Shown one piece after another: positions 1 through 64,000 of a stretch of DNA of 64,000 nt. The stretch is from Streptomyces sindenensis (lineage in GTDB: Bacteria; Actinomycetota; Actinomycetes; Streptomycetales; Streptomycetaceae), in NCBI RefSeq assembly GCF_014649035.1, contig NZ_BMSG01000002.1, positions 62,001-126,000 on the forward strand, written 5' to 3'. How positions within the stretch are numbered: position 1 is the first letter of the stretch; each line of letters begins with the position of its first letter. A program made the position numbers and the translations under genes. The notes under the pieces were generated by a model. The model had not been told where the DNA came from. It searched no databases and saw only the letters and a list, made by a program, of their open reading frames with translations.

Positions 1-904
1 GGCCGGGCGCGGGGCCACCGGCCGCCCGCAGGACGCCCACCATGTGCTGGAGCTCCGTGAGGGTCTTCACGGAGAGCTCGCGGACGACCCCGGCGGTCGA
101 CCGTACGGTGGCCGCGTCCGGTTCGCCGACCTGGAGCGCCCCCGCCTGGAGGCTGATGAGGCTGACCTGGTGGGCGACGACGTCGTGCATCTCCCGCGCC
201 AGCCAGGCGCGCTCGGTGGCCAGGGTCCGCTCGGCGAGGAGCCGGTGCTCGCGCTCCCGGCCCTCCGCCAGTTCCCGCTGGCGCTCGCGGCGCACCCGGG
301 CCGTACGCCCCAGGACCAGCGCCCCGGCGGCCAGGACGCAGGAGTCCATCGCCATGATCAGGGTCTCCCGGTCGACCGCGAGCTCCGGCAGGTCCGTGAC
401 CGGGTACGGCAGGAACTGGGCCAGGGCGACCGCGACCGCCCCCACGGCTCCGACGGCCACGTTGCGGCGGCGGTCGGCGAGGCAGTAGAGCGCGATCAGC
501 GGGGCGAAGGCCAGGTGGCCGACGTACATGCCGGGCAGGCCGACGAGCAGCACCACCTCGGGCCAGCGCCGCCGCAGCACCAGCGCGCCCGCCGCGGCGA
601 GCGCGACCCAGAGGCCGGGTCCGGTCCCGAAGCCGTTGACGAGGAGACCGTCGCCCACGGCGATCCCGACCGGCACGGCGGCCCGGCCGACGGCCCGCGC
701 CCGGCGGGACGTGAGGGACGTGAGGGACATACGGCAGGAGGTGAGAGACATACGGCGGACGTACGTCATGACGCCCGGCCGGCCGGACCCACCGACAGCG
801 CCCGGCCTGCCGGACCCACCGACAACACCCCGCCGACCGGACCCGCCCACGACACCGCCTCGACCGGGCCCGCCCACCGCGCCCCGCCGATCGGTCCCGC
901 TCAC
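1..904 (-). CDS. Sensor histidine kinase (HisKA_3 type), C-terminus outside window
   Basis: Partner kinase of the response regulator read just before it. About 301 codons are visible. After several hydrophobic segments (roughly residues 70-165) and a charged linker comes the dimerisation/phosphoacceptor helix with EMHDVVAHQVSLISLQAG, the HisKA_3 H-box, His near residue 239. The HATPase_c domain lies beyond base 1. The start is chosen at a GTG whose GTGA overlaps the regulator's TGA by 4 nt, implying translational coupling. This adds a 45-residue Gly/Ser/Arg repeat tract (GGSGRPG-like units) before the next in-frame ATG at 769, which is the alternative start. Kinase family is certain; the N-terminus is not. 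Confidence 0.85.
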   Translation of the reverse strand, partial: MSGTDRRGAVGGPGRGGVVGGSGRRGVVGGSGRPGAVGGSGRPGVMTYVRRMSLTSCRMSLTSLTSRRARAVGRAAVPVGIAVGDGLLVNGFGTGPGLWVALAAAGALVLRRRWPEVVLLVGLPGMYVGHLAFAPLIALYCLADRRRNVAVGAVGAVAVALAQFLPYPVTDLPELAVDRETLIMAMDSCVLAAGALVLGRTARVRRERQRELAEGREREHRLLAERTLATERAWLAREMHDVVAHQVSLISLQAGALQVGEPDAATVRSTAGVVRELSVKTLTELQHMVGVLRAAGGPAPG

Positions 905-1551
905 AACGCCCCGTCGATCAGGCCCGCCCGGTCCGCCAGCACCGCCGCCTGGACTCGGTTGACCCCGCCCAGCTTGGACAGCACCGAGCTGACGTGGTCC
1001 TTCACCGTGCCGTGGGAGAGCCGCAGCTCACGGGCGATCTCCCGGTTGGACAGGCCCGCGCCGACCAGGGCCAGCACCTGGCCCTCGCGGTCGGTCAGGA
1101 CCCCGGTACGGTCGGCCGCACCGCCGTCCCGGCCCGCGGCGAGATAGCCCTCGATGACCGGGCCGACCGCCTCGGGCGCCAGGATCCGGCCGCCGGCGGC
1201 CAGCACGCGGACCGCGTGGACGAGCTGTTCCGGGGCCGTGTTCTTCATGAGTAAACCGACCGCCCCCGAGCGCAGCGCGTCGTCGATGTGCCGGCCCGCG
1301 TCGAAGGTGGTCAGCATCGCCACGGCGGGCGGCGCCGTCAGCGCCACCACCTGCCGCAGCACGGTCAGCCCGTCGACCTCGGGCATCCGGATGTCCAGCA
1401 GGAGGACATCGGGGCGCAGCTCCCGTACGCGATCGACGGCGTCGATCCCGTCGCAGCAGGCGACCACCTCGACGTCCGGGGCCGCCCCCAAGATCAGTTT
1501 CAGCCCGGACCGGACCAGCTGCTCGTCGTCCACGACGGCAACCCGAATCAC
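901..1551 (-). CDS. NarL/FixJ-family response regulator
   Basis: DNA-binding response regulator of 216 aa. The receiver domain has the acidic pair at D8-D9, phosphoacceptor D53 in LLLDIRMPEVDG, a Thr near 81 and Lys in LLMKNTAP. The C-terminus is a LuxR-type HTH (LTDREGQVLALVGAGLSNREIARELRLSHGTVKDHVSSV; about residues 148-205). Start taken as GTG 1551 (reads MIRVAVVDDEQLV); an upstream in-frame start at 1584 would only add unconserved residues. It precedes and overlaps the kinase gene, the reverse of the commoner kinase-first order. Target genes cannot be inferred. Confidence 0.9.
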   Translation of the reverse strand: MIRVAVVDDEQLVRSGLKLILGAAPDVEVVACCDGIDAVDRVRELRPDVLLLDIRMPEVDGLTVLRQVVALTAPPAVAMLTTFDAGRHIDDALRSGAVGLLMKNTAPEQLVHAVRVLAAGGRILAPEAVGPVIEGYLAAGRDGGAADRTGVLTDREGQVLALVGAGLSNREIARELRLSHGTVKDHVSSVLSKLGGVNRVQAAVLADRAGLIDGAL

Positions 1552-1651
1552 GACGCTCCCCTCCGCCCGGCCGACCAGGACCACCGAAGGGTACGGCAGG
1601 AGCGGGGAGCGTTCCAGGGGAAGCGGAATGTTGAATTCCAGACCTTCCGGG

Positions 1652-1707
1652 CCCGACGACGGCCGCCCCGCCGCATCTCCGGGACCCGACGACGGCCGCC
1701 CCGCCGC
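1652..1707. repeat. Two-copy 23-bp direct repeat
   Basis: A 23-base GC-rich word starting CCCGACGACGGCCG occurs identically at 1652-1674 and 1685-1707, a centre-to-centre distance of 33 bp (about three helical turns). It lies upstream of both the response-regulator gene and the conservon promoter. It could be a paired binding site or simple duplication. Confidence 0.6.
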
Positions 1708-1812
1708 GCCCCCCGGGCGGGGCCGACAGCCGTACCGGCGGCATCGGGAGCCCCTCCCTCACATCTCCGCAACGTGAACATTCTGCGTCAAGTGGCAACG
1801 GGCGTGGCGGCC

Positions 1813-1848
1813 TTGACATTTCGTCGAGCAGCCGATGATAAGATCATC
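1813..1848 (+). promoter_or_regulatory. Conservon promoter with palindrome at -10
   Basis: A perfect TTGACA -35 box (1813-1818) is followed after 17 bp by TGATAA (1836-1841). The -10 lies inside the perfect inverted repeat GATGATAAGATCATC (1834-1848; 6-bp arms, 3-bp spacer). A repressor at this palindrome would block the promoter directly. No other convincing promoter is seen before cvnA. Confidence 0.55.
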
Positions 1849-2023
1849 TTACTTCCAGTGGGCTGATGGCGTATGGGGGCATTCCGGGAGGAATGAATTC
1901 CTCGGCCCCACCTTCGGAGGGGCACCTCCCGGAGCGGCGCACGGTCGTGGCGAACAAGCCCTGGCTGCGTGCCGCCTGATGGGGTGTCAAGCCGTTTCCG
2001 CCATGGCACTTGAAGTGAGTCTC

Positions 2024-3298
2024 ATGACATTTGCACAGGGCCCTGTCGTCTGGGCGCTGGTGGTCGTAGCCCTGGTCGCCGTGGGTGCCGTTCTGCGTGC
2101 TCGCGCGATCAACGTCAAGCTGCGCAGGAACCACGCCGAGCTGCGCCAGGAGCGCGACGCCCTCCTCCACCAGCGGGACGAACTCCACGTCGTCCACAAC
2201 ACCCTGCTCCAGCGGCAGTCCGCCGAACTCGCGGAGGTCCGCAAGGACGCCGAGGAGGAGACCAAGGCCGTCCTCAAAGCAGCCGTCCGCACCCTCCAGG
2301 GCCTCGCCGACGAGCAGCAGGTCGTGATCGAGAAGGCCCAGCGCAAGTACGGGGACGACCCCGGGATCCTCGCCGATCTGATGGCCATGGACCACGCCAA
2401 CAGCCAGTTCGGGCGGCGCGCCCAGGGCATTGCCGTGCTCTGCGGCGGCTGGCTCGGCCGGCGCGAGACCGTGGCCTCCGTCTTCGACGTGGCTCGCAGC
2501 GCCCAGGGCCGTATCCGGCACTTCGACCGGGTCCGGGTCAACGGCCAGGTGAACTTCTCCGTCGTCAGCCGCGCGGTCGAACCGGTCGCCGTGGTCCTCG
2601 CCGAGCTGCTCGCCAACGCAACGAACTACTCCGCCCCCGGCACCCCGGTCGAGATCAACATCCAGGCCGTCCCGACGGGCGTCTGCCTCATCGTCGACGA
2701 CGCCGGTCTCGGCATGGGCCAGGAGGAGAAGGACCGCGCCGCGGCCCTCCTCTCCCCCCAGGCCGCGATCAGCGTCTCCAGCCTCGGTATTCCGCCGCAG
2801 TTCGGGTTCGCCGTCTCCGGGATGCTCGCCGCCCGCTACGGCTTCCGGGTCTCGGTGGACTCCGTTTCCCCCTATGGAGGCGTACGCGCGGTGGTCCTCA
2901 TCCCCGACGAACTGCTCACCACCGAGGCGCCGCCCGCCGCCGCCCCGGCCGAGGCGCCCGAAGCGGCGCTCTCCCCGGCGCCGCAGGTCCGGCAGCCGGA
3001 CCAGTGGCAGGCCCGGGCACAGTCCCAGCCCCAGCACCCGGCGCAGGCCCCGGCGCCGACCCCGCTCTTCCCGCCCACCCCGCAGCCGGACACCGCCACC
3101 CAGCCGCTCGCCCAGATCACCACCACCGCCGGCGGGCTGCCGAAGCGTCGTCGCAAGAGCCCGGTCTCCGCGGTGCCATCGGCGGAACCGGAGCCCGTGC
3201 GCAGCAACGAGGAGACCGCGTCGCGACTCGGCGCGTTCCAGCGCGGCACCCGTTCCGGGCGCGACACGACGACGACGGAAGGACCCGAGTTCCAGTGA
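2024..3298 (+). CDS. cvnA: Conservon sensor-like ATPase CvnA
   Basis: Histidine-kinase-like membrane protein, first gene of a conservon, the actinobacterial four-gene unit proposed to act like a G-protein-coupled receptor module. A single N-terminal TM helix (VVWALVVVALVAVGAVL) is followed by a coiled coil (about residues 25-95) and a HATPase_c domain with N-box ELLANATNYSAPGTPV and G1-like DDAGLGMG. The C-terminal 120 residues are Pro/Ala/Gln-rich and probably disordered. No clear phosphoacceptor H-box is seen, as usual for CvnA. About 425 aa, short for the family because it lacks a large extracellular sensor domain. ATG 2024 (upstream GAAGTGAG) is preferred; ATG 2003 is possible. It overlaps cvnB by 4 nt. 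Confidence 0.88.
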   Translation: MTFAQGPVVWALVVVALVAVGAVLRARAINVKLRRNHAELRQERDALLHQRDELHVVHNTLLQRQSAELAEVRKDAEEETKAVLKAAVRTLQGLADEQQVVIEKAQRKYGDDPGILADLMAMDHANSQFGRRAQGIAVLCGGWLGRRETVASVFDVARSAQGRIRHFDRVRVNGQVNFSVVSRAVEPVAVVLAELLANATNYSAPGTPVEINIQAVPTGVCLIVDDAGLGMGQEEKDRAAALLSPQAAISVSSLGIPPQFGFAVSGMLAARYGFRVSVDSVSPYGGVRAVVLIPDELLTTEAPPAAAPAEAPEAALSPAPQVRQPDQWQARAQSQPQHPAQAPAPTPLFPPTPQPDTATQPLAQITTTAGGLPKRRRKSPVSAVPSAEPEPVRSNEETASRLGAFQRGTRSGRDTTTTEGPEFQ

Positions 3299-3699
3299 AC
3301 CCCGATCTGTCCTGGGTACTCAACGACCTGCTCCAGGTACCCGGCGCCCGGCACGCGATCCTGGTGTCCGCCGACGGCCTGCTGCTCGCCAACTCCAGCG
3401 AGATCGGCCGTGACGACGCGGAGACCGTCGCCGCGGCCATGAGCTCCATGCAGTCCCTCAGCCGGGCCGTCGCCCCCTTCATCGGCACCCGCGACCCGGG
3501 CAGATGGCGGCAGACGCTCCTGGAGTACGAGGACGGCTGGATCTTCCTCATCGCCGCGGGCACCGGCGCCTACCTCGCCGCCACCGCCGCCGCCGATGTG
3601 GACATGGAGGCCATGTCCTTCCGGATGCAGCAGCAGGTCACCGCGCTGGGCAAGGCGATGACCACACCGCCCCGCCGGACCGCGGACAGCGAGATATGA
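3295..3699 (+). CDS. cvnB: Conservon roadblock/LC7 protein CvnB
   Basis: Roadblock/LC7 domain protein of 134 aa, thought to regulate the conservon GTPase CvnD, like MglB for MglA. The sequence from LSWVLNDLLQVPGARHAILVSADGLLLANS through DRDDAETVAAAMSSMQSLSRA is the typical roadblock alpha/beta sandwich and fills the whole protein. Start is GTG 3295, overlapping the cvnA stop (GTGA). The end overlaps the cvnC start (ATGA), so translation is probably coupled. Confidence 0.92.
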   Translation: MNPDLSWVLNDLLQVPGARHAILVSADGLLLANSSEIGRDDAETVAAAMSSMQSLSRAVAPFIGTRDPGRWRQTLLEYEDGWIFLIAAGTGAYLAATAAADVDMEAMSFRMQQQVTALGKAMTTPPRRTADSEI

Positions 3700-4070
3700 C
3701 GGCGCCGGGCGAGGAGCAGCAGGTCAGCAGCGGGTTCGTCCGGTCCTATGTCATCACCGGCGGGCGGGGGCTGCCCGACGCGGAGGACCTCTCCCTCGTC
3801 ACGCTGGTCACCCTCGCCCCCGAGAGCCAGCCGCCACCGAACCCGAGCCCCGAGGTCAAGGCGATCTGGGAGCTGTGTTCCGGCGGCTATCTCTCGGTGG
3901 CCGAGGTCGCCGGCCACCTCGGCCTGCCGGTCGGGGTGGCCCGTCTCCTGCTCCAGGATTTACACCAGCAGGGACACCTCCTGCGCCGGAAGGCGCCGCC
4001 GCCGGCCCAGCTCGTTGACAGGAAGATCCTCGAAGAGGTGTTGCATGGACTCCAAGTCCGGTTCGGCTGA
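3696..4070 (+). CDS. cvnC: Conservon DUF742 protein CvnC
   Basis: DUF742 protein of 124 aa, third conservon component. It shows the family pattern: N-terminal FVRSYVITGGRGLPDAEDLSLVTLV, then a winged-helix-like part SVAEVAGHLGLPVGVARLLLQDLHQQGHL and terminal ILEEVLHGLQVRFG. Biochemical role is not settled; it is thought to work with CvnB and CvnA. The ATG overlaps the cvnB stop (ATGA), and the 3' end overlaps cvnD by 26 nt. Confidence 0.92.
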   Translation: MTAPGEEQQVSSGFVRSYVITGGRGLPDAEDLSLVTLVTLAPESQPPPNPSPEVKAIWELCSGGYLSVAEVAGHLGLPVGVARLLLQDLHQQGHLLRRKAPPPAQLVDRKILEEVLHGLQVRFG

Positions 4071-4635
4071 GAGCATCTATGTGCCGGAAGCGGTCCAGCG
4101 CGCGGCGAAGATCCTCGTCGTCGGACACTTCGCGGTGGGCAAGACGACGCTGATCGGGACCCTGTCCGAGATCACGCCGCTGCGCACCGAGGAGCGGATG
4201 ACCCAGGCCGCGGCCCAGGTCGACGATCTGCGGGGGGCGCCCGACAAGAAGACGACGACGGTCGCCCTGGACTTCGGGCGGCTCACCCTCAGCGACGAGC
4301 TGGTCCTCTACCTGTTCGGTACGCCGGGGCAGCAGCGGTTCGTGGAGCTGTGGGAGGACATGGCGCGCGGTTCGCTGGGCGCGCTGCTCCTGGTCGATCC
4401 GGCGCGGCTCGCCGACACGTTCCCCGTCATCGACCTGGTGGAGACGTACGGGCTGGAGTACGCGGTCGCCGTCAACAGCTTCGACCCGTACTCGCAGCAC
4501 GCCGAGGACGAACTGCGCGAGGCGCTCGACCTGCTGCCGGACACCCCGGTCGTCTTCTGCGACGCCCGGGACCAGAAGTCCTCCGCGAACGCCCTGATCA
4601 CCCTGGTCCGCCACCTCCTGACGCACGCGGCCTGA
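4045..4635 (+). CDS. cvnD: Conservon small GTPase CvnD
   Basis: Ras-like ATP/GTP-binding protein of 196 aa, the G-protein of the conservon. The P-loop is GHFAVGKTT (about residues 26-34), the switch II/Walker B region is FGTPGQQRF, and the usual NKxD base-specificity motif is replaced by VNSFD, as common in this family. It starts inside cvnC (26-nt overlap). It is followed 94 nt later by the CYP157-like gene, so the signal may feed into the downstream P450s. Confidence 0.92.
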   Translation: MDSKSGSAESIYVPEAVQRAAKILVVGHFAVGKTTLIGTLSEITPLRTEERMTQAAAQVDDLRGAPDKKTTTVALDFGRLTLSDELVLYLFGTPGQQRFVELWEDMARGSLGALLLVDPARLADTFPVIDLVETYGLEYAVAVNSFDPYSQHAEDELREALDLLPDTPVVFCDARDQKSSANALITLVRHLLTHAA

Positions 4636-4729
4636 CGGGCACACGGTCCGGCGCGCACACCACGACGCAGACGTAGACGTATACGAAGCCGGGGCCCTGC
4701 GGCCCCGCGATCACACCGAGGAAGCCGAC

Positions 4730-6139
4730 ATGGATCCGCAGCCGGGAGCCACCCCGTACAGCGCCCCCGCCGGGTGCCCCATGCACCAGCAGCAGACGTC
4801 GCTGTACGGACCGGAGTTCGCCGCCGACCCGCACCGCTTCTACGAGGCGGCACGCACCCACGGGCCGGCCGCGCCCATCGAGCTGGCCCCCGGGGTGGAC
4901 GCCACGCTGATCGTGCAGCACGAGGCGGCGCTGCGGGTCCTCCAGAACCCGGCGCTGTTCGCCCGGGACTCGCGGCGCTGGGCCGCGCTGCGCGAGGGCG
5001 CCGTCCCCATGGACAGCCCGGTGCTGCCGATGATGATCTACCGGCCCAACTGCCTGTTCACCGACGGCGCGGAGCACCTGCGGCTGCGCAAGGCGGTCAC
5101 CGAGTCGCTGGCGCGGCTCAACAGCAGCCGGCTGAGCCGGGACGTCGAGCGGATCGCCGACTACCTGATCGACCAGTTCATCGAGCGCGGCACCGCCGAC
5201 CTGCTCAACGAGTACGCCAAGCTCCTGCCGCTGCTCCTGTTCAACCAGCTCTTCGGCTGCCCCGGCGACATCGGCGACCGGCTGACCCGCTCGATGTCGG
5301 CCATCTTCGACGGCGAGGACGTGCTCCGCGCCAACGCCGAGCTGACCGAGTGCCTGATGGAGCTGGTCTCGATCAAGCGCCGGCAGCCCGGCGACGACAT
5401 CACCTCCTGGCTCATCCAGCACCCGGCGGGGCTGCGGGACGAGGAGCTGAAGGACCAGCTGGTGATGCTGATGGGCGCGGGTGTGGAGCCGGAACGCAAT
5501 CTGATCGGCAACGCGCTGCTGCTGATGCTCGCCGGTGAGCAGCCGGGTGCGCCCGACCGGCGTGGTTCGGGGATGCTCGTCGAGGACGCGCTGGACGACG
5601 TCCTGTGGAACAACCCGCCGATCGCCAACTACGCCACGCACTACCCGGTGCGGGACATCGAGCTGAACGGGGTGGTGCTGAAGGCGGAGACCCCGGTCCT
5701 GATCAGCTTCGCCGCCGCGAACAGCGACCCGGGGCTCACCGACGCCCGCCAGACGCTCAGCAAGGGCGCCCATCTGGCCTGGGGAGCGGGCCCGCACGTG
5801 TGCCCGGCCAAGTCGCCCGCGACGCTGATCGCGCTGACCGCGATCGAGAAGATCCTCAACACCGTTCCGGACCTCTCGCTGGCCGTGCCCGCCTCGGGGG
5901 TGGCCTGGCGTCCGGGCCCGTTCCACCGGGCCCTGATCGCGCTGCCCGTAAGGTTCACGCCGACGGCCGCGCGGCGGGCGTCGGCCGGGGTGCAGCCGCC
6001 GGCGCAGACCTCGGCCCAGCTTCCCGACCCGTACCGGAACGCCTCCTCCGCGGCGCCGGTGACTCCCCGTCACGCGCCGGAGCCGGCCAAGAAGCACAAG
6101 GGCTGGTGGAGTTCGTTCCTGGACGTGTTCCGCGTATGA
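4730..6139 (+). CDS. Conservon-linked cytochrome P450, CYP157-like, lacking ExxR
   Basis: Cytochrome P450 of 469 aa. The heme-binding loop is HLAWGAGPHVCPAKS with the thiolate Cys present. The C-helix has HLRLRKAV. The K-helix ExxR dyad is absent: the stretch before NPP reads ALDDVLWNNPP, so Glu and Arg are replaced by Asp and Trp. The I-helix (MLMGAGVEPERN) lacks the usual acid-Thr pair. Loss of ExxR is the known hallmark of the CYP157 family, whose members sit in conservons next to a CYP154, as here. The last 65 residues are Pro/Ala-rich and end in a basic, aromatic tail. Start ATG follows GAGGAAG. Substrate and catalytic competence are unknown. Confidence 0.85.
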   Translation: MDPQPGATPYSAPAGCPMHQQQTSLYGPEFAADPHRFYEAARTHGPAAPIELAPGVDATLIVQHEAALRVLQNPALFARDSRRWAALREGAVPMDSPVLPMMIYRPNCLFTDGAEHLRLRKAVTESLARLNSSRLSRDVERIADYLIDQFIERGTADLLNEYAKLLPLLLFNQLFGCPGDIGDRLTRSMSAIFDGEDVLRANAELTECLMELVSIKRRQPGDDITSWLIQHPAGLRDEELKDQLVMLMGAGVEPERNLIGNALLLMLAGEQPGAPDRRGSGMLVEDALDDVLWNNPPIANYATHYPVRDIELNGVVLKAETPVLISFAAANSDPGLTDARQTLSKGAHLAWGAGPHVCPAKSPATLIALTAIEKILNTVPDLSLAVPASGVAWRPGPFHRALIALPVRFTPTAARRASAGVQPPAQTSAQLPDPYRNASSAAPVTPRHAPEPAKKHKGWWSSFLDVFRV

Positions 6140-6282
6140 CTCACCGCCCGACAATTCGCTGGTGAGAACGGGCATTTGTGACGATTGCATGTGACGGGGG
6201 CAACAGAGATCGATGCTTGGCGCAGATATCCGGAGGGGTAGGTTCTGGTCGGTAACCACGGGCCTAGGTCAAGGAACTCTGC

Positions 6283-7536
6283 GTGAGCATCACTGGTGGT
6301 ACAAGCAGGACCCCGGACGGTCGGCGCGCGGTCATCGGTCTGCTCCGCAGACTCAATTCACCCGAAGGCCAGGCCGAACCGTACGGAATACTCGCGGAGC
6401 TGCGGACGATGGGTGACGTCGTCCGCGCTCCGTGGAACGGATACTTCGTCACCGGATTCGACACGTGCAGCACGGTGCTCCGGGGCCGTAACTGGCTCGC
6501 ACCGGACCTCGCCTGGCAGGAGCGGCAGGACGACTCCAAGCAGTGGGACGCGATCGCGACCCGGGAGATGACCACCACCCTCGCCCGGCTCAACGCCCCC
6601 GAGCACACCTGCCAGCGCCGCTCGCTCGGCCATCTCTTCGACCGTTCCACCATCGAACGCCTCGCCCCCGACGTCGAGCGCGACGCCGACCGGCTGCTGG
6701 ACGAGCTGGCGGAGAAGCTCCGCTGGGGCGAGGCCGACTTCGTCTCCACGGTCAGCGAACAGCTGCCGATCAGCACCGTCGGCTCCTGGCTGGGGATACC
6801 GCCCGAGGACTACCCGCACATCCTGGAGATCACCCACAACCAGGTGTACGCCCAGGAACTGCTGCCCACCAAGTCGCAGCTGGCCGTCTCGGCCGAGGCG
6901 ACGCTGGCGCTGCGCGCGTACTTCACCGAACTGGTCGCCCGCCGCCGGGCCGAGCCCCGCCACGACGTGCTCACCGGCTGGATCCACACCTGGGACGCGA
7001 TGGAGCCGGACCGGGAGAAGGCGGACGAGATCCTCTACCGGCTCACCATGTTCGTCACCATCGCCTCGCTGGAGACCACCGCGACGCTGCTCACCTCGAT
7101 GACCCGCCTGCTGACCGAGCCCACCCGGTGGGCGTGGCTGCGGCAGTACCCGGAGCACATCGACGCGGCCGTGGACGAGGTGCTGCGCTACGACCCGCCG
7201 ATCCACATCAACACCCGGATCGCCGCCGAGGACACCGTCCTGGCCGGCGTCCCCATCAAGAAGGACAGCATGATCCACGTCCTGTACGGAGCGGCCAACC
7301 ACGATCCGCGGCGGAACCCGGGCCCGGACGGCTTCGACATCCTGCGCGGCGGCAGCCACCTCACCTTCGGCGGCGGGGTGCACTACTGCCTGGGCGCCGC
7401 GCTGGCCAAGCTGGAGGCGCGGACGCTGCTGGCACGGATGCTGGACCGCTTCCCCACCCTGCGCACCGTCGCGCCGCCGCAGTACGCCACCCGGATGGTC
7501 TTCCGCCGGATCACCTCGCTGGGCGTGGCCCTGTGA
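6283..7536 (+). CDS. Cytochrome P450, CYP154-like
   Basis: P450 of 417 aa with all canonical motifs: I-helix ASLETTATLL, ExxR in AVDEVLRYDPPIHINTR, and heme loop FGGGVHYCLGAALAK. Pairing with an ExxR-less CYP157-like gene at the end of a conservon is the basis for the CYP154 assignment; position supports it more than sequence alone. Start is GTG 6283 after AAGGAA. It overlaps the hydratase-like gene by 4 nt (GTGA), so the two products are probably made together. Confidence 0.88.
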   Translation: MSITGGTSRTPDGRRAVIGLLRRLNSPEGQAEPYGILAELRTMGDVVRAPWNGYFVTGFDTCSTVLRGRNWLAPDLAWQERQDDSKQWDAIATREMTTTLARLNAPEHTCQRRSLGHLFDRSTIERLAPDVERDADRLLDELAEKLRWGEADFVSTVSEQLPISTVGSWLGIPPEDYPHILEITHNQVYAQELLPTKSQLAVSAEATLALRAYFTELVARRRAEPRHDVLTGWIHTWDAMEPDREKADEILYRLTMFVTIASLETTATLLTSMTRLLTEPTRWAWLRQYPEHIDAAVDEVLRYDPPIHINTRIAAEDTVLAGVPIKKDSMIHVLYGAANHDPRRNPGPDGFDILRGGSHLTFGGGVHYCLGAALAKLEARTLLARMLDRFPTLRTVAPPQYATRMVFRRITSLGVAL

Positions 7537-8348
7537 AGCTCTCGCTGCCCGACTTCCTGACCTCGAACGACCGCTCCACGACGGTACGCACCCGGCGCGA
7601 GGGCGCCGTCCTGCACGTGGAGCTGAACGCGCCCGCGAGCGGGAACGCGGTGACCGAGGCGATGCTCGACGAACTGCTGGACGTCGTCGCCGTCCCGGAC
7701 CCACAGGTGCGGGTGCTGGTGCTCGGCGCGGCGGGGGACGACTTCTGCCTGGGCGGGGACCGCACCGAGTTCGGCCAGTGGCTGGAGGAGGACCCGACGG
7801 GCCGGGGCATCCGGGTCGCCGGGGAGAAGGCCCGCCGGGTCTGCGAGGCGCTCTCCGGCGGCCGGGCGGTGACGATCGCCCGGGTCCAGGGCAAGGCGGT
7901 CGGTGCGGGGTTCGCGCTGGCCCTCGCCTGCGATCTGCGGGTCGGCGCGGAGAACGCCTCCTTCCGGCTGCCGGAGCTGGCGCTCGGGCTGCCGACCGCC
8001 TGGGGCGGGCTGCTGCCCCGGCTGATCCACGAGGTGGGCGCGGCCCGGGTCCGCGAGCTGATCCTGACCGGCCGGGCCTTCGGCGCGGACGAGGCCCGCG
8101 AGCTGTCCGTGCTCCAGCGGGTGGTGCCCGAGGCGGAACTGGACGACGCGGTCGCCGCCTGGGCGAAGCCGGTGGTGCGCCGCCCGGAGGCCGCGCTGCG
8201 GGTCACCAAGGCGCTGCTGAACTCCTACGCCGCCGCCACCCGGCTGGCCGACCCCTCGTTCCTCGACGCGGAGCTGATGGCCTCGGTCGCGGCCGCCACC
8301 CGGCGCTCTCCGGCGGGCGGCGACGGGACGGGCGGGTCACACTCGTAG
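7533..8348 (+). CDS. Enoyl-CoA hydratase/isomerase family protein
   Basis: Crotonase-fold protein of 271 aa. Oxyanion-hole segments are GDDFCLGGDRTEF and QGKAVGAGFALALACDL. Both glutamates used by classical hydratases appear to be kept, one in FRLPELALGLP and one in RVRELILTG. GTG start overlaps the P450 stop. Co-translation with a P450 inside a conservon operon suggests action on an acyl thioester tied to that pathway, but the substrate cannot be told from sequence. Confidence 0.85.
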   Translation: MKLSLPDFLTSNDRSTTVRTRREGAVLHVELNAPASGNAVTEAMLDELLDVVAVPDPQVRVLVLGAAGDDFCLGGDRTEFGQWLEEDPTGRGIRVAGEKARRVCEALSGGRAVTIARVQGKAVGAGFALALACDLRVGAENASFRLPELALGLPTAWGGLLPRLIHEVGAARVRELILTGRAFGADEARELSVLQRVVPEAELDDAVAAWAKPVVRRPEAALRVTKALLNSYAAATRLADPSFLDAELMASVAAATRRSPAGGDGTGGSHS

Positions 8349-8372
8349 AAACCCGAGTGGGAGGTCTCCGGC

Positions 8373-9347
8373 GTGGACGTACCGGTGTGGCTGTGGATCG
8401 TGTTCGCCGTGACCGTCGTCGTCTCGCTGACGGTCGACCTCCTCGCGCACCGCAAGGCGCATGTCATCGGCTTCAAGGAGGCCGGGCTGTGGAGCGCCCT
8501 GTGGGTGGGTCTCGCACTGGTCTTCGGCGGGGTCGTCTTCCTGACGCTGGGGACGACCGCCGGAACGGAGTACACGACCGCGTGGCTGCTGGAGAAGAGC
8601 CTCTCGGTCGACAACCTCTTCGTCTTCGCGCTGATCTTCGCGTATTTCAAGGTGCCCCGGGAGTATCAGCACCGGGTGCTTTTCTACGGCGTGATCGGCG
8701 CCCTGGTGTTCCGGGCGCTCTTCCTGACCGCCGGTGTCGCGGTGGTGAACCGCTTCACGTTCGTCCTGTTCCTCTTCGCCGCGATCCTTTTCTACAGCAG
8801 CTACAAGATCCTCAGCGGCCAGGAGGAGAATTTCGACCCGGGCAAGAGCTTCGCGGTACGGCTGCTGCGGAAGATCATGCCGGTCCAGGACGACTACTCC
8901 GGCACGCATTTCATCGTCCACCAGGAGGGGCGGCGCATCGCCACGCCGCTGCTCGCGGTCGTCGCCGCGATCGAGGCGGCCGACCTCATCTTCGCGGTCG
9001 ACAGCGTGCCCGCGGTGCTCGCGGTCAGCGACGACCTGTTCATCGTCTACACCAGCAACGCCTTCGCGATCCTGGGGCTGCGGGCCCTGTACTTCCTGCT
9101 GGCCGGGCTGCTGGACCGGTTCCACTACCTGAGCCACGGCCTGGCGATCATCCTCGCCTTCATCGCGGTCAAGCTCATCCTCCAGGCGTCCCACAAGATG
9201 ATCAGCACCTCGATCCCGGAGATCCCGTCGCCGGTGAGCCTCGCGGTGATCGTCGTGATCCTGGCCGTGTCGGTGACCCTGAGCATGCGCCGCCCGCCGC
9301 CGGACCGGAACAGCACGGACGCCTCCGGCACCGACGCGAGCAAGTAG
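8373..9347 (+). CDS. TerC/Alx family integral membrane protein
   Basis: Membrane protein of 324 aa with about nine TM helices and the TerC signatures EKSLSVDNLFVFALIF and EAADLIFAVDSVPAVLAV, whose acidic residues are implicated in metal handling. Family members function in Mn2+ export or tellurite/pH stress. GTG start lies behind GGGAGGT, 25 nt after the hydratase-like gene; whether it shares that transcript is unclear. The C-terminal tail is short and Ser/Asp-rich. Confidence 0.9.
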   Translation: MDVPVWLWIVFAVTVVVSLTVDLLAHRKAHVIGFKEAGLWSALWVGLALVFGGVVFLTLGTTAGTEYTTAWLLEKSLSVDNLFVFALIFAYFKVPREYQHRVLFYGVIGALVFRALFLTAGVAVVNRFTFVLFLFAAILFYSSYKILSGQEENFDPGKSFAVRLLRKIMPVQDDYSGTHFIVHQEGRRIATPLLAVVAAIEAADLIFAVDSVPAVLAVSDDLFIVYTSNAFAILGLRALYFLLAGLLDRFHYLSHGLAIILAFIAVKLILQASHKMISTSIPEIPSPVSLAVIVVILAVSVTLSMRRPPPDRNSTDASGTDASK

Positions 9348-9408
9348 GGCGAAGGCAAAGCAAAGGGAAAGACTTTCCCAAATCATCCGCCGGGCCTATC
9401 GTGAGTAA

Positions 9409-9612
9409 ATGGACAGCAAAAAGCGTGACCTTCATCAGCGGGCCGCTTTCATGTGCCCCACCTGCAAACAGCCCGTCCCCGCCGAAATCCACCGCCACAA
9501 GTCCCTGGGGATCTTCGTCCCGGTCTGGCGCGCGGGCCCCTGCGAGAACCCCGACTGCCCGGAATACACCACCGCCCGGGAGTGGCGCGCCCGGCACCGC
9601 TCACACCACTGA
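9409..9612 (+). CDS. Small Cys-rich (zinc-ribbon-like) protein
   Basis: 67-aa basic protein with CPTC at the front and CENPDC toward the end, a likely four-Cys zinc-binding ribbon. Function unknown. There is no Shine-Dalgarno. Instead TATCGT (9397-9402) sits exactly 6 nt before the ATG, consistent with a leaderless mRNA. High Lys/Arg/His content would fit nucleic-acid or protein binding, but this is only inference. Confidence 0.7.
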   Translation: MDSKKRDLHQRAAFMCPTCKQPVPAEIHRHKSLGIFVPVWRAGPCENPDCPEYTTAREWRARHRSHH

Positions 9613-9740
9613 CGCCCCCGGCCGGTCCAGCCGGGGGCCGGTCCTCCCGACGCGCGAACCGGCTCCCGGCTGACTAGCGTGGGCCCTACGGGCGGGGGCC
9701 GAAGGCAGAGCTCGGGGACTCAGGGAAGGACCGGCGCGCC

Positions 9741-10544
9741 ATGGCTGTACAACCCGAGGGCACCCCGTGCTGGGCGGACGCCACGTTCGCCGACGTCGAG
9801 GGCGCGAAGAGCTTCTACGCGGACGTGCTCGGCTGGACGTTCGGCGACAGCCAGGCGGAGTTCGGCTACTACACGCAGGCGTACGCGAACGGCAGGGCGG
9901 CCGCCGCCGTCTCGCCGCCCATGCCGGGCGACGAGGGGAACCCCTCGTCCTGGTGCCTCTACCTCGCCTCGCAGGACACCGCCGCGACCGCCGCGAGGGT
10001 CCGCGAACACGGCGGCGAGATCCTGCTGGAGCCGATGGAGGTCGGCGCGTTCGGCACGATGGCGCTGGCCCGCGACCCCGGCGGAGCCGTGTTCGGCATC
10101 TGGCAGGGCAACACCCACGAGGGGTTCGAGACGGAGATGGGCGCACCCGGCGGGTACTGCTGGGCCGAGGTCTTCACCCGGGACGCGAAGGCGGTGGACA
10201 CGTTCTACCCGGCCGTCTTCCCGTACACGGAACGGAAGATGGACGACGCGACGATGGACTTCGCCGTCTTCGAGGTCCAGGCGCAGCCGGTGCTCGGCCG
10301 GATGGCGATGGACGGCGACTTCCCGCCCGAGGTGCCCTCCTACCTCAACGTGTACTTCGCCGTCCCGGACTGCGACGCGGCGGTGGCGAGGGCGACCGAG
10401 CTCGGCGGGGCGCTGCACTACGGACCGATGGACAGCCCGTTCGGCCGGTTCGCGGTGCTCGGCGACCCGCAGGGCGCCGCGTTCTCCGTGATCGACGTGA
10501 CCACCACCGAGGGCGAGATGCCGGAGATGGGTCCGGCGACCTGA
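9741..10544 (+). CDS. VOC (glyoxalase-fold) family protein, two domains
   Basis: 267-aa protein made of two tandem VOC modules (about residues 8-125 and 138-258), each with the beta-alpha-beta-beta-beta pattern. Cues are CWADATFADVEGAKSFYADVLGWTF in the first and CWAEVFTRDAKAVDTFYPAVF in the second. Such two-module proteins are annotated as glyoxalase/bleomycin-resistance-like; substrate unknown. A GAAGGA ribosome site precedes the ATG and a TAGCGT box is found at 9675-9680. Confidence 0.85.
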   Translation: MAVQPEGTPCWADATFADVEGAKSFYADVLGWTFGDSQAEFGYYTQAYANGRAAAAVSPPMPGDEGNPSSWCLYLASQDTAATAARVREHGGEILLEPMEVGAFGTMALARDPGGAVFGIWQGNTHEGFETEMGAPGGYCWAEVFTRDAKAVDTFYPAVFPYTERKMDDATMDFAVFEVQAQPVLGRMAMDGDFPPEVPSYLNVYFAVPDCDAAVARATELGGALHYGPMDSPFGRFAVLGDPQGAAFSVIDVTTTEGEMPEMGPAT

Positions 10545-10722
10545 CCCGACCCCGGCTGTCGGCGACCGGCGGGCCGCGTACCGGAGAACGGGCGCGGCCC
10601 GTCCGTCCGGCCCGGGTATCCCGCCCCGGGCCCCGTAGCATCATCCGACAGTCCTCGCATCTGCGATGGAGCATCGTCCAGAGAGTCGCACATGCCACCA
10701 CCACTGGCCTAGCGTGTCGCAC

Positions 10723-11118
10723 ATGCAGTCCTACACAATCGGCCAGGCAGCACGACTTCTCGGGGTCAGCCCCGACACCGCCCGCCGCTGGGCGGACGCC
10801 GGCCGGGTCGCGACCCACCGCGACGAGGCCGGCCGCCGTCTCATCGACGGCCGCGCGCTGGCCGCCTTCTCGATCGAGGTCGGCCAGGGCGCGGGCGGCG
10901 AGGACGAGGCCCCCTACACCTCGGCCCGCAACGCGTTCCCGGGCATCGTCACCGCGGTGAAACTCGGCGACGTCGCGGCCCAGGTCGAGATCCAGGCCGG
11001 GCCGCACCGGCTCGTCTCGCTCCTGACCCGGGAAGCGGTGGAGGAGCTGGGCCTGGAGGTCGGTATGCGGGCGACCGCCCGTGTGAAGTCGACCAACGTG
11101 CACATCGACCGCACGTGA
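10723..11118 (+). CDS. HTH plus TOBE (molybdate-binding) regulator
   Basis: 131-aa protein: an excisionase/MerR-like HTH (YTIGQAARLLGVSPDTARRWADAGRV..., residues 3-50) joined to a single Mop/TOBE domain (about residues 65-131, FPGIVTAVKLGDVAAQVEIQAG ... RATARVKSTNVHI). Such proteins bind molybdate or tungstate. Its place directly before modA and modBC suggests it senses molybdate and controls them. There is no Shine-Dalgarno; TAGCGT at 10710-10715 lies 7 nt before the ATG, indicating leaderless translation. GTCGCACATG occurs at 10685 and again across the start codon at 10716, a possible autoregulatory repeat. Confidence 0.85.
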   Translation: MQSYTIGQAARLLGVSPDTARRWADAGRVATHRDEAGRRLIDGRALAAFSIEVGQGAGGEDEAPYTSARNAFPGIVTAVKLGDVAAQVEIQAGPHRLVSLLTREAVEELGLEVGMRATARVKSTNVHIDRT

Positions 11119-11204
11119 GCCCGCCCCGTCCTCCCGTACCGCACCCGCGCGGGCGACCCGCGCCTCACGCCCACGCGCTCACGCGCCCAAGGAGCCTCGC
11201 CCTC

Positions 11205-12026
11205 ATGTCTCTCCTGCTCATCCGCCGCCGTACGGCCGCCGCCGTCCTGACCGCCGCGCTCCTCGTGCCGCTCGCCGCCTGCGGCAACGACGCCTCCGGC
11301 ACCGCGAAGGACCGGGGCCGGGGCACGGCCGGCGGCTCGGGGTCCTCGTCCACAGCCCCGCAGGCCGATCTGACCGTGCTGGCCGCGTCCTCCCTGACGG
11401 ACGTCTTCAAGGAGGCGGGGGCCGCGTACGAGGCGAAGAACCCCGGCACCGAGGTGACGTTCTCCTTCGCGGGCTCCCAGGAGCTGGCCGCCCAGGTCAA
11501 GCAGGGCGCCCCCGCCGACGTCCTGGTCACCGCCGACACCAAGACGATGGACGGCCTCTCCGCCGACACCGGCAAGCCCACCGTCATCGCCGAGAACCGC
11601 CTCGTCATCGCCGTCGGCGAGGGCAACCCGGAGAAGGTCCAGAACATCGAGGACCTCGCCGACCCGAAGCTGAAGGTCGTCCTGGCCGCCCCCGAGGTAC
11701 CGGTGGGCCGCTACGGCAAGCAGATCCTCGACGCGCACAAGACCGAGGTGAGGCCCGTCTCCCAGGAGCCCAACGTCCGCGCGGTCCTCAGCAAGGTCGA
11801 GCTGGGCGAGGCGGACGCCGGGCTCGTCTACAGGACCGACGCCGCGACCGCCACCGACAAGGTCGACGCGATCGAGGTCCCGGACGCGCAGAACGCCATC
11901 GCCTCCTACCCGGCCGCCACCCTGAAGGCGTCGAAGCACAGCGAGGCGGCCACCGCGTTCGTCGCCTGGCTCTCCACGCCCGAGGCGCAGAAGATCCTCC
12001 AGGGCGCGGGCTTCCAGCAGCCGTAA
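11205..12026 (+). CDS. modA: Molybdate ABC transporter substrate-binding lipoprotein ModA
   Basis: 273-aa lipoprotein: signal peptide with lipobox LAAC (Cys near residue 26), a Gly/Ser linker, then the ModA domain (DLTVLAASSLTDVFKEAGAAYEAKNPGTEVTFSFAGSQELAAQ...). The ASSL and FAGS loops are those that hold the oxyanion. It delivers molybdate or tungstate to the ModBC protein encoded next. ATG 11205 follows AAGGAGC. A 204-bp gap with tandem repeats separates it from modBC. Confidence 0.92.
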   Translation: MSLLLIRRRTAAAVLTAALLVPLAACGNDASGTAKDRGRGTAGGSGSSSTAPQADLTVLAASSLTDVFKEAGAAYEAKNPGTEVTFSFAGSQELAAQVKQGAPADVLVTADTKTMDGLSADTGKPTVIAENRLVIAVGEGNPEKVQNIEDLADPKLKVVLAAPEVPVGRYGKQILDAHKTEVRPVSQEPNVRAVLSKVELGEADAGLVYRTDAATATDKVDAIEVPDAQNAIASYPAATLKASKHSEAATAFVAWLSTPEAQKILQGAGFQQP

Positions 12027-12028
12027 CC

Positions 12029-12172
12029 GCACCCGCCCGCCCCGGCGGATGCCCGTACACCGCCGAGAACCCCGCCCGCCCCGGCGGGACCCGCACACCG
12101 CCGGGAACCCCGCCCGTCCCGGCGGGCCCGGTACACCGCCGAGAACCCCGCCCGCCCCGGCGGGACCCGTAC
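12029..12172. repeat. 38-bp imperfect tandem repeat between modA and modBC
   Basis: Nearly four head-to-tail copies of a 38-base unit. Each contains the inverted pair CCCGCC/GGCGGG followed by a GTACACCGCCGAGAA-like tail. Copies differ at a few positions. RNA from either strand would form serial GC hairpins. It fills most of the modA-modBC gap and may set the relative level of the two messages or act as a binding array. Confidence 0.75.
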
Positions 12173-12230
12173 CGTCCCACGGGCCCACCGGCACCGCCCG
12201 ATCCCCCCGCCGCCGCCCGACGAGGTCACC

Positions 12231-14186
12231 ATGAAACGACCGGCACTCCGCCGTACGCCCGGGGCCCGCGCGCCCCTGCTGCTGACGGTGCCCGCGCTGC
12301 TGGCCGTGGCGTTCCTGATGCTGCCGCTCGTCGGGATCCTGGCCCGCACCTCCTGGGGCGAGCTGGGCGACCACCTCACCGCCGGGGCAACCACCGAGGC
12401 GCTGCGGCTCTCGCTGCTCGTCTCGCTCTCGTCGCTGGGGCTCTCGCTGCTGTTCGGGGTGCCGCTGGCGTGGCTGCTGGCCCGGGTGCCGTTCCCCGGC
12501 AGGACGTTCGTTCGCTCGCTGGTGCTGCTGCCGATGGTGCTGCCGCCCACGGTCGGCGGTGTCGCCCTGCTGCTGGCGTTCGGGCGGCGCGGACTGCTCG
12601 GCCCCTGGCTGGAGGACACCTTCGGCATCACGCTGCCCTTCCACACCTCGGGGGCCGTGCTCGCGGCGACGTTCGTCGCGATGCCGTTCCTGGTCATCTC
12701 GCTGGAGGGCGCGCTCGGCGGACTCCGCCCCCGGTACGAGGAGACCGCCGCGTCCCTGGGGGCGTCCCCGATCCGGGTGTTCCTCACCGTGACGCTGCCG
12801 ATGGTCGCCCCCGGGCTGATCGCCGGGGCCGCCCTGACCTGGGCGCGGGCGCTCGGCGAGTTCGGCGCGACCATCACCTTCGCCGGGAACCTCCCCGGCA
12901 CCACGCAGACCCTGCCGCTCCAGGTCTATCTGCTGCTCCAGGACTCGCCGGAGGCCGCCACCTCCGTATCTCTGCTGCTCCTGGCCATCGCGATGATCGT
13001 GCTCATCGCGCTGCGGGGCCGCTGGACCGGCGCCCCGGGCGGGCACCGGGACCCCGCGAGTCGTACGGCGGCGGCCGACCCGGAGGAGCCCGCGGCCCCG
13101 GCCCCGTCCCCCGAAGCGCCTCCGGGCCTCCCGCAGGAGGCCGCCCCCGAACCCTGGCCGCTGCACGCCGACGTCACCGGCTTCACCCGCCTCACCCTGG
13201 ACGCGGGTCCCGGCACCACCATCGCGGTGGTCGGCCCCAACGGCGCGGGCAAGACGACGCTTCTGCGGGCCCTCCTCGGCCTCACCCCCCGTGCCCGCGC
13301 CGAACTCCGCCTCGGCGACGACGACGTCACCAGCCTCCCCCCGCACCGCCGGGGCGTGGCCTGGGTCCCCCAGGACGGGGCCCTCTTCCCGCACCTGAGC
13401 GCCCTCACCAACACGGCGTACGGGCTCCGCGCCCACGGCGTCCCGCGCGCCGAGGCCCGCCACGAGGCCCAGGGGTGGCTGGACCGGCTCGGGGTGGGCC
13501 ACCTCGCCCACCGCAAGCCCGCCCAGCTCTCCGGCGGCCAGGCCCAGCGGGTCGCCCTGGCCCGCGCGCTCGCCGCCCGCCCGCGCCTCCTGCTGCTGGA
13601 CGAACCGCTCGCCGCCCTCGACCAGACCACCCGGGCCCGGGTGCGGCACACCCTGCGCGGGCACCTCGCGGAGTTCGGCGGGGTCTGTCTGATCGTCACC
13701 CACGACCCGGTCGAAGCGGTCTCGCTGGCCGACCGGGTCCTGGTGCTGGAGGACGGCCGGGCCCTCCAGGACGAGCCACCCGCCGAGGTCACCCGGCACC
13801 CGCGCTCACCCTGGGTGGCCCGGATGCTGGGCCGCAACGCCTGGCCCGGCACCGCCACCGCCGACGGGCTCGCGCTGGAGGGCGGCGGCCACCTCGTGGT
13901 CGCCGAGCCCCTCCCGGCCGGCACGGACGCCCTCGCGGTCATCGCGCCCGAAGCCGTCTCCGTACACCGGGAGCGGCCCACCGGATCGCCGCGCAACGTC
14001 TGGCCGGGCACGGTCCGCGAGATCACCTCGGGTGGCAGCCGGCTGCGGCTGCTGATCACCTCGGCCGAGGCACCCGACCTGGTCGCGGAGATCACCCCGG
14101 CAGCCGCCGCCGAGCTGGGCATCGCCGACGGAAGCGCCGTCTGGACCAGCGTGAAGGCGACGGAGGCGACGGTCGTACCGCTGTAG
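12231..14186 (+). CDS. modBC: Fused molybdate ABC permease-ATPase ModB-ModC
   Basis: 651-aa fusion of the two membrane-associated parts of the molybdate importer. Residues about 15-260 are a ModB permease with five to six TM helices and the EAA loop (ETAASLGASPIRVFLTVTLP). A Pro/Ala/Glu-rich linker (about 265-305) leads to the ModC ATPase: Walker A VGPNGAGKTT, signature LSGGQAQRVALARAL, Walker B LLLLDEP, switch His in VTHDPVEAV. The C-terminal region has a TOBE/Mop domain (about 580-651). Separate modB and modC genes are the norm; the fusion is in one frame with no sign of error. Confidence 0.92.
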   Translation: MKRPALRRTPGARAPLLLTVPALLAVAFLMLPLVGILARTSWGELGDHLTAGATTEALRLSLLVSLSSLGLSLLFGVPLAWLLARVPFPGRTFVRSLVLLPMVLPPTVGGVALLLAFGRRGLLGPWLEDTFGITLPFHTSGAVLAATFVAMPFLVISLEGALGGLRPRYEETAASLGASPIRVFLTVTLPMVAPGLIAGAALTWARALGEFGATITFAGNLPGTTQTLPLQVYLLLQDSPEAATSVSLLLLAIAMIVLIALRGRWTGAPGGHRDPASRTAAADPEEPAAPAPSPEAPPGLPQEAAPEPWPLHADVTGFTRLTLDAGPGTTIAVVGPNGAGKTTLLRALLGLTPRARAELRLGDDDVTSLPPHRRGVAWVPQDGALFPHLSALTNTAYGLRAHGVPRAEARHEAQGWLDRLGVGHLAHRKPAQLSGGQAQRVALARALAARPRLLLLDEPLAALDQTTRARVRHTLRGHLAEFGGVCLIVTHDPVEAVSLADRVLVLEDGRALQDEPPAEVTRHPRSPWVARMLGRNAWPGTATADGLALEGGGHLVVAEPLPAGTDALAVIAPEAVSVHRERPTGSPRNVWPGTVREITSGGSRLRLLITSAEAPDLVAEITPAAAAELGIADGSAVWTSVKATEATVVPL

Positions 14187-14273
14187 CCCGTCCCGGCAGT
14201 CCCGGCCCGGGAACCGGAGACACCGCCCCGGACGTACTTCCTACGACTACGGCAGAAGGAGAAACGGGGACCC

Positions 14274-14639
14274 ATGGCACTGTTCGGCAACGCCCACACG
14301 ATCAACCCGGCCACCGCCCAGCAGGACTACGCGAAGCTGCTCGGACAGGGCGAGCAGGTGCACGCCGCGTTCCTGCTGGTCCGCGACACGATCCTGTTCA
14401 CGGACCGGCGGCTCATCCTCGTCGACAAGCAGGGCATCACCGGCAAGAAGACCGAGTACCACTCCGTTCCGTACCGCAGCATCACGCACTTCGCGGTCGA
14501 GACGGCCGGGACGTTCGACCTCGACGCCGAGCTGAAGATCTGGATCTCGGGCAACCAGACCCCGCTCCAGAAGACGTTCACCAAGGGCGTCGACATCTAC
14601 GAGGTGCAGGCGATACTCACGCAGTTCGTCGCCCGCTAG
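14274..14639 (+). CDS. PH-domain (bPH) protein
   Basis: 121-aa soluble protein matching the bacterial PH-like family seen in YvbH-type proteins: DYAKLLGQGEQVHAAFLLVRDTILFTDRRLILVDKQGITGKKTEYHSVPYRSITHF. The whole length is one beta-barrel domain. Role unknown, perhaps membrane or stress related. A GAAGGAG site precedes the ATG. It ends 22 bp from the converging amidase gene. Confidence 0.85.
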   Translation: MALFGNAHTINPATAQQDYAKLLGQGEQVHAAFLLVRDTILFTDRRLILVDKQGITGKKTEYHSVPYRSITHFAVETAGTFDLDAELKIWISGNQTPLQKTFTKGVDIYEVQAILTQFVAR

Positions 14640-14661
14640 CCAGGGCCTGACCGGGCGCGGC

Positions 14662-15432
14662 TCAGAGGGACGGGCGCAGCCGGGCCGCCGCCGAGTGGCC
14701 GGGGACGGTGGCGCGCAGCTTCGCGGCGCGCTCCCGCAGTTCGGGCAGCAGCGCGTAGAGCGCGTCGCCGGGGCAGCGGGTCTCGAAGCTGTCGCGGTGC
14801 CCGGAGACGACGTGCAGATGGGCCACCTGGCCCTCGTCGAAGCGGCTCTCGTCGTTCGTCGAGACCAGGTCGACGCTGCCCAGCGGATCCGTCCCGGGCC
14901 GCAGCTTCCAGGCGGCGAGCCGCACCAGCGCGTCCATCATCGGCTTCGGCACCTCGGCCCCCGGGCCGAAGTTCCCGATCGCCGCGATGCCGACCGTGTC
15001 GGCGTTGAAGCCCTTGGTGTGCGCGCCGAGCACCGAGCGGCCGACGCCGCCGGCCCGGCCCTCGTAGATGGTGCCGCAGCGGTCGACGAGGAAGTTGTAG
15101 CCGATGTCGTCCCAGCCGTCCTGCCGGATGTGGTCGCGCTGGACGGCCCGGATCAGCCCGGGGGCGTCCGCGCAGTCGTAGTCGTTGGGGTTTCCGGTGT
15201 GGTGCACGAAGACCGCCCGCGCCGCGCCCGTGTAGTGCGGCCCCTCCCGGACCAGCTCCTCGTCCGCGTGCCACTCCCGGCGGCTGACCATGGCCGGCTG
15301 CGGGAGGCCGCGCGGCGGGCGGGGCCCGGTGGCCAGCTCCGCCCCCGGCGCGCGGGACACCGGTCCGTCCCCGAACACCAGGAGGGCCAGGGGCAGGAGA
15401 AGAACACCCAGGACGAGTCGGCGGGACCACAT
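14662..15432 (-). CDS. Secreted peptidoglycan-recognition N-acetylmuramoyl-L-alanine amidase
   Basis: 256-aa exported Amidase_2/PGRP protein. An N-terminal signal segment (LVLGVLLLPLALLVF) is followed by the amidase core. Zinc ligands are likely the first His of VFVHHTG (about residue 77) and the His and Cys of SGHRDSFETRCPGDALY. GYNFLVDRCGTIYEGR is the PGRP hallmark. It would cleave the amide between MurNAc and L-Ala in the wall. Start ATG 15432 puts the signal peptide at the N-terminus; the frame stays open to 15534. Confidence 0.9.
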   Translation of the reverse strand: MWSRRLVLGVLLLPLALLVFGDGPVSRAPGAELATGPRPPRGLPQPAMVSRREWHADEELVREGPHYTGAARAVFVHHTGNPNDYDCADAPGLIRAVQRDHIRQDGWDDIGYNFLVDRCGTIYEGRAGGVGRSVLGAHTKGFNADTVGIAAIGNFGPGAEVPKPMMDALVRLAAWKLRPGTDPLGSVDLVSTNDESRFDEGQVAHLHVVSGHRDSFETRCPGDALYALLPELRERAAKLRATVPGHSAAARLRPSL

Positions 15433-15612
15433 GGACTCCACCCTGCGCCCCGGCCTCCGGGTTCGCAGAGGAGCGGGCCGTTCGGGTGACCGGCGCCGGG
15501 CCTCCGCAGCCCGGGCGCTCCACCCGGAATGCACGTTTCGCCGGGTCTTCTTACGCTGAGGTCCGGATCATCGCCCGCTCCCGGCGGGGGTGCCCGGCGG
15601 AGCGAGGAACCC

Positions 15613-17115
15613 ATGGCCCACGACCGTGTGCGGGACGAACCGGATGCCGGCCTCAAGCCGAACGCGATCGGGTTCGTCGACGCCCTGGTCATCGGTCTGA
15701 ACGCGACCTCTCCGGCGTACTCACTGGCCGCCGTCATCGGCCCGGTCGTCGCGCTGGTGGGGATCTACGCCCCGGGCGTCATGCTCGCCTCGTTCGTGCC
15801 GATGCTGCTGATCGCCTCCGCCTTCTACTACCTGAACAAGGTCGACCAGGACTGCGGTACGACGTTCTCCTGGGTGACCCGGGCGATGGGTCCGTGGGCG
15901 GGCTGGCTGGGCGGCTGGGCGATCACCATGACCGGCGTGCTGGTGGTGGGCTCGCTGGCCGATGTGGCGGTGAGCTTCACGCTGCTGGCGGTCGGTCTGG
16001 ACGGCTGGGTCGAGAACGGCTTCGCGCGCCAGTTCCTCGCCGTGCTGCTGATCATCGTGATGACCGGCCTCTGCGTCATCGGCACCGAGCTCTCCGCCAA
16101 GGTGCAGAACGTCCTGATCCTCCTCCAGATCGCGTTCCTGCTGGTCTTCGTCGCGGTGGCGCTCTACCGGGTGTACGCGGGTACGACCGGCTTCGACTCG
16201 ATCGAACCGTCCATCGGCTGGCTCGACCCGTTCGGCGCGGGCGGTGCCGCGCTGACCGGCGGGCTGCTGCTCGGGGTGTTCATCTACTGGGGCTGGGAGT
16301 CCGCGGTGAACCTCACCGAGGAGACCGAGGACTCGGCCAGCGCGCCCGGCAGGGCGGGCCTGTGGTCCACCGTCGTGCTCCTGGTGACCTACCTGTCGGT
16401 CGCCATCGCGGTCGTGGCCTTCGCGGGGACGGCGTTCCTGGCGGAGAACGCGGGCGAGGAGGAGTTCATCTTCGCCCGGCTCGCCGGGGACGTCCTGGGC
16501 GGCTGGGACTGGATCCTGCTGCTGGCGGTGGCCACCTCGGCGATCGCCTCCACCCAGACGACGATCATCCCGGCGTCCCGGACCGCCCTGTCCATGGCCC
16601 GCCGCCAGGCGCTGCCGCGGCACTTCGGGCACATCAGCCCCCGGTTCCGTACCCCGGACGTGAGCACGTGGTGGGTCGCGGGGATCGCCATCGCCTGGTA
16701 CCTGACCGTCAACCGGATCTCCACCGACGCCCTCTTCGACTCGCTCACCGCCCTGTCCCTGCTGATCGCCTTCTACTACGCGCTCACCGGGGTGGCCTGC
16801 GCCGTCTACTACCGGCGCCACCTCACCGAGAGCCTGCGCGACTTCCTGCTCATCGGGCTCGGCCCGGTGGCCGGGGCCGGACTGCTGACCTGGCTCCTGG
16901 TGCGCTCGGTCATCGACATGTCCGACCCGGCCAACTCCTACAGCGGCACCTCCTGGTTCGGGCTCGGCCCTCCGCTCGTCATCGGCATCGCCATCGCCCT
17001 GGCCGGCGTCATCCTCATGGTGGTGTGGCGGCTGCGCGACGCGGTGTTCTGGCAGGAGCGGCCGGGGGTCGCGGACCCGGACCTGGTGCACGCCCCGACC
17101 CGGAAGGGGCCGTGA
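15613..17115 (+). CDS. APC-superfamily amino acid permease
   Basis: 500-aa transporter with about 12-13 TM helices. The first helix region GLNATSPAYSLAAVIGPVVALVG and WGWESAVNLTEETEDSASAPGRA are typical of APC permeases. Substrate unknown; amino acid or amine is likely. ATG 15613 follows GCGAGGAAC. It is separated by 1 nt from the universal stress protein gene, so the two form an operon, a pairing seen often in actinobacteria. Confidence 0.88.
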   Translation: MAHDRVRDEPDAGLKPNAIGFVDALVIGLNATSPAYSLAAVIGPVVALVGIYAPGVMLASFVPMLLIASAFYYLNKVDQDCGTTFSWVTRAMGPWAGWLGGWAITMTGVLVVGSLADVAVSFTLLAVGLDGWVENGFARQFLAVLLIIVMTGLCVIGTELSAKVQNVLILLQIAFLLVFVAVALYRVYAGTTGFDSIEPSIGWLDPFGAGGAALTGGLLLGVFIYWGWESAVNLTEETEDSASAPGRAGLWSTVVLLVTYLSVAIAVVAFAGTAFLAENAGEEEFIFARLAGDVLGGWDWILLLAVATSAIASTQTTIIPASRTALSMARRQALPRHFGHISPRFRTPDVSTWWVAGIAIAWYLTVNRISTDALFDSLTALSLLIAFYYALTGVACAVYYRRHLTESLRDFLLIGLGPVAGAGLLTWLLVRSVIDMSDPANSYSGTSWFGLGPPLVIGIAIALAGVILMVVWRLRDAVFWQERPGVADPDLVHAPTRKGP

Positions 17116-17116
17116 G

Positions 17117-17554
17117 ATGTCGGTCGTCCTCGGTTACGACGAGTCCCCCGGCGCCGCCCGCGCCCTGCGCATCGCCATCGAGGTGGCGGCCGCGTACGGG
17201 GAGGAGCTGGTGATGGTCTACGGGGCCGCCGCCCCCGGACCGCGCGAGGGCGCGGAGTACCGCAGCCACTACGACGCGATCCGGCAGGCCGGGCGCACCG
17301 GTCTGGAGCACGCGCTCACGTCCGCCGAGGAGGCGGGCGTCCCCGCCTCGGTCGAGGTGCTGGACGAGAAACCCGCACAGGCCCTGCTGGACGCCGCCGA
17401 ACGCCACGGGGCCCGGGTCATCGTGGTCGGCACCTGGGGCGAGAGCCCGATGCGCGGGGCCCTGCTGGGCTCGACCCCGCACAAGCTGCTGCACATGTCG
17501 ACGGTCCCGGTGCTGTGCGTACCGACGGAGGAGGACCCGGAGCCGCCGGCCTAG
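17117..17554 (+). CDS. Universal stress protein (UspA family)
   Basis: 145-aa single-domain USP. It starts VVLGYDESPGAARALRIA and carries the ATP-binding signature GTWGESPMRGALLGSTPHKLLH (G-2x-G-9x-G-S/T), so it should bind ATP. It is translated straight after the permease gene and may modulate that transporter. Downstream, a TCTGACGTCAGA palindrome (17557-17568) and short hairpins lie between it and the converging antiporter gene. Confidence 0.9.
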   Translation: MSVVLGYDESPGAARALRIAIEVAAAYGEELVMVYGAAAPGPREGAEYRSHYDAIRQAGRTGLEHALTSAEEAGVPASVEVLDEKPAQALLDAAERHGARVIVVGTWGESPMRGALLGSTPHKLLHMSTVPVLCVPTEEDPEPPA

Positions 17555-17635
17555 GCTCTGACGTCAGACTGCCGTCTGCCGTGCGCCCTTCGGGCGGAGG
17601 ACGCTCCGTTCGCTACCCGCCCTGGGCGAGCAGGT

Positions 17636-18865
17636 TCACCACGCCTCCCCGCTCTCCGCCGCCCGCCCGGGGGCGGCTTTGCCCCCGCCGCCGCTCTCCT
17701 GCCCTCGCAACAGCCGGAACGCCAGCAGCGGGAACACCAGCACCGACACCATCGCGGCGGCGACCAGAGCGGCTGCCTCCCCCGCGCCGATCGCCTTGTC
17801 GTCCAGGCCGATCGCGGTGATCGCCACCACCAGCGGCAGACACGTGGACGAGAAGAGCCCGAGCGCGGCCCGCGGGGCCCGCCCGGACAGGTCGCGCGGG
17901 GCCAGCAGATACGCCGGAACCCCGCGCACCAGCAGGAACAGCAGCAGGAAGACCGGCAGGAGCACCAGCGGCCGGCCGCCGTCCAGGAGCGCCGCGAGGT
18001 CGAAGTCGATGCCCGTGACGATGTAGAAGAACGGCACGAGGAAGCCGAAGCCCATCGCCTCGACCCGCTCCAGGATCGCGTCGCTGCGCTCGGGCACCGC
18101 CCCCTGGAGGACGAGCCGGGTCAGCATCCCCGCCGCGAACGCGCCGAGCAGGGTGTCCAGGCCGAAGACATGGGCGAGCCCCAGCATCCCGGCCAGCAGC
18201 AGCATCACGAAGCGCACGGCGAACTGGCCGCTGGAGTGCAGGGTGGCGGCGATGATCCCGGCGAACCACGGCGGCCTGGGCCGCATCGCCCAGAACACCG
18301 CGCCCGCCGTGACGACCGCGAACACGGCCAGCACCACGCTCGCCGCCCCCGGGCTGCGCCCGCTGAACAGCAGGGCCATCGCGATGATCGGCCCGAACTC
18401 CCCCACCGACCCGAAGGCCATCACCACCGACCCGAACCGCCCCTCAAGACGCCCCGAGTCCCGCAGGATCGGCAGGACGGCGCCCAGCGCGGTGCTGGTG
18501 AGCGCGGTGCCGATGACCAGGCTCTTCGACAGATCCGCCCCGCTCAGCAGCAGGGCGACGCCGAGCCCGGCGGCGAACGACAGCCCCCAGGCCCCACCGG
18601 CCCGGCGCAACGTGTCGCCGCGGACCTCGGCGAACCGGATCTCGTACCCCGCCAGGAAGATCAGCATCGAGAGCCCGAGGTCGGACAGGGTGTCGATGAC
18701 CTGGTCGTGACGGGCCCAGCCGAGCACATCGGGCCCGACCAGGATCCCGAGCACGATCTCGAAGATGACGACGGGGACCGGCAGCCACCGCCCCGTCGCG
18801 TAACCGAGCAGCGGGGCGAGAACCGCCAGGGCCATGATCAGAACGAGGGTGCCCGGGTACTCCAT
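17636..18865 (-). CDS. Cation:proton antiporter (CPA2 family)
   Basis: 409-aa membrane protein with 12-13 TM helices, a Na+/H+ exchanger-domain protein without C-terminal TrkA domains. The opening VPVVIFEIVLGILVGPDVLGWA and SDLGLSMLIFLAGYEIRF are family signatures. It probably exchanges Na+ or K+ for H+. No Shine-Dalgarno is seen; TATACA is exactly 6 nt upstream of the ATG on this strand, so the mRNA may be leaderless. Confidence 0.88.
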   Translation of the reverse strand: MEYPGTLVLIMALAVLAPLLGYATGRWLPVPVVIFEIVLGILVGPDVLGWARHDQVIDTLSDLGLSMLIFLAGYEIRFAEVRGDTLRRAGGAWGLSFAAGLGVALLLSGADLSKSLVIGTALTSTALGAVLPILRDSGRLEGRFGSVVMAFGSVGEFGPIIAMALLFSGRSPGAASVVLAVFAVVTAGAVFWAMRPRPPWFAGIIAATLHSSGQFAVRFVMLLLAGMLGLAHVFGLDTLLGAFAAGMLTRLVLQGAVPERSDAILERVEAMGFGFLVPFFYIVTGIDFDLAALLDGGRPLVLLPVFLLLFLLVRGVPAYLLAPRDLSGRAPRAALGLFSSTCLPLVVAITAIGLDDKAIGAGEAAALVAAAMVSVLVFPLLAFRLLRGQESGGGGKAAPGRAAESGEAW

Positions 18866-18926
18866 CGCTCGTGTATAGCAAGGAACGCACCGAAATCGTC
18901 CGCTATGACACCCTTGGCGCAGCCGC

Positions 18927-20447
18927 TCAGTTCGGGCAATGGCTGTCCCGGGCGGGCCGCTTCCCGGTGACCAGGAACGCGCTGACGGTCCGGTCGCCGC
19001 AGGCGTTGCCGTTGCCCAGATACATCCCGTGCCCGCCCTGCCCGACGGTCACCATCCTCGCCCGGTCACCGAGCGCCGCCCGCATCCTCAGGGCCCCGGC
19101 CAGCGGAGTGGCCGGATCGCGCAGGCTCTGGACCATCAGGACGTTCGAGGGGCCCTCGTCGGTGATCCGGACGGGTTTCGGCTCCCGGTCGTACTTCCAG
19201 AAGGCGCACGGAGCGATGTTCGCGGGCAGTCCGGCTGTCAGCGGATACCGCGCGCGGTCGGCTGCGACACGGCCGGCGTACCCGGAGTCCGGCCCCGGCC
19301 AGCGCACGTCGTTGCAGATCACCGCCATCATCACCGACGCGTCCTCGTCCGGTATCGCGCCCGCGAGCCCCGGCGGCAACGCGGGTCGGCCCCGCGGGTC
19401 CTGTGCCGAACGGATCAGCCGGGCCAGCGGCGCGAACCCCGCATCGCTGTCGAGGCTGCTGTGGAGCGCCTGCCGCAGCAGGTTCCCGGTCAGCGGGACG
19501 CCGGGGACCTCCGACTCCCTCGGCTCACGGTCCAGCTCCCGGGCCAGGGCGAGGAACAGCGGCTCCACGTCCTCGGCCCGCCGGGCCAGCCGGAGCCCCT
19601 CCGCCTCCCGGGCGGGATCCGCCGCCCAGGCCGCGAAGTCGGGAAACCGGAGCGCGACCGCCGGACCCACGTTCGCCATCCAGCCGTAGCCCACCCGCGT
19701 CGGGTCCGGGTCGCCGGTGCTGTCCAGGACCAGCCGGTCGACGCGGTCCGGATGCTCCTGCGCGTACACCGCCGCGACGTAGCTGCCGTACGAATGCCCC
19801 CAGACCGACAGCTTCCGCTCGCCCAGCGCGGCGCGCAGCCGGTCGATGTCGCGGGCCTGGTTCCGCGAGCTGAAGGACCCCAGCACCGGGCCGCCGTTGC
19901 GGGCGCACGAGGCGGCGGTGCGGCGGGAGCGTTCGGTGTTCTCGGTGATCGAGCCGTCCGCCGCGGGCCAGGACCGCAGCGTCACCACGTGCCGGTCGGC
20001 CTCGGGGAGCGCGCAGTTGGCCCGGGTGGATCCGCCGACCCCGCGCGGATCGAGGCCGACCAGGTCGTAGGCGCCGTCGGTCGCCGCCCGCAGCGCCTCG
20101 CCCTTCTGCGCCACACGCCGGACCCCCGAGCCGCCGGGGCCGCCGGCGAGCACCAGCAGAGTGCCCCGCCGGGCCTCGGGCCGGTCCGTGCGCAGCTGGG
20201 TCACCGCGAGGTCGACGCCGGGCCCGCCGGGGACGCGGTAGTCCAGGGGGACGCGGAGCGTCGCGCACTGCTGCCCGGCAGGTACGGGCGTGCCCGGGAC
20301 CGGCTCGCAGGGCCCCCAGGCGAGCGGAGGCACGATGGGTCCCGTCGGCCGGCCGTGTGCGACGGGGGCGCCGGCGGCGGTCAGCGTCCCGGCCACGGCG
20401 GCGGCGGAGACGGAGAGGAGTAAGGCTTTGCGGGTCCAGTTCGTCAT
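18927..20447 (-). CDS. Secreted alpha/beta hydrolase, tripeptidyl aminopeptidase-like
   Basis: 506-aa exported serine hydrolase of the SlpD/SlpE/TAP family. A signal peptide (to AAGAPVAHG) is followed by the N-terminal strand region PLDYRVPGGPGVDLAV, oxyanion loop LAGGPGGSG, nucleophile elbow GHSYGSYVA, and the C-terminal TAP-like domain with the catalytic Asp in SLRDPATP and His in GQGGHGMYL. It should remove N-terminal tripeptides from extracellular substrates. Conserved Cys pairs suggest disulfides. Start ATG 20447 places the signal peptide correctly. Confidence 0.88.
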   Translation of the reverse strand: MTNWTRKALLLSVSAAAVAGTLTAAGAPVAHGRPTGPIVPPLAWGPCEPVPGTPVPAGQQCATLRVPLDYRVPGGPGVDLAVTQLRTDRPEARRGTLLVLAGGPGGSGVRRVAQKGEALRAATDGAYDLVGLDPRGVGGSTRANCALPEADRHVVTLRSWPAADGSITENTERSRRTAASCARNGGPVLGSFSSRNQARDIDRLRAALGERKLSVWGHSYGSYVAAVYAQEHPDRVDRLVLDSTGDPDPTRVGYGWMANVGPAVALRFPDFAAWAADPAREAEGLRLARRAEDVEPLFLALARELDREPRESEVPGVPLTGNLLRQALHSSLDSDAGFAPLARLIRSAQDPRGRPALPPGLAGAIPDEDASVMMAVICNDVRWPGPDSGYAGRVAADRARYPLTAGLPANIAPCAFWKYDREPKPVRITDEGPSNVLMVQSLRDPATPLAGALRMRAALGDRARMVTVGQGGHGMYLGNGNACGDRTVSAFLVTGKRPARDSHCPN

Positions 20448-20718
20448 GGACTCAGCCTGGCCGGTCGACGGCCCGCCGCCCATCCGGGAGCCCGGTGCCC
20501 GGAGGGTGGGGACACCCCCCGGCCGGCTCCCGGGGCGGGCCCCCGGGCCACACCCGTCACGCGTTCTCCCGCACAGGCGTGCCGGGCGGCGGCCGGAGCC
20601 TTCGAGGGCCGGGGCGGCCCGGCGGGCGCGCGTGACCCGATCCGGGTCCGGGCACCCGGGGCCGGTGATGCGGGACACAGTGGGTGGAGGGAACCCCACC
20701 GCGTTCTAGGGTGTCAGG

Positions 20719-21801
20719 ATGCCTCTGCCCCTCACCTCCGAGCAGCCGCGTCCCGCCGCTGCCGGCGCCCCGGAGACCGGAAAGCCGCCTTCCGACGGCC
20801 GGGACCACTTCTTCGACAACGCGAAGTACCTGGCGATCGTGCTGGTCGCGATGGGACACGCGTGGGAGCCGCTGCCGTCGGGCCGTCTCGTGGAGACCGC
20901 GTACACCTTCGTCTACACGTTCCACATGCCCGTCTTCATCCTCATAGCGGGCTACTTCTCGCGGAACTTCGAGCTGCGGCCGGACCGGGTGTGGAAGCTG
21001 GTCACCAGCCTCCTGGCGCCCTACGTCCTCTTCGAGGTGCTCTACACGCTCTTCGAGCGGGTGGCCGACAAGCCCGACTTCCCCCTCTCGCCGCTGTCGC
21101 CCTACTGGCTGCTGTGGTTCCTGCCCGCCCTGTTCCTCTGGCGGCTGTCCACTCCCCTCTGGCAGTCCGTGCGATTCCCGGTACTGGTCTCCCTCGCCAT
21201 CGCCGCCCTCGCGACGCTGTCACCGGCCGCCGACGGGTCCCTCCAGATCCAGCGCATCCTGCAGTTCCTGCCGTTCTACGTACTCGGCCTGCGGCTGCGC
21301 CCGGAACACTTCCAGCTGCTGCGCTCCACCTGGGTGCGGATCGTGTCGGTGCCGGTGTTCGCCGTCGGGCTGCTCGTGGCGTACTGGCTGGTGCCCCGGA
21401 CGTCCACCGGGTGGTTCTACCGCAAGAACAGCACCGACCGGCTGGACATGGCCGAGTGGACCGGGCCGACCGTCACCGTGCTGCTGTTCGGGGCCGCGAT
21501 CGTGCTGGGCGCCTGCTTCCTCGCCTGGGTGCCCAAGGGCAGGAGCTGGATGACCGCGCTCGGCACCTGCACGCTGTACGGGTATCTGCTCCACGGCTTC
21601 GTCGTACGCGGCCTGAAGTACGGCGGCTTCTACGACGACCCGTTCTTCGGCACCACGCTGGGCACGGTCACCGTCACCCTGGGCGCGATCGCCGTCATCA
21701 CCCTGCTCTGCACGCCCCCGGTCCGGCGGCTGCTGCGCCCGCTGCTGGAACCGCGTATGGCGTGGGCCCGGCAGAAACCACCGGCCGCCAGGGCGTCCTG
21801 A
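20719..21801 (+). CDS. Membrane acyltransferase (Acyltransf_3 family)
   Basis: 360-aa protein with about ten TM helices, like the OafA/fucose-4-O-acetylase type. DNAKYLAIVLVAMGHAWEPL gives the active-site His, and FHMPVFILIAGYFSRN is the second family motif. It would transfer an acyl group to a surface carbohydrate or lipid. It has a leaderless signature: TAGGGT at 20707-20712, 6 nt before the ATG. The C-terminus is basic. Confidence 0.85.
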   Translation: MPLPLTSEQPRPAAAGAPETGKPPSDGRDHFFDNAKYLAIVLVAMGHAWEPLPSGRLVETAYTFVYTFHMPVFILIAGYFSRNFELRPDRVWKLVTSLLAPYVLFEVLYTLFERVADKPDFPLSPLSPYWLLWFLPALFLWRLSTPLWQSVRFPVLVSLAIAALATLSPAADGSLQIQRILQFLPFYVLGLRLRPEHFQLLRSTWVRIVSVPVFAVGLLVAYWLVPRTSTGWFYRKNSTDRLDMAEWTGPTVTVLLFGAAIVLGACFLAWVPKGRSWMTALGTCTLYGYLLHGFVVRGLKYGGFYDDPFFGTTLGTVTVTLGAIAVITLLCTPPVRRLLRPLLEPRMAWARQKPPAARAS

Positions 21802-21833
21802 GACGCACCGAACGGCCGGGGCGGGCGAGGGCC

Positions 21834-22037
21834 TCAGTGATCCACGACGACGGTCCGGCCGAGCACCGCGACGTGCTCCAGGACATCCTCCAGCGGATCG
21901 TCGATCTGGCCCGTGGAGATCAGGGCCACCTGCGGGCCGTTGTGGGAGTCGGTGTGCGTCTCGTCGGCGTGGGCGGCGGTGGCGGGCAGCATGGACGCCA
22001 CCACCGTCACGCCTAACGCGGTCAGCTTCCTTTTCAT
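21834..22037 (-). CDS. Small secreted protein
   Basis: 67-aa exported protein: signal peptide MKRKLTALGVTVVASMLPATAAHA, then a short acidic mature part ending in QVALISTGQIDDPLEDVLEH and VVVDH. Small proteins of this form with the GQIDDPLEDVLEH core are common in streptomycetes; function unknown. Start ATG 22037 chosen for the signal peptide; the frame is open further upstream. Confidence 0.7.
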   Translation of the reverse strand: MKRKLTALGVTVVASMLPATAAHADETHTDSHNGPQVALISTGQIDDPLEDVLEHVAVLGRTVVVDH

Positions 22038-22116
22038 GGCGCTGATTGAAGGGCTCGCCGACCCGTGGCTTCCGTGACGAAAAGTCACCCGCCGACGGCC
22101 ACCGGGCCCTCAGGGG

Positions 22117-23703
22117 TCACGCCGCGCGGTTCTTCCGGCGCTGCGCCGCGGCCGCCCGCTCCTCGGGCGTCGGCACCCCGGGGCGGCCGCGCCGGGCCGG
22201 GGCCCCGCCGCCACGCCGGGTGCCGCGCCCCATGAAGGCGCCACCGCCACCGCCGCCCCGGCCGGAGCGCTCCTTGGGCGGGGCGGTGACGACGACCGGG
22301 ACGCCGGAGGGCGCCTGCGCACCCGTGATCCGGCTGAGCTCGGCCTCGCCGGAGCGGACCTGGGTGACCTGCGGGGTGATCCCGGCGTCCGCCATCAGCC
22401 GGGTCATCTCCCGGCGCTGGTTCGGCAGCACCAGGGTGACGACGCTGCCGGACTCCCCCGCCCGGGCGGTACGGCCGCCGCGGTGCAGGTAGTCCTTGTG
22501 GTCGGTCGGCGGGTCCACGTTGACGACGAGGTCGAGGTTGTCGACGTGGATGCCGCGCGCCGCGACGTTGGTGGCGACCAGGACCGTGACGTGCCCGGTC
22601 TTGAACCGGTCCAGGGTGCGGGTGCGCTGCGGCTGGGACTTGCCGCCGTGCAGGGCCGCCGCCCGGACCCCGCTGTGCAGCAGGTGGTCGGTGAGCTTGT
22701 CCACGGCGTGCTTGGTGTCCAGGAACATGATCACGCGGCCGTCGCGGGCCGCGATCTCCGTCGTGGTGGCGTACTTGTCGGCGCCCTGGACGTACAGCAC
22801 GTGGTGCTCCATCGTCGTGACCGCGCCGGCGGCCGGGTCGACGGAGTGCACGACCGGGTCCTTCAGGTACGTACGCACCAGCAGGTCGACGTTGCGGTCC
22901 AGGGTGGCCGAGAAAAGCATCCGCTGCCCGTCCGGGTTCACCTGGTCGAGCAGCTCGGTGACCTGCGGCATGAAGCCCATGTCGGCCATCTGGTCGGCCT
23001 CGTCGAGCACCGTGACGGCGACCCGGTCCAGCTTGCAGTCGCCGCGCTCGATGAGGTCCTTGAGGCGGCCCGGCGTGGCGACGACGACCTCGGCCCCGCC
23101 GCGCAGCGCGCTCGCCTGACGGCCGATGGACATGCCGCCGACCACGGTGGCGATGCGCAGCTTCAGCGACCGGGCGTACGGGGTGAGCGCGTCGGTGACC
23201 TGCTGGGCCAGCTCCCGGGTGGGGACGAGGACCAGGGCCAGGGGGCGCTTGGCGTCGGCGCGGCGGCCGGCCGTGCGGGCCAGCAGCGCGAGGCCGAAGG
23301 CGAGGGTCTTGCCGGAGCCGGTGCGGCCGCGGCCCAGGACGTCCCGGCCGGCCAGCGAGTTCGGCAGGGTGGCCGCCTGGATCGGGAAGGGCACGGTCAC
23401 GCCCTCGGTGGCCAGCGCCTTCTTCAGCGGTGCGGGCATCTCCAGCTCGTCGAAGGTCTCGACGGCGGGGAGGGCCGGGGTCAGCGTCACCGGCAGGGCG
23501 AATTCGCCCTTGACGCCGGAGGCGGAACGGCGGCCGTAACCACCGGACCGGCCGGATCCGCCCGAGCCGCCGGACCGCCGGGGGCCGCCGCCGAAGCCCG
23601 CGGCCCGGCGCTCACCGCCGCCACCGCCCGAGTAGCGGGGGGCGCCGCCGGAACGCGTCCGGGAGAACCGGTCGTTCGAGCGGGGGGTGCGTTCGCGATT
23701 CAT
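22117..23703 (-). CDS. DEAD-box RNA helicase
   Basis: 528-aa ATP-dependent RNA helicase. Motifs in order: Q motif PFPIQAATLP, motif I GRGRTGSGKT, Ia PTRELAQQ, Ib TPGRLKDLI, II DEAD in VLDEADQMADMGF, III SAT, V TNVAARGIHVDNLD, VI HRGGRTARAG. Both ends are low-complexity RGG/Gly-Arg-Ser tails typical of cold-shock helicases. It lies 190 bp downstream of a cold-shock protein gene on the same strand, separated by two strong hairpins, so expression by read-through is possible. ATG 23703 follows GAAAGG. Confidence 0.92.
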   Translation of the reverse strand: MNRERTPRSNDRFSRTRSGGAPRYSGGGGGERRAAGFGGGPRRSGGSGGSGRSGGYGRRSASGVKGEFALPVTLTPALPAVETFDELEMPAPLKKALATEGVTVPFPIQAATLPNSLAGRDVLGRGRTGSGKTLAFGLALLARTAGRRADAKRPLALVLVPTRELAQQVTDALTPYARSLKLRIATVVGGMSIGRQASALRGGAEVVVATPGRLKDLIERGDCKLDRVAVTVLDEADQMADMGFMPQVTELLDQVNPDGQRMLFSATLDRNVDLLVRTYLKDPVVHSVDPAAGAVTTMEHHVLYVQGADKYATTTEIAARDGRVIMFLDTKHAVDKLTDHLLHSGVRAAALHGGKSQPQRTRTLDRFKTGHVTVLVATNVAARGIHVDNLDLVVNVDPPTDHKDYLHRGGRTARAGESGSVVTLVLPNQRREMTRLMADAGITPQVTQVRSGEAELSRITGAQAPSGVPVVVTAPPKERSGRGGGGGGAFMGRGTRRGGGAPARRGRPGVPTPEERAAAAQRRKNRAA

Positions 23704-23800
23704 GCAGAACCTTTCCTCGATGGGCACGTATCGAGGGATTCTTTTTCGGGAAGCGACCGTGAACGGCACCCGGAATCGCAAGAACGAGCCGATGAAATGA

Positions 23801-23826
23801 CAAAAGAAAACGGGCCCCGGGGCCCG
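23801..23826 (-). terminator. Intrinsic terminator downstream of cold-shock gene
   Basis: A perfect 16-base palindrome CGGGCCCCGGGGCCCG (23811-23826) is followed, on the minus strand, by a T-rich run (TTTTCTTTTG). This has the form of a rho-independent terminator for the cspA-like transcript and lies just before the helicase gene. Confidence 0.7.
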
Positions 23827-23842
23827 GAAACGACAACGAGCC

Positions 23843-23869
23843 GGGGCCCGCACCCATGGTGCGGGCCCC
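23843..23869 (-). terminator. Strong hairpin after cold-shock gene
   Basis: Perfect 12-bp inverted repeat GGGGCCCGCACC with a 3-nt loop and matching arm (23843-23854/23858-23869). It lies 24 nt after the cold-shock gene stop and just before the second hairpin and T-run. Probably a 3'-end stabiliser or the first part of a tandem terminator. Confidence 0.65.
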
Positions 23870-23893
23870 AGCTGCGCCGTGCTGCCCGAGTGA

Positions 23894-24097
23894 TCAGGCG
23901 GGGACGATGTTCTCGGCCTGCGGGCCCTTCTGGCCCTGCGTGACGTCGAAGCTCACCTTCTGGCCTTCCTGCAGCTCACGGAAGCCGCTGGAGGCGATGT
24001 TGCTGTAGTGGGCGAAGACGTCGGCGCCGCCGCCGTCCTGCTCGATGAAGCCGAAGCCCTTTTCCGAGTTGAACCACTTCACGGTGCCAGTAGCCAT
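23894..24097 (-). CDS. Cold-shock protein (CspA family)
   Basis: 67-aa single OB-fold RNA chaperone. RNP1 KGFGFIEQ and RNP2 DVFAHYSNI motifs are present, and the length is exactly that of the family. A strong GAAGGAGATA Shine-Dalgarno precedes the ATG. The upstream leader is long and AT-richer than the surroundings, as common for cold-shock genes. Confidence 0.95.
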
Positions 24098-24390
24098 GTC
24101 ATATCTCCTTCAAGAGGGGCAGAGCCCGCGGGTCCACACTGTGCGGACCCCACGTCGCCGCGATGATTACCCCGTCCGGAAGAACACAAGAACACCGGAA
24201 AGACAAAAGTGCGCCCGCTGACATCCGGTCGGCAGGAGCACTTGAAGTTTTTTGGGAACCACAACTGCAACTGAGATCAAGACTAGCACGATAGACCGGG
24301 AGAGGCAGTGCCTCATATCACCGGCCGTACGGGAACATAAAAAGCCTCATCGCACATTGCGCGAAATTCTGTGCTGTCGAATACAGATAT
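24098..24390 (-). other. Leader/promoter region of cold-shock gene
   Basis: About 290 bases with no supported ORF. On the minus strand it reads into the cold-shock gene and contains AT-rich words unusual here (AAAAAACTTCAAG, CTAGTCTTGATC). TATCGT and TAGTCT are -10-like boxes, but no matched -35 is clear. A structured, temperature-sensitive 5' leader is plausible by analogy with other csp genes; the fold was not computed. Confidence 0.4.
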
Positions 24391-24714
24391 TCAGCCGGAG
24401 CTGCCGCGCAGTTCCTCGTTGAGGCGCAGGGCCTCCTCGAGCTGGTCCTCCAGGATGACGATGCGGCAGGCGGCCTCGACGGGCGTGCCGGCGTCGACCA
24501 GCTCGCGGGCGCGGGCGGCGATGCGCAACTGGTAGCGGGAGTAGCGGCGATGGCCGCCCTCGGACCGCAGCGGGGTGATCAGACGGGCCTCGCCGATCGC
24601 CCGGAGGAACCCCGGCGTCGCACCGATCATCTCCGCGGCCCGCCCCATCGTGTAAGCGGGGTAATCGTCGTCGTCGAGCCGGTCGGTGGCGTGCGAGGGG
24701 GTCTTCGGGGGCAT
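24391..24714 (-). CDS. MerR-family HTH regulator
   Basis: 107-aa DNA-binding protein. YTMGRAAEMIGATPGFLRAIGEARLITPLRSEGGHRRYSRYQLRIAARARELVDAG is a MerR winged helix (about residues 20-75), followed by a short coiled coil ILEDQLEEALRLNEELRG for dimerisation. It has no effector domain, like the short HspR-type members. ATG 24714 is preferred for its AGAGG site; GTG 24732 would add six residues. It is divergent from the small-RNA promoter at 24915-24961. Confidence 0.85.
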   Translation of the reverse strand: MPPKTPSHATDRLDDDDYPAYTMGRAAEMIGATPGFLRAIGEARLITPLRSEGGHRRYSRYQLRIAARARELVDAGTPVEAACRIVILEDQLEEALRLNEELRGSSG

Positions 24715-24914
24715 CTGCACCTCTTCCGTCACGCTCGCCCGGAGGAGCCGGGCGCCGTACGCCTGCGGGGTGCACCTCGGCCGCGTACCGCTGTTTCACG
24801 TGACTGCACAAGAAACCCTAATCGCCCCGCGAGGCCATGTCTATCGCGGCCGGAACAGATTCGGGTGGCCGCGGAGGGCAGGGCGAATCTGCCCTCACGG
24901 CCCTTCCTCGGATC

Positions 24915-24961
24915 ACTGACCGACCGGTCAGTTGTCGTCAGGAGTACCGCGGGGCCATAAT
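24915..24961 (+). promoter_or_regulatory. TetR-type operator and sigma-70-like promoter of the predicted sRNA
   Basis: The 18-base perfect palindrome ACTGACCGACCGGTCAGT (24915-24932; 8-bp arms, 2-bp centre) has the GACCG-CGGTC form common in actinobacterial TetR operators. It abuts TTGTCG (24932-24937), which is followed after 18 bp by CATAAT (24956-24961). Transcription should begin near 24968, exactly where the first RNA hairpin starts. No TetR gene is adjacent, so the regulator would act from elsewhere. Confidence 0.6.
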
Positions 24962-24967
24962 GCACGC

Positions 24968-25094
24968 GTAGCCCTTCACGCATCCCCCGTCGTGAAGGGC
25001 TACACCCCTGTCCGGAGCCGGTTCCGGGCGGCGCGGGGCGCAGGCTCGCCCACGGGCAAGGGACTCCCCTCGTGGTCCCCTGCCCGTGTTTTTT
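24968..25094 (+). ncRNA. Predicted small RNA (~127 nt) with intrinsic terminator
   Basis: Not coding on any convincing frame. From the predicted start the RNA opens with a perfect 13-bp hairpin (GTAGCCCTTCACG 24968-24980 pairing with 24991-25003; 10-nt C-rich loop containing CCCCC). After a GC-rich middle it ends in a 14-bp hairpin (CACGGGCAAGGGAC 25051-25064 with GTCCCCTGCCCGTG 25075-25088; one mismatch) directly followed by six T. Promoter, two hairpins and terminator make an independent transcript likely. The C-rich loop could pair with Shine-Dalgarno sequences. Alternative: an attenuated leader of the XRE gene at 25164. Confidence 0.6.
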
Positions 25095-25163
25095 CGAGTT
25101 AACAGTGACGTAGAGTGTTTGCGCAAGCTCAGTTCCGACTCCGAGGTGATCGTGGAGGCCCGG

Positions 25164-25676
25164 ATGGCCATGGACGACGGCGACGAACGCGGTCCGGAAC
25201 CTGTTGGCACCCCCGGCCCGGACGAGCTGCCCCGCCTCGACTCGCTGCGGGAAAAGGTCGAGTACATGGTCGAGAAGACCTTCCCCGGCCGGAAGATCTC
25301 GGGCCGGGTCTTCGCCGAACTGGTCCGCGACCGCGGCGGCTCGCTGTCGCACAGCTACTTCTCCAACATCCTGGCCGGCAAGGTCACCCAGCCCTCCGAG
25401 GACATCCTCAAGGCCCTCGGGCTGGGGTTCGGCGTGGACTGGCGCTTCTTCAAGGAGGAGTCCGAGGTCGTCGACGACGTCGTCGCCGGGCTCCAGTTCC
25501 TGGCCAAGCGGCGCACCGGGGAGATCAGCGGAGTGGCCGGCCGGGGCCTGGACGACGACGGGCTCCCCCCGGAACTGCTGCGGTTCGCCCTGTCCCTGCT
25601 GGAGGACGCCGCCCGGGAGAAGGACGGCTCCGGGGGCGGCGGAGCGGGCGGAGCGGTGGGAGAGATTCCGCGGTGA
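25164..25676 (+). CDS. XRE-family transcriptional regulator
   Basis: 170-aa DNA-binding protein. The N-terminus is acidic. An HTH spans about residues 35-85 (FAELVRDRGGSLSHSYFSNILAGKVTQPSEDILKALGLGFGVDWRFF), and the C-terminus has a helical region and a Gly-rich tail. ATG 25164 follows GGAGG; the frame is open to 25086. TAGAGT at 25111-25116 may be its -10, just after the sRNA terminator. It is followed by an ImmA-type protease gene, the partner that in ICEBs1-like systems cleaves the XRE repressor. Confidence 0.85.
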   Translation: MAMDDGDERGPEPVGTPGPDELPRLDSLREKVEYMVEKTFPGRKISGRVFAELVRDRGGSLSHSYFSNILAGKVTQPSEDILKALGLGFGVDWRFFKEESEVVDDVVAGLQFLAKRRTGEISGVAGRGLDDDGLPPELLRFALSLLEDAAREKDGSGGGGAGGAVGEIPR

Positions 25677-25715
25677 GGCACCATCCCGCGGGCCCGGCAG
25701 CGTAGCGTCTTCGTC

Positions 25716-26303
25716 ATGTCCCTGCGGAAACTGCGGAAAGAGTGCGAGGCCGGGCTCGCCGACCTTCCCCTCCCGGTTCCCTTCACGCTGGACGGGCTCG
25801 TCGCGAACATGGAGGCGGCCGGCGGGCGCACGATCCGGCTGCACGAGATGCCGGACCGCCTCGCCCGCGTCAACACCGCCTGCGGGCTGCGGCTGAAGGC
25901 GGGCCCCACCAGCCTCGTCCTCTACCGCCGCAGACCGACCGCGTACCAGACCCAGCACGTGATCCTGCACGAGCTGTGCCACGAGTGGTTCGACCACGGC
26001 ACGACCCTCGACGCGGAGCAACTGCGCACGCTCCTCCCGGTCTTCGACACCTCGCTGATCGCCCGGATGATCTCCCCGGCCGCCGCCGAGTCCTTCGTCT
26101 CCGGCGGCGGCACCATCCAGGCCCGCGCCCAGTACGACACCCATGACGAACGCATGGCCGAATTCGGTGCCTCCCTGATCCCCCGGATGGCGCGGGACCT
26201 CACCACCGATGACATGGTGGGGCGGCTGGACAACTCCCTGTCCCGCCCGGTGGCCCACCGGCGGCGCGGTCTCTTCCCCCGACGACGGTCCGGCGATACC
26301 TGA
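25716..26303 (+). CDS. ImmA/IrrE-family metallo-endopeptidase
   Basis: 195-aa protein with the zinc-protease signature HELCH (residues 85-89) inside QHVILHELCHEWFDH. IrrE/ImmA enzymes activate gene expression by cutting a cognate XRE repressor; the adjacent XRE gene is the obvious candidate substrate. The gene has its own leaderless-type promoter, TAGCGT at 25703-25708, 7 nt before the ATG, so it can be made independently of the regulator. The extreme C-terminus is Arg-rich. Confidence 0.87.
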   Translation: MSLRKLRKECEAGLADLPLPVPFTLDGLVANMEAAGGRTIRLHEMPDRLARVNTACGLRLKAGPTSLVLYRRRPTAYQTQHVILHELCHEWFDHGTTLDAEQLRTLLPVFDTSLIARMISPAAAESFVSGGGTIQARAQYDTHDERMAEFGASLIPRMARDLTTDDMVGRLDNSLSRPVAHRRRGLFPRRRSGDT

Positions 26304-26381
26304 CACGTGCCACCGCGCTCCGCCCGAGGGCCCCGCCCCGCACCCCCGATTCCGCACCCCGACCCGAGGACGAACACCGCC

Positions 26382-27650
26382 GTGACCTCCCTCGACCTCG
26401 CCGGCTACCTCATAGCGGGCCTGATGACGGCCGTTGCCCTGTGGCGTATGCCCGCCGCCCTGTGGGGGGACGAGGAGGACCGCAGACGCCGGGCGCTGTG
26501 GGGCTGCTACGCCGGATTCGCCATCGCCCTGTGGACGAAGACCGAGGCCGTCCGCACCGGCCTCAACAACAGCGCCGTCACCGACCTCGCCGTCCTCATC
26601 AAGCACTACACCGCCACGGTGGCAATTCTGGCCATCCTCAGTTACATCGTGGCCATCTACGGCAGCTACCCCGAAGAGGGCGCGGCCCCCCGCCACGTAC
26701 GGTTCGCGCGGCTCGTCCAGCGGCTGGCGGCCAAGGCCTCCGTCGCCACGCTGATCCTGCTGACCGTCCTGTTCTTCACCGTGGTCGACCGCTCCGAGCC
26801 CTCGGACCGCTTCGTCTCCGACCACGCCGGGGAGTGGGGCGCCACGCTCTACATGAGCGTCTTCTACCTCTACCTCGGGGCCGCGTCCGCCGTGTGCGCC
26901 TTCCAGTGGGCGCTGGCCACCCTCGACTCCCGCCGCCGCCATCTGCGCGTCGGGCTCGGCATGATGACGTTCGCGATGTTCATCGGCGTCGGCTACACCG
27001 TCAGCCGCACGCTCTTCCTGTGGATCAGCGTCGTCGACGAGCCCACCGAGGCGTTCGCCCTGCGCTTCGACCGGATCACCGAGGCCGCGCAACTGGTGCT
27101 GTTCGCCTTCTTCGCCCTCGGCGCCTCCGTCCCGGCGTTCGCGGCCGGGGCGCGCCGGGCCAGGCTGTGGCGGGCCCAGGTCAAACTGCACGCCCTCTGG
27201 TTCGAGCTGATGGCCGCGTTCCCGGAGCAGCCGTTCGACCCGCCCGCCTCGCTGGCCCGCGAGCTGACCCGGTTCAACGTCCCGGCCGACCTGCGGGTGG
27301 ACCGCTGGGCCGCCGACATCGCGGACGCGGTGGAGAAGCTGCGCCACTACGCCCCCGAAGGGCTGCTCGCCACCGCCGAACAAACCGCCGCCGGGCCCCG
27401 GAGCCGCGAGGGCCTCGCCGACGCGTACTGGATCAGGGCCGCCCTCCTCGCGAAGGCCTCCGGCGCCCCGGCCGGCTCCGCCTCGCCGGTCGCCGCCCAG
27501 CAGGCCACGGACCAGGACGGCGAGGTGGCCCGGCTGGTCCGGGTGGCCGCCGCGTACCGCACGGTCGACGAGGACCGCGCCCGCGCGGTGCTCGCCGCCG
27601 CCACGGCCGGCCCGGCCGCACCGCCCCGGACGACGGAGAGGACCGCATGA
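26382..27650 (+). CDS. Multi-spanning membrane protein (MAB_1171c-like)
   Basis: About 422 aa. Seven TM helices occupy the first 260 residues. A soluble C-terminal part follows (RRARLWRAQVKLHALWFELMAAFPEQPFDPPASL...), which resembles the putative transporter family often found next to XRE and ImmA genes in streptomycetes. Function unproven; a sensor or exporter role is inferred from context only. GTG 26382 (upstream GAGGACG) is preferred over GTG 26307. It overlaps the next gene by 4 nt (ATGA). Confidence 0.7.
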   Translation: MTSLDLAGYLIAGLMTAVALWRMPAALWGDEEDRRRRALWGCYAGFAIALWTKTEAVRTGLNNSAVTDLAVLIKHYTATVAILAILSYIVAIYGSYPEEGAAPRHVRFARLVQRLAAKASVATLILLTVLFFTVVDRSEPSDRFVSDHAGEWGATLYMSVFYLYLGAASAVCAFQWALATLDSRRRHLRVGLGMMTFAMFIGVGYTVSRTLFLWISVVDEPTEAFALRFDRITEAAQLVLFAFFALGASVPAFAAGARRARLWRAQVKLHALWFELMAAFPEQPFDPPASLARELTRFNVPADLRVDRWAADIADAVEKLRHYAPEGLLATAEQTAAGPRSREGLADAYWIRAALLAKASGAPAGSASPVAAQQATDQDGEVARLVRVAAAYRTVDEDRARAVLAAATAGPAAPPRTTERTA

Positions 27651-28276
27651 GCACCACCGCCGACGACACCGCGGCCACGAACCCGGCCACGGCCGGCGCC
27701 ACCGGCACGGCATCGGTGGCCCGGACCGTCACCGACGCCCTCCAGCCGCGCAACGTCCTGCTGGCGGGCATGCTCGGCATCGGCCTCGCGGCGGCGGGCG
27801 GCCACTGGACCGGGCTGCTCTGGGGCTTCCTCGGGGCGCTCTGCGCCGGGCTGATCCCGGCGGGGTACATCGAGTGGGAGCGCGGGCGCGGCACCTGGGG
27901 CGACCGCCATGTGGTGGACCGCACGAAGCGGGCGCCGATCTTCTTCGTGATCCTGGGCTCGATCGGCGCCGGCTCGGTGGTGATGGTGCTGGGGAACGCG
28001 CCGACCGGGATCCTCGTCGCGATGCTCGCGCTGTGGGTGATGACGGTCGGCCTGCTGGCCGTCAACACGGTGTGGAAGATCTCGGTCGACTCGGCGGTGG
28101 CCTCGGCGGCCATCTCGCTCCTCGCCGTCGTGCACTCCCCGTGGTGGACCGCCGCGTACGCGCTGACCGCGGCGGTCTGCTGGTCCCGGGTCGCCCTCGG
28201 CTACCACACCGTCGCCCAGACCCTCGCGGGCGCGGGCCTGGGGGCGGCGACGACGGTGGCGTACGTGTTCGCCTGA
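27647..28276 (+). CDS. PAP2-like membrane protein
   Basis: 209-aa membrane protein with about six TM helices. The end of the chain, SLLAVVHSPWWTAAYALTAAVCWSRVALGYHTVAQTLAGAGLG, keeps the SR and GxHT...Q-GA core of phosphatidic-acid-phosphatase type 2 proteins, whereas the usual first KxxxxxxRP motif is weak (RTKRAPIFF). It may dephosphorylate an isoprenoid or lipid phosphate. It starts on the ATGA overlapping the preceding membrane-protein gene, so the two are co-translated. Confidence 0.72.
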   Translation: MSTTADDTAATNPATAGATGTASVARTVTDALQPRNVLLAGMLGIGLAAAGGHWTGLLWGFLGALCAGLIPAGYIEWERGRGTWGDRHVVDRTKRAPIFFVILGSIGAGSVVMVLGNAPTGILVAMLALWVMTVGLLAVNTVWKISVDSAVASAAISLLAVVHSPWWTAAYALTAAVCWSRVALGYHTVAQTLAGAGLGAATTVAYVFA

Positions 28277-28284
28277 GGGGTTGT

Positions 28285-29634
28285 TCAGCGTGCGGCGTTG
28301 CCGGTGAGCACGACGGGCCCCGCGATGGTGTTCGCGGTGCAGCCCGGCCCGCCGATCCGTACGGGGCCGGTGCTGCGGCTCACCACGACGGGCCCGCCGA
28401 CGCGCGAACCGCACAGGTGGACCTCCGTGGCCCGGTCGGCGTGGATCGGGCCGTCCACCGTGGAGCCGGTGACGACGAGGGCGGCCCCCGGGCGGACGAC
28501 GACGGGCCCGCGCTGGGCGGCCCGTTGCAGACAGGTGACGCCGCCCGTCACGACCAGGGGACCGTTGCGCGGCCCGGTGACCGTGGTGGTGCAGGCGGGC
28601 AGCGGCAGGACGCGGGCCTTGTAGTCGAGGGCCTGGGCGAGCTTGCCCGGCTTGGGGTCGCTCAGCGGCCTGCCCAGCTTGGCGAACTCGCCGCCCGTCT
28701 CCTTCTTGCCGCCGTTCCACTCGTCGATCCGGCCGAGCCGGGCGGCGGTCTTCCCGTCGTCGACGACCGCGTCGGGGGCGAGCGCGGCCATCGACTTCGA
28801 GGCACGCTTCACCAGGTCGAGGTACGGGCCCGGGGCGGTCAGGTCGTACGCGCCCGTGTCGTGCTCGCCGCGCAGCCACGCCCCCCAGGAGAACTCCAGG
28901 AACTCCGTCGCCCCGTCCGGGACTTCGTAACCGATGTTCCGGGTGAAGTAGACGAGGCTGCGGTACGGGTCGTCACGGAAGTGCGTGATGCCGAGCCGGT
29001 CCGGAAGCTGTTCCACACCGAGCGGCCGGTTGTTCTCGTCGCGCAGCCACACCTTCTTCTCGGCGGTCATCCGCTGCCAGAAGGCGGCGGGAGACAGGGC
29101 GCTGAGGTTGTCGGTGACGCGGAGCCGGATACGCGTTCGGGGCGAGCCGTCGGGGCCCTCCAGGAAGGACGTCAGCGTGTGGTGCCCGTCGGTGAGGTAC
29201 GGCTTCCCGCCGGGCCCGATCACGGCCGTCTTCATCTGCGCGATCGTCTCGGCGGTCTCCTGCCCGACCGGCACGGTGCAGGAGAAGCTCGACGGGTCGT
29301 CCAGCCGGGCGCCGGGGCCGGCCGAGGCCGCCTCCTCCTGGCCGTTGGTCTCGCACCAGTCGTCGAAGCGCTTGTTGACGTCGCCCGCCGCCTCGTCGCG
29401 GTCGCTGCCGTACCGGCCGAGCTTGTAGAAGACCTGGTCGAAGCCGAGTACCGCCTGGGTGGGGTGCAGTTCGCCGAGCGTGACGTCGATCAGGTCGCCC
29501 GGCTGCGCGCAGGTGCGGGGCAGCGGCCCGCCCCCGGCGCACGGATCGGCCGCCGCCGCTCCGGTGCCCGCCCCGGCCACGACCGTGCCCGCCGCCAGCA
29601 CCCCGGCCAGCAGCAGCGCCTGCGCTCTGTTCAT
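28285..29634 (-). CDS. Secreted ParB-like (ParBc_2) protein
   Basis: 449-aa exported protein. Signal peptide MNRAQALLLAGVLAAGTVVAGAGTGAAA. The mature part opens DVTLGELHPTQAVLGFDQVFYKLGRY and includes YLTDGHHTLTSFLEG, which together match the ParB/Srx-fold putative nuclease family PF08857. The last about 120 residues are a repetitive beta-rich segment with many GPVVV-type strands, perhaps a small beta-helix. An exported ParB-fold enzyme is unexpected; substrate unknown. ATG 29634 chosen for the signal peptide. Confidence 0.75.
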   Translation of the reverse strand: MNRAQALLLAGVLAAGTVVAGAGTGAAAADPCAGGGPLPRTCAQPGDLIDVTLGELHPTQAVLGFDQVFYKLGRYGSDRDEAAGDVNKRFDDWCETNGQEEAASAGPGARLDDPSSFSCTVPVGQETAETIAQMKTAVIGPGGKPYLTDGHHTLTSFLEGPDGSPRTRIRLRVTDNLSALSPAAFWQRMTAEKKVWLRDENNRPLGVEQLPDRLGITHFRDDPYRSLVYFTRNIGYEVPDGATEFLEFSWGAWLRGEHDTGAYDLTAPGPYLDLVKRASKSMAALAPDAVVDDGKTAARLGRIDEWNGGKKETGGEFAKLGRPLSDPKPGKLAQALDYKARVLPLPACTTTVTGPRNGPLVVTGGVTCLQRAAQRGPVVVRPGAALVVTGSTVDGPIHADRATEVHLCGSRVGGPVVVSRSTGPVRIGGPGCTANTIAGPVVLTGNAAR

Positions 29635-29851
29635 GAACGTCCCCTCCCGCGACATGGTCTTCCGCGGGGACCATCGCAAGGCCCGGCGACCCCCGTACGG
29701 ACGTGAGGTGAACGCGGGACGGCGCCGGAGTGCCGCGCCGGGACCTCCCGTGTCGGGCGCCCCCGTTTGCGGGGGTGGCGGGCACCCGGTTACGTGGACG
29801 GGGAGGGCGCGCCCGCGAACGGACGGGCCCCACCGGCTGGAGGTGTCCCCG

Positions 29852-30100
29852 ATGGCGAAGAACCGTTCCGCGAGGCCCGCCAAGGGCCTGCGCGGCAGCA
29901 AGGCCGGGCTCGTCCTGAGCCTGGGCAGCAGCGCGCTCGCGGTCATCAGGGCGTCCAAGCAGGTCCGCCGGGCCAAGGGCACGCACGACAAGCTCAACAC
30001 CGCCGACGCGGTGGCGGGGGTGCTGCCGCTGATCACCTCGGCCGCCCTCGTCCTGCGGCAGCTGCGCGGCCGGAAGCGGGAGACCCCGGAGGCCGCCTGA
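29852..30100 (+). CDS. Small basic protein, unknown function
   Basis: 82-aa protein, strongly basic at both ends, with a hydrophobic central segment (GLVLSLGSSALAVI) and a second one (GVLPLITSAALVL). It may be membrane-associated. The ATG follows GGAGG at a 9-nt distance. No family is recognised. It stands alone between divergent and co-directional genes. Confidence 0.6.
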   Translation: MAKNRSARPAKGLRGSKAGLVLSLGSSALAVIRASKQVRRAKGTHDKLNTADAVAGVLPLITSAALVLRQLRGRKRETPEAA

Positions 30101-30190
30101 GCGGGCCCCTCCTCGGCAGCCCGCCCGAAAGGCCGGAAATCACCCTGCTCCCGGCCACTGAACGGTGCCCGGCCGGGGTACGAAGGTGCC

Positions 30191-31042
30191 GTGCCGAACC
30201 CATTCGAGATCACCGTCGCCCGCGCCGAGGACATCGTGACGCTGGGCGCGTGGGCCCACGAGGAGGGCTGGAACCCCGGCCTGCACGACGGCGGGGTGTT
30301 CTTCGCGACCGACCCCGGCGGCTTCCTGTTCGGCCGGCTCGACGGCGAGCCGGTCACCTGCGTCTCCGTCGTCCGCCACGGCAGCGCCTACGGCTTCCTC
30401 GGCTTCTATCTGACCCGCCCCCACCTGCGCGGACAGGGATACGGGCTGCGGACCTGGCAGGCCGGCACGGCGCGCCTCGCCGGCCGCACGGTCGGCCTCG
30501 ACGGGGTGCCCGCCCAGCAGGACAACTACCGCCGCTCCGGCTTCCGCACCTGCTGGAGCAACGCCCGGTACGAGGGCACGCCCCCGCCGGACGTCGCGCC
30601 GCCGCCGGGCACCACCCTGATCGACGCCCGGAGCGTGCCGTTCGACCTGCTCGCCTCCTACGACCGGCGGTACTTCCCGGCCGCCCGTGACACCTTTCTG
30701 GCCGCCTGGATCACCGCCCCCGGCCGCACCGCCCTCGCGGCGGTCCGGGACGGGGAGCTCCAGGGCCTCGGGGTGCTGCGGGCCTGCCGTGCGGCCTCCC
30801 GGATCGGCCCGCTGTACGCCGCCTCCCCGGCCGTGGCGGCGTCCCTGGTCAGCGCGCTGGCGGCGACCGCACCGGACACCGCCGTCGCCATCGACGTACC
30901 CGACGTCAACCCGGCGGCGGTACGGCTGGCCGGGGAGCTGGGCCTGACCCCGTCGTTCGACACGGCGCGCATGTACAGCGGCCCGGAACCGGCCGTCGAC
31001 CGGACGGGCCTGTACGGCATCACCAGCCTGGAACTGGGCTGA
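30191..31042 (+). CDS. GNAT-family N-acetyltransferase
   Basis: 283-aa protein with an N-terminal GNAT domain (residues 5-120; acetyl-CoA loop RGQGYGLRTWQAG) and a C-terminal GNAT-like domain of the Acetyltransf_18 kind (about 145-280). Substrate unknown. GTG start; a weak TACGAA box lies 6 nt upstream, so leaderless translation is possible but not certain. Confidence 0.85.
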   Translation: MPNPFEITVARAEDIVTLGAWAHEEGWNPGLHDGGVFFATDPGGFLFGRLDGEPVTCVSVVRHGSAYGFLGFYLTRPHLRGQGYGLRTWQAGTARLAGRTVGLDGVPAQQDNYRRSGFRTCWSNARYEGTPPPDVAPPPGTTLIDARSVPFDLLASYDRRYFPAARDTFLAAWITAPGRTALAAVRDGELQGLGVLRACRAASRIGPLYAASPAVAASLVSALAATAPDTAVAIDVPDVNPAAVRLAGELGLTPSFDTARMYSGPEPAVDRTGLYGITSLELG

Positions 31043-31081
31043 AGCCGGGGCCCGGGGCAGGGGAGAGGGAAACGGCGGCCG

Positions 31082-32818
31082 TCACTCCGCCGGTGTCGGC
31101 CGCACCACCGGCGGCCCCTCGCGGACCCGGGACGCGAGGACGGCGATGTCGTCCTCCGCGTCCTCGCCGAACCGGTCCAGAACCTGGTCCAGCAGGTCCT
31201 CCAGGCGTCCGCCCGGCGGCATGGTCAGCGACGCGAGCCGCTGCACGGAGACGTCGATGTCCTCGCCCCGCCGCTCCACCAGACCGTCGGTGTACATGAA
31301 CAGCACCGTCCCGGGCCCGCAGGGGACGGAGGCCGTCCGGTACCCGCCGAACCCGGTGCCGAGCGGCGGCCCCACCGGCACCGGCACCACCCGGGCCGCG
31401 GCGCCCGGGTCGATGAAGACCGGGGGCAGATGGCCCGCGCTGGCCACCTCGCACACCCCGCCGAATCGGTCGACGACGGCGAGCAGACAGGTCGCCGCCC
31501 GGTCCAGGCCGGACCGCTCCACCATGGTGTCGAGCTGCTCCAGGATCCGGTGCGGCGGCAGGTCCTCCTGCGCCAGCAGCCGCAGCAGCGAGCGGTACTG
31601 ACTCATCGCGACGGCCGCCTCCACGCCGTGCCCCATCACGTCGCCCATCGCCTTGAGGTGCCGGCCGTCCTTCAGCGGTACGACGTCGAACCAGTCCCCG
31701 CCGACCAGGACGCCCTCGTCGGCGGGGCGGTAGCGGGTGGCGATCTCGACGTGCGGGCGCGGCCCCCAGGGCTCGGAGAGCAGGGAGCGCTGGAGTTCGC
31801 GGGCGATGCTGTGCTCGTGGTCGTAGCGGCGCGCGTGGTCGAGGTCGATGGCCGCCCGGAAGGCGAGCTCGCGGGCGACGGCCACGTCCTGGTCGCCGAA
31901 GGCGGGGGAGCCCTCCGTCCGGACCAGGCTGAGCGTGCCGAGCGGCCGGCTCCGGGCGGTGAGCGGGACGACGAGCGCATGGCGCAGTCCGAGCGACCGG
32001 GAGGCGGCGATCCGGTCGGCGGTGCGGGCGCTGCGTCCGCGCCGGTCGTTCTCCCAGTCGTCGATGACCGGCTCGTTCCGCGTCAGGCAGCGGGTCACCG
32101 CCGAGTCCGCGGCGAAGTCGATGTACTCGCCGGGGTGGCCGAACCGCTGCACCTGCGCGTCGAGTTCGCCGTGGCCCCGCAGCGCGGCCCGCCGCAGTCG
32201 TGCGACATCGGGGGCCGGACGGCGTACGGCGTGCCCCACCTCGGCCGGGAACACGTCGACCACCGCGACGTCGGCGAAGTCGGGCACCACGAAGTCGGCC
32301 AGCTCCCGGCAGGTGGTGTCCATGTCGAGCGTGGTGCCGATCCGGAGGGCGGCGGTGGAGAGCAGGGCGACATGGCCGCGGGCCTGCTTCAGCTCCTCCC
32401 GCTGCCGGGCGATGTCGGTGATCTCGACGATGATCGCCATCAGCCCGCAGCCCTCCTCCTCCGCGTCGAGCCGGTGGTAGGTGGCCCGCCAGAGCTGCTG
32501 CTCCTCCTCGGTCGGGGCCCAGGTCCGCCCGCTGACCGTCACCTCCCGGGGCGTGCCGTCGGTCAGCACGTCGCGCAGGGCGGCGGCCTGGCCGTGCAGC
32601 CCGGGCAGCACCTGGGAGAAGGTCCGCCCGATGTGGGCGGCGGCAGAGAGTCCGTTGAGCCGTTCGAGGGCGGGGTTGACGTAGGTGTAGCGGAGTTCGT
32701 GGTCGAGCACCGCGACGGCGGCGGGATGGCCGTCGAACAGGGCCGCGACCGTCTTCGGGTCGAAGAACGAGGGCATGCCGTCGTCGCACGTCTCGGCCTG
32801 CAAGAGCATGCCTCCCAC
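31082..32818 (-). CDS. PAS-GAF-SpoIIE (PP2C) serine phosphatase
   Basis: 578-aa cytoplasmic phosphatase. Order: PAS domain (about residues 28-140, VAVLDHELRYTYVNPALERLNG), GAF domain (about 155-345) and C-terminal SpoIIE/PP2C catalytic domain (about 370-565). Metal ligands are in VGGDWFDVV, GDVMGHGVEAA and EDDIAVLASR. Such proteins dephosphorylate anti-sigma-factor antagonists, and the window carries SigB-type sigma factors (sigF, sigN), though no direct link is shown. No RsbW-like kinase domain is fused. Start is uncertain: GTG 32818 or ATG 32809. Confidence 0.88.
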   Translation of the reverse strand: MGGMLLQAETCDDGMPSFFDPKTVAALFDGHPAAVAVLDHELRYTYVNPALERLNGLSAAAHIGRTFSQVLPGLHGQAAALRDVLTDGTPREVTVSGRTWAPTEEEQQLWRATYHRLDAEEEGCGLMAIIVEITDIARQREELKQARGHVALLSTAALRIGTTLDMDTTCRELADFVVPDFADVAVVDVFPAEVGHAVRRPAPDVARLRRAALRGHGELDAQVQRFGHPGEYIDFAADSAVTRCLTRNEPVIDDWENDRRGRSARTADRIAASRSLGLRHALVVPLTARSRPLGTLSLVRTEGSPAFGDQDVAVARELAFRAAIDLDHARRYDHEHSIARELQRSLLSEPWGPRPHVEIATRYRPADEGVLVGGDWFDVVPLKDGRHLKAMGDVMGHGVEAAVAMSQYRSLLRLLAQEDLPPHRILEQLDTMVERSGLDRAATCLLAVVDRFGGVCEVASAGHLPPVFIDPGAAARVVPVPVGPPLGTGFGGYRTASVPCGPGTVLFMYTDGLVERRGEDIDVSVQRLASLTMPPGGRLEDLLDQVLDRFGEDAEDDIAVLASRVREGPPVVRPTPAE

Positions 32819-32899
32819 CGCTCGTCGGCTCCCGGGCCTCCATCGTCGGGTGCGCCTTCCCGTACCGCATCCGCAGGACGGCGGGCGGGTCCCTCCGGG

Positions 32900-33649
32900 T
32901 CAGTACGCCCGGGAGCGCGTCCGGGCCCGGAACCGCCCGGGATCCGGCCCCGGACCGGGGCCCAGATCGAGGTCCAGATCGAGGGTGCCCTCGGTGGCCC
33001 CGGCGGTGGGCGGCAGGGCGAGGGCCGCACCGACCGGGCCCGGCAGACTGCCGGAACCCAGCAGCCCGATGACCAGCCCGGTGGCGAGCCGGTGCCAGGC
33101 AGGGGCCCGGCGGAGCATGGCGTGGTCGCCGCCCCGGACGGTGACCATGCACGTACGGGCTCCGGCGCGACGGGCCCGGGCGGTGAGGGACCGGGTGGCC
33201 CGGGGACTGGTCAGCCGGTCCCGGTCGCTGTGCACGAGGACGACGTCACGGCCCGCGAGCTGGGCGACCGGGTCCTCCGCCGGGCACCAGGGGGCGAGCC
33301 CGACGACGGCCCGCACGAGGGGGTGCCCGGCGGCGCGGAGGGCGGCGCGCGCCCCCATGGAGTGGCCCAGGAGCACCACCGGCAGGTCGTCGCCCGCTTC
33401 CTCCCGCAGCGCGTCGAGGGCGGTCACGGCGTCGTGGTGCGGGTCCGCGCGGTCGCCGTTCCAGCCCCGGTGGGCGTACCGCACCGGCGTCACGAGCACG
33501 TTCCCTCCGGCGGCCCGGCCGACGGCCCGGACGAAGGGGCGCATCCGGGTGCCGGGCAGATTGAGGAGCCCCGGCGGCGGAGGCTCCGTACCGGTCTCGC
33601 GCCCTCCGTGCAGCACGAGAACCGCTGCCGACGGCGATCGCTGGGCCAC
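32900..33649 (-). CDS. Alpha/beta hydrolase family protein
   Basis: 249-aa serine hydrolase. The nucleophile elbow is GHSMGARAALRA, the acid is likely Asp in LVHSDRDRLTSP, and the base is His in RGGDHAMLRR. HGG near residue 14 is the oxyanion loop. The C-terminal 50 residues are Gly/Pro/Arg-rich. GTG start follows GGAGG. No signal peptide. It overlaps no neighbour and has no clear operon partner; dienelactone hydrolase- or lysophospholipase-like activity is possible. Confidence 0.8.
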   Translation of the reverse strand: MAQRSPSAAVLVLHGGRETGTEPPPPGLLNLPGTRMRPFVRAVGRAAGGNVLVTPVRYAHRGWNGDRADPHHDAVTALDALREEAGDDLPVVLLGHSMGARAALRAAGHPLVRAVVGLAPWCPAEDPVAQLAGRDVVLVHSDRDRLTSPRATRSLTARARRAGARTCMVTVRGGDHAMLRRAPAWHRLATGLVIGLLGSGSLPGPVGAALALPPTAGATEGTLDLDLDLGPGPGPDPGRFRARTRSRAY

Positions 33650-33813
33650 GCGTACCTCCAGGTCCGGGTGCGGGGCGCGGTGCGGCCCCTCTCCCCGTAT
33701 TCGGCGCCGCGGCCGCTCCGGATGGGTGAAGTGCCGTCCACTGTACGGTCACGGCCACGGAACCATCCGCGCCGTCCGCGGCATCCCCCTCTACGACACC
33801 GAAGGAGCCCACC

Positions 33814-34304
33814 ATGGCATCAGGACCTCAACTCGGCAGCTTGGCACGGACTTCAGCCTCCCCGGCGGAGCCCTGTCCGCCTCGGGCGACACCTTCGAAC
33901 GCTCCGGCTACCGGCTGTCGTCCGCCCGCGGCCGGTCCGTGGTCCTGGCGTTCTATCCGGGGGACAACACCACGGTCTGCACGAAGCAGCTGTGCTCGTA
34001 CTCCTCGGGCATGGAGGCCTTCGAGGGCCTGGACGCCGACGTCTGGGGAATCAGTCCACAGGGTGTGGACAGCCACGAGTCGTTCGCGCGGGCCTTCGGC
34101 CTGCGGATGCCGCTGCTGGCCGACGAGGGCCGGGAGATCGCCAAGGCGTACGGGGTCTCCGCCCCGGGCATCGGAGTGCGACGGGCGGTCTTCCTCGTCG
34201 GCCCGGACGGGGTCCTGCGCTGGAAGCACGTGGCGTTGCTCGGGGCGACCTTCCAGTCACTCGACACCCTCACGAACCGTCTGTCCGGCATCAAAGGCGC
34301 ATAA
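33814..34304 (+). pseudogene. Peroxiredoxin (Bcp/AhpC-TSA type) with frameshift near its start
   Basis: From about 33850 to the stop the reading frame encodes a thioredoxin-fold peroxiredoxin: FYPGDNTTVCTKQLCSYSSG holds the peroxidatic Cys and a second Cys five residues on, as in Bcp-type enzymes. No ATG or GTG exists in this frame near the front. The only good start, ATG 33814 behind GAAGGAG, is in another frame and reads MASGPQLGSLA then leaves the family. Adding one C after GCAC at 33847 restores ...GSLAPDFSLPGG, the standard N-terminal peroxiredoxin motif. Either a true frameshift mutation or a one-base sequence error. Confidence 0.8.
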
Positions 34305-34409
34305 AGATTGCCGGATCCCGGCAGTGACCGATCCCAGGCGTGTATGGGATCATCCAGCCAGATCGACGGAAAACACTCGGGGGAAGTCGACGAACAGGGG
34401 AGTGATCGC

Positions 34410-34919
34410 GTGACCTTCTTTCTCGGTCTCGGCATTGCGGGGATCGTGTTGCTCGCGCTCTCCCTGATCTTCGGCGGGGTCCTCGAAGGCCTCTTCGACG
34501 GTGTGGTGGACGGCCTCTTCGACGGGCTGCTCTCGCTCCCGGTGATCGCCGGATTCATCTCGATGCTCGGCTTCGGCGGAGCGATCGTGCTCGGCTCGAC
34601 CGGCGCGGGAACGTTCGTGGCCACCGTCGTCGGCGTCGGTGCCGGCCTGGTGGCGGGCTGGCTGACCTGGAAACTCAGCAAGGCCCTGATGCGCGACCAG
34701 ACGCACGCCACGCCGCGCGACTCCGACCTGGTCGGCACCTCGGGTTCCGTGGTCACGGCCATTCCGGCCGGGGGTTACGGCGAGGTGCTGCTGCGGCTGG
34801 GCGACCAGCCCGTGAAGTACGCGGCCAAGTCGGCGACGCCCGTGGCGCGCGGGACCGAGATCTGGGTGGAAGAGGCGCTGTCGACCACATCGGTCGCGGT
34901 ACGCCCCGTGGAGCGCTGA
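34410..34919 (+). CDS. NfeD-like membrane protein
   Basis: 169-aa protein with two to three N-terminal TM helices (FFLGLGIAGIVLLALSLIFGG...; GFGGAIVLGSTGAGTFVATVVGVGAGLVAGWLTWKL) and a C-terminal OB-fold (GTSGSVVTAIPAGGYGEVLLRLGDQPVKYAAKSATPVARGTEIWVEEA), the make-up of truncated NfeD proteins. NfeD is the usual partner of flotillin, which is encoded 141 bp downstream. GTG 34410 follows GGGGAG. It likely assists flotillin assembly in membrane microdomains. Confidence 0.88.
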   Translation: MTFFLGLGIAGIVLLALSLIFGGVLEGLFDGVVDGLFDGLLSLPVIAGFISMLGFGGAIVLGSTGAGTFVATVVGVGAGLVAGWLTWKLSKALMRDQTHATPRDSDLVGTSGSVVTAIPAGGYGEVLLRLGDQPVKYAAKSATPVARGTEIWVEEALSTTSVAVRPVER

Positions 34920-35060
34920 CCACGCTCCACAGGCAGACCCGCCCCACCCGCCCGACCGTCCGACGCGGGCTCCACCGCACCCCACCGCGATCAACTCCAC
35001 AGCACGGCCCGCTCCACAACGATCTGCCGTCCCCCAAGGGAGGCAGGGGGGACAAACCTC

Positions 35061-36524
35061 ATGAGTCCAGTAGTCATCGCCGTCATCGGCATCGTCGTAC
35101 TCCTCGTTCTGCTCGGCCTCGTCGTCATCACGCGCTACAAGGTGGCCGGCCCCAGCGAGGCGTTCATCATCACCGGCCGCCGCGGCAAGAAGTCGACGGA
35201 CCCGGTCACCGGACGTATCAGCATCGACAACAGCGGCCAGAAGGTCGTCGTGGGCGGCGGCGTCTTCGTCGTGCCGTTCGTCCAGCAGAAGTTCACCCTG
35301 GACCTGTCCAGCCGGCACATCCCGGTCGCCGTCCGCGGCGCGGTGACGCTGCGCGGCGTCAAGTCGAACCTCGAAGGCGTCGCGATCGTCAAGGTCGGCG
35401 GCAGCGAGGACGCGATCCGGGCCGCGGCCCAGCGCTTCCTCCAGCAGCAGGACGGCATCGTCGGCTTCACCCAGGAAGTGCTCTCCGGCGCGCTGCGCGC
35501 GATCGTCGGCCGGATGTCGGTCGAGGACATCATCCGGGACCGGGCCGCGTTCGCCGGCCAGGTCGCGGAGGAGGCCGAGGCCAGCCTCTCCGGCCAGGGC
35601 CTGATCCTGGACGCCTTCCAGATCCAGGACATCACCACCGAGGGCTCCTACCTGGAGGACCTCGGCCGCCCGGAGGCCGCCCGCGCCAAGCAGGAGGCGG
35701 ACATCGCCGAGGCCATCGCGAAGCGGGCCTCGGAGCAGGCCCGGCTGAAGGCGGCCGAGGAGATCGCCATCGCCGAGCGGACGTACTACCTGAAGCAGGC
35801 CGAGATCAAGGCCGAGACGGAAGCCGCGGCCGCCAAGGCCAACGCCGCCGGTCCGCTCGCCGAAGCCGCCCGCCAGCAGGAAGTCCTCAGCGAGCAGGAG
35901 AAGGTGGCCGAGCGCCAGGCGGCCCTGACCGACCGCGAGCTGGACACGAAGGTCCGTAAGCCCGCCGACGCGGCCCGCTACCAGGCCGAGCAGGAGGCGG
36001 AGGCCCGCCGCATCGCCCTGGTCAAGGAGGCCGAGGCCGACGCGGAGCGCTCGCGCCTGACCGGTGAGGGTGAGAAGCTGCACCGTTCGGCCCTGGCCGA
36101 CGCGGTCCGCATCGAGGGCGAGGCGGAGGCCGCGTCCATCGCCGCCAAGGGTTCGGCCGAGGCCGAGGCCATGCAGAAGAAGGCCGACGCGTTCGCGCAG
36201 TACGGCGACGCGGCCGTCCTCCAGATGCTGGTGGAGGTCCTCCCGAGCGTCGTGGCGAAGGCCTCGGAGCCGCTGAGCGCCATCGACAAGATGACGGTCA
36301 TCTCCACGGACGGTGCGAGCCAGCTGGCCCGCACGGTCACCGACAACGTCTCGCAGGGCATGGAACTGCTCAGCTCGACGACGGGCGTGGACCTCGCGTC
36401 CCTCCTGGAGAACCTGAAGAACCGGACGACGACGGTCCCGGCCCCGGCCACCACGCCGGACGCGTCCGCGTCCGATTCCGCTTCCGCTTCTGCGGCGAAC
36501 GGCGAGATCGAGATCAAGGGCTGA
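35061..36524 (+). CDS. Flotillin-like SPFH-domain protein
   Basis: 487-aa membrane-anchored scaffold protein. One N-terminal TM helix (VVIAVIGIVVLLVLLGLVVI), SPFH domain (about residues 25-190), a long Ala/Glu-rich coiled coil (about 200-400) with repeated EAEAE stretches typical of flotillins, and a short Ala/Ser tail. It organises functional membrane microdomains. ATG follows GGAGGC (with the long leader 34920-35060). It forms the classic NfeD-flotillin pair with the preceding gene. Confidence 0.93.
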   Translation: MSPVVIAVIGIVVLLVLLGLVVITRYKVAGPSEAFIITGRRGKKSTDPVTGRISIDNSGQKVVVGGGVFVVPFVQQKFTLDLSSRHIPVAVRGAVTLRGVKSNLEGVAIVKVGGSEDAIRAAAQRFLQQQDGIVGFTQEVLSGALRAIVGRMSVEDIIRDRAAFAGQVAEEAEASLSGQGLILDAFQIQDITTEGSYLEDLGRPEAARAKQEADIAEAIAKRASEQARLKAAEEIAIAERTYYLKQAEIKAETEAAAAKANAAGPLAEAARQQEVLSEQEKVAERQAALTDRELDTKVRKPADAARYQAEQEAEARRIALVKEAEADAERSRLTGEGEKLHRSALADAVRIEGEAEAASIAAKGSAEAEAMQKKADAFAQYGDAAVLQMLVEVLPSVVAKASEPLSAIDKMTVISTDGASQLARTVTDNVSQGMELLSSTTGVDLASLLENLKNRTTTVPAPATTPDASASDSASASAANGEIEIKG

Positions 36525-36617
36525 CGCGCAGCACGAAGCGCACAACGGTGCCCGGGAGCCACAGTGTGGCCCCGGGCACACCCTTGTACGCCGGAACTCT
36601 CCACTGCCACCGTCGGC

Positions 36618-36905
36618 TCACGCCTCGGCGGCACCCCGCGCCTCATCCAGCGCAAGGATCTCGCCGAGGTCGTTGGCGACCATGACCTGCGCCGGCCTCC
36701 CGGCCACGGCCACCACGTCCCCCCCCCACCCCTCGACGCGCAGTATCTCCGCGTCGGAATCCCCCGGAGCCTGATCCTCGGCAACGGCCAGCGCTCGGTC
36801 CAGCTCCCGGAGGAGAACAGCCTCTTCCTCACTGCGCAGACCGGTCCCGAGATAGTGCTCGGGATGCTCGGCGTCGCAGAAGTCGTCGAACAGCGTGTGC
36901 CGCGT
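36618..36905 (-). CDS. Conserved-looking 95-aa ORF with ACG in place of a start codon
   Basis: An open frame reads RHTLFDDFCDAEHPEHYLG ... LLRELDRALAVAEDQ ... VVAVAGRPAQVMVANDLGEIL, with good codon use. It has no ATG, GTG or TTG upstream of its conserved-looking part. The codon at the expected start is ACG (one transition from ATG), with a GAGGA ribosome site six bases before it. The gene lies 22 bp after cobM on the same strand. It also contains a run of nine G (C on the plus strand, 36719-36727) that is prone to slippage. Function unknown. Either a start-codon mutation, rare ACG initiation, or a sequence error. Confidence 0.5.
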   Translation of the reverse strand, partial: TRHTLFDDFCDAEHPEHYLGTGLRSEEEAVLLRELDRALAVAEDQAPGDSDAEILRVEGWGGDVVAVAGRPAQVMVANDLGEILALDEARGAAEA

Positions 36906-36927
36906 ACGCCGTCCTCGCCCGCCCCCG

Positions 36928-37677
36928 TCAGCACACGTGCCGGTCCCGCTCCGGGGAGTACAGGTGGCTGTCCCGGAACTGCTCCGCGCCCAGCGTGCGG
37001 CCCACCATGATGACCGCCGTCCGGATCACCCCCGCCGCCTTCACCTGCCCGGCGATCGAGTCCAGGGTGCCGCGCAGGATGATCTCGTCCGGGCGGGACG
37101 CCATCGCCACCACCGCCGCCGGGCAGTCCGCCCCGTAGTGCGGGAGCAGTTCGCCGACCACGCGGTCCACGTACCGCGCCGCCAGGTGCAGCACGATCAG
37201 CGCGCCGCTGCGGCCCAGCGTCGCCAGGTCCTCGCCCTCCGGCATCGCCGTGGCGCGCTGGGCGACGCGGGTCAGGATCACCGTCTGGCCGACCGTCGGG
37301 ACCGTCAGCTCGCGGTTCAGGGCGGCAGCGGCGGCGGCGAACGCGGGCACGCCGGGGACGACCTCGTACGGCACCCCCGCCTCGTCCAGGCGCTTCATCT
37401 GCTCGTTCACCGCGCTGAACACCGACGGGTCCCCCGAATGCAGCCGTGCCACGTCGTTGCCCTCCGCGTGCGCCCGGACCAGCTCCTCCGTGATCCGGTC
37501 GATGTCGAGGTCCGCCGTATCGATCAGACGGGCTTCCTCCGGGCACTCGGCCAGCAGCTCCACCGGGACCAGGCTGCCCGCGTACAGGCAGACCGGGCTG
37601 GCGGCGAGGATCCGGGCGCCGCGCACCGTGATCAGGTCGGCGGCGCCGGGGCCCGCGCCGATGAAGTACACGGTCAT
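36928..37677 (-). CDS. cobM: Precorrin-4 C11-methyltransferase CobM
   Basis: 249-aa SAM-dependent tetrapyrrole methylase of the cobalamin pathway, methylating C11 of precorrin-4. It starts VYFIGAGPGAADLITVRGARIL (SAM site), with AGSLVP, RLHSGDPSVFSA and PYEVVPGVPAFAAAAAALNREL motifs, and ends near RTLGAEQFRDSHLYS. ATG overlaps the cobL stop (ATGA). It follows cobL, which acts three steps later in the same pathway. Confidence 0.93.
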   Translation of the reverse strand: MTVYFIGAGPGAADLITVRGARILAASPVCLYAGSLVPVELLAECPEEARLIDTADLDIDRITEELVRAHAEGNDVARLHSGDPSVFSAVNEQMKRLDEAGVPYEVVPGVPAFAAAAAALNRELTVPTVGQTVILTRVAQRATAMPEGEDLATLGRSGALIVLHLAARYVDRVVGELLPHYGADCPAAVVAMASRPDEIILRGTLDSIAGQVKAAGVIRTAVIMVGRTLGAEQFRDSHLYSPERDRHVC

Positions 37678-38951
37678 CGTCTGTCTCCCATGTGCGAACG
37701 TACGTCTGAAGATGAGGGTTTGGTCACCGACCACTGTGTCACCGGCATCGCCTGCCGCCACCCCGTGAACCCGCCGACCGGTACGGCGTGCGCGACCGAC
37801 AGCCGCACCAGCTCTCCGCCGTACGCCTTGTGCCGTTCGGCCAGCAGCGCCTCCGACTCCAGCGTCACCGTGTTCGCGACCAGCCGGCCCCCCGGCCGCA
37901 GCGCCTCCCAGCACGCGTCCAGCAGGCCCGGCGCGGTCAGCCCGCCGCCGATGAACACCGCGTCGGGCGCGTCGAGTCCGGCCAGAGTCGCGGGCGCCGG
38001 GCCGGTGACGACCCGCAGGCCGGGGACGCCCAGGCGTTCCGCGTTACGGGTGATCCGCTCGGCCCGCACCGGATCCCGCTCCACGCTCACCGCCCGGCAG
38101 GACCGGTGCGCCCGCAGCCACTCGATCGCGATCGAGCCCGATCCGCCGCCCACGTCCCACAGCAACTCCCCCGGCGCGGGCGCCAGCGTGCCCAGGGTGG
38201 CGGCCCGGATATGCCGCTTGGTGAGCTGGCCGTCGTGCTCGTACGCCTCGTCCGGCAGACCGGGCACCGTGCCGAGCCGCAGTGCCCCCGCCGACGCCCG
38301 GCACTCGATCGCGACGACGTTCAGCCGGTCCCCGGGCCCGTGCGCCCAGGCCTCCGCGACGCCCTCGACGTGCTCCTCGTCCTCACCGCCCAGCTGCTCC
38401 AGCACCCGCAGCCTGCTCGGCCCGAAGCCCCGGTCCGTCAGCAGCGCCGCGACCGTGGCCGGGGTGCCGGCGTCCGCGCTCAGCACGAGCAGCCGCCGGC
38501 CCTCGTACAGCGAGGCGGCCAGGCGCGCCGCCGGGCGGCCCACCAGCGTCACGACCTCCGTGTCCTCCAGCGGCCAGCCCAGGCGCGCGCAGGCGTACGA
38601 GACCGAGGACGGGTGCGGCAGCACGCGCAGCCCCTCCGGCCCCCGCTCCTCCGCGAGCGCCCGCCCGATCCCGTAGAACATCGGGTCCCCGCTCGCCAGC
38701 ACCGCGATCCGGTGCTCCCCGTGCTCGGCCAGCAGCCGGGGTACGGCCGGCCGCAGCGGGGACGGCCAGGCCACCCGCGCCCCGGCGCACTCCGGCGGCA
38801 GCAGATCCAGCTGGCGCGCCCCGCCGATCAGCACCTCCGCCCCGCACAGCGCCTCCCGCGCCGGCGCGGACAGCCCGGCCCAGCCGTCCGCGCCGATCCC
38901 CACGACGGCGACGGGGTACGGAAGCGGGGCCGGGGAGGGCGATGGGGGCAC
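37674..38951 (-). CDS. cobL: Precorrin-6Y C5,15-methyltransferase (decarboxylating) CobL
   Basis: 425-aa bifunctional enzyme: N-terminal CbiE-like methylase (about residues 12-215; VAVVGIGADGWAGL, LASGDPMFYGIGRAL, HPSSVSYACARLGWP) and C-terminal CbiT-like methylase (about 225-400; LLWDVGGGSGSIAIEWLRA, DAVFIGGGL). It methylates C5 and C15 and decarboxylates the acetate side chain. GTG 38951 is preferred (GACGAGGT upstream); a TTG at 39008 is in frame. No cobalamin riboswitch was recognised in 38952-39213. Confidence 0.92.
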   Translation of the reverse strand: MPPSPSPAPLPYPVAVVGIGADGWAGLSAPAREALCGAEVLIGGARQLDLLPPECAGARVAWPSPLRPAVPRLLAEHGEHRIAVLASGDPMFYGIGRALAEERGPEGLRVLPHPSSVSYACARLGWPLEDTEVVTLVGRPAARLAASLYEGRRLLVLSADAGTPATVAALLTDRGFGPSRLRVLEQLGGEDEEHVEGVAEAWAHGPGDRLNVVAIECRASAGALRLGTVPGLPDEAYEHDGQLTKRHIRAATLGTLAPAPGELLWDVGGGSGSIAIEWLRAHRSCRAVSVERDPVRAERITRNAERLGVPGLRVVTGPAPATLAGLDAPDAVFIGGGLTAPGLLDACWEALRPGGRLVANTVTLESEALLAERHKAYGGELVRLSVAHAVPVGGFTGWRQAMPVTQWSVTKPSSSDVRSHMGDRR

Positions 38952-39114
38952 GGGCCGGGACCTCGTCAGGTGGGGAGGGGAAACGAAGGGCAACAAAACG
39001 AAGGGCAACGAGCGGAAACGAAGCGCAGCCGAACTTTACTGAACGCCCCGTTCCGCCCACCCCGCCGGGTGAACGCCACCCCGCCGGGTAAATCCGGGAA
39101 AACTTCGCGCGTGG

Positions 39115-39144
39115 TGTCGAGAAGCCGCCATCGGCCCCGACGTC
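39115..39144 (+). promoter_or_regulatory. Putative ECF42 promoter
   Basis: TGTCGA (39115-39120) and CGACGTC (39138-39144) are separated by 17 bp, 75 bp before the DGPF gene. ECF42 sigma factors are reported to recognise TGTCGA at -35 and CGA/TC at -10, and the ECF42-type gene is second in this operon. The site therefore predicts autoregulation. Confidence 0.6.
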
Positions 39145-39160
39145 CCCTGTGCAGGAGGAA

Positions 39161-39191
39161 GAACGACCACCGAGCGACCACGAACGACCAC
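39161..39191. repeat. Short tandem GACCACGA-type repeats
   Basis: Four near-copies of a 10-11 base unit (CGACCAC followed by GA or CGA) run head to tail in the leader just before the GGAGG ribosome site of the DGPF gene. They may be a slippage product; effect on translation unknown. Confidence 0.6.
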
Positions 39192-39213
39192 GAGCGACCA
39201 GGAGGCGACGGTC

Positions 39214-39624
39214 ATGAAGTATCTGGTGATGGTCCAGGGCAGCCAGGCGGACTACGACGCGCAGAGCGGCAAGGGAAGCGCCGGCAGCCCGGCCTGGGAC
39301 GAGAAGGCCATGCAGGAGATGTTCGCCTACATGGGCAGCATCAACGACGACCTCGCCGAGTCGGGCGAGCTGGTGACCGCGTACGGGCTCACGGAGCCCG
39401 CGCAGGGCCGGGCCGTCAGCGTCGACGCCGAAGGCCGGCCGGTGATCTCGGACGGGCCGTACAGCGAGACCAAGGAGCTGCTCGCCGGGTTCTGGATCCT
39501 CGAATGCGAGAGCCTGGAAAGGGTGACCGAGATCGCCGCCCGCGTGGCACGCTGTCCGCAGCCGGCCGGGGCGCCCGACTATCCGGTCCTCATCCGGCCG
39601 GTGGGCGGCGGGATCGACGACTGA
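39214..39624 (+). CDS. YCII/DGPF-domain protein
   Basis: 136-aa protein of the YCII-related family with the DGPF motif as SDGPYSETKELLAGFWILE (about residues 85-103). These proteins are the conserved genomic partners of ECF42 sigma factors; their enzymatic role is unknown. ATG lies after GGAGG. It is followed after 18 nt by the sigma-factor gene. Confidence 0.9.
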   Translation: MKYLVMVQGSQADYDAQSGKGSAGSPAWDEKAMQEMFAYMGSINDDLAESGELVTAYGLTEPAQGRAVSVDAEGRPVISDGPYSETKELLAGFWILECESLERVTEIAARVARCPQPAGAPDYPVLIRPVGGGIDD

Positions 39625-39642
39625 CCGAACCGAAAGGTCCAG

Positions 39643-40947
39643 GTGGGCCGAGCGACGGACGACATCGAGGACCTGCTGCGCCGCCACGCGCCGCAGGTCC
39701 TCGGCGCGCTGGTGCGCCGGTACGGGCACTTCGACCCGGCCGAGGACTCCGTCCAGGAGGCCCTGATCGCGGCCTCCGGGCAGTGGCCCCGGGACGGGAT
39801 TCCCGACAACCCGCGCGGCTGGCTCATCCGGGTCGCCTCGCGCCGCCTCACCGACCGGCTGCGCAGCGACGAGGCCCGGCGGCGGCGCGAGGAGCGGGCG
39901 GCGGCCCTCACCCCGGCCGACGCGTTCGTCGCGCCGCCGCCCGGGGAAGACCCCTCCGGAGCGGGACCCTCCGCCCTGGGCCGGGCCCCCTCCGAGGACG
40001 ACACACTCACCCTGCTCTTCCTCTGCTGCCACCCCGCGCTCTCCCCCGCCGCCCAGATCGCGCTGACCCTCCGCGCGGTCGGCGGCCTCACCACGGCGGA
40101 GATCGCCCGCGCCCACCTGGTACCCGAGGCGACGATGGCGCAGCGGATCAGCCGGGCCAAGCGGGCGGTGCGCGGTACGCAGTTCCGGCAGCCGGACGCG
40201 CAGGACCGCGACCAACGCCTCGCCGCCGTGCTCCAGGTCCTCTACCTGATCTTCAACGAGGGCTACACCGCCACCGCGGGCCCCGACCTCCACCGCACGG
40301 ACCTGGCCCGCGAGGCGATCCGGCTGACCCGCGCCGTCCGCCGGCTGCTCCCCCACGAGGGGCGGGTGACCGGGCTGCTCGCGCTGATGGTCCTCACCGA
40401 GGCACGCGCCCCGGCGCGCACCGGCCCGGACGGCGAGCTGATCCCCCTCGACCAGCAGGACCGGGCCCGCTGGGACCGTACGGCCATCGCCGAAGGCACC
40501 GCCCTGACCGAGGAGGCGCTCGCCCAGGGGCCGGCCGGGGACTACCAGCTCCAGGCGGCGATCGCCGCCCTGCACGACGAGGCGGCGCGCGCCGAGGACA
40601 CCGACTGGCCGCAGATCCTCGCCCTGTACGACCTCCTCGTGCGACGCACCCCCGACCCCGCCGCCGCACTGGGCCGGGCGGTCGCCGTGGCCATGGTGCA
40701 CGGCCCCCGGGCGGGGCTGGCCGAGGTCGACGCGCTCGCGGAGGCGGCGGGGACAGCAGGTGCGGCAGGTACGGCCGGGCAGCGGAGTCACCGGCTCGAC
40801 GCCGTACGCGGCCATCTCCTGGAACGCGCCGGGGAGCCCGACGCCGCCCGTACCGCCTACCGCGCGGCCGCCGACGCCACCCTCAGCGAACCCGAGGCCC
40901 GCTACCTGCGCCGACGCGCGGACCGGCTGGACCGCCCCGACACGTAG
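39643..40947 (+). CDS. ECF sigma factor, ECF42 group, with TPR-like C-terminal extension
   Basis: 434-aa sigma factor. Region 2 spans about residues 12-80 (FDPAEDSVQEALIAASGQWP, NPRGWLIRVASRRLTDRLR) and region 4 about 120-175 (LSPAAQIALTLRAVGGLTTAEIARAHLVPEATMAQRISRAK). The remaining 250 residues are helical with TPR-like spacing, ending in SEPEARYLRRRADRL. Size, the long extension and the DGPF neighbour define ECF42. No anti-sigma gene is present, so control is probably internal through the extension. GTG follows AAAGG. Confidence 0.9.
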   Translation: MGRATDDIEDLLRRHAPQVLGALVRRYGHFDPAEDSVQEALIAASGQWPRDGIPDNPRGWLIRVASRRLTDRLRSDEARRRREERAAALTPADAFVAPPPGEDPSGAGPSALGRAPSEDDTLTLLFLCCHPALSPAAQIALTLRAVGGLTTAEIARAHLVPEATMAQRISRAKRAVRGTQFRQPDAQDRDQRLAAVLQVLYLIFNEGYTATAGPDLHRTDLAREAIRLTRAVRRLLPHEGRVTGLLALMVLTEARAPARTGPDGELIPLDQQDRARWDRTAIAEGTALTEEALAQGPAGDYQLQAAIAALHDEAARAEDTDWPQILALYDLLVRRTPDPAAALGRAVAVAMVHGPRAGLAEVDALAEAAGTAGAAGTAGQRSHRLDAVRGHLLERAGEPDAARTAYRAAADATLSEPEARYLRRRADRLDRPDT

Positions 40948-41033
40948 GGAGTTACTCCCTTCGGCCGACAGGGAAGAGGCCATCGGCGCAGCCCCGGTCG
41001 CCACCGCCCGCCGTGCTCGCGATGATCGGCAGC

Positions 41034-41729
41034 ATGACCACGAGCGGCGACGGCAGCGACCACACCGGCGGCAGGGGCAAGGGCGGGACCCGGGGGACGG
41101 GTACGGACACCGGCAAGGCCGTCACCCTGCGCATCGCCCAGAACCCGGAGGCGGACGAGCTCCTGGGCCGCAGCCCGCTGGCCGCCCTGGTCGGCATGCT
41201 GCTGGACCAACAGGTCCCGATGGAGTGGGCGTTCACGGGTCCGTACACCCTCGCGGAGCGCATGGGCTCCGACGACCTGGACGCGGGACGGATCGCCGCC
41301 TACGACCCGGACGCCTTCACCGAGTTGTTCACCACCAAACCGGCCCTGCACCGCTATCCCGGCTCGATGGCGAAGCGGGTGCAACAGCTGTGCCAGTACC
41401 TGGTCGCGGAGTACGGCGGCGACGCGAGCGCGGTGTGGCGGAACGCCGCGACCGGCGACGACCTGCTGGAACGCCTCAAGGCCCTGCCCGGTTTCGGCGC
41501 CCAGAAGGCCCAGATCTTCCTGGCGCTCCTCGGCAAGCAGTTGGGCGTACGTCCAGCGGGCTGGCGGGAGGCCGCGGGCCCGTACGGGGAGGCCGGATCG
41601 CACCGGTCGGTCGCCGACATCACGGGCCCGGAGTCGCTGGTCGAGGTGCGTGCGTACAAACAGCAGGCCAAGGCGGCGGCCAAAGCGGCGAAGGCGGCGA
41701 AGAAACCCGGGACGTCACGGAAGAAGTAG
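41034..41729 (+). CDS. HhH-GPD-type base-excision DNA repair protein
   Basis: 231-aa protein. After a Gly/Thr-rich tail (1-30), VTLRIAQNPEADELLGRSPLAALVGMLLDQQVPMEWAFTGPYTLAERMG matches the HhH-GPD family, with the helix-hairpin-helix LKALPGFGAQKAQIFLALLGK (about 155-175). The C-terminus is very Lys/Ala-rich. It is a possible DNA glycosylase, but no clear catalytic Asp in the usual place was assigned. ATG 41034 is preferred to ATG 41022. Confidence 0.78.
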   Translation: MTTSGDGSDHTGGRGKGGTRGTGTDTGKAVTLRIAQNPEADELLGRSPLAALVGMLLDQQVPMEWAFTGPYTLAERMGSDDLDAGRIAAYDPDAFTELFTTKPALHRYPGSMAKRVQQLCQYLVAEYGGDASAVWRNAATGDDLLERLKALPGFGAQKAQIFLALLGKQLGVRPAGWREAAGPYGEAGSHRSVADITGPESLVEVRAYKQQAKAAAKAAKAAKKPGTSRKK

Positions 41730-41968
41730 GACATCGAGGAGAACGGGCACGGGAGCAGGCATCCGGGGCGCAAAAGTGACATGACCATGCACCGGAACCG
41801 GCCGACACCCCCACCCCACCGATCGGAATCAGCCACACCGGTTCACAGGCGTCACCTCACTCGCTAGCTTTCGCAGCACATTCGTTCAGCCGTTCACCCG
41901 TTCAGTCACCGAGCCGTTCGACGTACCGGCGGCTCGGGGCACCAGCCGTTCAGACCGGAAGGACTCCT

Positions 41969-43525
41969 GTGCACGCAACACGTCGCAGAGCCATGGCTGT
42001 CGTGGCCGCCACCGCCCTGGCCACACCGCTCCTCCTGGCCGCGTCCCCCCACCCCGGACGCCCCGCGCCGCACGATCCCGGGAAGGACGCGGCCAAGCTG
42101 TCGCGCGAGTTGGTGAGGAACGCGTCCGCACGCGACGCCTACAAGCACCTCCAGCAGTTCCAGGCGATAGCCGACTCCGCCGACGGCCACCGCGCCGCCG
42201 GCTCGCTCGGTCACGACGCCTCGGCCGCGTACGTCTACCGGCAGCTCCAGCGCGCCGGGTACAAGGTCTCGTACGAGAACTTCCGTTTCACCTACACGGA
42301 GACGCTGGCCGAAAAGCTCGCCGTGGTGTCGCCGACGCCCCGCGACGTGACGATCAAGGCCATGACGTACACCCCGTCGACGAAGGAAGGCGGCCTGACG
42401 GCACGGCTCGTCGCCGTACCCGTCGACGACACGACCGGCTGCGAGGCCGCCGACTACGCCGCCGCGGACTTCACCGGCGCGATCGCGCTGATCAAGCGCG
42501 GCGGCTGCTCCTTCGCCGAGAAGTCCGCGGCCGCGGCCACCGCGGGCGCGGCCGGAGCGGCCGTCTACAACAACGTCGAGGGCGCGCTGTCCGGCACGCT
42601 CGGCGAGGTCGCCCCCGGGAGGATTCCGACCGGCGGGCTCACCCAGGAGGAGGGCGAGAAGCTCGTCGCCGACCTCGCGGCCGGCGAGGTCACGGTCTCC
42701 TTCGAGATCCGCGAGCTCCAGGAGGACCGCCCCACCCGCAACGTCATCGCCGAGACGCCGGGCGGCAGCGCGGCGCGGACCGTGATGCTCGGCGCCCACC
42801 TGGACTCGGTGACCGAGGGCCCCGGCATCAACGACAACGGCTCCGGCTCCGCCGGTCTGCTGGACGTCGCCCTGAAGCTGGCGAAGTCGAAGAGCAAGCC
42901 GGCCAACAAGGTGCGGTTCGCCTGGTGGTCGGCCGAGGAGAACGGCCTGATCGGCTCGGAGAAGTACGTCGCCGCGCTCTCCGAGAAGCAGCGCGAGCAG
43001 ATCAAGCTCTACCTGAACTTCGACATGATCGCCTCGCCGAACGGCGTCCAGTTCGTCTTCGACGGCGACGACTCCGACCAGGTCGGCGAGGGCCCCGGCC
43101 CGGAGGGCTCGGCCCAACTGGAGCGGGACATCAACGAGTTCCTCGACGGCAAGGGCAAGCCGCACGAGGGCACGGACTTCACCGGCCGCTCGGACTACGG
43201 TCCGTTCATCGAGGTCGGCATCCCCTCCGGCGGTACGGACACGGGTGCGGAGGGCATCAAGACGGCGGCCCAGGCCGAGGTGTTCGGCGGCGAGGCGGGG
43301 ATCGCGTACGACCCCTGCTACCACTCGGCCTGCGACGACCTGGACAACATCGACATGGGTCACTTCGACACCAACATCGACGTGATCGCCAACGCCGTCG
43401 GAACGTACGCGCACGACCTGCGCTCGCTGACCCGCCCGGTCGACCCCGACACCGGCACCGGGACGCCCGGCAGCGGCGGCAGCGGCGGCGGCCTGCGCGA
43501 GGGCCACGGCCGCGTCACGGAGTGA
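41969..43525 (+). CDS. Secreted M28 aminopeptidase with PA domain
   Basis: 518-aa exported zinc aminopeptidase similar to Streptomyces griseus aminopeptidase. Signal peptide (to LLLAASP), a PA domain (about 145-245, CEAADYAAADFTGAIALIKRGGCSFAEKS), then the M28 catalytic core: GAHLDSVTEGPGINDNGSGSAGLL, WWSAEENGLIGSEKYV, LNFDMIASPNG, SDYGPFIEVGIPSGG and YHSACDDLDNID supply the two-zinc ligands. It ends in a Gly-rich tail. GTG start follows GAAGGA. The upstream region has repeated CCGTTCA words (41886-41956). Confidence 0.92.
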   Translation: MHATRRRAMAVVAATALATPLLLAASPHPGRPAPHDPGKDAAKLSRELVRNASARDAYKHLQQFQAIADSADGHRAAGSLGHDASAAYVYRQLQRAGYKVSYENFRFTYTETLAEKLAVVSPTPRDVTIKAMTYTPSTKEGGLTARLVAVPVDDTTGCEAADYAAADFTGAIALIKRGGCSFAEKSAAAATAGAAGAAVYNNVEGALSGTLGEVAPGRIPTGGLTQEEGEKLVADLAAGEVTVSFEIRELQEDRPTRNVIAETPGGSAARTVMLGAHLDSVTEGPGINDNGSGSAGLLDVALKLAKSKSKPANKVRFAWWSAEENGLIGSEKYVAALSEKQREQIKLYLNFDMIASPNGVQFVFDGDDSDQVGEGPGPEGSAQLERDINEFLDGKGKPHEGTDFTGRSDYGPFIEVGIPSGGTDTGAEGIKTAAQAEVFGGEAGIAYDPCYHSACDDLDNIDMGHFDTNIDVIANAVGTYAHDLRSLTRPVDPDTGTGTPGSGGSGGGLREGHGRVTE

Positions 43526-43744
43526 CGGCCGACTGACCACCGCACCGGCTCACGGGCTCCGGCACCGACACCGGAGCCCGTGAGCAGGGCGGGCGGAAGC
43601 AGGCAGGCGGAAGCACCCCGGGCATACCCTGCTCCCTCGCTGCCCCGGTATCCCGCCCTATCCAGCCCTATACGCACTTTGCACCGGCCCAGCGGTGAGC
43701 TTCCGTGGCTGCGCCCGGTGGCTCTTGACCGGTAGGCTTTCCGT

Positions 43745-44041
43745 GTGATCTTCAAGCGCATCGGAAATGGGAAGCCGTACCCCGACCACGGCCGGGAATC
43801 CACCCGCCAGTGGGCGGATGTCGCGCCGCGTCCGGTTCGCCTGGACCAGCTCGTGACCACCAAGGGCCAGCTGGACCTGGAGACCCTCCTCGCCGAGGAC
43901 TCCACGTTCTACGGGGACCTGTTCGCGCACGTCGTGAAGTGGCAGGGCGACCTCTATCTGGAGGACGGTCTGCACCGGGCCGTCCGCGCCGCGCTCCAGC
44001 AGCGCCAGGTCCTGCACGCGCGCGTCCTCGACCTGGGCTGA
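43745..44041 (+). CDS. Small ParB/Srx-like protein
   Basis: 98-aa protein. PVRLDQLVTTKGQLDLETLL, then LYLEDGLHRAVRAALQQRQVLHARVLDL, resembles the ParB N-terminal fold, where a DGxHR motif lines the nucleotide site. Often annotated as an antitoxin-like hypothetical; no toxin gene is adjacent. GTG start is leaderless in style: TAGGCT at 43733-43738, 6 nt upstream, with no Shine-Dalgarno. Confidence 0.75.
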   Translation: MIFKRIGNGKPYPDHGRESTRQWADVAPRPVRLDQLVTTKGQLDLETLLAEDSTFYGDLFAHVVKWQGDLYLEDGLHRAVRAALQQRQVLHARVLDLG

Positions 44042-44219
44042 CACGCTCCGGGACCGGCGGCCCTCCGCCGCGGGCACCACACACCCCCACGGGGATCCAC
44101 GCACTCCGAGGCGCCTCCCGAAACCCTGATTCGGGCTTTCGGGTGCTTTCACGCTCATCCGGGTGCCCTACGTTGATCATTTAGTACGCATCATCACCGG
44201 GTCGCACTACGCTGCCTCC

Positions 44220-44846
44220 ATGAGCATGCTCACTCCCCCCGGCATGGGCGGAAAGTACCGCATCACGGGCGACACCTACCCCCGTATGCGCCGCCCCCGG
44301 CACCGCCGCAGGCTGGTCCTCGCGGGCATCGGAGCCGTCGTCGTCCTCGGCCTCGTCGGCTGGGGCACTCTGCAGCTCATCGAGGTGTTCACCGGCGGCG
44401 ACAAGAGCGCCAGCGCGGCCGACCACAAGCGCGACTGCCCCACCGCGAAACCGTCCGCGGCCCCGGTCAAGGCGCTGCCGAAACCTGCCTCGATCAAGGT
44501 GAACGTCTACAACGCGACGACGCGCACCGGGCTGGCCAAGGCCGCCGCCGAGGAGCTGAAGAAGCGCGGTTTCACCATCGGCGAGGTGGGCAACGCGTCG
44601 AAGGAGTACGACAAGAAGGTGCCGGGCGCGGGCGTGCTGCTCGGCGCCCCGGCCGCGAAGAGCGGCAGCTTCACGGTGCTCGGCACCCAGCTGGCGGGCA
44701 CGGTGCAGAAGACGGACGCCCGGAAGACGGGCGAGGTCGACCTGATCCTCGGGGCGAAGTTCAAGGCCTTCAGCACGCCGAAGGAGGCCAAGGCCGCGAT
44801 GACGGCCCTGACGAAGCCGGCCCCGGCCCCCTCCCCCTCCTGCTGA
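44220..44846 (+). CDS. LytR C-terminal-domain membrane protein
   Basis: 208-aa single-pass protein. A basic N-terminus, one TM helix (LVLAGIGAVVVLGLVGWGTLQL; about 40-62), a linker, then a LytR_C domain (IKVNVYNATTRTGLAKAAAEELKKRGFTIGEVGNA...). LytR_C domains are thought to act in wall assembly. TACGCT (44208-44213) is 6 nt before the ATG, a leaderless signature. Confidence 0.85.
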   Translation: MSMLTPPGMGGKYRITGDTYPRMRRPRHRRRLVLAGIGAVVVLGLVGWGTLQLIEVFTGGDKSASAADHKRDCPTAKPSAAPVKALPKPASIKVNVYNATTRTGLAKAAAEELKKRGFTIGEVGNASKEYDKKVPGAGVLLGAPAAKSGSFTVLGTQLAGTVQKTDARKTGEVDLILGAKFKAFSTPKEAKAAMTALTKPAPAPSPSC

Positions 44847-44883
44847 AGCCCGCCGCCGGGGGAGCGCCCCGGCGCACACGGAA

Positions 44884-44947
44884 GCGCCCCGTCCCAACGC
44901 GTACGTACGGCCTCGCGGTCTCGTACGTACGCGCCGGAACGGGGCGC
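44884..44947. terminator. Large bidirectional stem-loop between converging genes
   Basis: About 26-bp imperfect inverted repeat with arms beginning GCGCCCCG and ending CGCGTACGTACG, around a 12-nt loop. It sits between the LytR_C gene and the converging upp gene and should terminate both transcripts. Confidence 0.7.
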
Positions 44948-44975
44948 GAAGTCGTAGAAGGAAGGGGCCCGAGCC

Positions 44976-45611
44976 CTACTCGGCCGTCCCGTACATCCGG
45001 TCGCCCGCGTCACCGAGGCCCGGCACGATGTAGCCGTTCTCGTTGAGCCGCTCGTCGACGGAGGCGGTGACGACGGTGACCGGGGTCCCGGCCAGCTCGC
45101 GCTCCATCACCTCGACGCCCTCGGGCGCCGCGAGGAGGACGACGGCGGTGACATCGTCGGCACCGCGCTTGATCAGCTCCTGGATCGCCGCGACGAGGGT
45201 GCCGCCGGTGGCCAGCATCGGGTCGAGGACGTAGACCTGACGGCCGGAGAGGTCCTCGGGCATCCGGGTCGCGTACGTCTCCGCCTGAAGCGTCTCCTCG
45301 TTGCGGATCATGCCGAGGAAGCCCACTTCGGCGGTCGGCAGCAGCCGGACCATGCCGTCGAGCATGCCCAGACCGGCCCTCAGGATCGGCACGACCAGCG
45401 GCCGGGGGTGCGAGAGCTTCACGCCGGTCGTGGGGGTCACCGGGGTCTCGATGTCGACCTGCTCGGTACGCACATCCCTGGTGGCCTCGTAGGCGAGGAG
45501 GGTGACCAGCTCGTCGGCGAGCCGCCGGAAGGTCGGGGAGTCGGTGCGCTTGTCGCGCAGCGTGGTGAGTTTGTGCGCCACCAGCGGGTGGTCGACGACG
45601 TGGATCCGCAT
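44976..45611 (-). CDS. upp: Uracil phosphoribosyltransferase
   Basis: 211-aa pyrimidine-salvage enzyme converting uracil and PRPP to UMP. It opens [21 protein letters not shown], has [20 protein letters not shown], the PRPP loop [17 protein letters not shown] and the C-terminal uracil site [20 protein letters not shown]. Full length. It is divergent from the next small gene. Confidence 0.96.
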
Positions 45612-45713
45612 GCGTCAACAGTAACCGCGCCGCCCGGCACTCTGCGCTGGCATCAACCACCTGTTCGGGGGGAAGGTGGGGGCATACGGACCCAGCACTG
45701 GGGTGGTGTGTCG

Positions 45714-45956
45714 ATGGCTGACGGGGATCTGCGGGACGACCCGGCCTCGCGCGGACCGCGCGAGGGGCGCGACGCCGAGGGCGCGACGGGCGATGCCGAG
45801 GACGCGCAGGAGAGTGACGCGGCCCGCCGCCGCCGACGCGCCCAGTTCCTCCGTGAGCTCCATGAGGCCAAGCAGCTGCGGGACCGGGTCCAGCCACGCC
45901 GGGCGCGGGCCGCCCGAATGCGCCAACAAATGCGGATGCGCACGTTCCGCTGGTGA
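45714..45956 (+). CDS. Small charged protein, unknown function
   Basis: 80-aa protein: an acidic first half (Asp/Glu/Gly-rich) and a very basic helical second half with RRRRRAQFLRELHEAKQLRDRV. Probably a conserved streptomycete hypothetical of the upp-tadA region. ATG 45714 lacks a clear ribosome site. The long frame upstream overlaps upp and is not supported. Confidence 0.6.
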   Translation: MADGDLRDDPASRGPREGRDAEGATGDAEDAQESDAARRRRRAQFLRELHEAKQLRDRVQPRRARAARMRQQMRMRTFRW

Positions 45957-46253
45957 CAGACGGAACGGCGACGGGCGGATCATCAACCAAATCCCCTGGC
46001 GAAAGCCCTGGTGAGAGCCGGGCCATCTCCGAGCGAGCCCCGCGAGTACCACCGGCGCACTCCCCCACCGATCGGCACGTCAGGGTGAGGGCCGACCAGG
46101 CACTCCTGGAACTGATGGCCGACGCAACGGTCGAAGAGGTCTCGCACAGCGCTTGTTTCTGCCACGATGCCGATTGGGCGGGGCCCAGGACGGACGGATC
46201 ACCGTTCGCCCTCCCGTCGGACCGATTCGCCTATGACCAGTGGGAGAGTCACG
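45957..46253. other. Intergenic region before tadA-associated gene
   Basis: About 300 bases. Frames are open on both strands but none shows a start with ribosome site plus recognisable protein. It probably holds the promoter of the downstream gene; no convincing -35/-10 pair was found. Confidence 0.4.
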
Positions 46254-46802
46254 GTGTACTTCGCCGCACTGCTCGCGCGCACCGAAGACGGGTGGGAAGC
46301 GAGCGATACAGAGCTCGACGACGTGGAGACCCTGTCCGATCTGACGGACCTGGCCCGGGAGGCCTCGGTGGACGAGGACACGGTCCTGGTCTACATCGAG
46401 CAGGAGGACGCCTGGTTCGGCGTCGTCCGGGTGGACGGTGAGGAGGACCCCCGAATCTACGTATCGGACGCGTCCGCCGCCGCCCGCTCCTCCTACGGGG
46501 AGATCCTGCTCACCGACGAAATGCTCGGCCGCGAACCAGGGGCCGAGGACGAGATCGCCGCCCTGGAGGAGCTCGTCGACCTCGACGGCACGGAGGACGG
46601 CGAACCGCAGCGGACCGCCCCGGCGGCCGACGCGGACGACGACGCCGACCCGGACGCCGTTCCGGCGGGCCCGATCGGCGAGCTCGGGGTCCTGGCCGAC
46701 CTCGGGATGTCCGAGAAGGAGCTGCTGACCCTGCAGACCGACGCACTTTCCGAGATCGCGGAGGCCGTGGGAGCGGCGGAGGTCCTGGAGTCGGTCCGCT
46801 GA
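46254..46802 (+). CDS. tRNA adenosine deaminase-associated protein
   Basis: 182-aa acidic protein of the actinobacterial family encoded next to tadA. The core VYFAALLARTEDGWEASDTELDDVETLSDLTDLAREASVDEDTVLVYIEQEDAWFGVVRVDGEEDPRIYVSDA is well conserved in streptomycetes as I recall. The middle is Asp-rich. The end holds GPIGELGVLADLGMSEKELLTLQTDALSEIAEAVG. GTG 46254 with GGGAG upstream is chosen; ATG 46233 is possible. Confidence 0.85.
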   Translation: MYFAALLARTEDGWEASDTELDDVETLSDLTDLAREASVDEDTVLVYIEQEDAWFGVVRVDGEEDPRIYVSDASAAARSSYGEILLTDEMLGREPGAEDEIAALEELVDLDGTEDGEPQRTAPAADADDDADPDAVPAGPIGELGVLADLGMSEKELLTLQTDALSEIAEAVGAAEVLESVR

Positions 46803-46915
46803 GGGGGACCGCGGGCCGCTGAGGGGCACACGGGCCGCTGAGGTCCCGCACCCCCACCCGCCGCCCACCTCTCCCACCACCCGCCCCACCCCACCCCGTC
46901 CGCTAGGGTCCGCGA

Positions 46916-47434
46916 GTGACCGCACGACCGCCGGACCCCTCACCCGACCCCACCTCCGAGCCCGCCCCGGATCCCGATCCCGTACGCGATCCCTGGCAGG
47001 CCCCGATGCGCCGCGCGCTGGCCGAGGCCGCGCGGGCGGCGTCGGCCGGCGACGTGCCGGTCGGCGCCGTCGTGCTCGGCCCCGACGGCGGCGAGCTGGC
47101 GACCGGCCACAACGAACGCGAGGCCACCGGCGACCCGACCGCGCACGCCGAGATCCTGGCCCTGCGCCGGGCGGCCGAGGCGGTGGGCGAGTGGCGCCTG
47201 AACGACTGCACCCTGGTGGTCACCCTTGAGCCCTGCACGATGTGCGCGGGCGCCCTGGTCCAGTCCCGCGTCGCCCGCGTCGTCTACGGCGCCCGCGACG
47301 AGAAGGCCGGCGCGGCGGGCTCCCTCTGGGACGTGATCCGCGACCGCCGCCTGAACCACCGCCCGGAGGTCATCGCGGGCGTCCTGGAGCGGGAGTGCGC
47401 GGAGCAGCTGACGACGTTCTTCCGCTCCCTCTGA
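46916..47434 (+). CDS. tadA: tRNA-specific adenosine deaminase TadA
   Basis: 172-aa deaminase making inosine at the wobble base A34 of tRNA-Arg(ACG). Zinc-site motifs HAE (residues 77-79) and PCTMC (106-110) are present, with VGAVVLGPDG before them. An N-terminal Pro/Asp-rich tail of 25 residues precedes the domain. GTG start with TAGGGT 6 nt upstream (46904-46909), a leaderless signature. Confidence 0.94.
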   Translation: MTARPPDPSPDPTSEPAPDPDPVRDPWQAPMRRALAEAARAASAGDVPVGAVVLGPDGGELATGHNEREATGDPTAHAEILALRRAAEAVGEWRLNDCTLVVTLEPCTMCAGALVQSRVARVVYGARDEKAGAAGSLWDVIRDRRLNHRPEVIAGVLERECAEQLTTFFRSL

Positions 47435-47501
47435 CCAGGCGAGACGTGGCTCCGCAGAACCGATTTCTGTCCACGGCCCGGGATGGTCTAAGCTCTCTCT
47501 C

Positions 47502-47589
47502 GGTAGCGTGTCCGAGCGGCCGAAGGAGCTCGCCTCGAAAGCGAGTGTGGCGTAACCCGTCACCGTGGGTTCAAATCCCACCGCTACCG
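47502..47589 (+). tRNA. tRNA-Ser (anticodon CGA)
   Basis: 88-nt class II tRNA. Acceptor arms GGTAGCG/CGCTACC pair with G as discriminator; D-arm around CCGAGCGGCCGAAGGA; anticodon stem CTCGC/GCGAG with loop CTCGAAA, giving anticodon CGA for codon UCG; a long variable arm as expected for Ser; T-arm GTGGGTTCAAATCCCAC. The CCA end is not encoded. Confidence 0.95.
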
Positions 47590-47597
47590 CTGGTAGA

Positions 47598-47634
47598 CGA
47601 AGGGCCCGGCTCGATGAGCCGGGCCCTTCGCTTT
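47598..47634 (+). terminator. Intrinsic terminator after tRNA-Ser
   Basis: Perfect 14-bp stem (CGAAGGGCCCGGCT and its complement) with a 5-nt loop, followed by CTTT. It starts 9 nt after the tRNA and should end its transcript. Confidence 0.85.
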
Positions 47635-48071
47635 GCCCTGTACTTCGGCCGACCGTATGGGCACCCTCATCTGCCGGTGCCATTCGAACTCGACAGCGAC
47701 ACGAGCGGGCTCGCCTGACCGGCGCGTGCCCGCGAGGAAGGTCAGGTCGGGGGAAGCGGCATCGGGGGGACAAGCCGCTTCCCCCGGTGAGAACAGGGCC
47801 TGCTGGTCGTCCGTCGCGGTCAGGGGGAAATCGCGCGGCGGCCGACCCCACAGAGAGGCCCTGTTCCGGCCTTCCGGGTCCTGCCTGGTCCCGTCGGGCT
47901 CGTTCTCCATCGTGCCGGGCGGCGAGGCTCCCGAGGCCCGGCGAAAGACCTCGATGGGCGGGTCGTAGGCCCTTAAAAGGCGCATCAGTGATCAAAAACG
48001 ACCACTGGATACGGCCATTCGTGCGGATAGAATCGCCCGATCGTACGTGGGGTCGACGGGGAGGCAGGATT
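47635..48071. other. Structured non-coding stretch downstream of tRNA-Ser
   Basis: Over 400 bases with no gene I can support. Frames are open on both strands (for example minus 47584-47985, which contains a TTA codon and overlaps the tRNA terminator) but look like composition artefacts. Two inverted repeats stand out: GGGGGAAGCGGC 47749-47760 with 47774-47785, and GAACAGGGCCT near 47790 with AGGCCCTGTTC near 47856. TAGAAT near 48030 is a possible -10 for the next small gene. Confidence 0.45.
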
Positions 48072-48236
48072 GTGGCCAAGGCAAAGACGATCATCATCTA
48101 CATGCTGGTGGTCTTCGTGCTGTACACGATCATCATGTCTCCCGAGCGGGCCGCCGAACTGGTCCAGGTAGGGTTCGAAGGCATTTCCACCGCCGCGCAG
48201 AGCGTCGGTGACTTCATGTCAGAACTGGTGAAGTAG
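48072..48236 (+). CDS. Small single-pass membrane protein
   Basis: 54-aa protein: short basic start (AKAKT), one TM helix (IIIYMLVVFVLYTIIMS), then an amphipathic tail ERAAELVQVGFEGISTAAQSVGDFMSELVK. GTG follows GGGAGG at a good distance. Ten bases separate it from the Dabb gene, so the two are probably co-transcribed. Function unknown. Confidence 0.75.
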   Translation: MAKAKTIIIYMLVVFVLYTIIMSPERAAELVQVGFEGISTAAQSVGDFMSELVK

Positions 48237-48246
48237 GAGCCGCCCG

Positions 48247-48540
48247 ATGATCCGCCACCTGGTCCTCTTCAAGCTGAACGACGGCGTCGAGCGGGACGAC
48301 CCGCGGGTCGTCGCCGGGGACCGGGCCTTCCGGGAACTGGCCGGGCAGGTCCCGGAGCTGGAGTTCTGGGAGTGCGCCTGGAACATCACCGACCGGCCGA
48401 TCGCGTACGACTACGCCATCAACTCCGCCGTCGCCGACGAGGACGCCCTCAAGCGGTACATCGAGCACCCGGCCCACCAGGCCGCCGCCGGACAGTGGCG
48501 CGAGTTCGCCACTTGGGTGATCGCGGACTACCCCTTCTGA
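48247..48540 (+). CDS. Dabb-family (stress-responsive A/B barrel) protein
   Basis: 97-aa dimeric ferredoxin-like-fold protein: MIRHLVLFKLNDGV at the start and YIEHPAHQAAAGQWREFATWVIADYPF at the end are the Dabb signature. Function in bacteria is unclear. ATG follows GTAGGAGC, which overlaps the previous stop codon. A terminator follows at 48578. Confidence 0.9.
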   Translation: MIRHLVLFKLNDGVERDDPRVVAGDRAFRELAGQVPELEFWECAWNITDRPIAYDYAINSAVADEDALKRYIEHPAHQAAAGQWREFATWVIADYPF

Positions 48541-48577
48541 TCACACCAACGGAGACCGGCCCGTCCGGTTCCGCCGA

Positions 48578-48608
48578 CCCCTCGCCGTGCAGGCGGGGGG
48601 TTTCTTTG
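48578..48608 (+). terminator. Intrinsic terminator after Dabb gene
   Basis: Hairpin CCCCTCGCC/GGCGGGGGG (one wobble pair) with a 5-nt loop, followed by TTTCTTTGT. It separates the Dabb operon from the sigF promoter region. Confidence 0.75.
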
Positions 48609-48703
48609 TCCCGTTTAAACCCGTATGCCGTCAACACGGCACTATGAGGTGCTTGCACACAGTGGACATGTCTTGTGATGCTATGACCGCTTTTGACGGA
48701 TGA

Positions 48704-48727
48704 GTTGACCGTAGTTGACTAGTTGAC
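48704..48727. repeat. Three GTTGAC repeats upstream of sigF
   Basis: GTTGAC occurs at 48704, 48714 and 48722, with a fourth TTGAC slightly upstream in TTTTGACGG. All lie within 40 bp just before the sigF ribosome site. They could be alternative -35 elements or binding sites of a developmental regulator. Confidence 0.6.
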
Positions 48728-48747
48728 CGCAAAGGGGTGGCGTCACC

Positions 48748-49620
48748 GTGCCGGCCAGTACAGCACCTCATGTGCCTCCCCAGGCCGTCCCGCCCGTCCA
48801 GGCCGAGGACGACATCCAGACCGAGACCCCGGACCCCTCGGCGCGGCCCGCCAGGGCTCGCGGCGCCGACACCAGGGCGCTCACACAGGTCCTCTTCGGT
48901 CAGCTCAAGAACCTGGAGCCGGGCACTCCGGAACACCGCCGGGTCCGGGCCGCCCTCATCGAGGCGAACCTCCCTCTCGTCCGGTACGCCGCCGCGCGCT
49001 TCCGCAGCCGCAACGAGCCGATGGAGGACGTCGTCCAGGTCGGCACGATCGGGCTGATCAACGCCATCGACCGGTTCGACCCGGAGCGCGGCGTCCAGTT
49101 CCCCACGTTCGCGATGCCCACCGTCGTCGGCGAGATCAAACGTTACTTTCGCGACAACGTGCGCACCGTCCACGTCCCCCGCCGACTGCACGAACTCTGG
49201 GTCCAGGTCACCGGCGCCACCGAGGACCTGACGACCGCTCACGGGCGGTCCCCGACCACCGCCGAGATCGCCGAGCGGCTGAAGATCTCCGAGGACGAGG
49301 TGCTGGCCTGCATCGAAGCCGGGCGCTCGTACCACGCGACCTCACTGGAGGCCGCCCAGGAGGGCGACGGGCTGCCCGGGCTGCTGGACCGGCTCGGTTA
49401 CGAGGACCCCGCGCTCGCGGGCGTCGAACACCGCGACCTCGTCCGGCACCTCCTCGTCCAGCTTCCCGAGCGCGAACAGCGCATCCTTCTGCTGCGCTAC
49501 TACAGCAACTTGACCCAGTCTCAGATCAGCGCCGAGCTGGGCGTCTCGCAGATGCATGTGTCAAGGCTCCTCGCCCGAAGTTTCGCCCGACTGAGATCCG
49601 CAAACAGGATCGAGGCGTAA
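48748..49620 (+). CDS. sigF: RNA polymerase sigma factor SigF (SigB/F/G type)
   Basis: 290-aa alternative sigma factor. Region 2 is [64 protein letters not shown], region 3 follows, and region 4 is [40 protein letters not shown]. The N-terminus MPASTAP and the neighbourhood (upp, tadA, Dabb, then a second SigB-type factor) match my memory of S. coelicolor SigF (SCO4035), a late sporulation sigma factor of the spore compartment. GTG start after AAAGGGG. Confidence 0.9.
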
Positions 49621-49854
49621 CCGGAACGGGTAGACCGTCCACAGAGCAGTTCTGACGGCATAAAAGGGCTACACCCCCTGTTTCCAGGGCGGATTCGTCG
49701 CTGACTTGTCGACATGTCACTACAGCGTGTTGCCGACATGTGACATTCTGCTCGAAGCGCGTTTGCCGCAGCCCCGCCTCCGGTATTCAGGTGGAGGCTG
49801 CGTTCCTCCGATGGTCGCGGCCACCGCGACCGTCCGCGACCTCAAGGGGGTGGC
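49621..49854 (+). promoter_or_regulatory. sigF-sigN intergenic region with GACATGT repeats
   Basis: 234 bases upstream of sigN. CGACATGT occurs at 49710-49717 and 49734-49741 (24 bp apart); the first copy is within the self-complementary GACATGTC. This pair is a candidate operator or stress/sporulation promoter element. No separate ORF is supported. Confidence 0.45.
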
Positions 49855-50721
49855 ATGTCCGAAGAACAGGGCAGCTCGAAGGTGCTCACGCTCACGAAGA
49901 GCGTGCCGGCACCCGCCGTGCTCACCAGCTCGCCGGAAGCCATCGACACCCGCACACTGTCCCGCTCCCTGTTCCTGCGGCTCGCCGCGCTCGGCCCCGC
50001 CTCGGGACCCGACGGAACGGACAGTCCGGAGCGGACCTATGTGCGGGACACACTGATCGAACTGAACCTCCCGCTGGTGCGGTACGCCGCGGCGCGGTTC
50101 CGCAGCCGCAACGAGCCGATGGAGGACATCGTCCAGGTCGGCACGATCGGCCTGATCAAGGCGATCGACCGGTTCGACTGCGAACGCGGCGTCGAGTTCC
50201 CGACGTTCGCCATGCCCACCGTCGTCGGCGAGATCAAGCGCTTCTTCCGCGACACCTCCTGGTCCGTGCGGGTCCCCCGCCGCCTCCAGGAGCTGCGGCT
50301 CGCCCTGACCAAGACCAGCGACGAGCTCGCCCAGAAGCTCGACCGCTCGCCGACCGTCCCGGAGCTGGCCCGTGCGCTCGGGGTCTCCGAGGAGGACGTG
50401 GTCGACGGCCTCGCCGTCGGCAACGCCTACACCGCCTCCTCGCTGGACTCCCCCTCCCCCGAGGACGACGGTGGCGAGGGCTCCCTCGCGGACCGCCTCG
50501 GGTACGAGGACACGGCGCTGGAGGGCGTCGAGTACCGCGAGTCCCTCAAGCCGCTGCTGGCCAAACTCGCCCCGCGCGAGCGCCAGATCATCATGCTCCG
50601 CTTCTTCGCGAACATGACCCAGTCGCAGATCGGCGAGGAGGTCGGCATCTCCCAGATGCACGTCTCCCGGCTGCTGACCCGCACGCTCGCCCAGCTCAGG
50701 GAAGGGCTCATCGCCGACTGA
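49855..50721 (+). CDS. sigN: RNA polymerase sigma factor SigN (SigB/F/G type)
   Basis: 288-aa paralogue of the preceding gene with the same regions 2-4 ([95 protein letters not shown]). The gene order sigF-sigN matches S. coelicolor SCO4035-SCO4034, hence the name. ATG follows AAGGGGGTGGC. No RsbW-like anti-sigma gene is adjacent. Confidence 0.87.
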   Translation: MSEEQGSSKVLTLTKSVPAPAVLTSSPEAIDTRTLSRSLFLRLAALGPASGPDGTDSPERTYVRDTLIELNLPLVRYAAARFRSRNEPMEDIVQVGTIGLIKAIDRFDCERGVEFPTFAMPTVVGEIKRFFRDTSWSVRVPRRLQELRLALTKTSDELAQKLDRSPTVPELARALGVSEEDVVDGLAVGNAYTASSLDSPSPEDDGGEGSLADRLGYEDTALEGVEYRESLKPLLAKLAPRERQIIMLRFFANMTQSQIGEEVGISQMHVSRLLTRTLAQLREGLIAD

Positions 50722-50793
50722 GGAGCCGGCGGAACAGGAGGACCGGCAGCCCGAGAACGGGAAAACCGGTTCACCGGGGTTCTGATGTGACGA

Positions 50794-50814
50794 CGCGTCA
50801 GACACACTGACGCG
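50794..50814. promoter_or_regulatory. Inverted repeat abutting lipoprotein start codon
   Basis: CGCGTCAG and CTGACGCG (8-bp arms, 5-bp spacer) end directly before the ATG at 50815. It may be an operator, a hairpin occluding translation, or the sigN transcription stop. Confidence 0.45.
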
Positions 50815-51675
50815 ATGCGACGTCAGTCATGCGGCTCCATCGGCCGCCGAGGCACCGCCATCGCCGCCTCGGCGGCCGCGCTCTGCCTGGGCACCGGCCT
50901 GCTGTCCGGCTGCGGCAGCGGACCGGGTGACGGTTACACGGCCGTGGGCGCGGCCACCGGAGGCTCTGAGTCTCCCCCGGACGGCCGCCCGTCGGGCGAC
51001 GTGACGCTCACGCCCCTCGACGGGAACGAGAGCGGGAACGAGAGAGGGAGCGGCGGCGCTGGGGGCAGGGGGCGCGGTGGCGGTGGTACGTCGCCGGGCC
51101 CCGGTACGCCTCCGAGCGCCGGTTCCCCGGGGGCCGGCGGGCCCGGCGGACCCCAGGACGGGTCAGGCGGGGCTTTGAGCGGGCGTCAGGCGGCCGGTTC
51201 GTCCGACGGGCCGGGGAAGGCCGCCTCGCAGCCCGCAGCGCCCTCCGCGCCCGCGAAGCCGGGCGGCGGCGGCGATCCGTCGTCTCCGGGCCCCGGCAGC
51301 CCCGGCAAGCAGCCGTCTCCGAGCCCCGGCGCACCCAGCACTCCGAAGCCTCCCCCGCCGCCCGCGAGCCCGGCCGCGCTCACGCTGAGCGCCCCGCAGC
51401 GCGCGGCGGCGGACAAGCGGTGGTGCGAGAAGGTGACCGTGGAGTTCCGCAACACCGGAGGCTCCCCGGCGCGCTCGGGGACCGTCACCTTCGCCACGCA
51501 CATCATCGGCGCCCTCGGCGTCGACTGGGCGACCATCACCTCGTCCCAGCCCCTGCCCGCCCCGATCGGCGCGGGCTCCACGCGCTCGAAGACCTACACC
51601 GTCTGTGTGGAGTCCTGGCGGGTCCCGCTGGGGATGCGCGTGGAGACCCAGGACGTCTCCGCCGTGTGGGAATGA
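50815..51675 (+). CDS. Lipoprotein with Pro/Gly/Ser-rich stalk
   Basis: 286-aa exported lipoprotein. Signal peptide with lipobox LLSGC (Cys near 33), then about 150 residues of low-complexity Gly/Pro/Ser that probably span the cell wall, then a folded C-terminal domain of about 100 residues (LTLSAPQRAAADKRWCEKVTVEFRNTGGSPARSGTVTFATHIIG..., with two Cys that may form a disulfide). Function unknown. The 8-bp inverted repeat lies across its translation start. Confidence 0.75.
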   Translation: MRRQSCGSIGRRGTAIAASAAALCLGTGLLSGCGSGPGDGYTAVGAATGGSESPPDGRPSGDVTLTPLDGNESGNERGSGGAGGRGRGGGGTSPGPGTPPSAGSPGAGGPGGPQDGSGGALSGRQAAGSSDGPGKAASQPAAPSAPAKPGGGGDPSSPGPGSPGKQPSPSPGAPSTPKPPPPPASPAALTLSAPQRAAADKRWCEKVTVEFRNTGGSPARSGTVTFATHIIGALGVDWATITSSQPLPAPIGAGSTRSKTYTVCVESWRVPLGMRVETQDVSAVWE

Positions 51676-51759
51676 CGTCGGAAGTGACGCCGGGACTCCC
51701 CGACGGTGTGCGGCGTCTCGGCGTGCTGTCGTGCGGCCGTGCCGTCGTACGGCGGCTCG

Positions 51760-51975
51760 TCAGCCCATTGCGAGCCAGGCCACCGCGCCGAGGACGACGA
51801 CAACCGCGATCACGGCCGCGATCACCCCGGCCCTCGGCCCGGACGAGGTCGCCGCGGGCTGCTGCCGGCGCTGCGGCTCGCCCTCGTCGACGAAGGCGCG
51901 GAACATCTGCGTGCTGCCCGCCGGGTCGTGGTTGCCCTCGGGGCCCGGCTGAGGGGCGTGGGGGTTGTGTGCCAT
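51760..51975 (-). CDS. Small tail-anchored membrane protein
   Basis: 71-aa protein with a hydrophilic N-terminus (MAHNPHAPQPGPEGNHDPAGSTQMFRAFVDEGEP) and one C-terminal TM helix (AGVIAAVIAVVVVLGAVAWLAMG). This form is common among conserved streptomycete hypotheticals. Function unknown. Confidence 0.75.
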   Translation of the reverse strand: MAHNPHAPQPGPEGNHDPAGSTQMFRAFVDEGEPQRRQQPAATSSGPRAGVIAAVIAVVVVLGAVAWLAMG

Positions 51976-52174
51976 GGGGCAGGACCCTAGCGAACTCGGC
52001 CCTCCGGCCCAACCCCCGGGGGCACCCGGGCACCCCGCCCTACCTGCGGCGGCGCCCCTGAAGATCGTCCGAAAATCGCCACGGACGGCGGGGCGAGAGA
52101 GCGGCGGCGCGCGCGCTTGACCTCGACCCTACGGAGGCTTTTGCGTTCCTTTACTTCTGCAAGGCCGTTTTCGT

Positions 52175-52217
52175 TTGCCTGTAGCAACCAACAGCTTCTA
52201 TCGTTGCCCTAAGCAAC
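52175..52217 (+). promoter_or_regulatory. MarR promoter with two TTGC-N5-GCAA operators
   Basis: Two palindromes, TTGCCTGTAGCAA (52175-52187) and GTTGCCCTAAGCAAC (52203-52217), lie 29 bp apart. The first half of the first doubles as a -35 box (TTGCCT), and TATCGT at 52199-52204 is an 18-bp spaced -10. One operator covers -35 and the other covers the start site, so the encoded MarR protein is likely to repress itself and the exporter behind it. Confidence 0.7.
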
Positions 52218-52246
52218 AACATCTCGTCAGCGTGCTGGGGGTTCCC

Positions 52247-52759
52247 GTGGCCGCACGGAGTAGTTACGAGGAACTGGCCCGACAGCTCAGCGCCGTCGGG
52301 GCCGTCAAGAGGGGGCTCGCCCGCGCGCTGCCCCCCGAGTGCCCCGCGGGATCCGCCGCCGTACTGACCCTCCTGGACCGGCACGGCGAGATGCGGATCA
52401 GCCGGCTCGCCGAGCTGCTGTCCGTGGACATGTCGGTGACCAGTCGCCACGTGGCCCATGTGGCCGATCGCGGCTGGATCGAACGGTCCGCGGACCCGGC
52501 GGACAAGCGGTCCCGCATCCTGCGGCTGACCCCCGGCGGGCACGCACAGCTCGACGAACTGACCCGGCGGACCACCGAGGTGTTCGCCCACAACCTCCAG
52601 GACTGGTCCGACGACGACGTCGGCCGGCTCATCGCGCTGCTGTCCCGGCTGCGCGACAGCTTCGCCTGTCGCGGCTCCGGTGGCTGCGTCCCCGGACGTC
52701 ACACCGGCGAGTGCAGGACCGGCCTCGGCGACGAGGCTCACGCCCGTACACCTGTGTAA
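52247..52759 (+). CDS. MarR-family regulator
   Basis: 170-aa winged-helix regulator. The core AVLTLLDRHGEMRISRLAELLSVDMSVTSRHVAHVADRGWIERSADPADKRSRILRLTPGGHAQLDEL is the MarR DNA-binding domain with the DKRS wing. It lies 31 bp before an MFS exporter, the normal arrangement for a drug-responsive repressor. GTG 52247 is chosen for the G-rich site just ahead; GTG 52232 is the alternative. Confidence 0.88.
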   Translation: MAARSSYEELARQLSAVGAVKRGLARALPPECPAGSAAVLTLLDRHGEMRISRLAELLSVDMSVTSRHVAHVADRGWIERSADPADKRSRILRLTPGGHAQLDELTRRTTEVFAHNLQDWSDDDVGRLIALLSRLRDSFACRGSGGCVPGRHTGECRTGLGDEAHARTPV

Positions 52760-52790
52760 CAGAAGCAAATACGCACGGATAAGGAACTCA

Positions 52791-55349
52791 ATGGCTACGA
52801 CCACACCCACCGGTGTGCGGGGCGGCCACGCCAAGCACGGAGGCCACGGCGGCGGCAACGCCTCCGGCGCCTCCGACGGCACGCCGATGACACACCGGCA
52901 GATCATGGAGGCACTGACCGGGCTGCTGCTCGGCATGTTCGTCGCGATCCTGTCGTCGACGGTCGTCTCCAACGCCCTGCCCGAGATCATCTCCGACCTC
53001 GGCGGCGGCCAGAGCGCCTACACCTGGGTCGTGACGGCCTCGCTGCTGGCCATGACAGCCACCACCCCGCTCTGGGGCAAGCTCGCCGACCTCTTCAGCA
53101 AGAAGCTGCTGGTCCAGATAGCCCTGGTCATCTACGTCCTGGGCTCGGTCGTCGCCGGTCTCTCCACCAGCAGCGGCATGCTCATCGCCTGCCGCGTCGT
53201 CCAGGGCATCGGCGTCGGCGGTCTCTCCGCCCTGGCGCAGATCGTCATGGCCGCGATGATCGCCCCGCGCGAGCGCGGCCGCTACAGCGGCTACCTGGGC
53301 GCGGTCTTCGCCGTCGCCACCGTCGGCGGCCCGCTGCTCGGCGGAGTCATCACCGACACCAGCTGGATGGGCTGGCGCTGGTGCTTCTACGTCGGCGTGC
53401 CCTTCGCGGTCATCGCGCTGATCGTGCTCCAGAAGACCCTGAAACTCCCCGTCGTCAAGCGCGAGGGCGTCAAGGTCGACTGGGCCGGCGCGTTCTTCAT
53501 CAGCGCCGCCGTCTCCCTGCTGCTGGTCTGGGTCACCTTCGCGGGCGACAAGTACGACTGGCTGTCGTGGCAGACGTACGTCATGGTCGCGGGCTCGGTC
53601 CTGCTCGGCCTGATCTTCGTGTTCATCGAGTCGCGGGCCAAGGAACCCATCATTCCGCTGCGCCTCTTCCGTAACCGCACCATCACACTGGCCTCGATCG
53701 CCTCGCTGTTCGTCGGCATCGCGATGTTCGCGGGCACCGTCTTCTTCAGCCAGTACTTCCAGCTGGCGCGCGGCAAGTCGCCGACGATGTCCGGCGTCAT
53801 GACCATCCCGATGATCGCGGGGCTCTTCCTCTCCTCGACGATCTCCGGCCAGGTCATCACCAAGACCGGGCGTTGGAAGGCGTGGCTGGTCACCGGCGGT
53901 TTCCTGGTCACGGCCGGGCTCGGGCTGCTGGGCACGATCCGCTATGACACCCCGTACTGGCACGTCGCGGTCTTCATGTTCGTCATGGGCCTCGGCATCG
54001 GCATGATGATGCAGAACCTGGTCCTCGCCACGCAGAACCAGGTCGCTCCCGAGGACCTCGGTTCCGCCAGCTCCGTCGTCACCTTCTTCCGCTCCCTCGG
54101 CGGCGCGATCGGTGTCTCGGCGCTCGGCGCGGTCCTCGGCAACCGGGTCACCCACTACGTCAAGGACGGCCTCGCCGCGCTCGGCCCCGAGGGCGCCGCG
54201 CTCGGCCACGGCGGTACCGGCGGCGGGGGCATCCCCGACCTGGACAAGCTGCCCGAGCCGCTCCGGCTGGTCATGGAGGCCGCGTACGGGCACGGCGTCG
54301 GCGACGTCTTCCTGTACGCCGCGCCGGCCGCGCTCGTCGCCTTCATCGTGACGATCTTCATCAAGGAGGTCGCCCTGAAGACCAGCGCGGCGAACGACGG
54401 CCCCACCGAGACGTCGGACCAGGGCTCGGACCAGGGTTCGGACCAGGCTCCGGCCGCCGTCGAGACGGCCGAGGTCCCCGTACCCGCCGCCGTCGGCGCG
54501 GCCGGTCCGGTCTCCGAGGGCGCGGCCGGGGTCACCTCGGTCGACATGGCGAAGACCCCTCAGGACGCCACCGACACCATCCAGGGCACCCCCGTCCACG
54601 GTGTGGTGCGCGGTGCGGAGGGCGCCCCGGTCGCCCGCGCGGCCGTCACCCTGATCTCGCTGGGCGGCCGGCAGCTCGGCCGCTCCGTGGCCCGGACCGA
54701 CGGCGGCTACACCCTGGACGCCCCCGGTTCCGGCAGTTACGTCCTGATCGCCTCCGCCGACGGTTTCCAGCCGCAGGCGTCCACGGTGGTCGTCGGCGAG
54801 GAGCCGCTGGCCTTCGACATCCTGCTGTCCGGCACGAGCGGACTGGCCGGAACCGTCAGGGCCGCCGAGTCCGGCACACCCGTCGACGGGGCGATGGTCA
54901 TCGTGACCGACGTCCGGGGCGACATACTGGCCACCGGCGCGTCCGGCCCGACCGGTGAGTTCGCCTTCGGCGAGCTGGTCCCGGGTTCCGTGACCGTCGC
55001 GGTCAACGCGGCCGGCTTCCGTCCGCTGGCGCTGCCGGTGGACATCGGCGCCCAGGGCGTCACCCGCGTCGAGGCCGCGCTGCGGTCCGGTGCGCTGGTC
55101 CGGGGCACCGTGCGGGCCGGGTCCGCCCGGCGTCCGCTGGCCGACGCCCGGGTCACCCTGATCGACGCGGCGGGCAACGTGGTCGCCACCGCGACGACCG
55201 GCGAGGACGGGGCGTACGCCTTCACCGACCTGGACGCGGGCGAGTACGCGGTCATCGCGACCGGCTACCCGCCGGTGGCCGGCTCCCTCACCGTCAGCGG
55301 TACGGGAGTCGACGGGCACGACATCGAGCTCGCCCACCCGGGCGAGTGA
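52791..55349 (+). CDS. DHA2 MFS exporter fused to three carboxypeptidase-regulatory-like domains
   Basis: 852-aa protein. Residues about 35-525 are a 14-TM drug:H+ antiporter (LTGLLLGMFVAILSSTVVSNALPEI, WGKLADLFSKKLL, RVVQGIGVGGLSALAQIVM motif C region). After an acidic linker come three similar beta-sandwich repeats (about 595-680, 683-765, 766-850), each with the pattern G.V....G.PV..A.VTL....G......T...G.Y....L..G.Y.V...A.G, as in carboxypeptidase regulatory-like/CNA-B-like modules. With 14 TM segments the repeats should be cytoplasmic. ATG follows AAGGAAC. Preceded by the MarR gene. Substrate unknown. Confidence 0.88.
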   Translation: MATTTPTGVRGGHAKHGGHGGGNASGASDGTPMTHRQIMEALTGLLLGMFVAILSSTVVSNALPEIISDLGGGQSAYTWVVTASLLAMTATTPLWGKLADLFSKKLLVQIALVIYVLGSVVAGLSTSSGMLIACRVVQGIGVGGLSALAQIVMAAMIAPRERGRYSGYLGAVFAVATVGGPLLGGVITDTSWMGWRWCFYVGVPFAVIALIVLQKTLKLPVVKREGVKVDWAGAFFISAAVSLLLVWVTFAGDKYDWLSWQTYVMVAGSVLLGLIFVFIESRAKEPIIPLRLFRNRTITLASIASLFVGIAMFAGTVFFSQYFQLARGKSPTMSGVMTIPMIAGLFLSSTISGQVITKTGRWKAWLVTGGFLVTAGLGLLGTIRYDTPYWHVAVFMFVMGLGIGMMMQNLVLATQNQVAPEDLGSASSVVTFFRSLGGAIGVSALGAVLGNRVTHYVKDGLAALGPEGAALGHGGTGGGGIPDLDKLPEPLRLVMEAAYGHGVGDVFLYAAPAALVAFIVTIFIKEVALKTSAANDGPTETSDQGSDQGSDQAPAAVETAEVPVPAAVGAAGPVSEGAAGVTSVDMAKTPQDATDTIQGTPVHGVVRGAEGAPVARAAVTLISLGGRQLGRSVARTDGGYTLDAPGSGSYVLIASADGFQPQASTVVVGEEPLAFDILLSGTSGLAGTVRAAESGTPVDGAMVIVTDVRGDILATGASGPTGEFAFGELVPGSVTVAVNAAGFRPLALPVDIGAQGVTRVEAALRSGALVRGTVRAGSARRPLADARVTLIDAAGNVVATATTGEDGAYAFTDLDAGEYAVIATGYPPVAGSLTVSGTGVDGHDIELAHPGE

Positions 55350-55675
55350 CGATCCCTCACGTGCTCGCCTGCTCACGGCCCCCGCGCGCAGGAAAGGCGC
55401 GTGCGCACGTGAAAAGCGCGTGCGCACGTGAAAAGCGCGTGCGCACGTGAAAAGCGCGTGCGCACGTGAAAAGCGCGTGCGCACGTGAAGGGATCGCGAA
55501 GACCCCTGGTCGGGCGGCACTTCCAGCGGAGAGGCTGTCGCGACCGGGTGGATAAGGGCCCCGGTGGCGGGTACGGCAGGCAGGGGACGGCCGACCGTGA
55601 CCGCCCCGGGGCCCGACTCATGTGACCCCCACGTTCCGTCGGGTCATCGGGCTAGGGCTTCTGGGAGAGATACGG
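55350..55675. other. Spacer between MFS and YceI genes
   Basis: About 325 bases without a gene. The left part holds the 19-bp tandem repeat array. The right part has GCTAGGGCTT and the GGGAGAG ribosome site of the YceI gene. Frames seen on the minus strand across the array (for example FHVRTRFSRAHA repeats) are translation of the repeat and are not considered coding. Confidence 0.6.
55401..55490. repeat. 19-bp tandem palindromic repeat array
   Basis: Four identical head-to-tail copies of GTGCGCACGTGAAAAGCGC at 55401, 55420, 55439 and 55458, plus a partial fifth from 55477. Each copy carries CGTGCGCACG, which is self-complementary when the preceding C is included, and a CACGTG core. The array lies between the MFS and YceI genes, which share a domain type. 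Binding array, mRNA hairpin series or slippage repeat are all possible. Confidence 0.9.
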
Positions 55676-56494
55676 ATGGGACTTCGCGCACAGGTACGGA
55701 CGCGGGACGGCTGGGCGGTCCAGCACGCCGTCGTGACGGTCACCGACATGACCGGCGCCCAGGTGCTGCGGGCCGCGGCCGACGAGGACGGGGCCGTCCG
55801 CACGGACGGCGCCCTGACGGCCGGCGCGTACACGGTGATCGTCACGGCGGTCGGGTACGCCCCCGCCGCCTCCACCGCCCTCGTCACCGCGAGCGGCCGG
55901 ATCGAGGCCGGGCAGATCGTGCTGGCCCGGCAGGGCGGGGTGGAGCTGCCGCCGCCGGGCGCCTGGTCCCTGGACCCCGCGCACTCCTCGGTGGGCGCGG
56001 TCGCCCGGCACCTGGGGATCTCCAGCGTGCACGGCCGGTTCACCGACTTCGGCGGCCGGATCGAGATCGCCGAGGAGGTGGGGCGCTCCCGGGTCGACGC
56101 GGTGATCAGGGCGGCCAGCATCGACACCGGCAACGGCATGCGGGACAAGCACCTGCGCTCGCCGGACTTCCTGGACGTGGACCGGTACCCGGAGATCGCC
56201 TACAGCTCCACCGCGCTGGACCCGGCGGGCCCCGACCGCTGGACCGTGCACGGCGAACTGACCATGCACGGCGTCTCGCGCCCCGTCGACCTGGACCTGA
56301 CCTACCTCGGCACCGGGCCCGACCCGTGGGGCGGGGTGCGCGCGGCCTTCCACGCCACCGCCGAACTGCGCCGCGACGACTTCGCGATGAACTACAACCA
56401 GGTCGTCCAGGCGGGCATCTCCGCGATCGGCACGACCCTGCGCGTGGAGCTGGACATCCAGGCGGTGCAGGGCGAGGCGCTGCCCATGGCGTGA
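55676..56494 (+). CDS. YceI-family protein with N-terminal carboxypeptidase-regulatory-like domain
   Basis: 272-aa protein. Residues 1-90 form a beta-sandwich of the same type as in the MFS C-terminus (MGLRAQVRTRDGWAVQHAVVTVTDMTGAQVL...GAYTVIVTAVGYAPAA). Residues about 97-265 are a YceI lipocalin-like barrel (GAWSLDPAHSSVGAVARHLGISSVHGRFTDFGGRI; MRDKHLRSPDFLDVDRYPEIAY; GELTMHGVSRPVDLDL). YceI proteins bind isoprenoid quinone-like lipids. No signal peptide. ATG follows GGGAGAG. The shared domain suggests it works with the exporter. Confidence 0.9.
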   Translation: MGLRAQVRTRDGWAVQHAVVTVTDMTGAQVLRAAADEDGAVRTDGALTAGAYTVIVTAVGYAPAASTALVTASGRIEAGQIVLARQGGVELPPPGAWSLDPAHSSVGAVARHLGISSVHGRFTDFGGRIEIAEEVGRSRVDAVIRAASIDTGNGMRDKHLRSPDFLDVDRYPEIAYSSTALDPAGPDRWTVHGELTMHGVSRPVDLDLTYLGTGPDPWGGVRAAFHATAELRRDDFAMNYNQVVQAGISAIGTTLRVELDIQAVQGEALPMA

Positions 56495-56597
56495 CCCGGG
56501 CCGCCCCGCGCCGGTCGTGGACCGGGACGCGCCGCGCTCCGGCCGGGGGCGAGGCGCGTCCCGGACGGCCGCACGGCCCGGTCGTAGGGTGGTGGGC

Positions 56598-57068
56598 ATG
56601 GCACCGAACATCGCGACCAACACCGCCGTGGACCTGGATGAGTTGCTGGCGTTCGTACGCCCCCGGCACCGGGCGGTCCTGCTCACCACCCGGGCCGACG
56701 GCCGCCCCCAGGGCTCCCCGCTGACCTGCGGCGTGGACGACGCGGGGCGGATCGTCATGTCGACGTACCCCGAGCGCGCCAAGACCCGCAACGCGCGGCG
56801 CGACGAGCGGGTCAGCGTGATCGTGCTGTCGGACGAGTGGGACGGGCCGTGGGTGCAGGTCGACGGTGCGGCGGAGGTCATCGACGCCCCGGACTCGGTC
56901 GAGCCGCTCGTGGAGTACTTCCGGAACATCTCGGGGGAGCATCCGGACTGGGACGAGTACCGGGCGGCGATGCTGAAGCAGGGCAAGTCGATCATCCGGG
57001 TCACCCCCGAGCGCTGGGGCCCCGTCGCCACCGGCGGCTTCCCGGCTCATCTGGCCCCGGGGAGCTGA
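56598..57068 (+). CDS. PPOX-class F420-dependent oxidoreductase
   Basis: 156-aa split-barrel flavin/F420-binding protein of the Rv1155-like group: FVRPRHRAVLLTTRADGRPQGSPLTCGVDDAGRIVMSTYPERAKTRNARRDERVSVIVL. It is likely to use F420 as hydride carrier; substrate unknown. The start ATG is preceded by TAGGGT (56585-56590) at exactly 7 nt with no Shine-Dalgarno: leaderless. Confidence 0.88.
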   Translation: MAPNIATNTAVDLDELLAFVRPRHRAVLLTTRADGRPQGSPLTCGVDDAGRIVMSTYPERAKTRNARRDERVSVIVLSDEWDGPWVQVDGAAEVIDAPDSVEPLVEYFRNISGEHPDWDEYRAAMLKQGKSIIRVTPERWGPVATGGFPAHLAPGS

Positions 57069-57075
57069 TCGCGCG

Positions 57076-58110
57076 ATGAGCGAGAGCTCCGTACAGCCTC
57101 ACTCGCTTCTCGCGTGCGGGCTGCCCGTCCCGCCCCCGCCGCTGCCCGCCGCCGATGCCCTGGCCCTGGCCCGGCTGCTGGTCGCGCCCTCGCTGGACGC
57201 CGGCCTCGTACGGGAGCTGGAGCGGATCACCGGGCGGCGCGCGGAGCCCCTGAGCAACGTTCCGCCCCCGCCCGACGCTCCCCTCCTCTGCGTGGGCGAC
57301 GCGCTGCCCGACGCCCTGCGGACGGACCGGCTGCTCTGGTTCCACAGCGTCAACGCGGGGACGGACCCGCTGCTCGCCGGGGGCCCCTGGCCCGCCCCGG
57401 CGCTCCTGACCCGGACCGTGGGCCGGATGGGCGAGCGGATCGCCCAGTACGTCCTGGGCTGGATGCTCGCCGAGGCCCAGTCCGTACCGGAGTTCGCCGA
57501 ACGGCACGCCCGCGCGCACTGGGAGCGCCTCCCCTCGGAGCTCGTCGCCGGGCGGACCGCCCTGGTCTACGGCACCGGCCGCATCGGCGCGGCGGTGGGG
57601 CGGCTGCTCGGGGCCTGCGGGGTGCGGACCGTGGGCGTCGCCCGCACCGCGCGGTACGGGCCGGCGCCGGGCACCGACCGCGTGGTGCCGCCGGGCTTCG
57701 ACCGGGTGATCGGGGCCGCCGAGGACGCCGGGGTGCTGGGTGAGGCCCGCTGGGTGATCTCCACCCTGCCGTTGACGGCCGCCACGGAGGGCTTCTTCGG
57801 GGCCGAGCGGTTCGCGGCGCTGCGCGGGGCGACGTTCGTCAACGTGGGGCGCGGCGCGACCGTGGACATGGGGGCGCTGGAGGCGGCGCTGCGGGACGGC
57901 CGGCTGCGGCGCGCGGTACTGGACGTGCTGCCCGCGGAACCGGCCGCGCCCCAGGACCCCGTGTGGAAGCTTCCCCGTACGGTCATCACCTCGCACTCCG
58001 CGGGGATCACCACCGACGAGGACATCGCCGTGGACTTCGCCGCCTGCTGGGACGACGTGACGGCGGGCCGCCGCCCCGGGCTGACGGTGGACACGGGACG
58101 CGGCTACTGA
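57076..58110 (+). CDS. D-isomer-specific 2-hydroxyacid dehydrogenase family protein
   Basis: 344-aa NAD(P)-dependent dehydrogenase. The nucleotide-binding domain has GRTALVYGTGRIGAAVGRLLGACGVRTVGVAR (GxGxxG), then VISTLPLTAATEGFFGAERFAALRGATFVNVGRGATVD with the substrate-binding Arg, and SHSAGIT with the catalytic His. The N-terminus is Pro/Leu-rich. It starts 7 nt after the PPOX gene, probably translated from the same mRNA. Confidence 0.87.
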   Translation: MSESSVQPHSLLACGLPVPPPPLPAADALALARLLVAPSLDAGLVRELERITGRRAEPLSNVPPPPDAPLLCVGDALPDALRTDRLLWFHSVNAGTDPLLAGGPWPAPALLTRTVGRMGERIAQYVLGWMLAEAQSVPEFAERHARAHWERLPSELVAGRTALVYGTGRIGAAVGRLLGACGVRTVGVARTARYGPAPGTDRVVPPGFDRVIGAAEDAGVLGEARWVISTLPLTAATEGFFGAERFAALRGATFVNVGRGATVDMGALEAALRDGRLRRAVLDVLPAEPAAPQDPVWKLPRTVITSHSAGITTDEDIAVDFAACWDDVTAGRRPGLTVDTGRGY

Positions 58111-58144
58111 GGAGCCGGGGAGCCACTGCCCCGTCGACACGCGG

Positions 58145-59023
58145 CTACTGGGCCGGGGAACCCGACCGGTCGCGGACCGCCTCGATGCCCGCGATCACCA
58201 GGTCCAGCGCGAAGACGAAGTCCCGCTCGCGCATCTCCTCGACCGTCTCGCCGCCCCGGGCCGACATGATCTCGTCGGAGTAGTCGGAGATCTCCCGCAG
58301 GTGCGGCTCCGCGCGGATCGTGCCCATCGCCCGCTGGTGGTACTCGTCCTGGGTGAGCCCGGTCGCATCGCACCGCGCCTTGAAGTTGCCCTCGACGGTG
58401 CCGAATCCGTACACGAACTGGAAGACCGCCGAGAGCGCGCCCGTCTGCCGCTCCAGGGGCAGACCGGTGTCCCGGATCACGTCCTGGACGGCGTACGAGA
58501 ACAGCATGGAGTTCGGGCCGATGTTGAGGAACGTCCCGGCCAGCGGCGAGATCCAGATGTGGCGGACGAGGAGTTCGCGGTAGCTGCGGGCCAGCTCCCG
58601 CAGCCGGTCCCGCCAGTCGGCGCCCTCGCCGGGCCGGTCGATCTCGGCGTACACCGAGTCGAGCGCCAGCTCCAGGAGGTCGTCCTTGGTGTCGACGTAC
58701 CAGTAGAGGGACATCGCGGTGACGTCCAGCTCGGCGGCGAGGCGGCGCATCGAGAACTTGGCGAGCCCGTCGGCGTCCAGCAGCCGCACCGACGCCTCGG
58801 TGATCCGGTTGCGGTCCAGACCCGCCGGGGACTCGGTCCGGCGCGAGCGCGAGGGGGCCGTGCGGCCCAGCCACACGCTGGTCCGCACGGCGGCGCCCTT
58901 CGAGCCGCCGGGCGGGGCGGAAGCGGGAGAGGGTTTCGGCCCCGGCGCGGATTCGGGCGCGGGCACAGCCCCTGACGTCGGCTCAGACGGGGAATCGGGT
59001 TCGCAACCGGGCCCGGACACCAT
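58145..59023 (-). CDS. TetR-family regulator
   Basis: 292-aa regulator. A Pro/Ser-rich tail of about 70 residues precedes the HTH (LDRNRITEASVRLLDADGLAKFSMRRLAAELDVTAMSLYWYVDTKDDLLELALD) and a TetR_C-like ligand domain (YRELLVRHIWISPLAGTFLNIGPNSMLFSYAVQDVIRDTGLP). It follows the MFS gene on the same strand, 125 bp downstream, so exporter and repressor form one unit. ATG 59023 after GAGGAG. The operator at 60803-60835 is its likely target. Confidence 0.87.
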   Translation of the reverse strand: MVSGPGCEPDSPSEPTSGAVPAPESAPGPKPSPASAPPGGSKGAAVRTSVWLGRTAPSRSRRTESPAGLDRNRITEASVRLLDADGLAKFSMRRLAAELDVTAMSLYWYVDTKDDLLELALDSVYAEIDRPGEGADWRDRLRELARSYRELLVRHIWISPLAGTFLNIGPNSMLFSYAVQDVIRDTGLPLERQTGALSAVFQFVYGFGTVEGNFKARCDATGLTQDEYHQRAMGTIRAEPHLREISDYSDEIMSARGGETVEEMRERDFVFALDLVIAGIEAVRDRSGSPAQ

Positions 59024-59148
59024 GGCGCACACTCCTCGTCGTGCTCGGATCGGCCACCGAGCGGTCCTGCCGAACGCCGGGCCGTGCGGGCCCGCCGGGA
59101 GACGGCGTACCGGACGCTGACGGTCCGGTACGCGCGTCGTATCCGATG

Positions 59149-60726
59149 CTATGCCGCCGGTCCCGTGGATTCTGCCCGGTCCCCCGCCTGCGAAGCATCG
59201 GACTCCGGCTTCTCCACCGACGCGTCCGCCGCCTCCACCCGCTCGGCCCGGCGCAGCAGCAGCGCGGCGAGCAGGCCACCCGCCAGCACCGCCACCGCAC
59301 CGACGAGCTGGCTGGTCTCCAGGCCCGCCGCGAACGCGTCCTCGATCCGGGCCCGCGCGGCGGGCCCGTCGGCGGCGGCCAGGGCCGCGGGCAGCGAGGC
59401 GGCGCCGACGGCGGCCGGTACGAGCGCGGCGAACCGGGCGTTGAGGACCGCGCCGAGCACCGCGACCCCGAGCCCGTTGCCGAACTCCGCGAGCGTGCCG
59501 TTGACCGCCGCGCCCACGCCGGCCTTCTCCGGCGGGATGGCGCTCATGATGGCGTTGGCCATCGCGGGCATGGCGAGGGCGACGCCCGCACCCATCACGA
59601 TCAGGCCGAACAGCATGCCGCCGTACCCGCCGTCGCCCCCGCCGAGCACCGCGATGGCGACGAGGCCGGCCGCCAGGCAGCTCATCCCCGCCCCGATGAC
59701 GAGGGGAGTGCCGTACTTCCGGACCATCCGCGCGCCCAGGCCCGTGAGGTTGAGGGCGACCACGGTGAGCGCCATCGGGGCCGTCCGGAGCCCCGCCTCC
59801 AGCGGCCCGTACCCGAGGACGAACTGCAGGTGCTGGGTGAGCAGGAAGAGCGAGCCGGTCATCCCGAAGGCGACCAGGATCACGCCCGCCACCGCGCCGG
59901 TGAACTTCTGGTTCCGGAAGAAGTGCATATCGAGCATCGGGTTCGGGATGTGCAGCTCCCACAGCACGAACCCGGCCAGCACGGCGACGCCGAGGAACGC
60001 GGTCAGCAGCACCCGGCCGGAGTCCCAGCCGTGCTCGGGCCCGGAGATGATCGCGAAGACGGCGGCGGTCATACCGATCGTGGAGAGCAGGGCTCCCAGC
60101 AGGTCGGGGCGCTGCCCCTGGCCGGACTTCGACTCCGGTACGAGCCGGACGACGGCGACCAGGGCGATCAGGGCGACCGGGATGTTGATGAGGAAGATCG
60201 CGCCCCACCAGAAGTGGTCGAGGACGAACCCGCCGAACAGCGGGCCCGCCGCGAAACCGAGGGAGGAGACGGTCGACCAGATGCCGATCGCCTTGACGCG
60301 TTCGACGTCGTCGAAGATCTGGACCACGACGGCGAGCGTCGTGGTGAGCAGCAGCGCACCGCCGACGCCCATCCCGGCGCGGGCCGCGATGAGCTGGCCG
60401 GAGGACTGGGCGAGCCCGGCCACGAGCGAACCGAGGCCGAACAGGGCGAGGCCCACCATCAGCATCCTCTTCCGCCCGTAGCGGTCCGCCGCACTGCCCG
60501 CGGTGAGCAGCAGACCCGCCTGGACGAGCGAGTAGGCGTTGATCATCCACTGCACGTCGGCGGTGGACGCGTGCAGCTCCGAGGTGAGGGAGGGGATCGC
60601 GACGTTCAGGACGGTGTTGTCGAGCAGCACCGTGAGCTGGGCCAGGCAGATGACGCCGAGGATCAGCCAGCGTTGCGGATGTCCCTGGTGGGAGGTGTCG
60701 GGTCGCTCTGCGGCGGGCGCCGTCAT
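59149..60726 (-). CDS. DHA2-family MFS exporter
   Basis: 525-aa 14-TM drug exporter. It opens RWLILGVICLAQLTVLLDNTVLNVAIPSLTSELHAS, with DRYGRKRMLMVGLALFGLGSLVAGLA (motif A) and WSTVSSLGFAAGPLFGGFVLDHFWW (motif C region). The C-terminal tail is acidic. ATG 60726. It is expressed from the promoter with the TetR operator and shares a strand with the tetR gene. Substrate unknown; a cationic drug or secondary metabolite is likely. Confidence 0.92.
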   Translation of the reverse strand: MTAPAAERPDTSHQGHPQRWLILGVICLAQLTVLLDNTVLNVAIPSLTSELHASTADVQWMINAYSLVQAGLLLTAGSAADRYGRKRMLMVGLALFGLGSLVAGLAQSSGQLIAARAGMGVGGALLLTTTLAVVVQIFDDVERVKAIGIWSTVSSLGFAAGPLFGGFVLDHFWWGAIFLINIPVALIALVAVVRLVPESKSGQGQRPDLLGALLSTIGMTAAVFAIISGPEHGWDSGRVLLTAFLGVAVLAGFVLWELHIPNPMLDMHFFRNQKFTGAVAGVILVAFGMTGSLFLLTQHLQFVLGYGPLEAGLRTAPMALTVVALNLTGLGARMVRKYGTPLVIGAGMSCLAAGLVAIAVLGGGDGGYGGMLFGLIVMGAGVALAMPAMANAIMSAIPPEKAGVGAAVNGTLAEFGNGLGVAVLGAVLNARFAALVPAAVGAASLPAALAAADGPAARARIEDAFAAGLETSQLVGAVAVLAGGLLAALLLRRAERVEAADASVEKPESDASQAGDRAESTGPAA

Positions 60727-60802
60727 ACGGGCTCCTGGGTCTCCATGGGGCGGTGGCCCGTGGCGGTCCGGCCGGCGGCGGCGGTGCGGCCAGCGCTGGT
60801 TG

Positions 60803-60858
60803 TACGGTGTACGGGACCCTGTCTTGTACACCGTAAGGCAGCCCCGTACGACGTACAA
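60803..60858 (-). promoter_or_regulatory. MFS promoter with TetR-type operator
   Basis: On the minus strand TTGTAC (60858-60853) and TACGGT (60835-60830) are spaced 17 bp. The -10 lies in the right arm of the perfect inverted repeat TACGGTGTAC (60803-60812)/GTACACCGTA (60826-60835), 13 bp apart. A dimeric TetR protein here would block the exporter promoter. Confidence 0.7.
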
Positions 60859-60943
60859 GTCGATTTCCGTGGAGCCGGCCGGTCGCGCCGCCGGGACCCG
60901 ACGGGTGGCCCGGCGGTACGGTTCTCGACGCTTACCTGACAAG

Positions 60944-60955
60944 CTTGCCGGCAAG
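60944..60955. promoter_or_regulatory. CTTGCCGGCAAG palindrome upstream of secreted EEP protein
   Basis: Perfect 12-bp palindrome, extendable to 18 bp with one mismatch, 41 bp before the start at 60997 and flanked by two CTGACAA words. It differs in sequence from the TetR operator 110 bp away, so a second regulator is implied. Confidence 0.5.
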
Positions 60956-60996
60956 TTTTCTGACAAAGTGCGCGATTTCCGGCCCTCGGGAGAGTC

Positions 60997-61884
60997 ATGT
61001 CGCTGCGTCGCCATTCGTCTCGCATCCCTCAACTCCTCCTCACCGCCTCCCTCCTGGGGGCGCTCCTCGCACCGCCCGCCGCTACCGCGTCGGCCCCCCG
61101 CTCCCCCTCCGGTGAACCGGGCGGGGCCGGCGGCCGGGGCCTGCCGCTGCGGGTGGCCACGTACAACATCCACGCCGGGGCGGGCATGGACGGCGTCTTC
61201 GACCTGGACCGCCAGACGGCCGAAATCCGCTCACTGGACGCCGATGTGATCGGCCTTCAGGAGGTCGACCGGCACTGGGGCTCCCGCAGCCAGTGGCGGG
61301 ATCTCGCGGGTGAACTGGCCCGGCGGCTGCGGATGTACGTCTCCTTCGCGCCGATCTACAGCCTCGACCCGGCCGAACCGGACGGGCCCCGGGCCGAGTA
61401 CGGGGTGGCCGTGCTCTCGCGGCACCGGATCATGAGCGCCGAGAACCACGAGATCACCCGTCTCTCGACCCAGGACCCGAGCCCGGTGCCCGCGCCCGCC
61501 CCGGGGTTCGGCGAGGTCGTCGTACGGGTACGGGGGCTGCCGGTGCACGTGTACGTGACCCACCTCGACTACCGCCCGGACCCCGCCGTCCGCGTCGCCC
61601 AGGTCGCCGACACCCGGCGGATCATGGCCGAGGACCGGGACCCCAAGATCCTGCTCGGCGACTTCAACGCGGAACCCGCCGCCCCCGAGCTGGCCCCGCT
61701 GTGGCGGGAACTGGCGGACGCCGACCCGGGCGCGCCCACGTTCCCCGCCCGGAACCCGGTCAAGCGGATCGACTTCGTGGCGGTGTCGGAGGACAGGATC
61801 GGCGTGCGAAAGGCATGGGTGCCTCAGAGCCTCGCGTCCGATCACCGGGCAGTGGTGGCGGACCTGCTGTTACGGAGGCGGTGA
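60997..61884 (+). CDS. Secreted endonuclease/exonuclease/phosphatase-fold protein
   Basis: 295-aa exported protein. Signal peptide (MSLRRHSSRIPQLLLTASLLGALLAPPAATASA). The EEP core has RVATYNIHAGAG (Asn), IGLQEVDRHWG (metal Glu), HLDY, LLGDFNAEP (Asp/Asn) and the terminal SDHRAV (Asp-His). The family includes DNases, phosphodiesterases and sphingomyelinases; substrate cannot be fixed. It is divergent from the MFS gene. Confidence 0.88.
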   Translation: MSLRRHSSRIPQLLLTASLLGALLAPPAATASAPRSPSGEPGGAGGRGLPLRVATYNIHAGAGMDGVFDLDRQTAEIRSLDADVIGLQEVDRHWGSRSQWRDLAGELARRLRMYVSFAPIYSLDPAEPDGPRAEYGVAVLSRHRIMSAENHEITRLSTQDPSPVPAPAPGFGEVVVRVRGLPVHVYVTHLDYRPDPAVRVAQVADTRRIMAEDRDPKILLGDFNAEPAAPELAPLWRELADADPGAPTFPARNPVKRIDFVAVSEDRIGVRKAWVPQSLASDHRAVVADLLLRRR

Positions 61885-62021
61885 CGCCGGGGCGATGACT
61901 TCAGGGCGCTCCCGGAGTCTCCTTTTTCGGCTCGAATGCTTCCTTTTGCGGCTGGGGTGCGTCCTCCTCATCGAGGGTCGCCGCGAAGGACCACGCGGTA
62001 CCGGACGGACGAAGGATGGTC

Positions 62022-63242
62022 ATGACCACCACCACCCTGCACGAACTGCTGGACACCCACATCGCCGAAGGGTCGATGCCGGGCGCGGTGGCGCTGGTCG
62101 CCCGGGGCGAGCGGGTCGAGGTCGTGTCGGCCGGTACGGCCTGCCTCGCCGGGTCCGCGCCGATGCGGCGGGACTCGTTGTTCCGCCTCGCCTCGATCAG
62201 CAAACCGATCGTGGCCGCGGCCGCCATGACGCTCGTCGACGACGGCCTGATCGCCCCCGCCGACCCGGTCGCGGCCTGGCTGCCCGAGCTCGCCTCGCCC
62301 CTGGTCGTCCGGACCCCGCAGAGCCCGGTCGACGACGTGGTGTCGGCCGTCCGCCCGATCACCCTCCTGGACCTGCTGACCTTCCGGGCCGGCTACGGCT
62401 TCCCGTCCGACTTCTCGCTCCCGGCCGTCGCCCCGCTGTTCGAGGACCTGAAGCAGGGCCCGCCGCAGCCGCAGGCCGTGCTCGCCCCGGACGCCTGGAT
62501 GGCCGAGCTGTCACGCCTCCCGCTGCTGCACCAGCCGGGCGACGGCTGGCTCTACAACACGTGCTCCGACATCCTCGGCGTGCTCATCGCCCGGGTCGCC
62601 GACCGGCCGCTGCCCGCGTATCTGGCGGAGCGGATCTTCGAGCCCCTCGGCATGAAGGACACCGGGTTCTGGGTGGAGCCCGCCGCGCTGGACCGGTTCA
62701 CCGGCTACTACCGGGCCGGGGCGGGCGGAGGCGAAGGCGGGGACGGTGGCGAGGGTGAGGGCGGTGGCAGGAACGGTGTCGGGGGCGGGGGCGAGCCCGA
62801 GCTGATCGACGCTCCGGACGGGCAGTGGAGCAGCCCGCCTCCGTTCCCGTCCGGCGCCGGGGGCCTCGTCTCGACCGTCGACGACTGGTGGGCCTTCGGC
62901 CGGATGCTGCTCGCCGAGGGGCTGAACGACACCGGGGACCGGGTCCTGGCCGGCGAGTCCGTCCGCCAGATGATCACCGACCACCTGACCCCTCAGCAGC
63001 GCGCCGCCAGCGGGCTGTTCACGGAGGGCCAGGGCTGGGGGTTCGGCGGCGCGGTGGACGTCGAGATCACCGCCCCCTGGAACGTGCTCGGCCGCTACGG
63101 CTGGGTCGGCGGCACCGGCACCACGGCCCACGTCATCCCGGCCACGGGCACGGTCGCCGTCCTGCTCACCCAGATGGAGATGAGCGGACCGGCCGCGCCC
63201 GCGGTGATGCGGGACTTCTGGACGTACGCGGCCGGGTTCTGA
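62022..63242 (+). CDS. Serine hydrolase of the class C beta-lactamase family
   Basis: 406-aa protein. Catalytic SxxK is SISK (residues 58-61) in DSLFRLASISKPIVAAAA; the YxN motif is LYNTCSD; the third box is in GGTGTTAH. A Gly/Glu-rich insertion of about 30 residues near 235-265 interrupts the domain. No clear signal peptide, so esterase or cytosolic peptidase activity is more likely than beta-lactam resistance. ATG 62022 (GAAGG 6 nt before) is preferred to ATG 62016. Confidence 0.87.
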   Translation: MTTTTLHELLDTHIAEGSMPGAVALVARGERVEVVSAGTACLAGSAPMRRDSLFRLASISKPIVAAAAMTLVDDGLIAPADPVAAWLPELASPLVVRTPQSPVDDVVSAVRPITLLDLLTFRAGYGFPSDFSLPAVAPLFEDLKQGPPQPQAVLAPDAWMAELSRLPLLHQPGDGWLYNTCSDILGVLIARVADRPLPAYLAERIFEPLGMKDTGFWVEPAALDRFTGYYRAGAGGGEGGDGGEGEGGGRNGVGGGGEPELIDAPDGQWSSPPPFPSGAGGLVSTVDDWWAFGRMLLAEGLNDTGDRVLAGESVRQMITDHLTPQQRAASGLFTEGQGWGFGGAVDVEITAPWNVLGRYGWVGGTGTTAHVIPATGTVAVLLTQMEMSGPAAPAVMRDFWTYAAGF

Positions 63243-63279
63243 TCCCGGTCCCCCACCCGGCCGCGTACGCCCTGGCTCA

Positions 63280-64000
63280 TCAACTCGTGGGCCGCGTCAG
63301 GTCGTAGAACGTGGCGCCGCCGACGGAGACCTCGGTGAAGTTCTCCGTCACCCAGGAGGAGATCCGGGAGGAGGTCCCGGAGGAACCACCGGGCCCCCCG
63401 CCCATGCCGCCGCCCGAGACGAAGTAGTGGATCCTGCCGTCCGCCACGTACTTCTTGAACCGGTCGAGCGTCGGCGACGGGTCGCTTCCGTTGAAACCGC
63501 CGATCGCCATCACCGGTTCGCCGGTGGCGAGTTGGTAGCTTGCCGCGTTCTGAGCGCCGATGGCCGCGGCGACCCAGGTGTAGTCGTCCGCGCCCTTCGC
63601 CAGGAGGGCCTCGGCCTCGGCGTCGACGGTCGCGCCGTTGAGCAGACCGCCCATGCCGCCGCCTCCGCCCCTCATGCCTTCGCCGAAGCCGGGGACGGCG
63701 CCTGGACCCGCGGCTGCTCCCGCACCCGTGCCGCCGGGTGCGGTGGGCGTGCCTCCCGGTGCACTGCCCTGCTGGTTGCCCTGGCCCTGACCCGGGAACT
63801 GGCCCTGGCCCTGCCCCGGGAACTGGCCCTGCCCCTGGCCGGGAGGCTGCTGCCGCATGCCGCCGCGCTGCCCGCCGTCACCGCCGCCGGGCCCACCGGG
63901 CCGGCCGCCGCCCCCGGGGCCGCCCGTGCCGAACCCGCCCGCCGAGGGACCGGCGGTCACGATCGAGCCCTGGTGACCGCTGTTCAGGGTGGAGACGGTG
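63280..64000 (-). CDS. GT39-type glycosyltransferase, C-terminal part
   Basis: C-terminal 239 codons of a membrane mannosyl/arabinosyl-transferase-like protein, start beyond the window edge. The visible part begins TVSTLNSGHQGSIVTAGPSAGG, passes through a Gly/Gln/Pro repeat tract (GQGQFPGQGQGQF) and ends in a conserved extracytoplasmic domain: KGADDYTWVAAAIGAQNAASYQLATGEPVMAIGGFNGSDPSPTLDRFKKYV ... IHYFVSGGGM. The TM region is not visible. The frame stays open at base 64000. Confidence 0.85.
   Translation of the reverse strand, partial: TVSTLNSGHQGSIVTAGPSAGGFGTGGPGGGGRPGGPGGGDGGQRGGMRQQPPGQGQGQFPGQGQGQFPGQGQGNQQGSAPGGTPTAPGGTGAGAAAGPGAVPGFGEGMRGGGGGMGGLLNGATVDAEAEALLAKGADDYTWVAAAIGAQNAASYQLATGEPVMAIGGFNGSDPSPTLDRFKKYVADGRIHYFVSGGGMGGGPGGSSGTSSRISSWVTENFTEVSVGGATFYDLTRPTS

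Follow-up and report, generated by a model that had tools for sequence, protein, structure and literature searches.

Introduction

Multi-copy small RNA (sRNA) families such as LhrC and Qrr have several copies with one common conserved unpaired seed. In the actinobacteria, sRNAs with C-rich loops have been described. The 6C family (RF01066) is characterized by two stem-loops with C-rich loops according to the available text of PMC8388888, and the title of a reference within that paper indicates that the 6C RNA of M. tuberculosis binds mRNAs via its C-rich loops. In the available text of PMC3765725, the Streptomyces sRNAs scr5583 and scr1434 and their homologues are reported to form conserved stem-loops with C-rich loops and to be detected by Northern blot, and svr5535 of S. 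venezuelae is reported as a species-specific sRNA of 41 nt with a single stem-loop.

Here we examine a locus at positions 24915 to 25094 of a 64,000-nucleotide stretch of Streptomyces sindenensis DNA (the window). When analyzed with Rfam 15 at gathering score, the window was found to have only a tRNA, four stretches with the core locus described below likewise had only a tRNA, and 17 loci of the hairpin class had no match. With a lax threshold, matches were at chance level only (sbcD at E 1.3 and Scr3920 at E 4.8, both on the minus strand). The loop class was not found by text searches of the literature outside of subscription papers and supplements. We hold with moderate confidence that the locus is a dedicated gene for a structured small RNA of about 127 nt, as predicted by comparison of related loci, and that this RNA is a member of a wider loop class.

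Results and Discussion

Predicted transcription unit upstream of the XRE-like gene

The locus is flanked by a divergent MerR-type gene (24391 to 24732, minus strand), which was regarded as a neighbor only based on domain search and locus comparison, and by an XRE-like gene (about 25164 to 25676, plus strand; start codon chosen by eye) with an HTH_31 match at E 0.031, which is below cut-off. An HExxH protein (25716 to 26303; ORF list and Pfam) and a DUF6545 protein (26307 to 27650; PF20182, E 1.9e-19) are encoded further downstream on the plus strand. The original prediction had described the spacer as free of genes, and no convincing gene was detected between the MerR-like and XRE ORFs; mechanical ORFs do span the spacer (e.g., 24938-25267, minus strand). 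The HExxH protein had been labeled ImmA in the original prediction, and no ImmA domain was found in it by Pfam search.

The proposed promoter, TTGTCG-N18-CATAAT (24932 to 24961, plus strand), was recovered by promoter scan as the sole sigma-70-like match within 1.2 kb, compared to an average of 0.0 for shuffled sequences, and its -10 box was kept across loci. The perfect 13-bp hairpin claimed for the 5' end (24968 to 25003, plus strand) was confirmed by folding, conservation and covariation; it presents the near-invariant loop CAUCCCCCGU and begins six nt after the -10 box, with the predicted +1 at 24968. This hairpin is followed by a variable linker of the predicted RNA (25004 to 25050, plus strand), as delimited by alignment of full units and column identity, and by a terminator hairpin (25051 to 25088, plus strand) with the conserved C-rich loop region ACTCCCCTCGTGG, which was supported by alignment and covariation. 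A six-T tract (25089 to 25094, plus strand), detected in the sequence and by terminator scan, marks the predicted 3' end. The hairpin and six T of this terminator stand as first described, and the 14 pairs assigned to its stem do not, the stem having 13 standard pairs and one A.C mismatch.

Folding of the 127-nt unit was found to be stable (z = -4.66), with none of 200 shuffles equally stable. The reverse strand folded equally well (z = -5.06), and thus folding cannot tell the strand. Terminator scan detected one site compared to 0.9 expected from shuffles, which is chance level, such that the call of a terminator rests on its conservation. The unit has its own promoter and its own terminator, as is characteristic of an intrinsically terminated sRNA, at the level of sequence and conservation. 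We infer that the hairpin RNA is transcribed. An HrdB-type promoter would start transcription at the first base of the 13-bp hairpin and, past the variable linker, the second C-rich-loop hairpin and U tract would end the RNA before a separate XRE promoter.

Conservation and covariation of the 5' hairpin

The 36-nt hairpin was detected by pattern search (up to three mismatches) in 45 of 392 Streptomyces genomes with one copy in each, and the reversed pattern was found in none. The hairpin was exact in 38 of these genomes; the other seven had variants that retained all 13 standard pairs, and three variants were altered on the 5' side of the loop. BLAST of 186 bases of the locus, an approach that used no hairpin pattern, matched 47 of 199 Streptomyces genomes. 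Thirty of these were matched by long matches and counted as hairpin genomes, and the 17 with short partial matches were left out. By this approach, the 36-nt hairpin was unchanged in 28 of the 30 loci, and the remaining two had three and five changes with the stem kept. Sampling at the level of the family revealed the hairpin in 16 of 249 genomes and one of 17 genera. In a named collection, 79 stretches with the locus were found under titles of Streptomyces or [Kitasatospora] papulosa, S. griseus and S. anulatus being among them.

A total of 139 loci was reduced to 99 by identical surroundings, and a given genome may be represented twice among them. Column identity over 98 loci was 0.98-0.99 for the hairpin (a value biased upward, as most of the 99 loci were gathered by the hairpin pattern), compared to 0.84-0.91 for the -10 region, 0.55-0.67 for the promoter spacer and 0.42-0.66 for the sequence downstream of the hairpin. 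Six forms of the hairpin were present among the 99 loci, none with a broken pair and one with an altered loop base, and the stems of these forms were related by steps of A-U to G-U to G-C, C-G to U-G, and U-A to A-U. CATAAT or CATACT was located 6 to 8 nt before the hairpin in all 98 usable loci (6 nt in 93, 7 nt in four and 8 nt in one), the 99th locus being too short.

Full units were aligned from 54 of the 78 loci with a terminator (alignment A1), with units longer than 150 nt, without TTTTTT or identical to others excluded. In this alignment, 96.9% of cells were paired and the first stem was 100% paired. The compensatory changes that had been called for were detected in both stems, at seven pairs and with 32 cells changed on both sides, a level not reached by any of 500 shuffles. 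Conservation of the hairpin appears to be more than chance, and the two stems kept in relatives with compensatory changes support, by comparison, the original prediction of a stand-alone small RNA of about 127 nt.

Interrupted dyad at the -35 box

The sequence ACTGACCGACCGGTCAGT (24915 to 24932) had been presented as an 18-base perfect palindrome. Its reverse complement was found to differ at two central bases, revealing instead an imperfect 8-2-8 dyad, ACTGACCG-AC-CGGTCAGT, of which the final T coincides with the initial T of the -35 box. A similar dyad (CTGACCG-NN-YGGTCAG with up to two mismatches) was found 35 to 36 nt before the hairpin in 69 of the 99 unique loci, including 49 of the 78 with and 20 of the 21 without a terminator; a second copy with up to two mismatches was not detected in the genome. 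The natural reading of a dyad at the -35 box is a putative repressor site, and a repressor acting via this dyad may control the RNA in part of the genus. The site could be a TetR-type operator, with the assignment to TetR being a guess.

The statement that the operator has no adjoining regulator gene was inexact, since the divergent MerR-type gene is about 180 nt upstream. The MerR gene is not an obvious partner of the dyad, and several dyad loci were without a MerR gene. The dyad was also considered as a MerR site and rejected: of ten MerR loci without the hairpin, nine were without a dyad (up to two mismatches) and the tenth had one degenerate match elsewhere.

Association of the terminator with the XRE gene

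The terminator hairpin was present in 78 of the 99 loci and absent in 21. An XRE gene, the usual downstream partner of the two-hairpin form, was found in 75 of the 78 loci with a terminator compared to none of the 21 without. Of the three exceptions, two loci end before an XRE gene could appear and one (L077) shows none. With 30 loci lacking the dyad and 21 lacking the terminator, neither element belongs to the core. When 199 genomes were compared, 21 had the hairpin and XRE, nine the hairpin only, one XRE only and 168 neither (Fisher p about 2e-20, uncorrected for kinship); two further genomes with distant XRE homologues (46-52% identity) were left out of this comparison. In genome G010, XRE and the terminator were kept and the hairpin was not seen. 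The distribution of these elements indicates two modules, the 5' hairpin and the terminator-XRE block, which can be separated and are usually found together.

A conserved block, GAGTTAACAGTGACGTAGAGTGTTTGCGCAAG (25096 to 25127, plus strand), is located past the U tract and is a probable XRE promoter/operator based on its conservation before XRE genes. The core of this block was present with up to three substitutions in 76 of the 78 terminator loci. A block of this type was also detected before one distant XRE homologue (L179), which has neither hairpin, and by eye no such block was found before the other (L180). The block looks like a self-regulated XRE promoter.

The strong association of the two-hairpin form with XRE (75 of 78 loci versus none of 21, and 21 of 199 genomes with both) would also be expected of an XRE-operon leader, with an attenuator composed of the hairpin and terminator and with expression of XRE and the following genes by readthrough. 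Such a leader would fit the loci without a terminator as well, where the hairpin precedes a PAP2 gene or some other gene by about 100-300 nt. We consider a leader improbable, as XRE has a conserved promoter-like block of its own, G010 retains the terminator and XRE without the hairpin, and the hairpin head is found elsewhere without XRE. A plain leader, which the original prediction had named as the alternative to a stand-alone RNA, thus appears disfavored by the block after the terminator and by the occurrence of the hairpin head without XRE.

Recurrence of the loop on different stems in Streptomyces chromosomes

The dedicated small RNA gene that we favor was further compared at the level of its loop. 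The loop 12-mer GCATCCCCCGTC was found three times in the genome, in each case within a hairpin of different stem (13, 15 and 7 bp), and its reversed pattern was not found. The second copy (L671, about 8461-8509; G000:C2:166466-166497) has the 15-bp stem and is directly after a DUF5926 gene; its stem was found again in seven other genomes that were read. The third (L262 near 1501, minus strand; G000:C23:88592) has the 7-bp stem with CATACT upstream. A covariance model built on the full unit (R1) had weaker matches elsewhere, which carry the exact loop on a different stem apart from a few whose loops differ; in a class-wide sampling of 246 genomes, R1 matches were strong in three Streptomyces only and weak in twelve others.

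A second model (R2), of the 32-nt hairpin, was built from 41 sequences that had been selected on both loop and stem, and the E-values of such a model are rough. Its alignment (A2) included 41 of 42 listed hairpins and only stems of at least 11 bp, such that its 100% pairing is by construction; L301 was excluded as a coding chance occurrence by appearance. Among the matches listed, with an E-value limit of 1e-3, R2 detected 341 of the 343 Streptomyces genomes in a search run within the genus. The hairpin was present in all 20 match sites that were fetched, and eight of these, including a site in the window's genome, have one common stem. A DUF5926/SEC-C gene is directly upstream in six of the eight and absent from this position in the other two. 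The hairpin of this core locus is preceded by a promoter-like stretch of one of two types, TTGTTACCGT (exact or nearly so) or TTGTTAGCCT. The suggestion of a near-universal core copy is based on the R2 scores and the eight loci read.

Occurrence of the loop in viral contigs and plasmids

The IMG/VR viral contigs were searched with the loop as a 14-mer with CG ends, and at least 121 usable occurrences were detected, of which 96 had stems of 2-7 bp as by chance and 25 had stems of 9-16 bp. By contrast, a scrambled-loop control gave at least 118 occurrences, none with a stem above 6 bp among the matches listed. When the loop was combined with a -10-like box (TGCCANACTG) and no stem was required, all 31 of the stretches found were hairpins, with 9-17 perfect pairs in 28 and a single internal mismatch in the remaining three. 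The distance from the end of the box to the stem was 4-7 nt in 24 of the 31. Based on our own rough ORF scoring, the viral hairpin was often 30-60 nt past the upstream stop codon and before a convergent or same-direction gene. The exact stem-loop pattern of the window hairpin was not found in the viral contigs, only the loop being common. A laxer pattern (box and half loop) was discarded as mostly chance, with stems of at least 8 bp in 7 of 118 occurrences, four of them already known.

BLAST of the locus against plasmids and phages gave no match, short queries did not recover the exact loop from any isolated phage record, and an L250-type stretch had no match to phage records. A 50-nt stretch of viral type matched three Gordonia phage records, and the example read has the loop GCATCCCCTGTC with one letter changed. 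A similar stretch was found in seven Streptomyces plasmid records. Among the three that were read, one has the exact loop, and the other two have the box and hairpin with a different 5' part of the loop and the same CCCCCGUC. Thus, the loop is near-invariant rather than invariant, as evident from the plasmid and rare chromosomal variants. Its constant core is CCCCCGUC, which is kept by these variants, and exact-loop searches understate the variety of the class; the exact loop was required in most searches, and its constancy is in part from this selection. Two plasmid hairpins (L524 and L526, near 3001-3070) were observed after a CACACTG box, with loops that retain CCCCCGTC and differ on the 5' side. 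Separately, three copies (L250 near 704, L399 and L401) were observed immediately ahead of a small XRE-like gene, a second connection between the hairpin and HTH genes.

Termination and DNA-level function were weighed as explanations for these copies. Little credence was given to the view that the copies in viral contigs and at the core locus act as weak or factor-dependent terminators and follow a promoter-like box by chance. Enrichment of T in the 8 nt after the viral hairpins (33.5% compared to 19.1% further on) would be consistent with termination, as would the location of many viral copies between convergent genes, a position at which terminators are expected as well; however, a terminator requires no near-invariant loop and no -10-like box, the window hairpin has no T-rich tail of its own, and scanning of the core-locus copy found no terminator. 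A DNA element (operator, cruciform or site of a phage protein) rather than an RNA was judged to have a slimmer chance. A palindrome kept by compensatory changes fits DNA as well, and several viral copies are, by eye, after tyrosine recombinase-like genes. The stems speak against such an element: over 27 distinct viral stems of 11 positions each, 280 Watson-Crick, 13 G.U, one A.C and three other pairs were counted on the predicted RNA strand, and this excess of G.U over A.C favors an RNA over a DNA function. The corresponding counts of G.U and A.C were 18 to 0 over the 99 loci of the window type, where events are few, and the fixed spacing of the -10 box and the conserved, asymmetric loop are likewise not readily explained by a DNA element.

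Returning to an RNA hairpin, we have high confidence in the existence of a wider class of GCAUCCCCCGUC-loop hairpins. Comparison of sequences establishes a loop that recurs on different stems, its strand, the spacing of its -10-like box, and its occurrence in chromosomes of Streptomyces, in predicted viral contigs and in at least one plasmid. The recurring loop points to an undescribed RNA class.

Possible function of the loop

In the mechanism that we propose, the first hairpin would be the working part of the RNA and one copy of the wider class, whose members would be RNAs with first bases that form a long, varied stem presenting the near-invariant loop GCAUCCCCCGUC (core CCCCCGUC). As the loop is nearly constant on stems that vary, it is the likely contact surface. 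It may act in trans, either by pairing with G-rich mRNA stretches (translation start regions) or through a single conserved binding partner. Based on the T enrichment after the hairpin, one-hairpin copies may end right there as RNAs of 40-50 nt, instead of having the linker and terminator of the window copy.

Pairing through the loop, proposed by analogy to 6C RNA, is tentative and carries somewhat less than even confidence. The original prediction had likewise suggested that the CCCCC loop could bind Shine-Dalgarno regions. Pairing with G-rich mRNA would be the simplest mechanism given the 6C precedent, and a protein receptor would fit as well. Loop complements were not enriched in 29 downstream operons (6 compared to a shuffled mean of 6.0, and 5 compared to 16.9), and an exact complement of the loop 12-mer was not found in the genome outside the three hairpins. 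In a more speculative reading, which we view as rather doubtful, GCAUCCCCCGUC hairpins would serve as an RNA signal throughout the genus and be recognized by a single dedicated receptor, either a protein that binds RNA or one core RNA. Nearly every Streptomyces would produce this signal from a core locus, some would add the XRE-tied two-hairpin form, and the phage and plasmid copies would mimic, feed or titrate the receptor.

If transcribed, the hairpins would represent an RNA class outside of Rfam that is matched in nearly all of the Streptomyces genomes sampled and is also found in predicted phage DNA, and the near-invariant loop would mark an interaction surface. Few trans-acting RNAs of Streptomyces have known targets, and one loop on many stems would provide a direct handle for finding partners as well as a testable case of host-phage traffic at the RNA level.

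Comparison to described small RNAs

A divergent 6C RNA is a very improbable identity for the locus: the two hairpins with C-rich loops, actinobacterial origin and similar layout are shared, but RF01066 had no match in 24880-25140 even at E 10, and the genome has a separate 6C copy from which the loop and stems differ. This 6C RNA of the genome (L150; G000:C10:127154-127229) scored 47.6 bits, narrowly above its cut-off of 47.

The small RNA that we propose resembles 6C RNA in having two stem-loops with C-rich loops and differs in loop sequence and in the lack of a model match. Where 6C RNA is worded as two stem-loops each with six or more C, the longest C runs in the loops of the locus are five and four, and its loops have about six C in all. 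The likeness of the class to scr5583 and scr1434 is in the C-rich loop, compared by description rather than by sequence within the available text. Similarly, the size and single stem-loop of svr5535, as described there, fit a one-hairpin member of the class. Compared to LhrC and Qrr, the loop class is distinguished by stems that differ in sequence and by copies that are also present in viral contigs.
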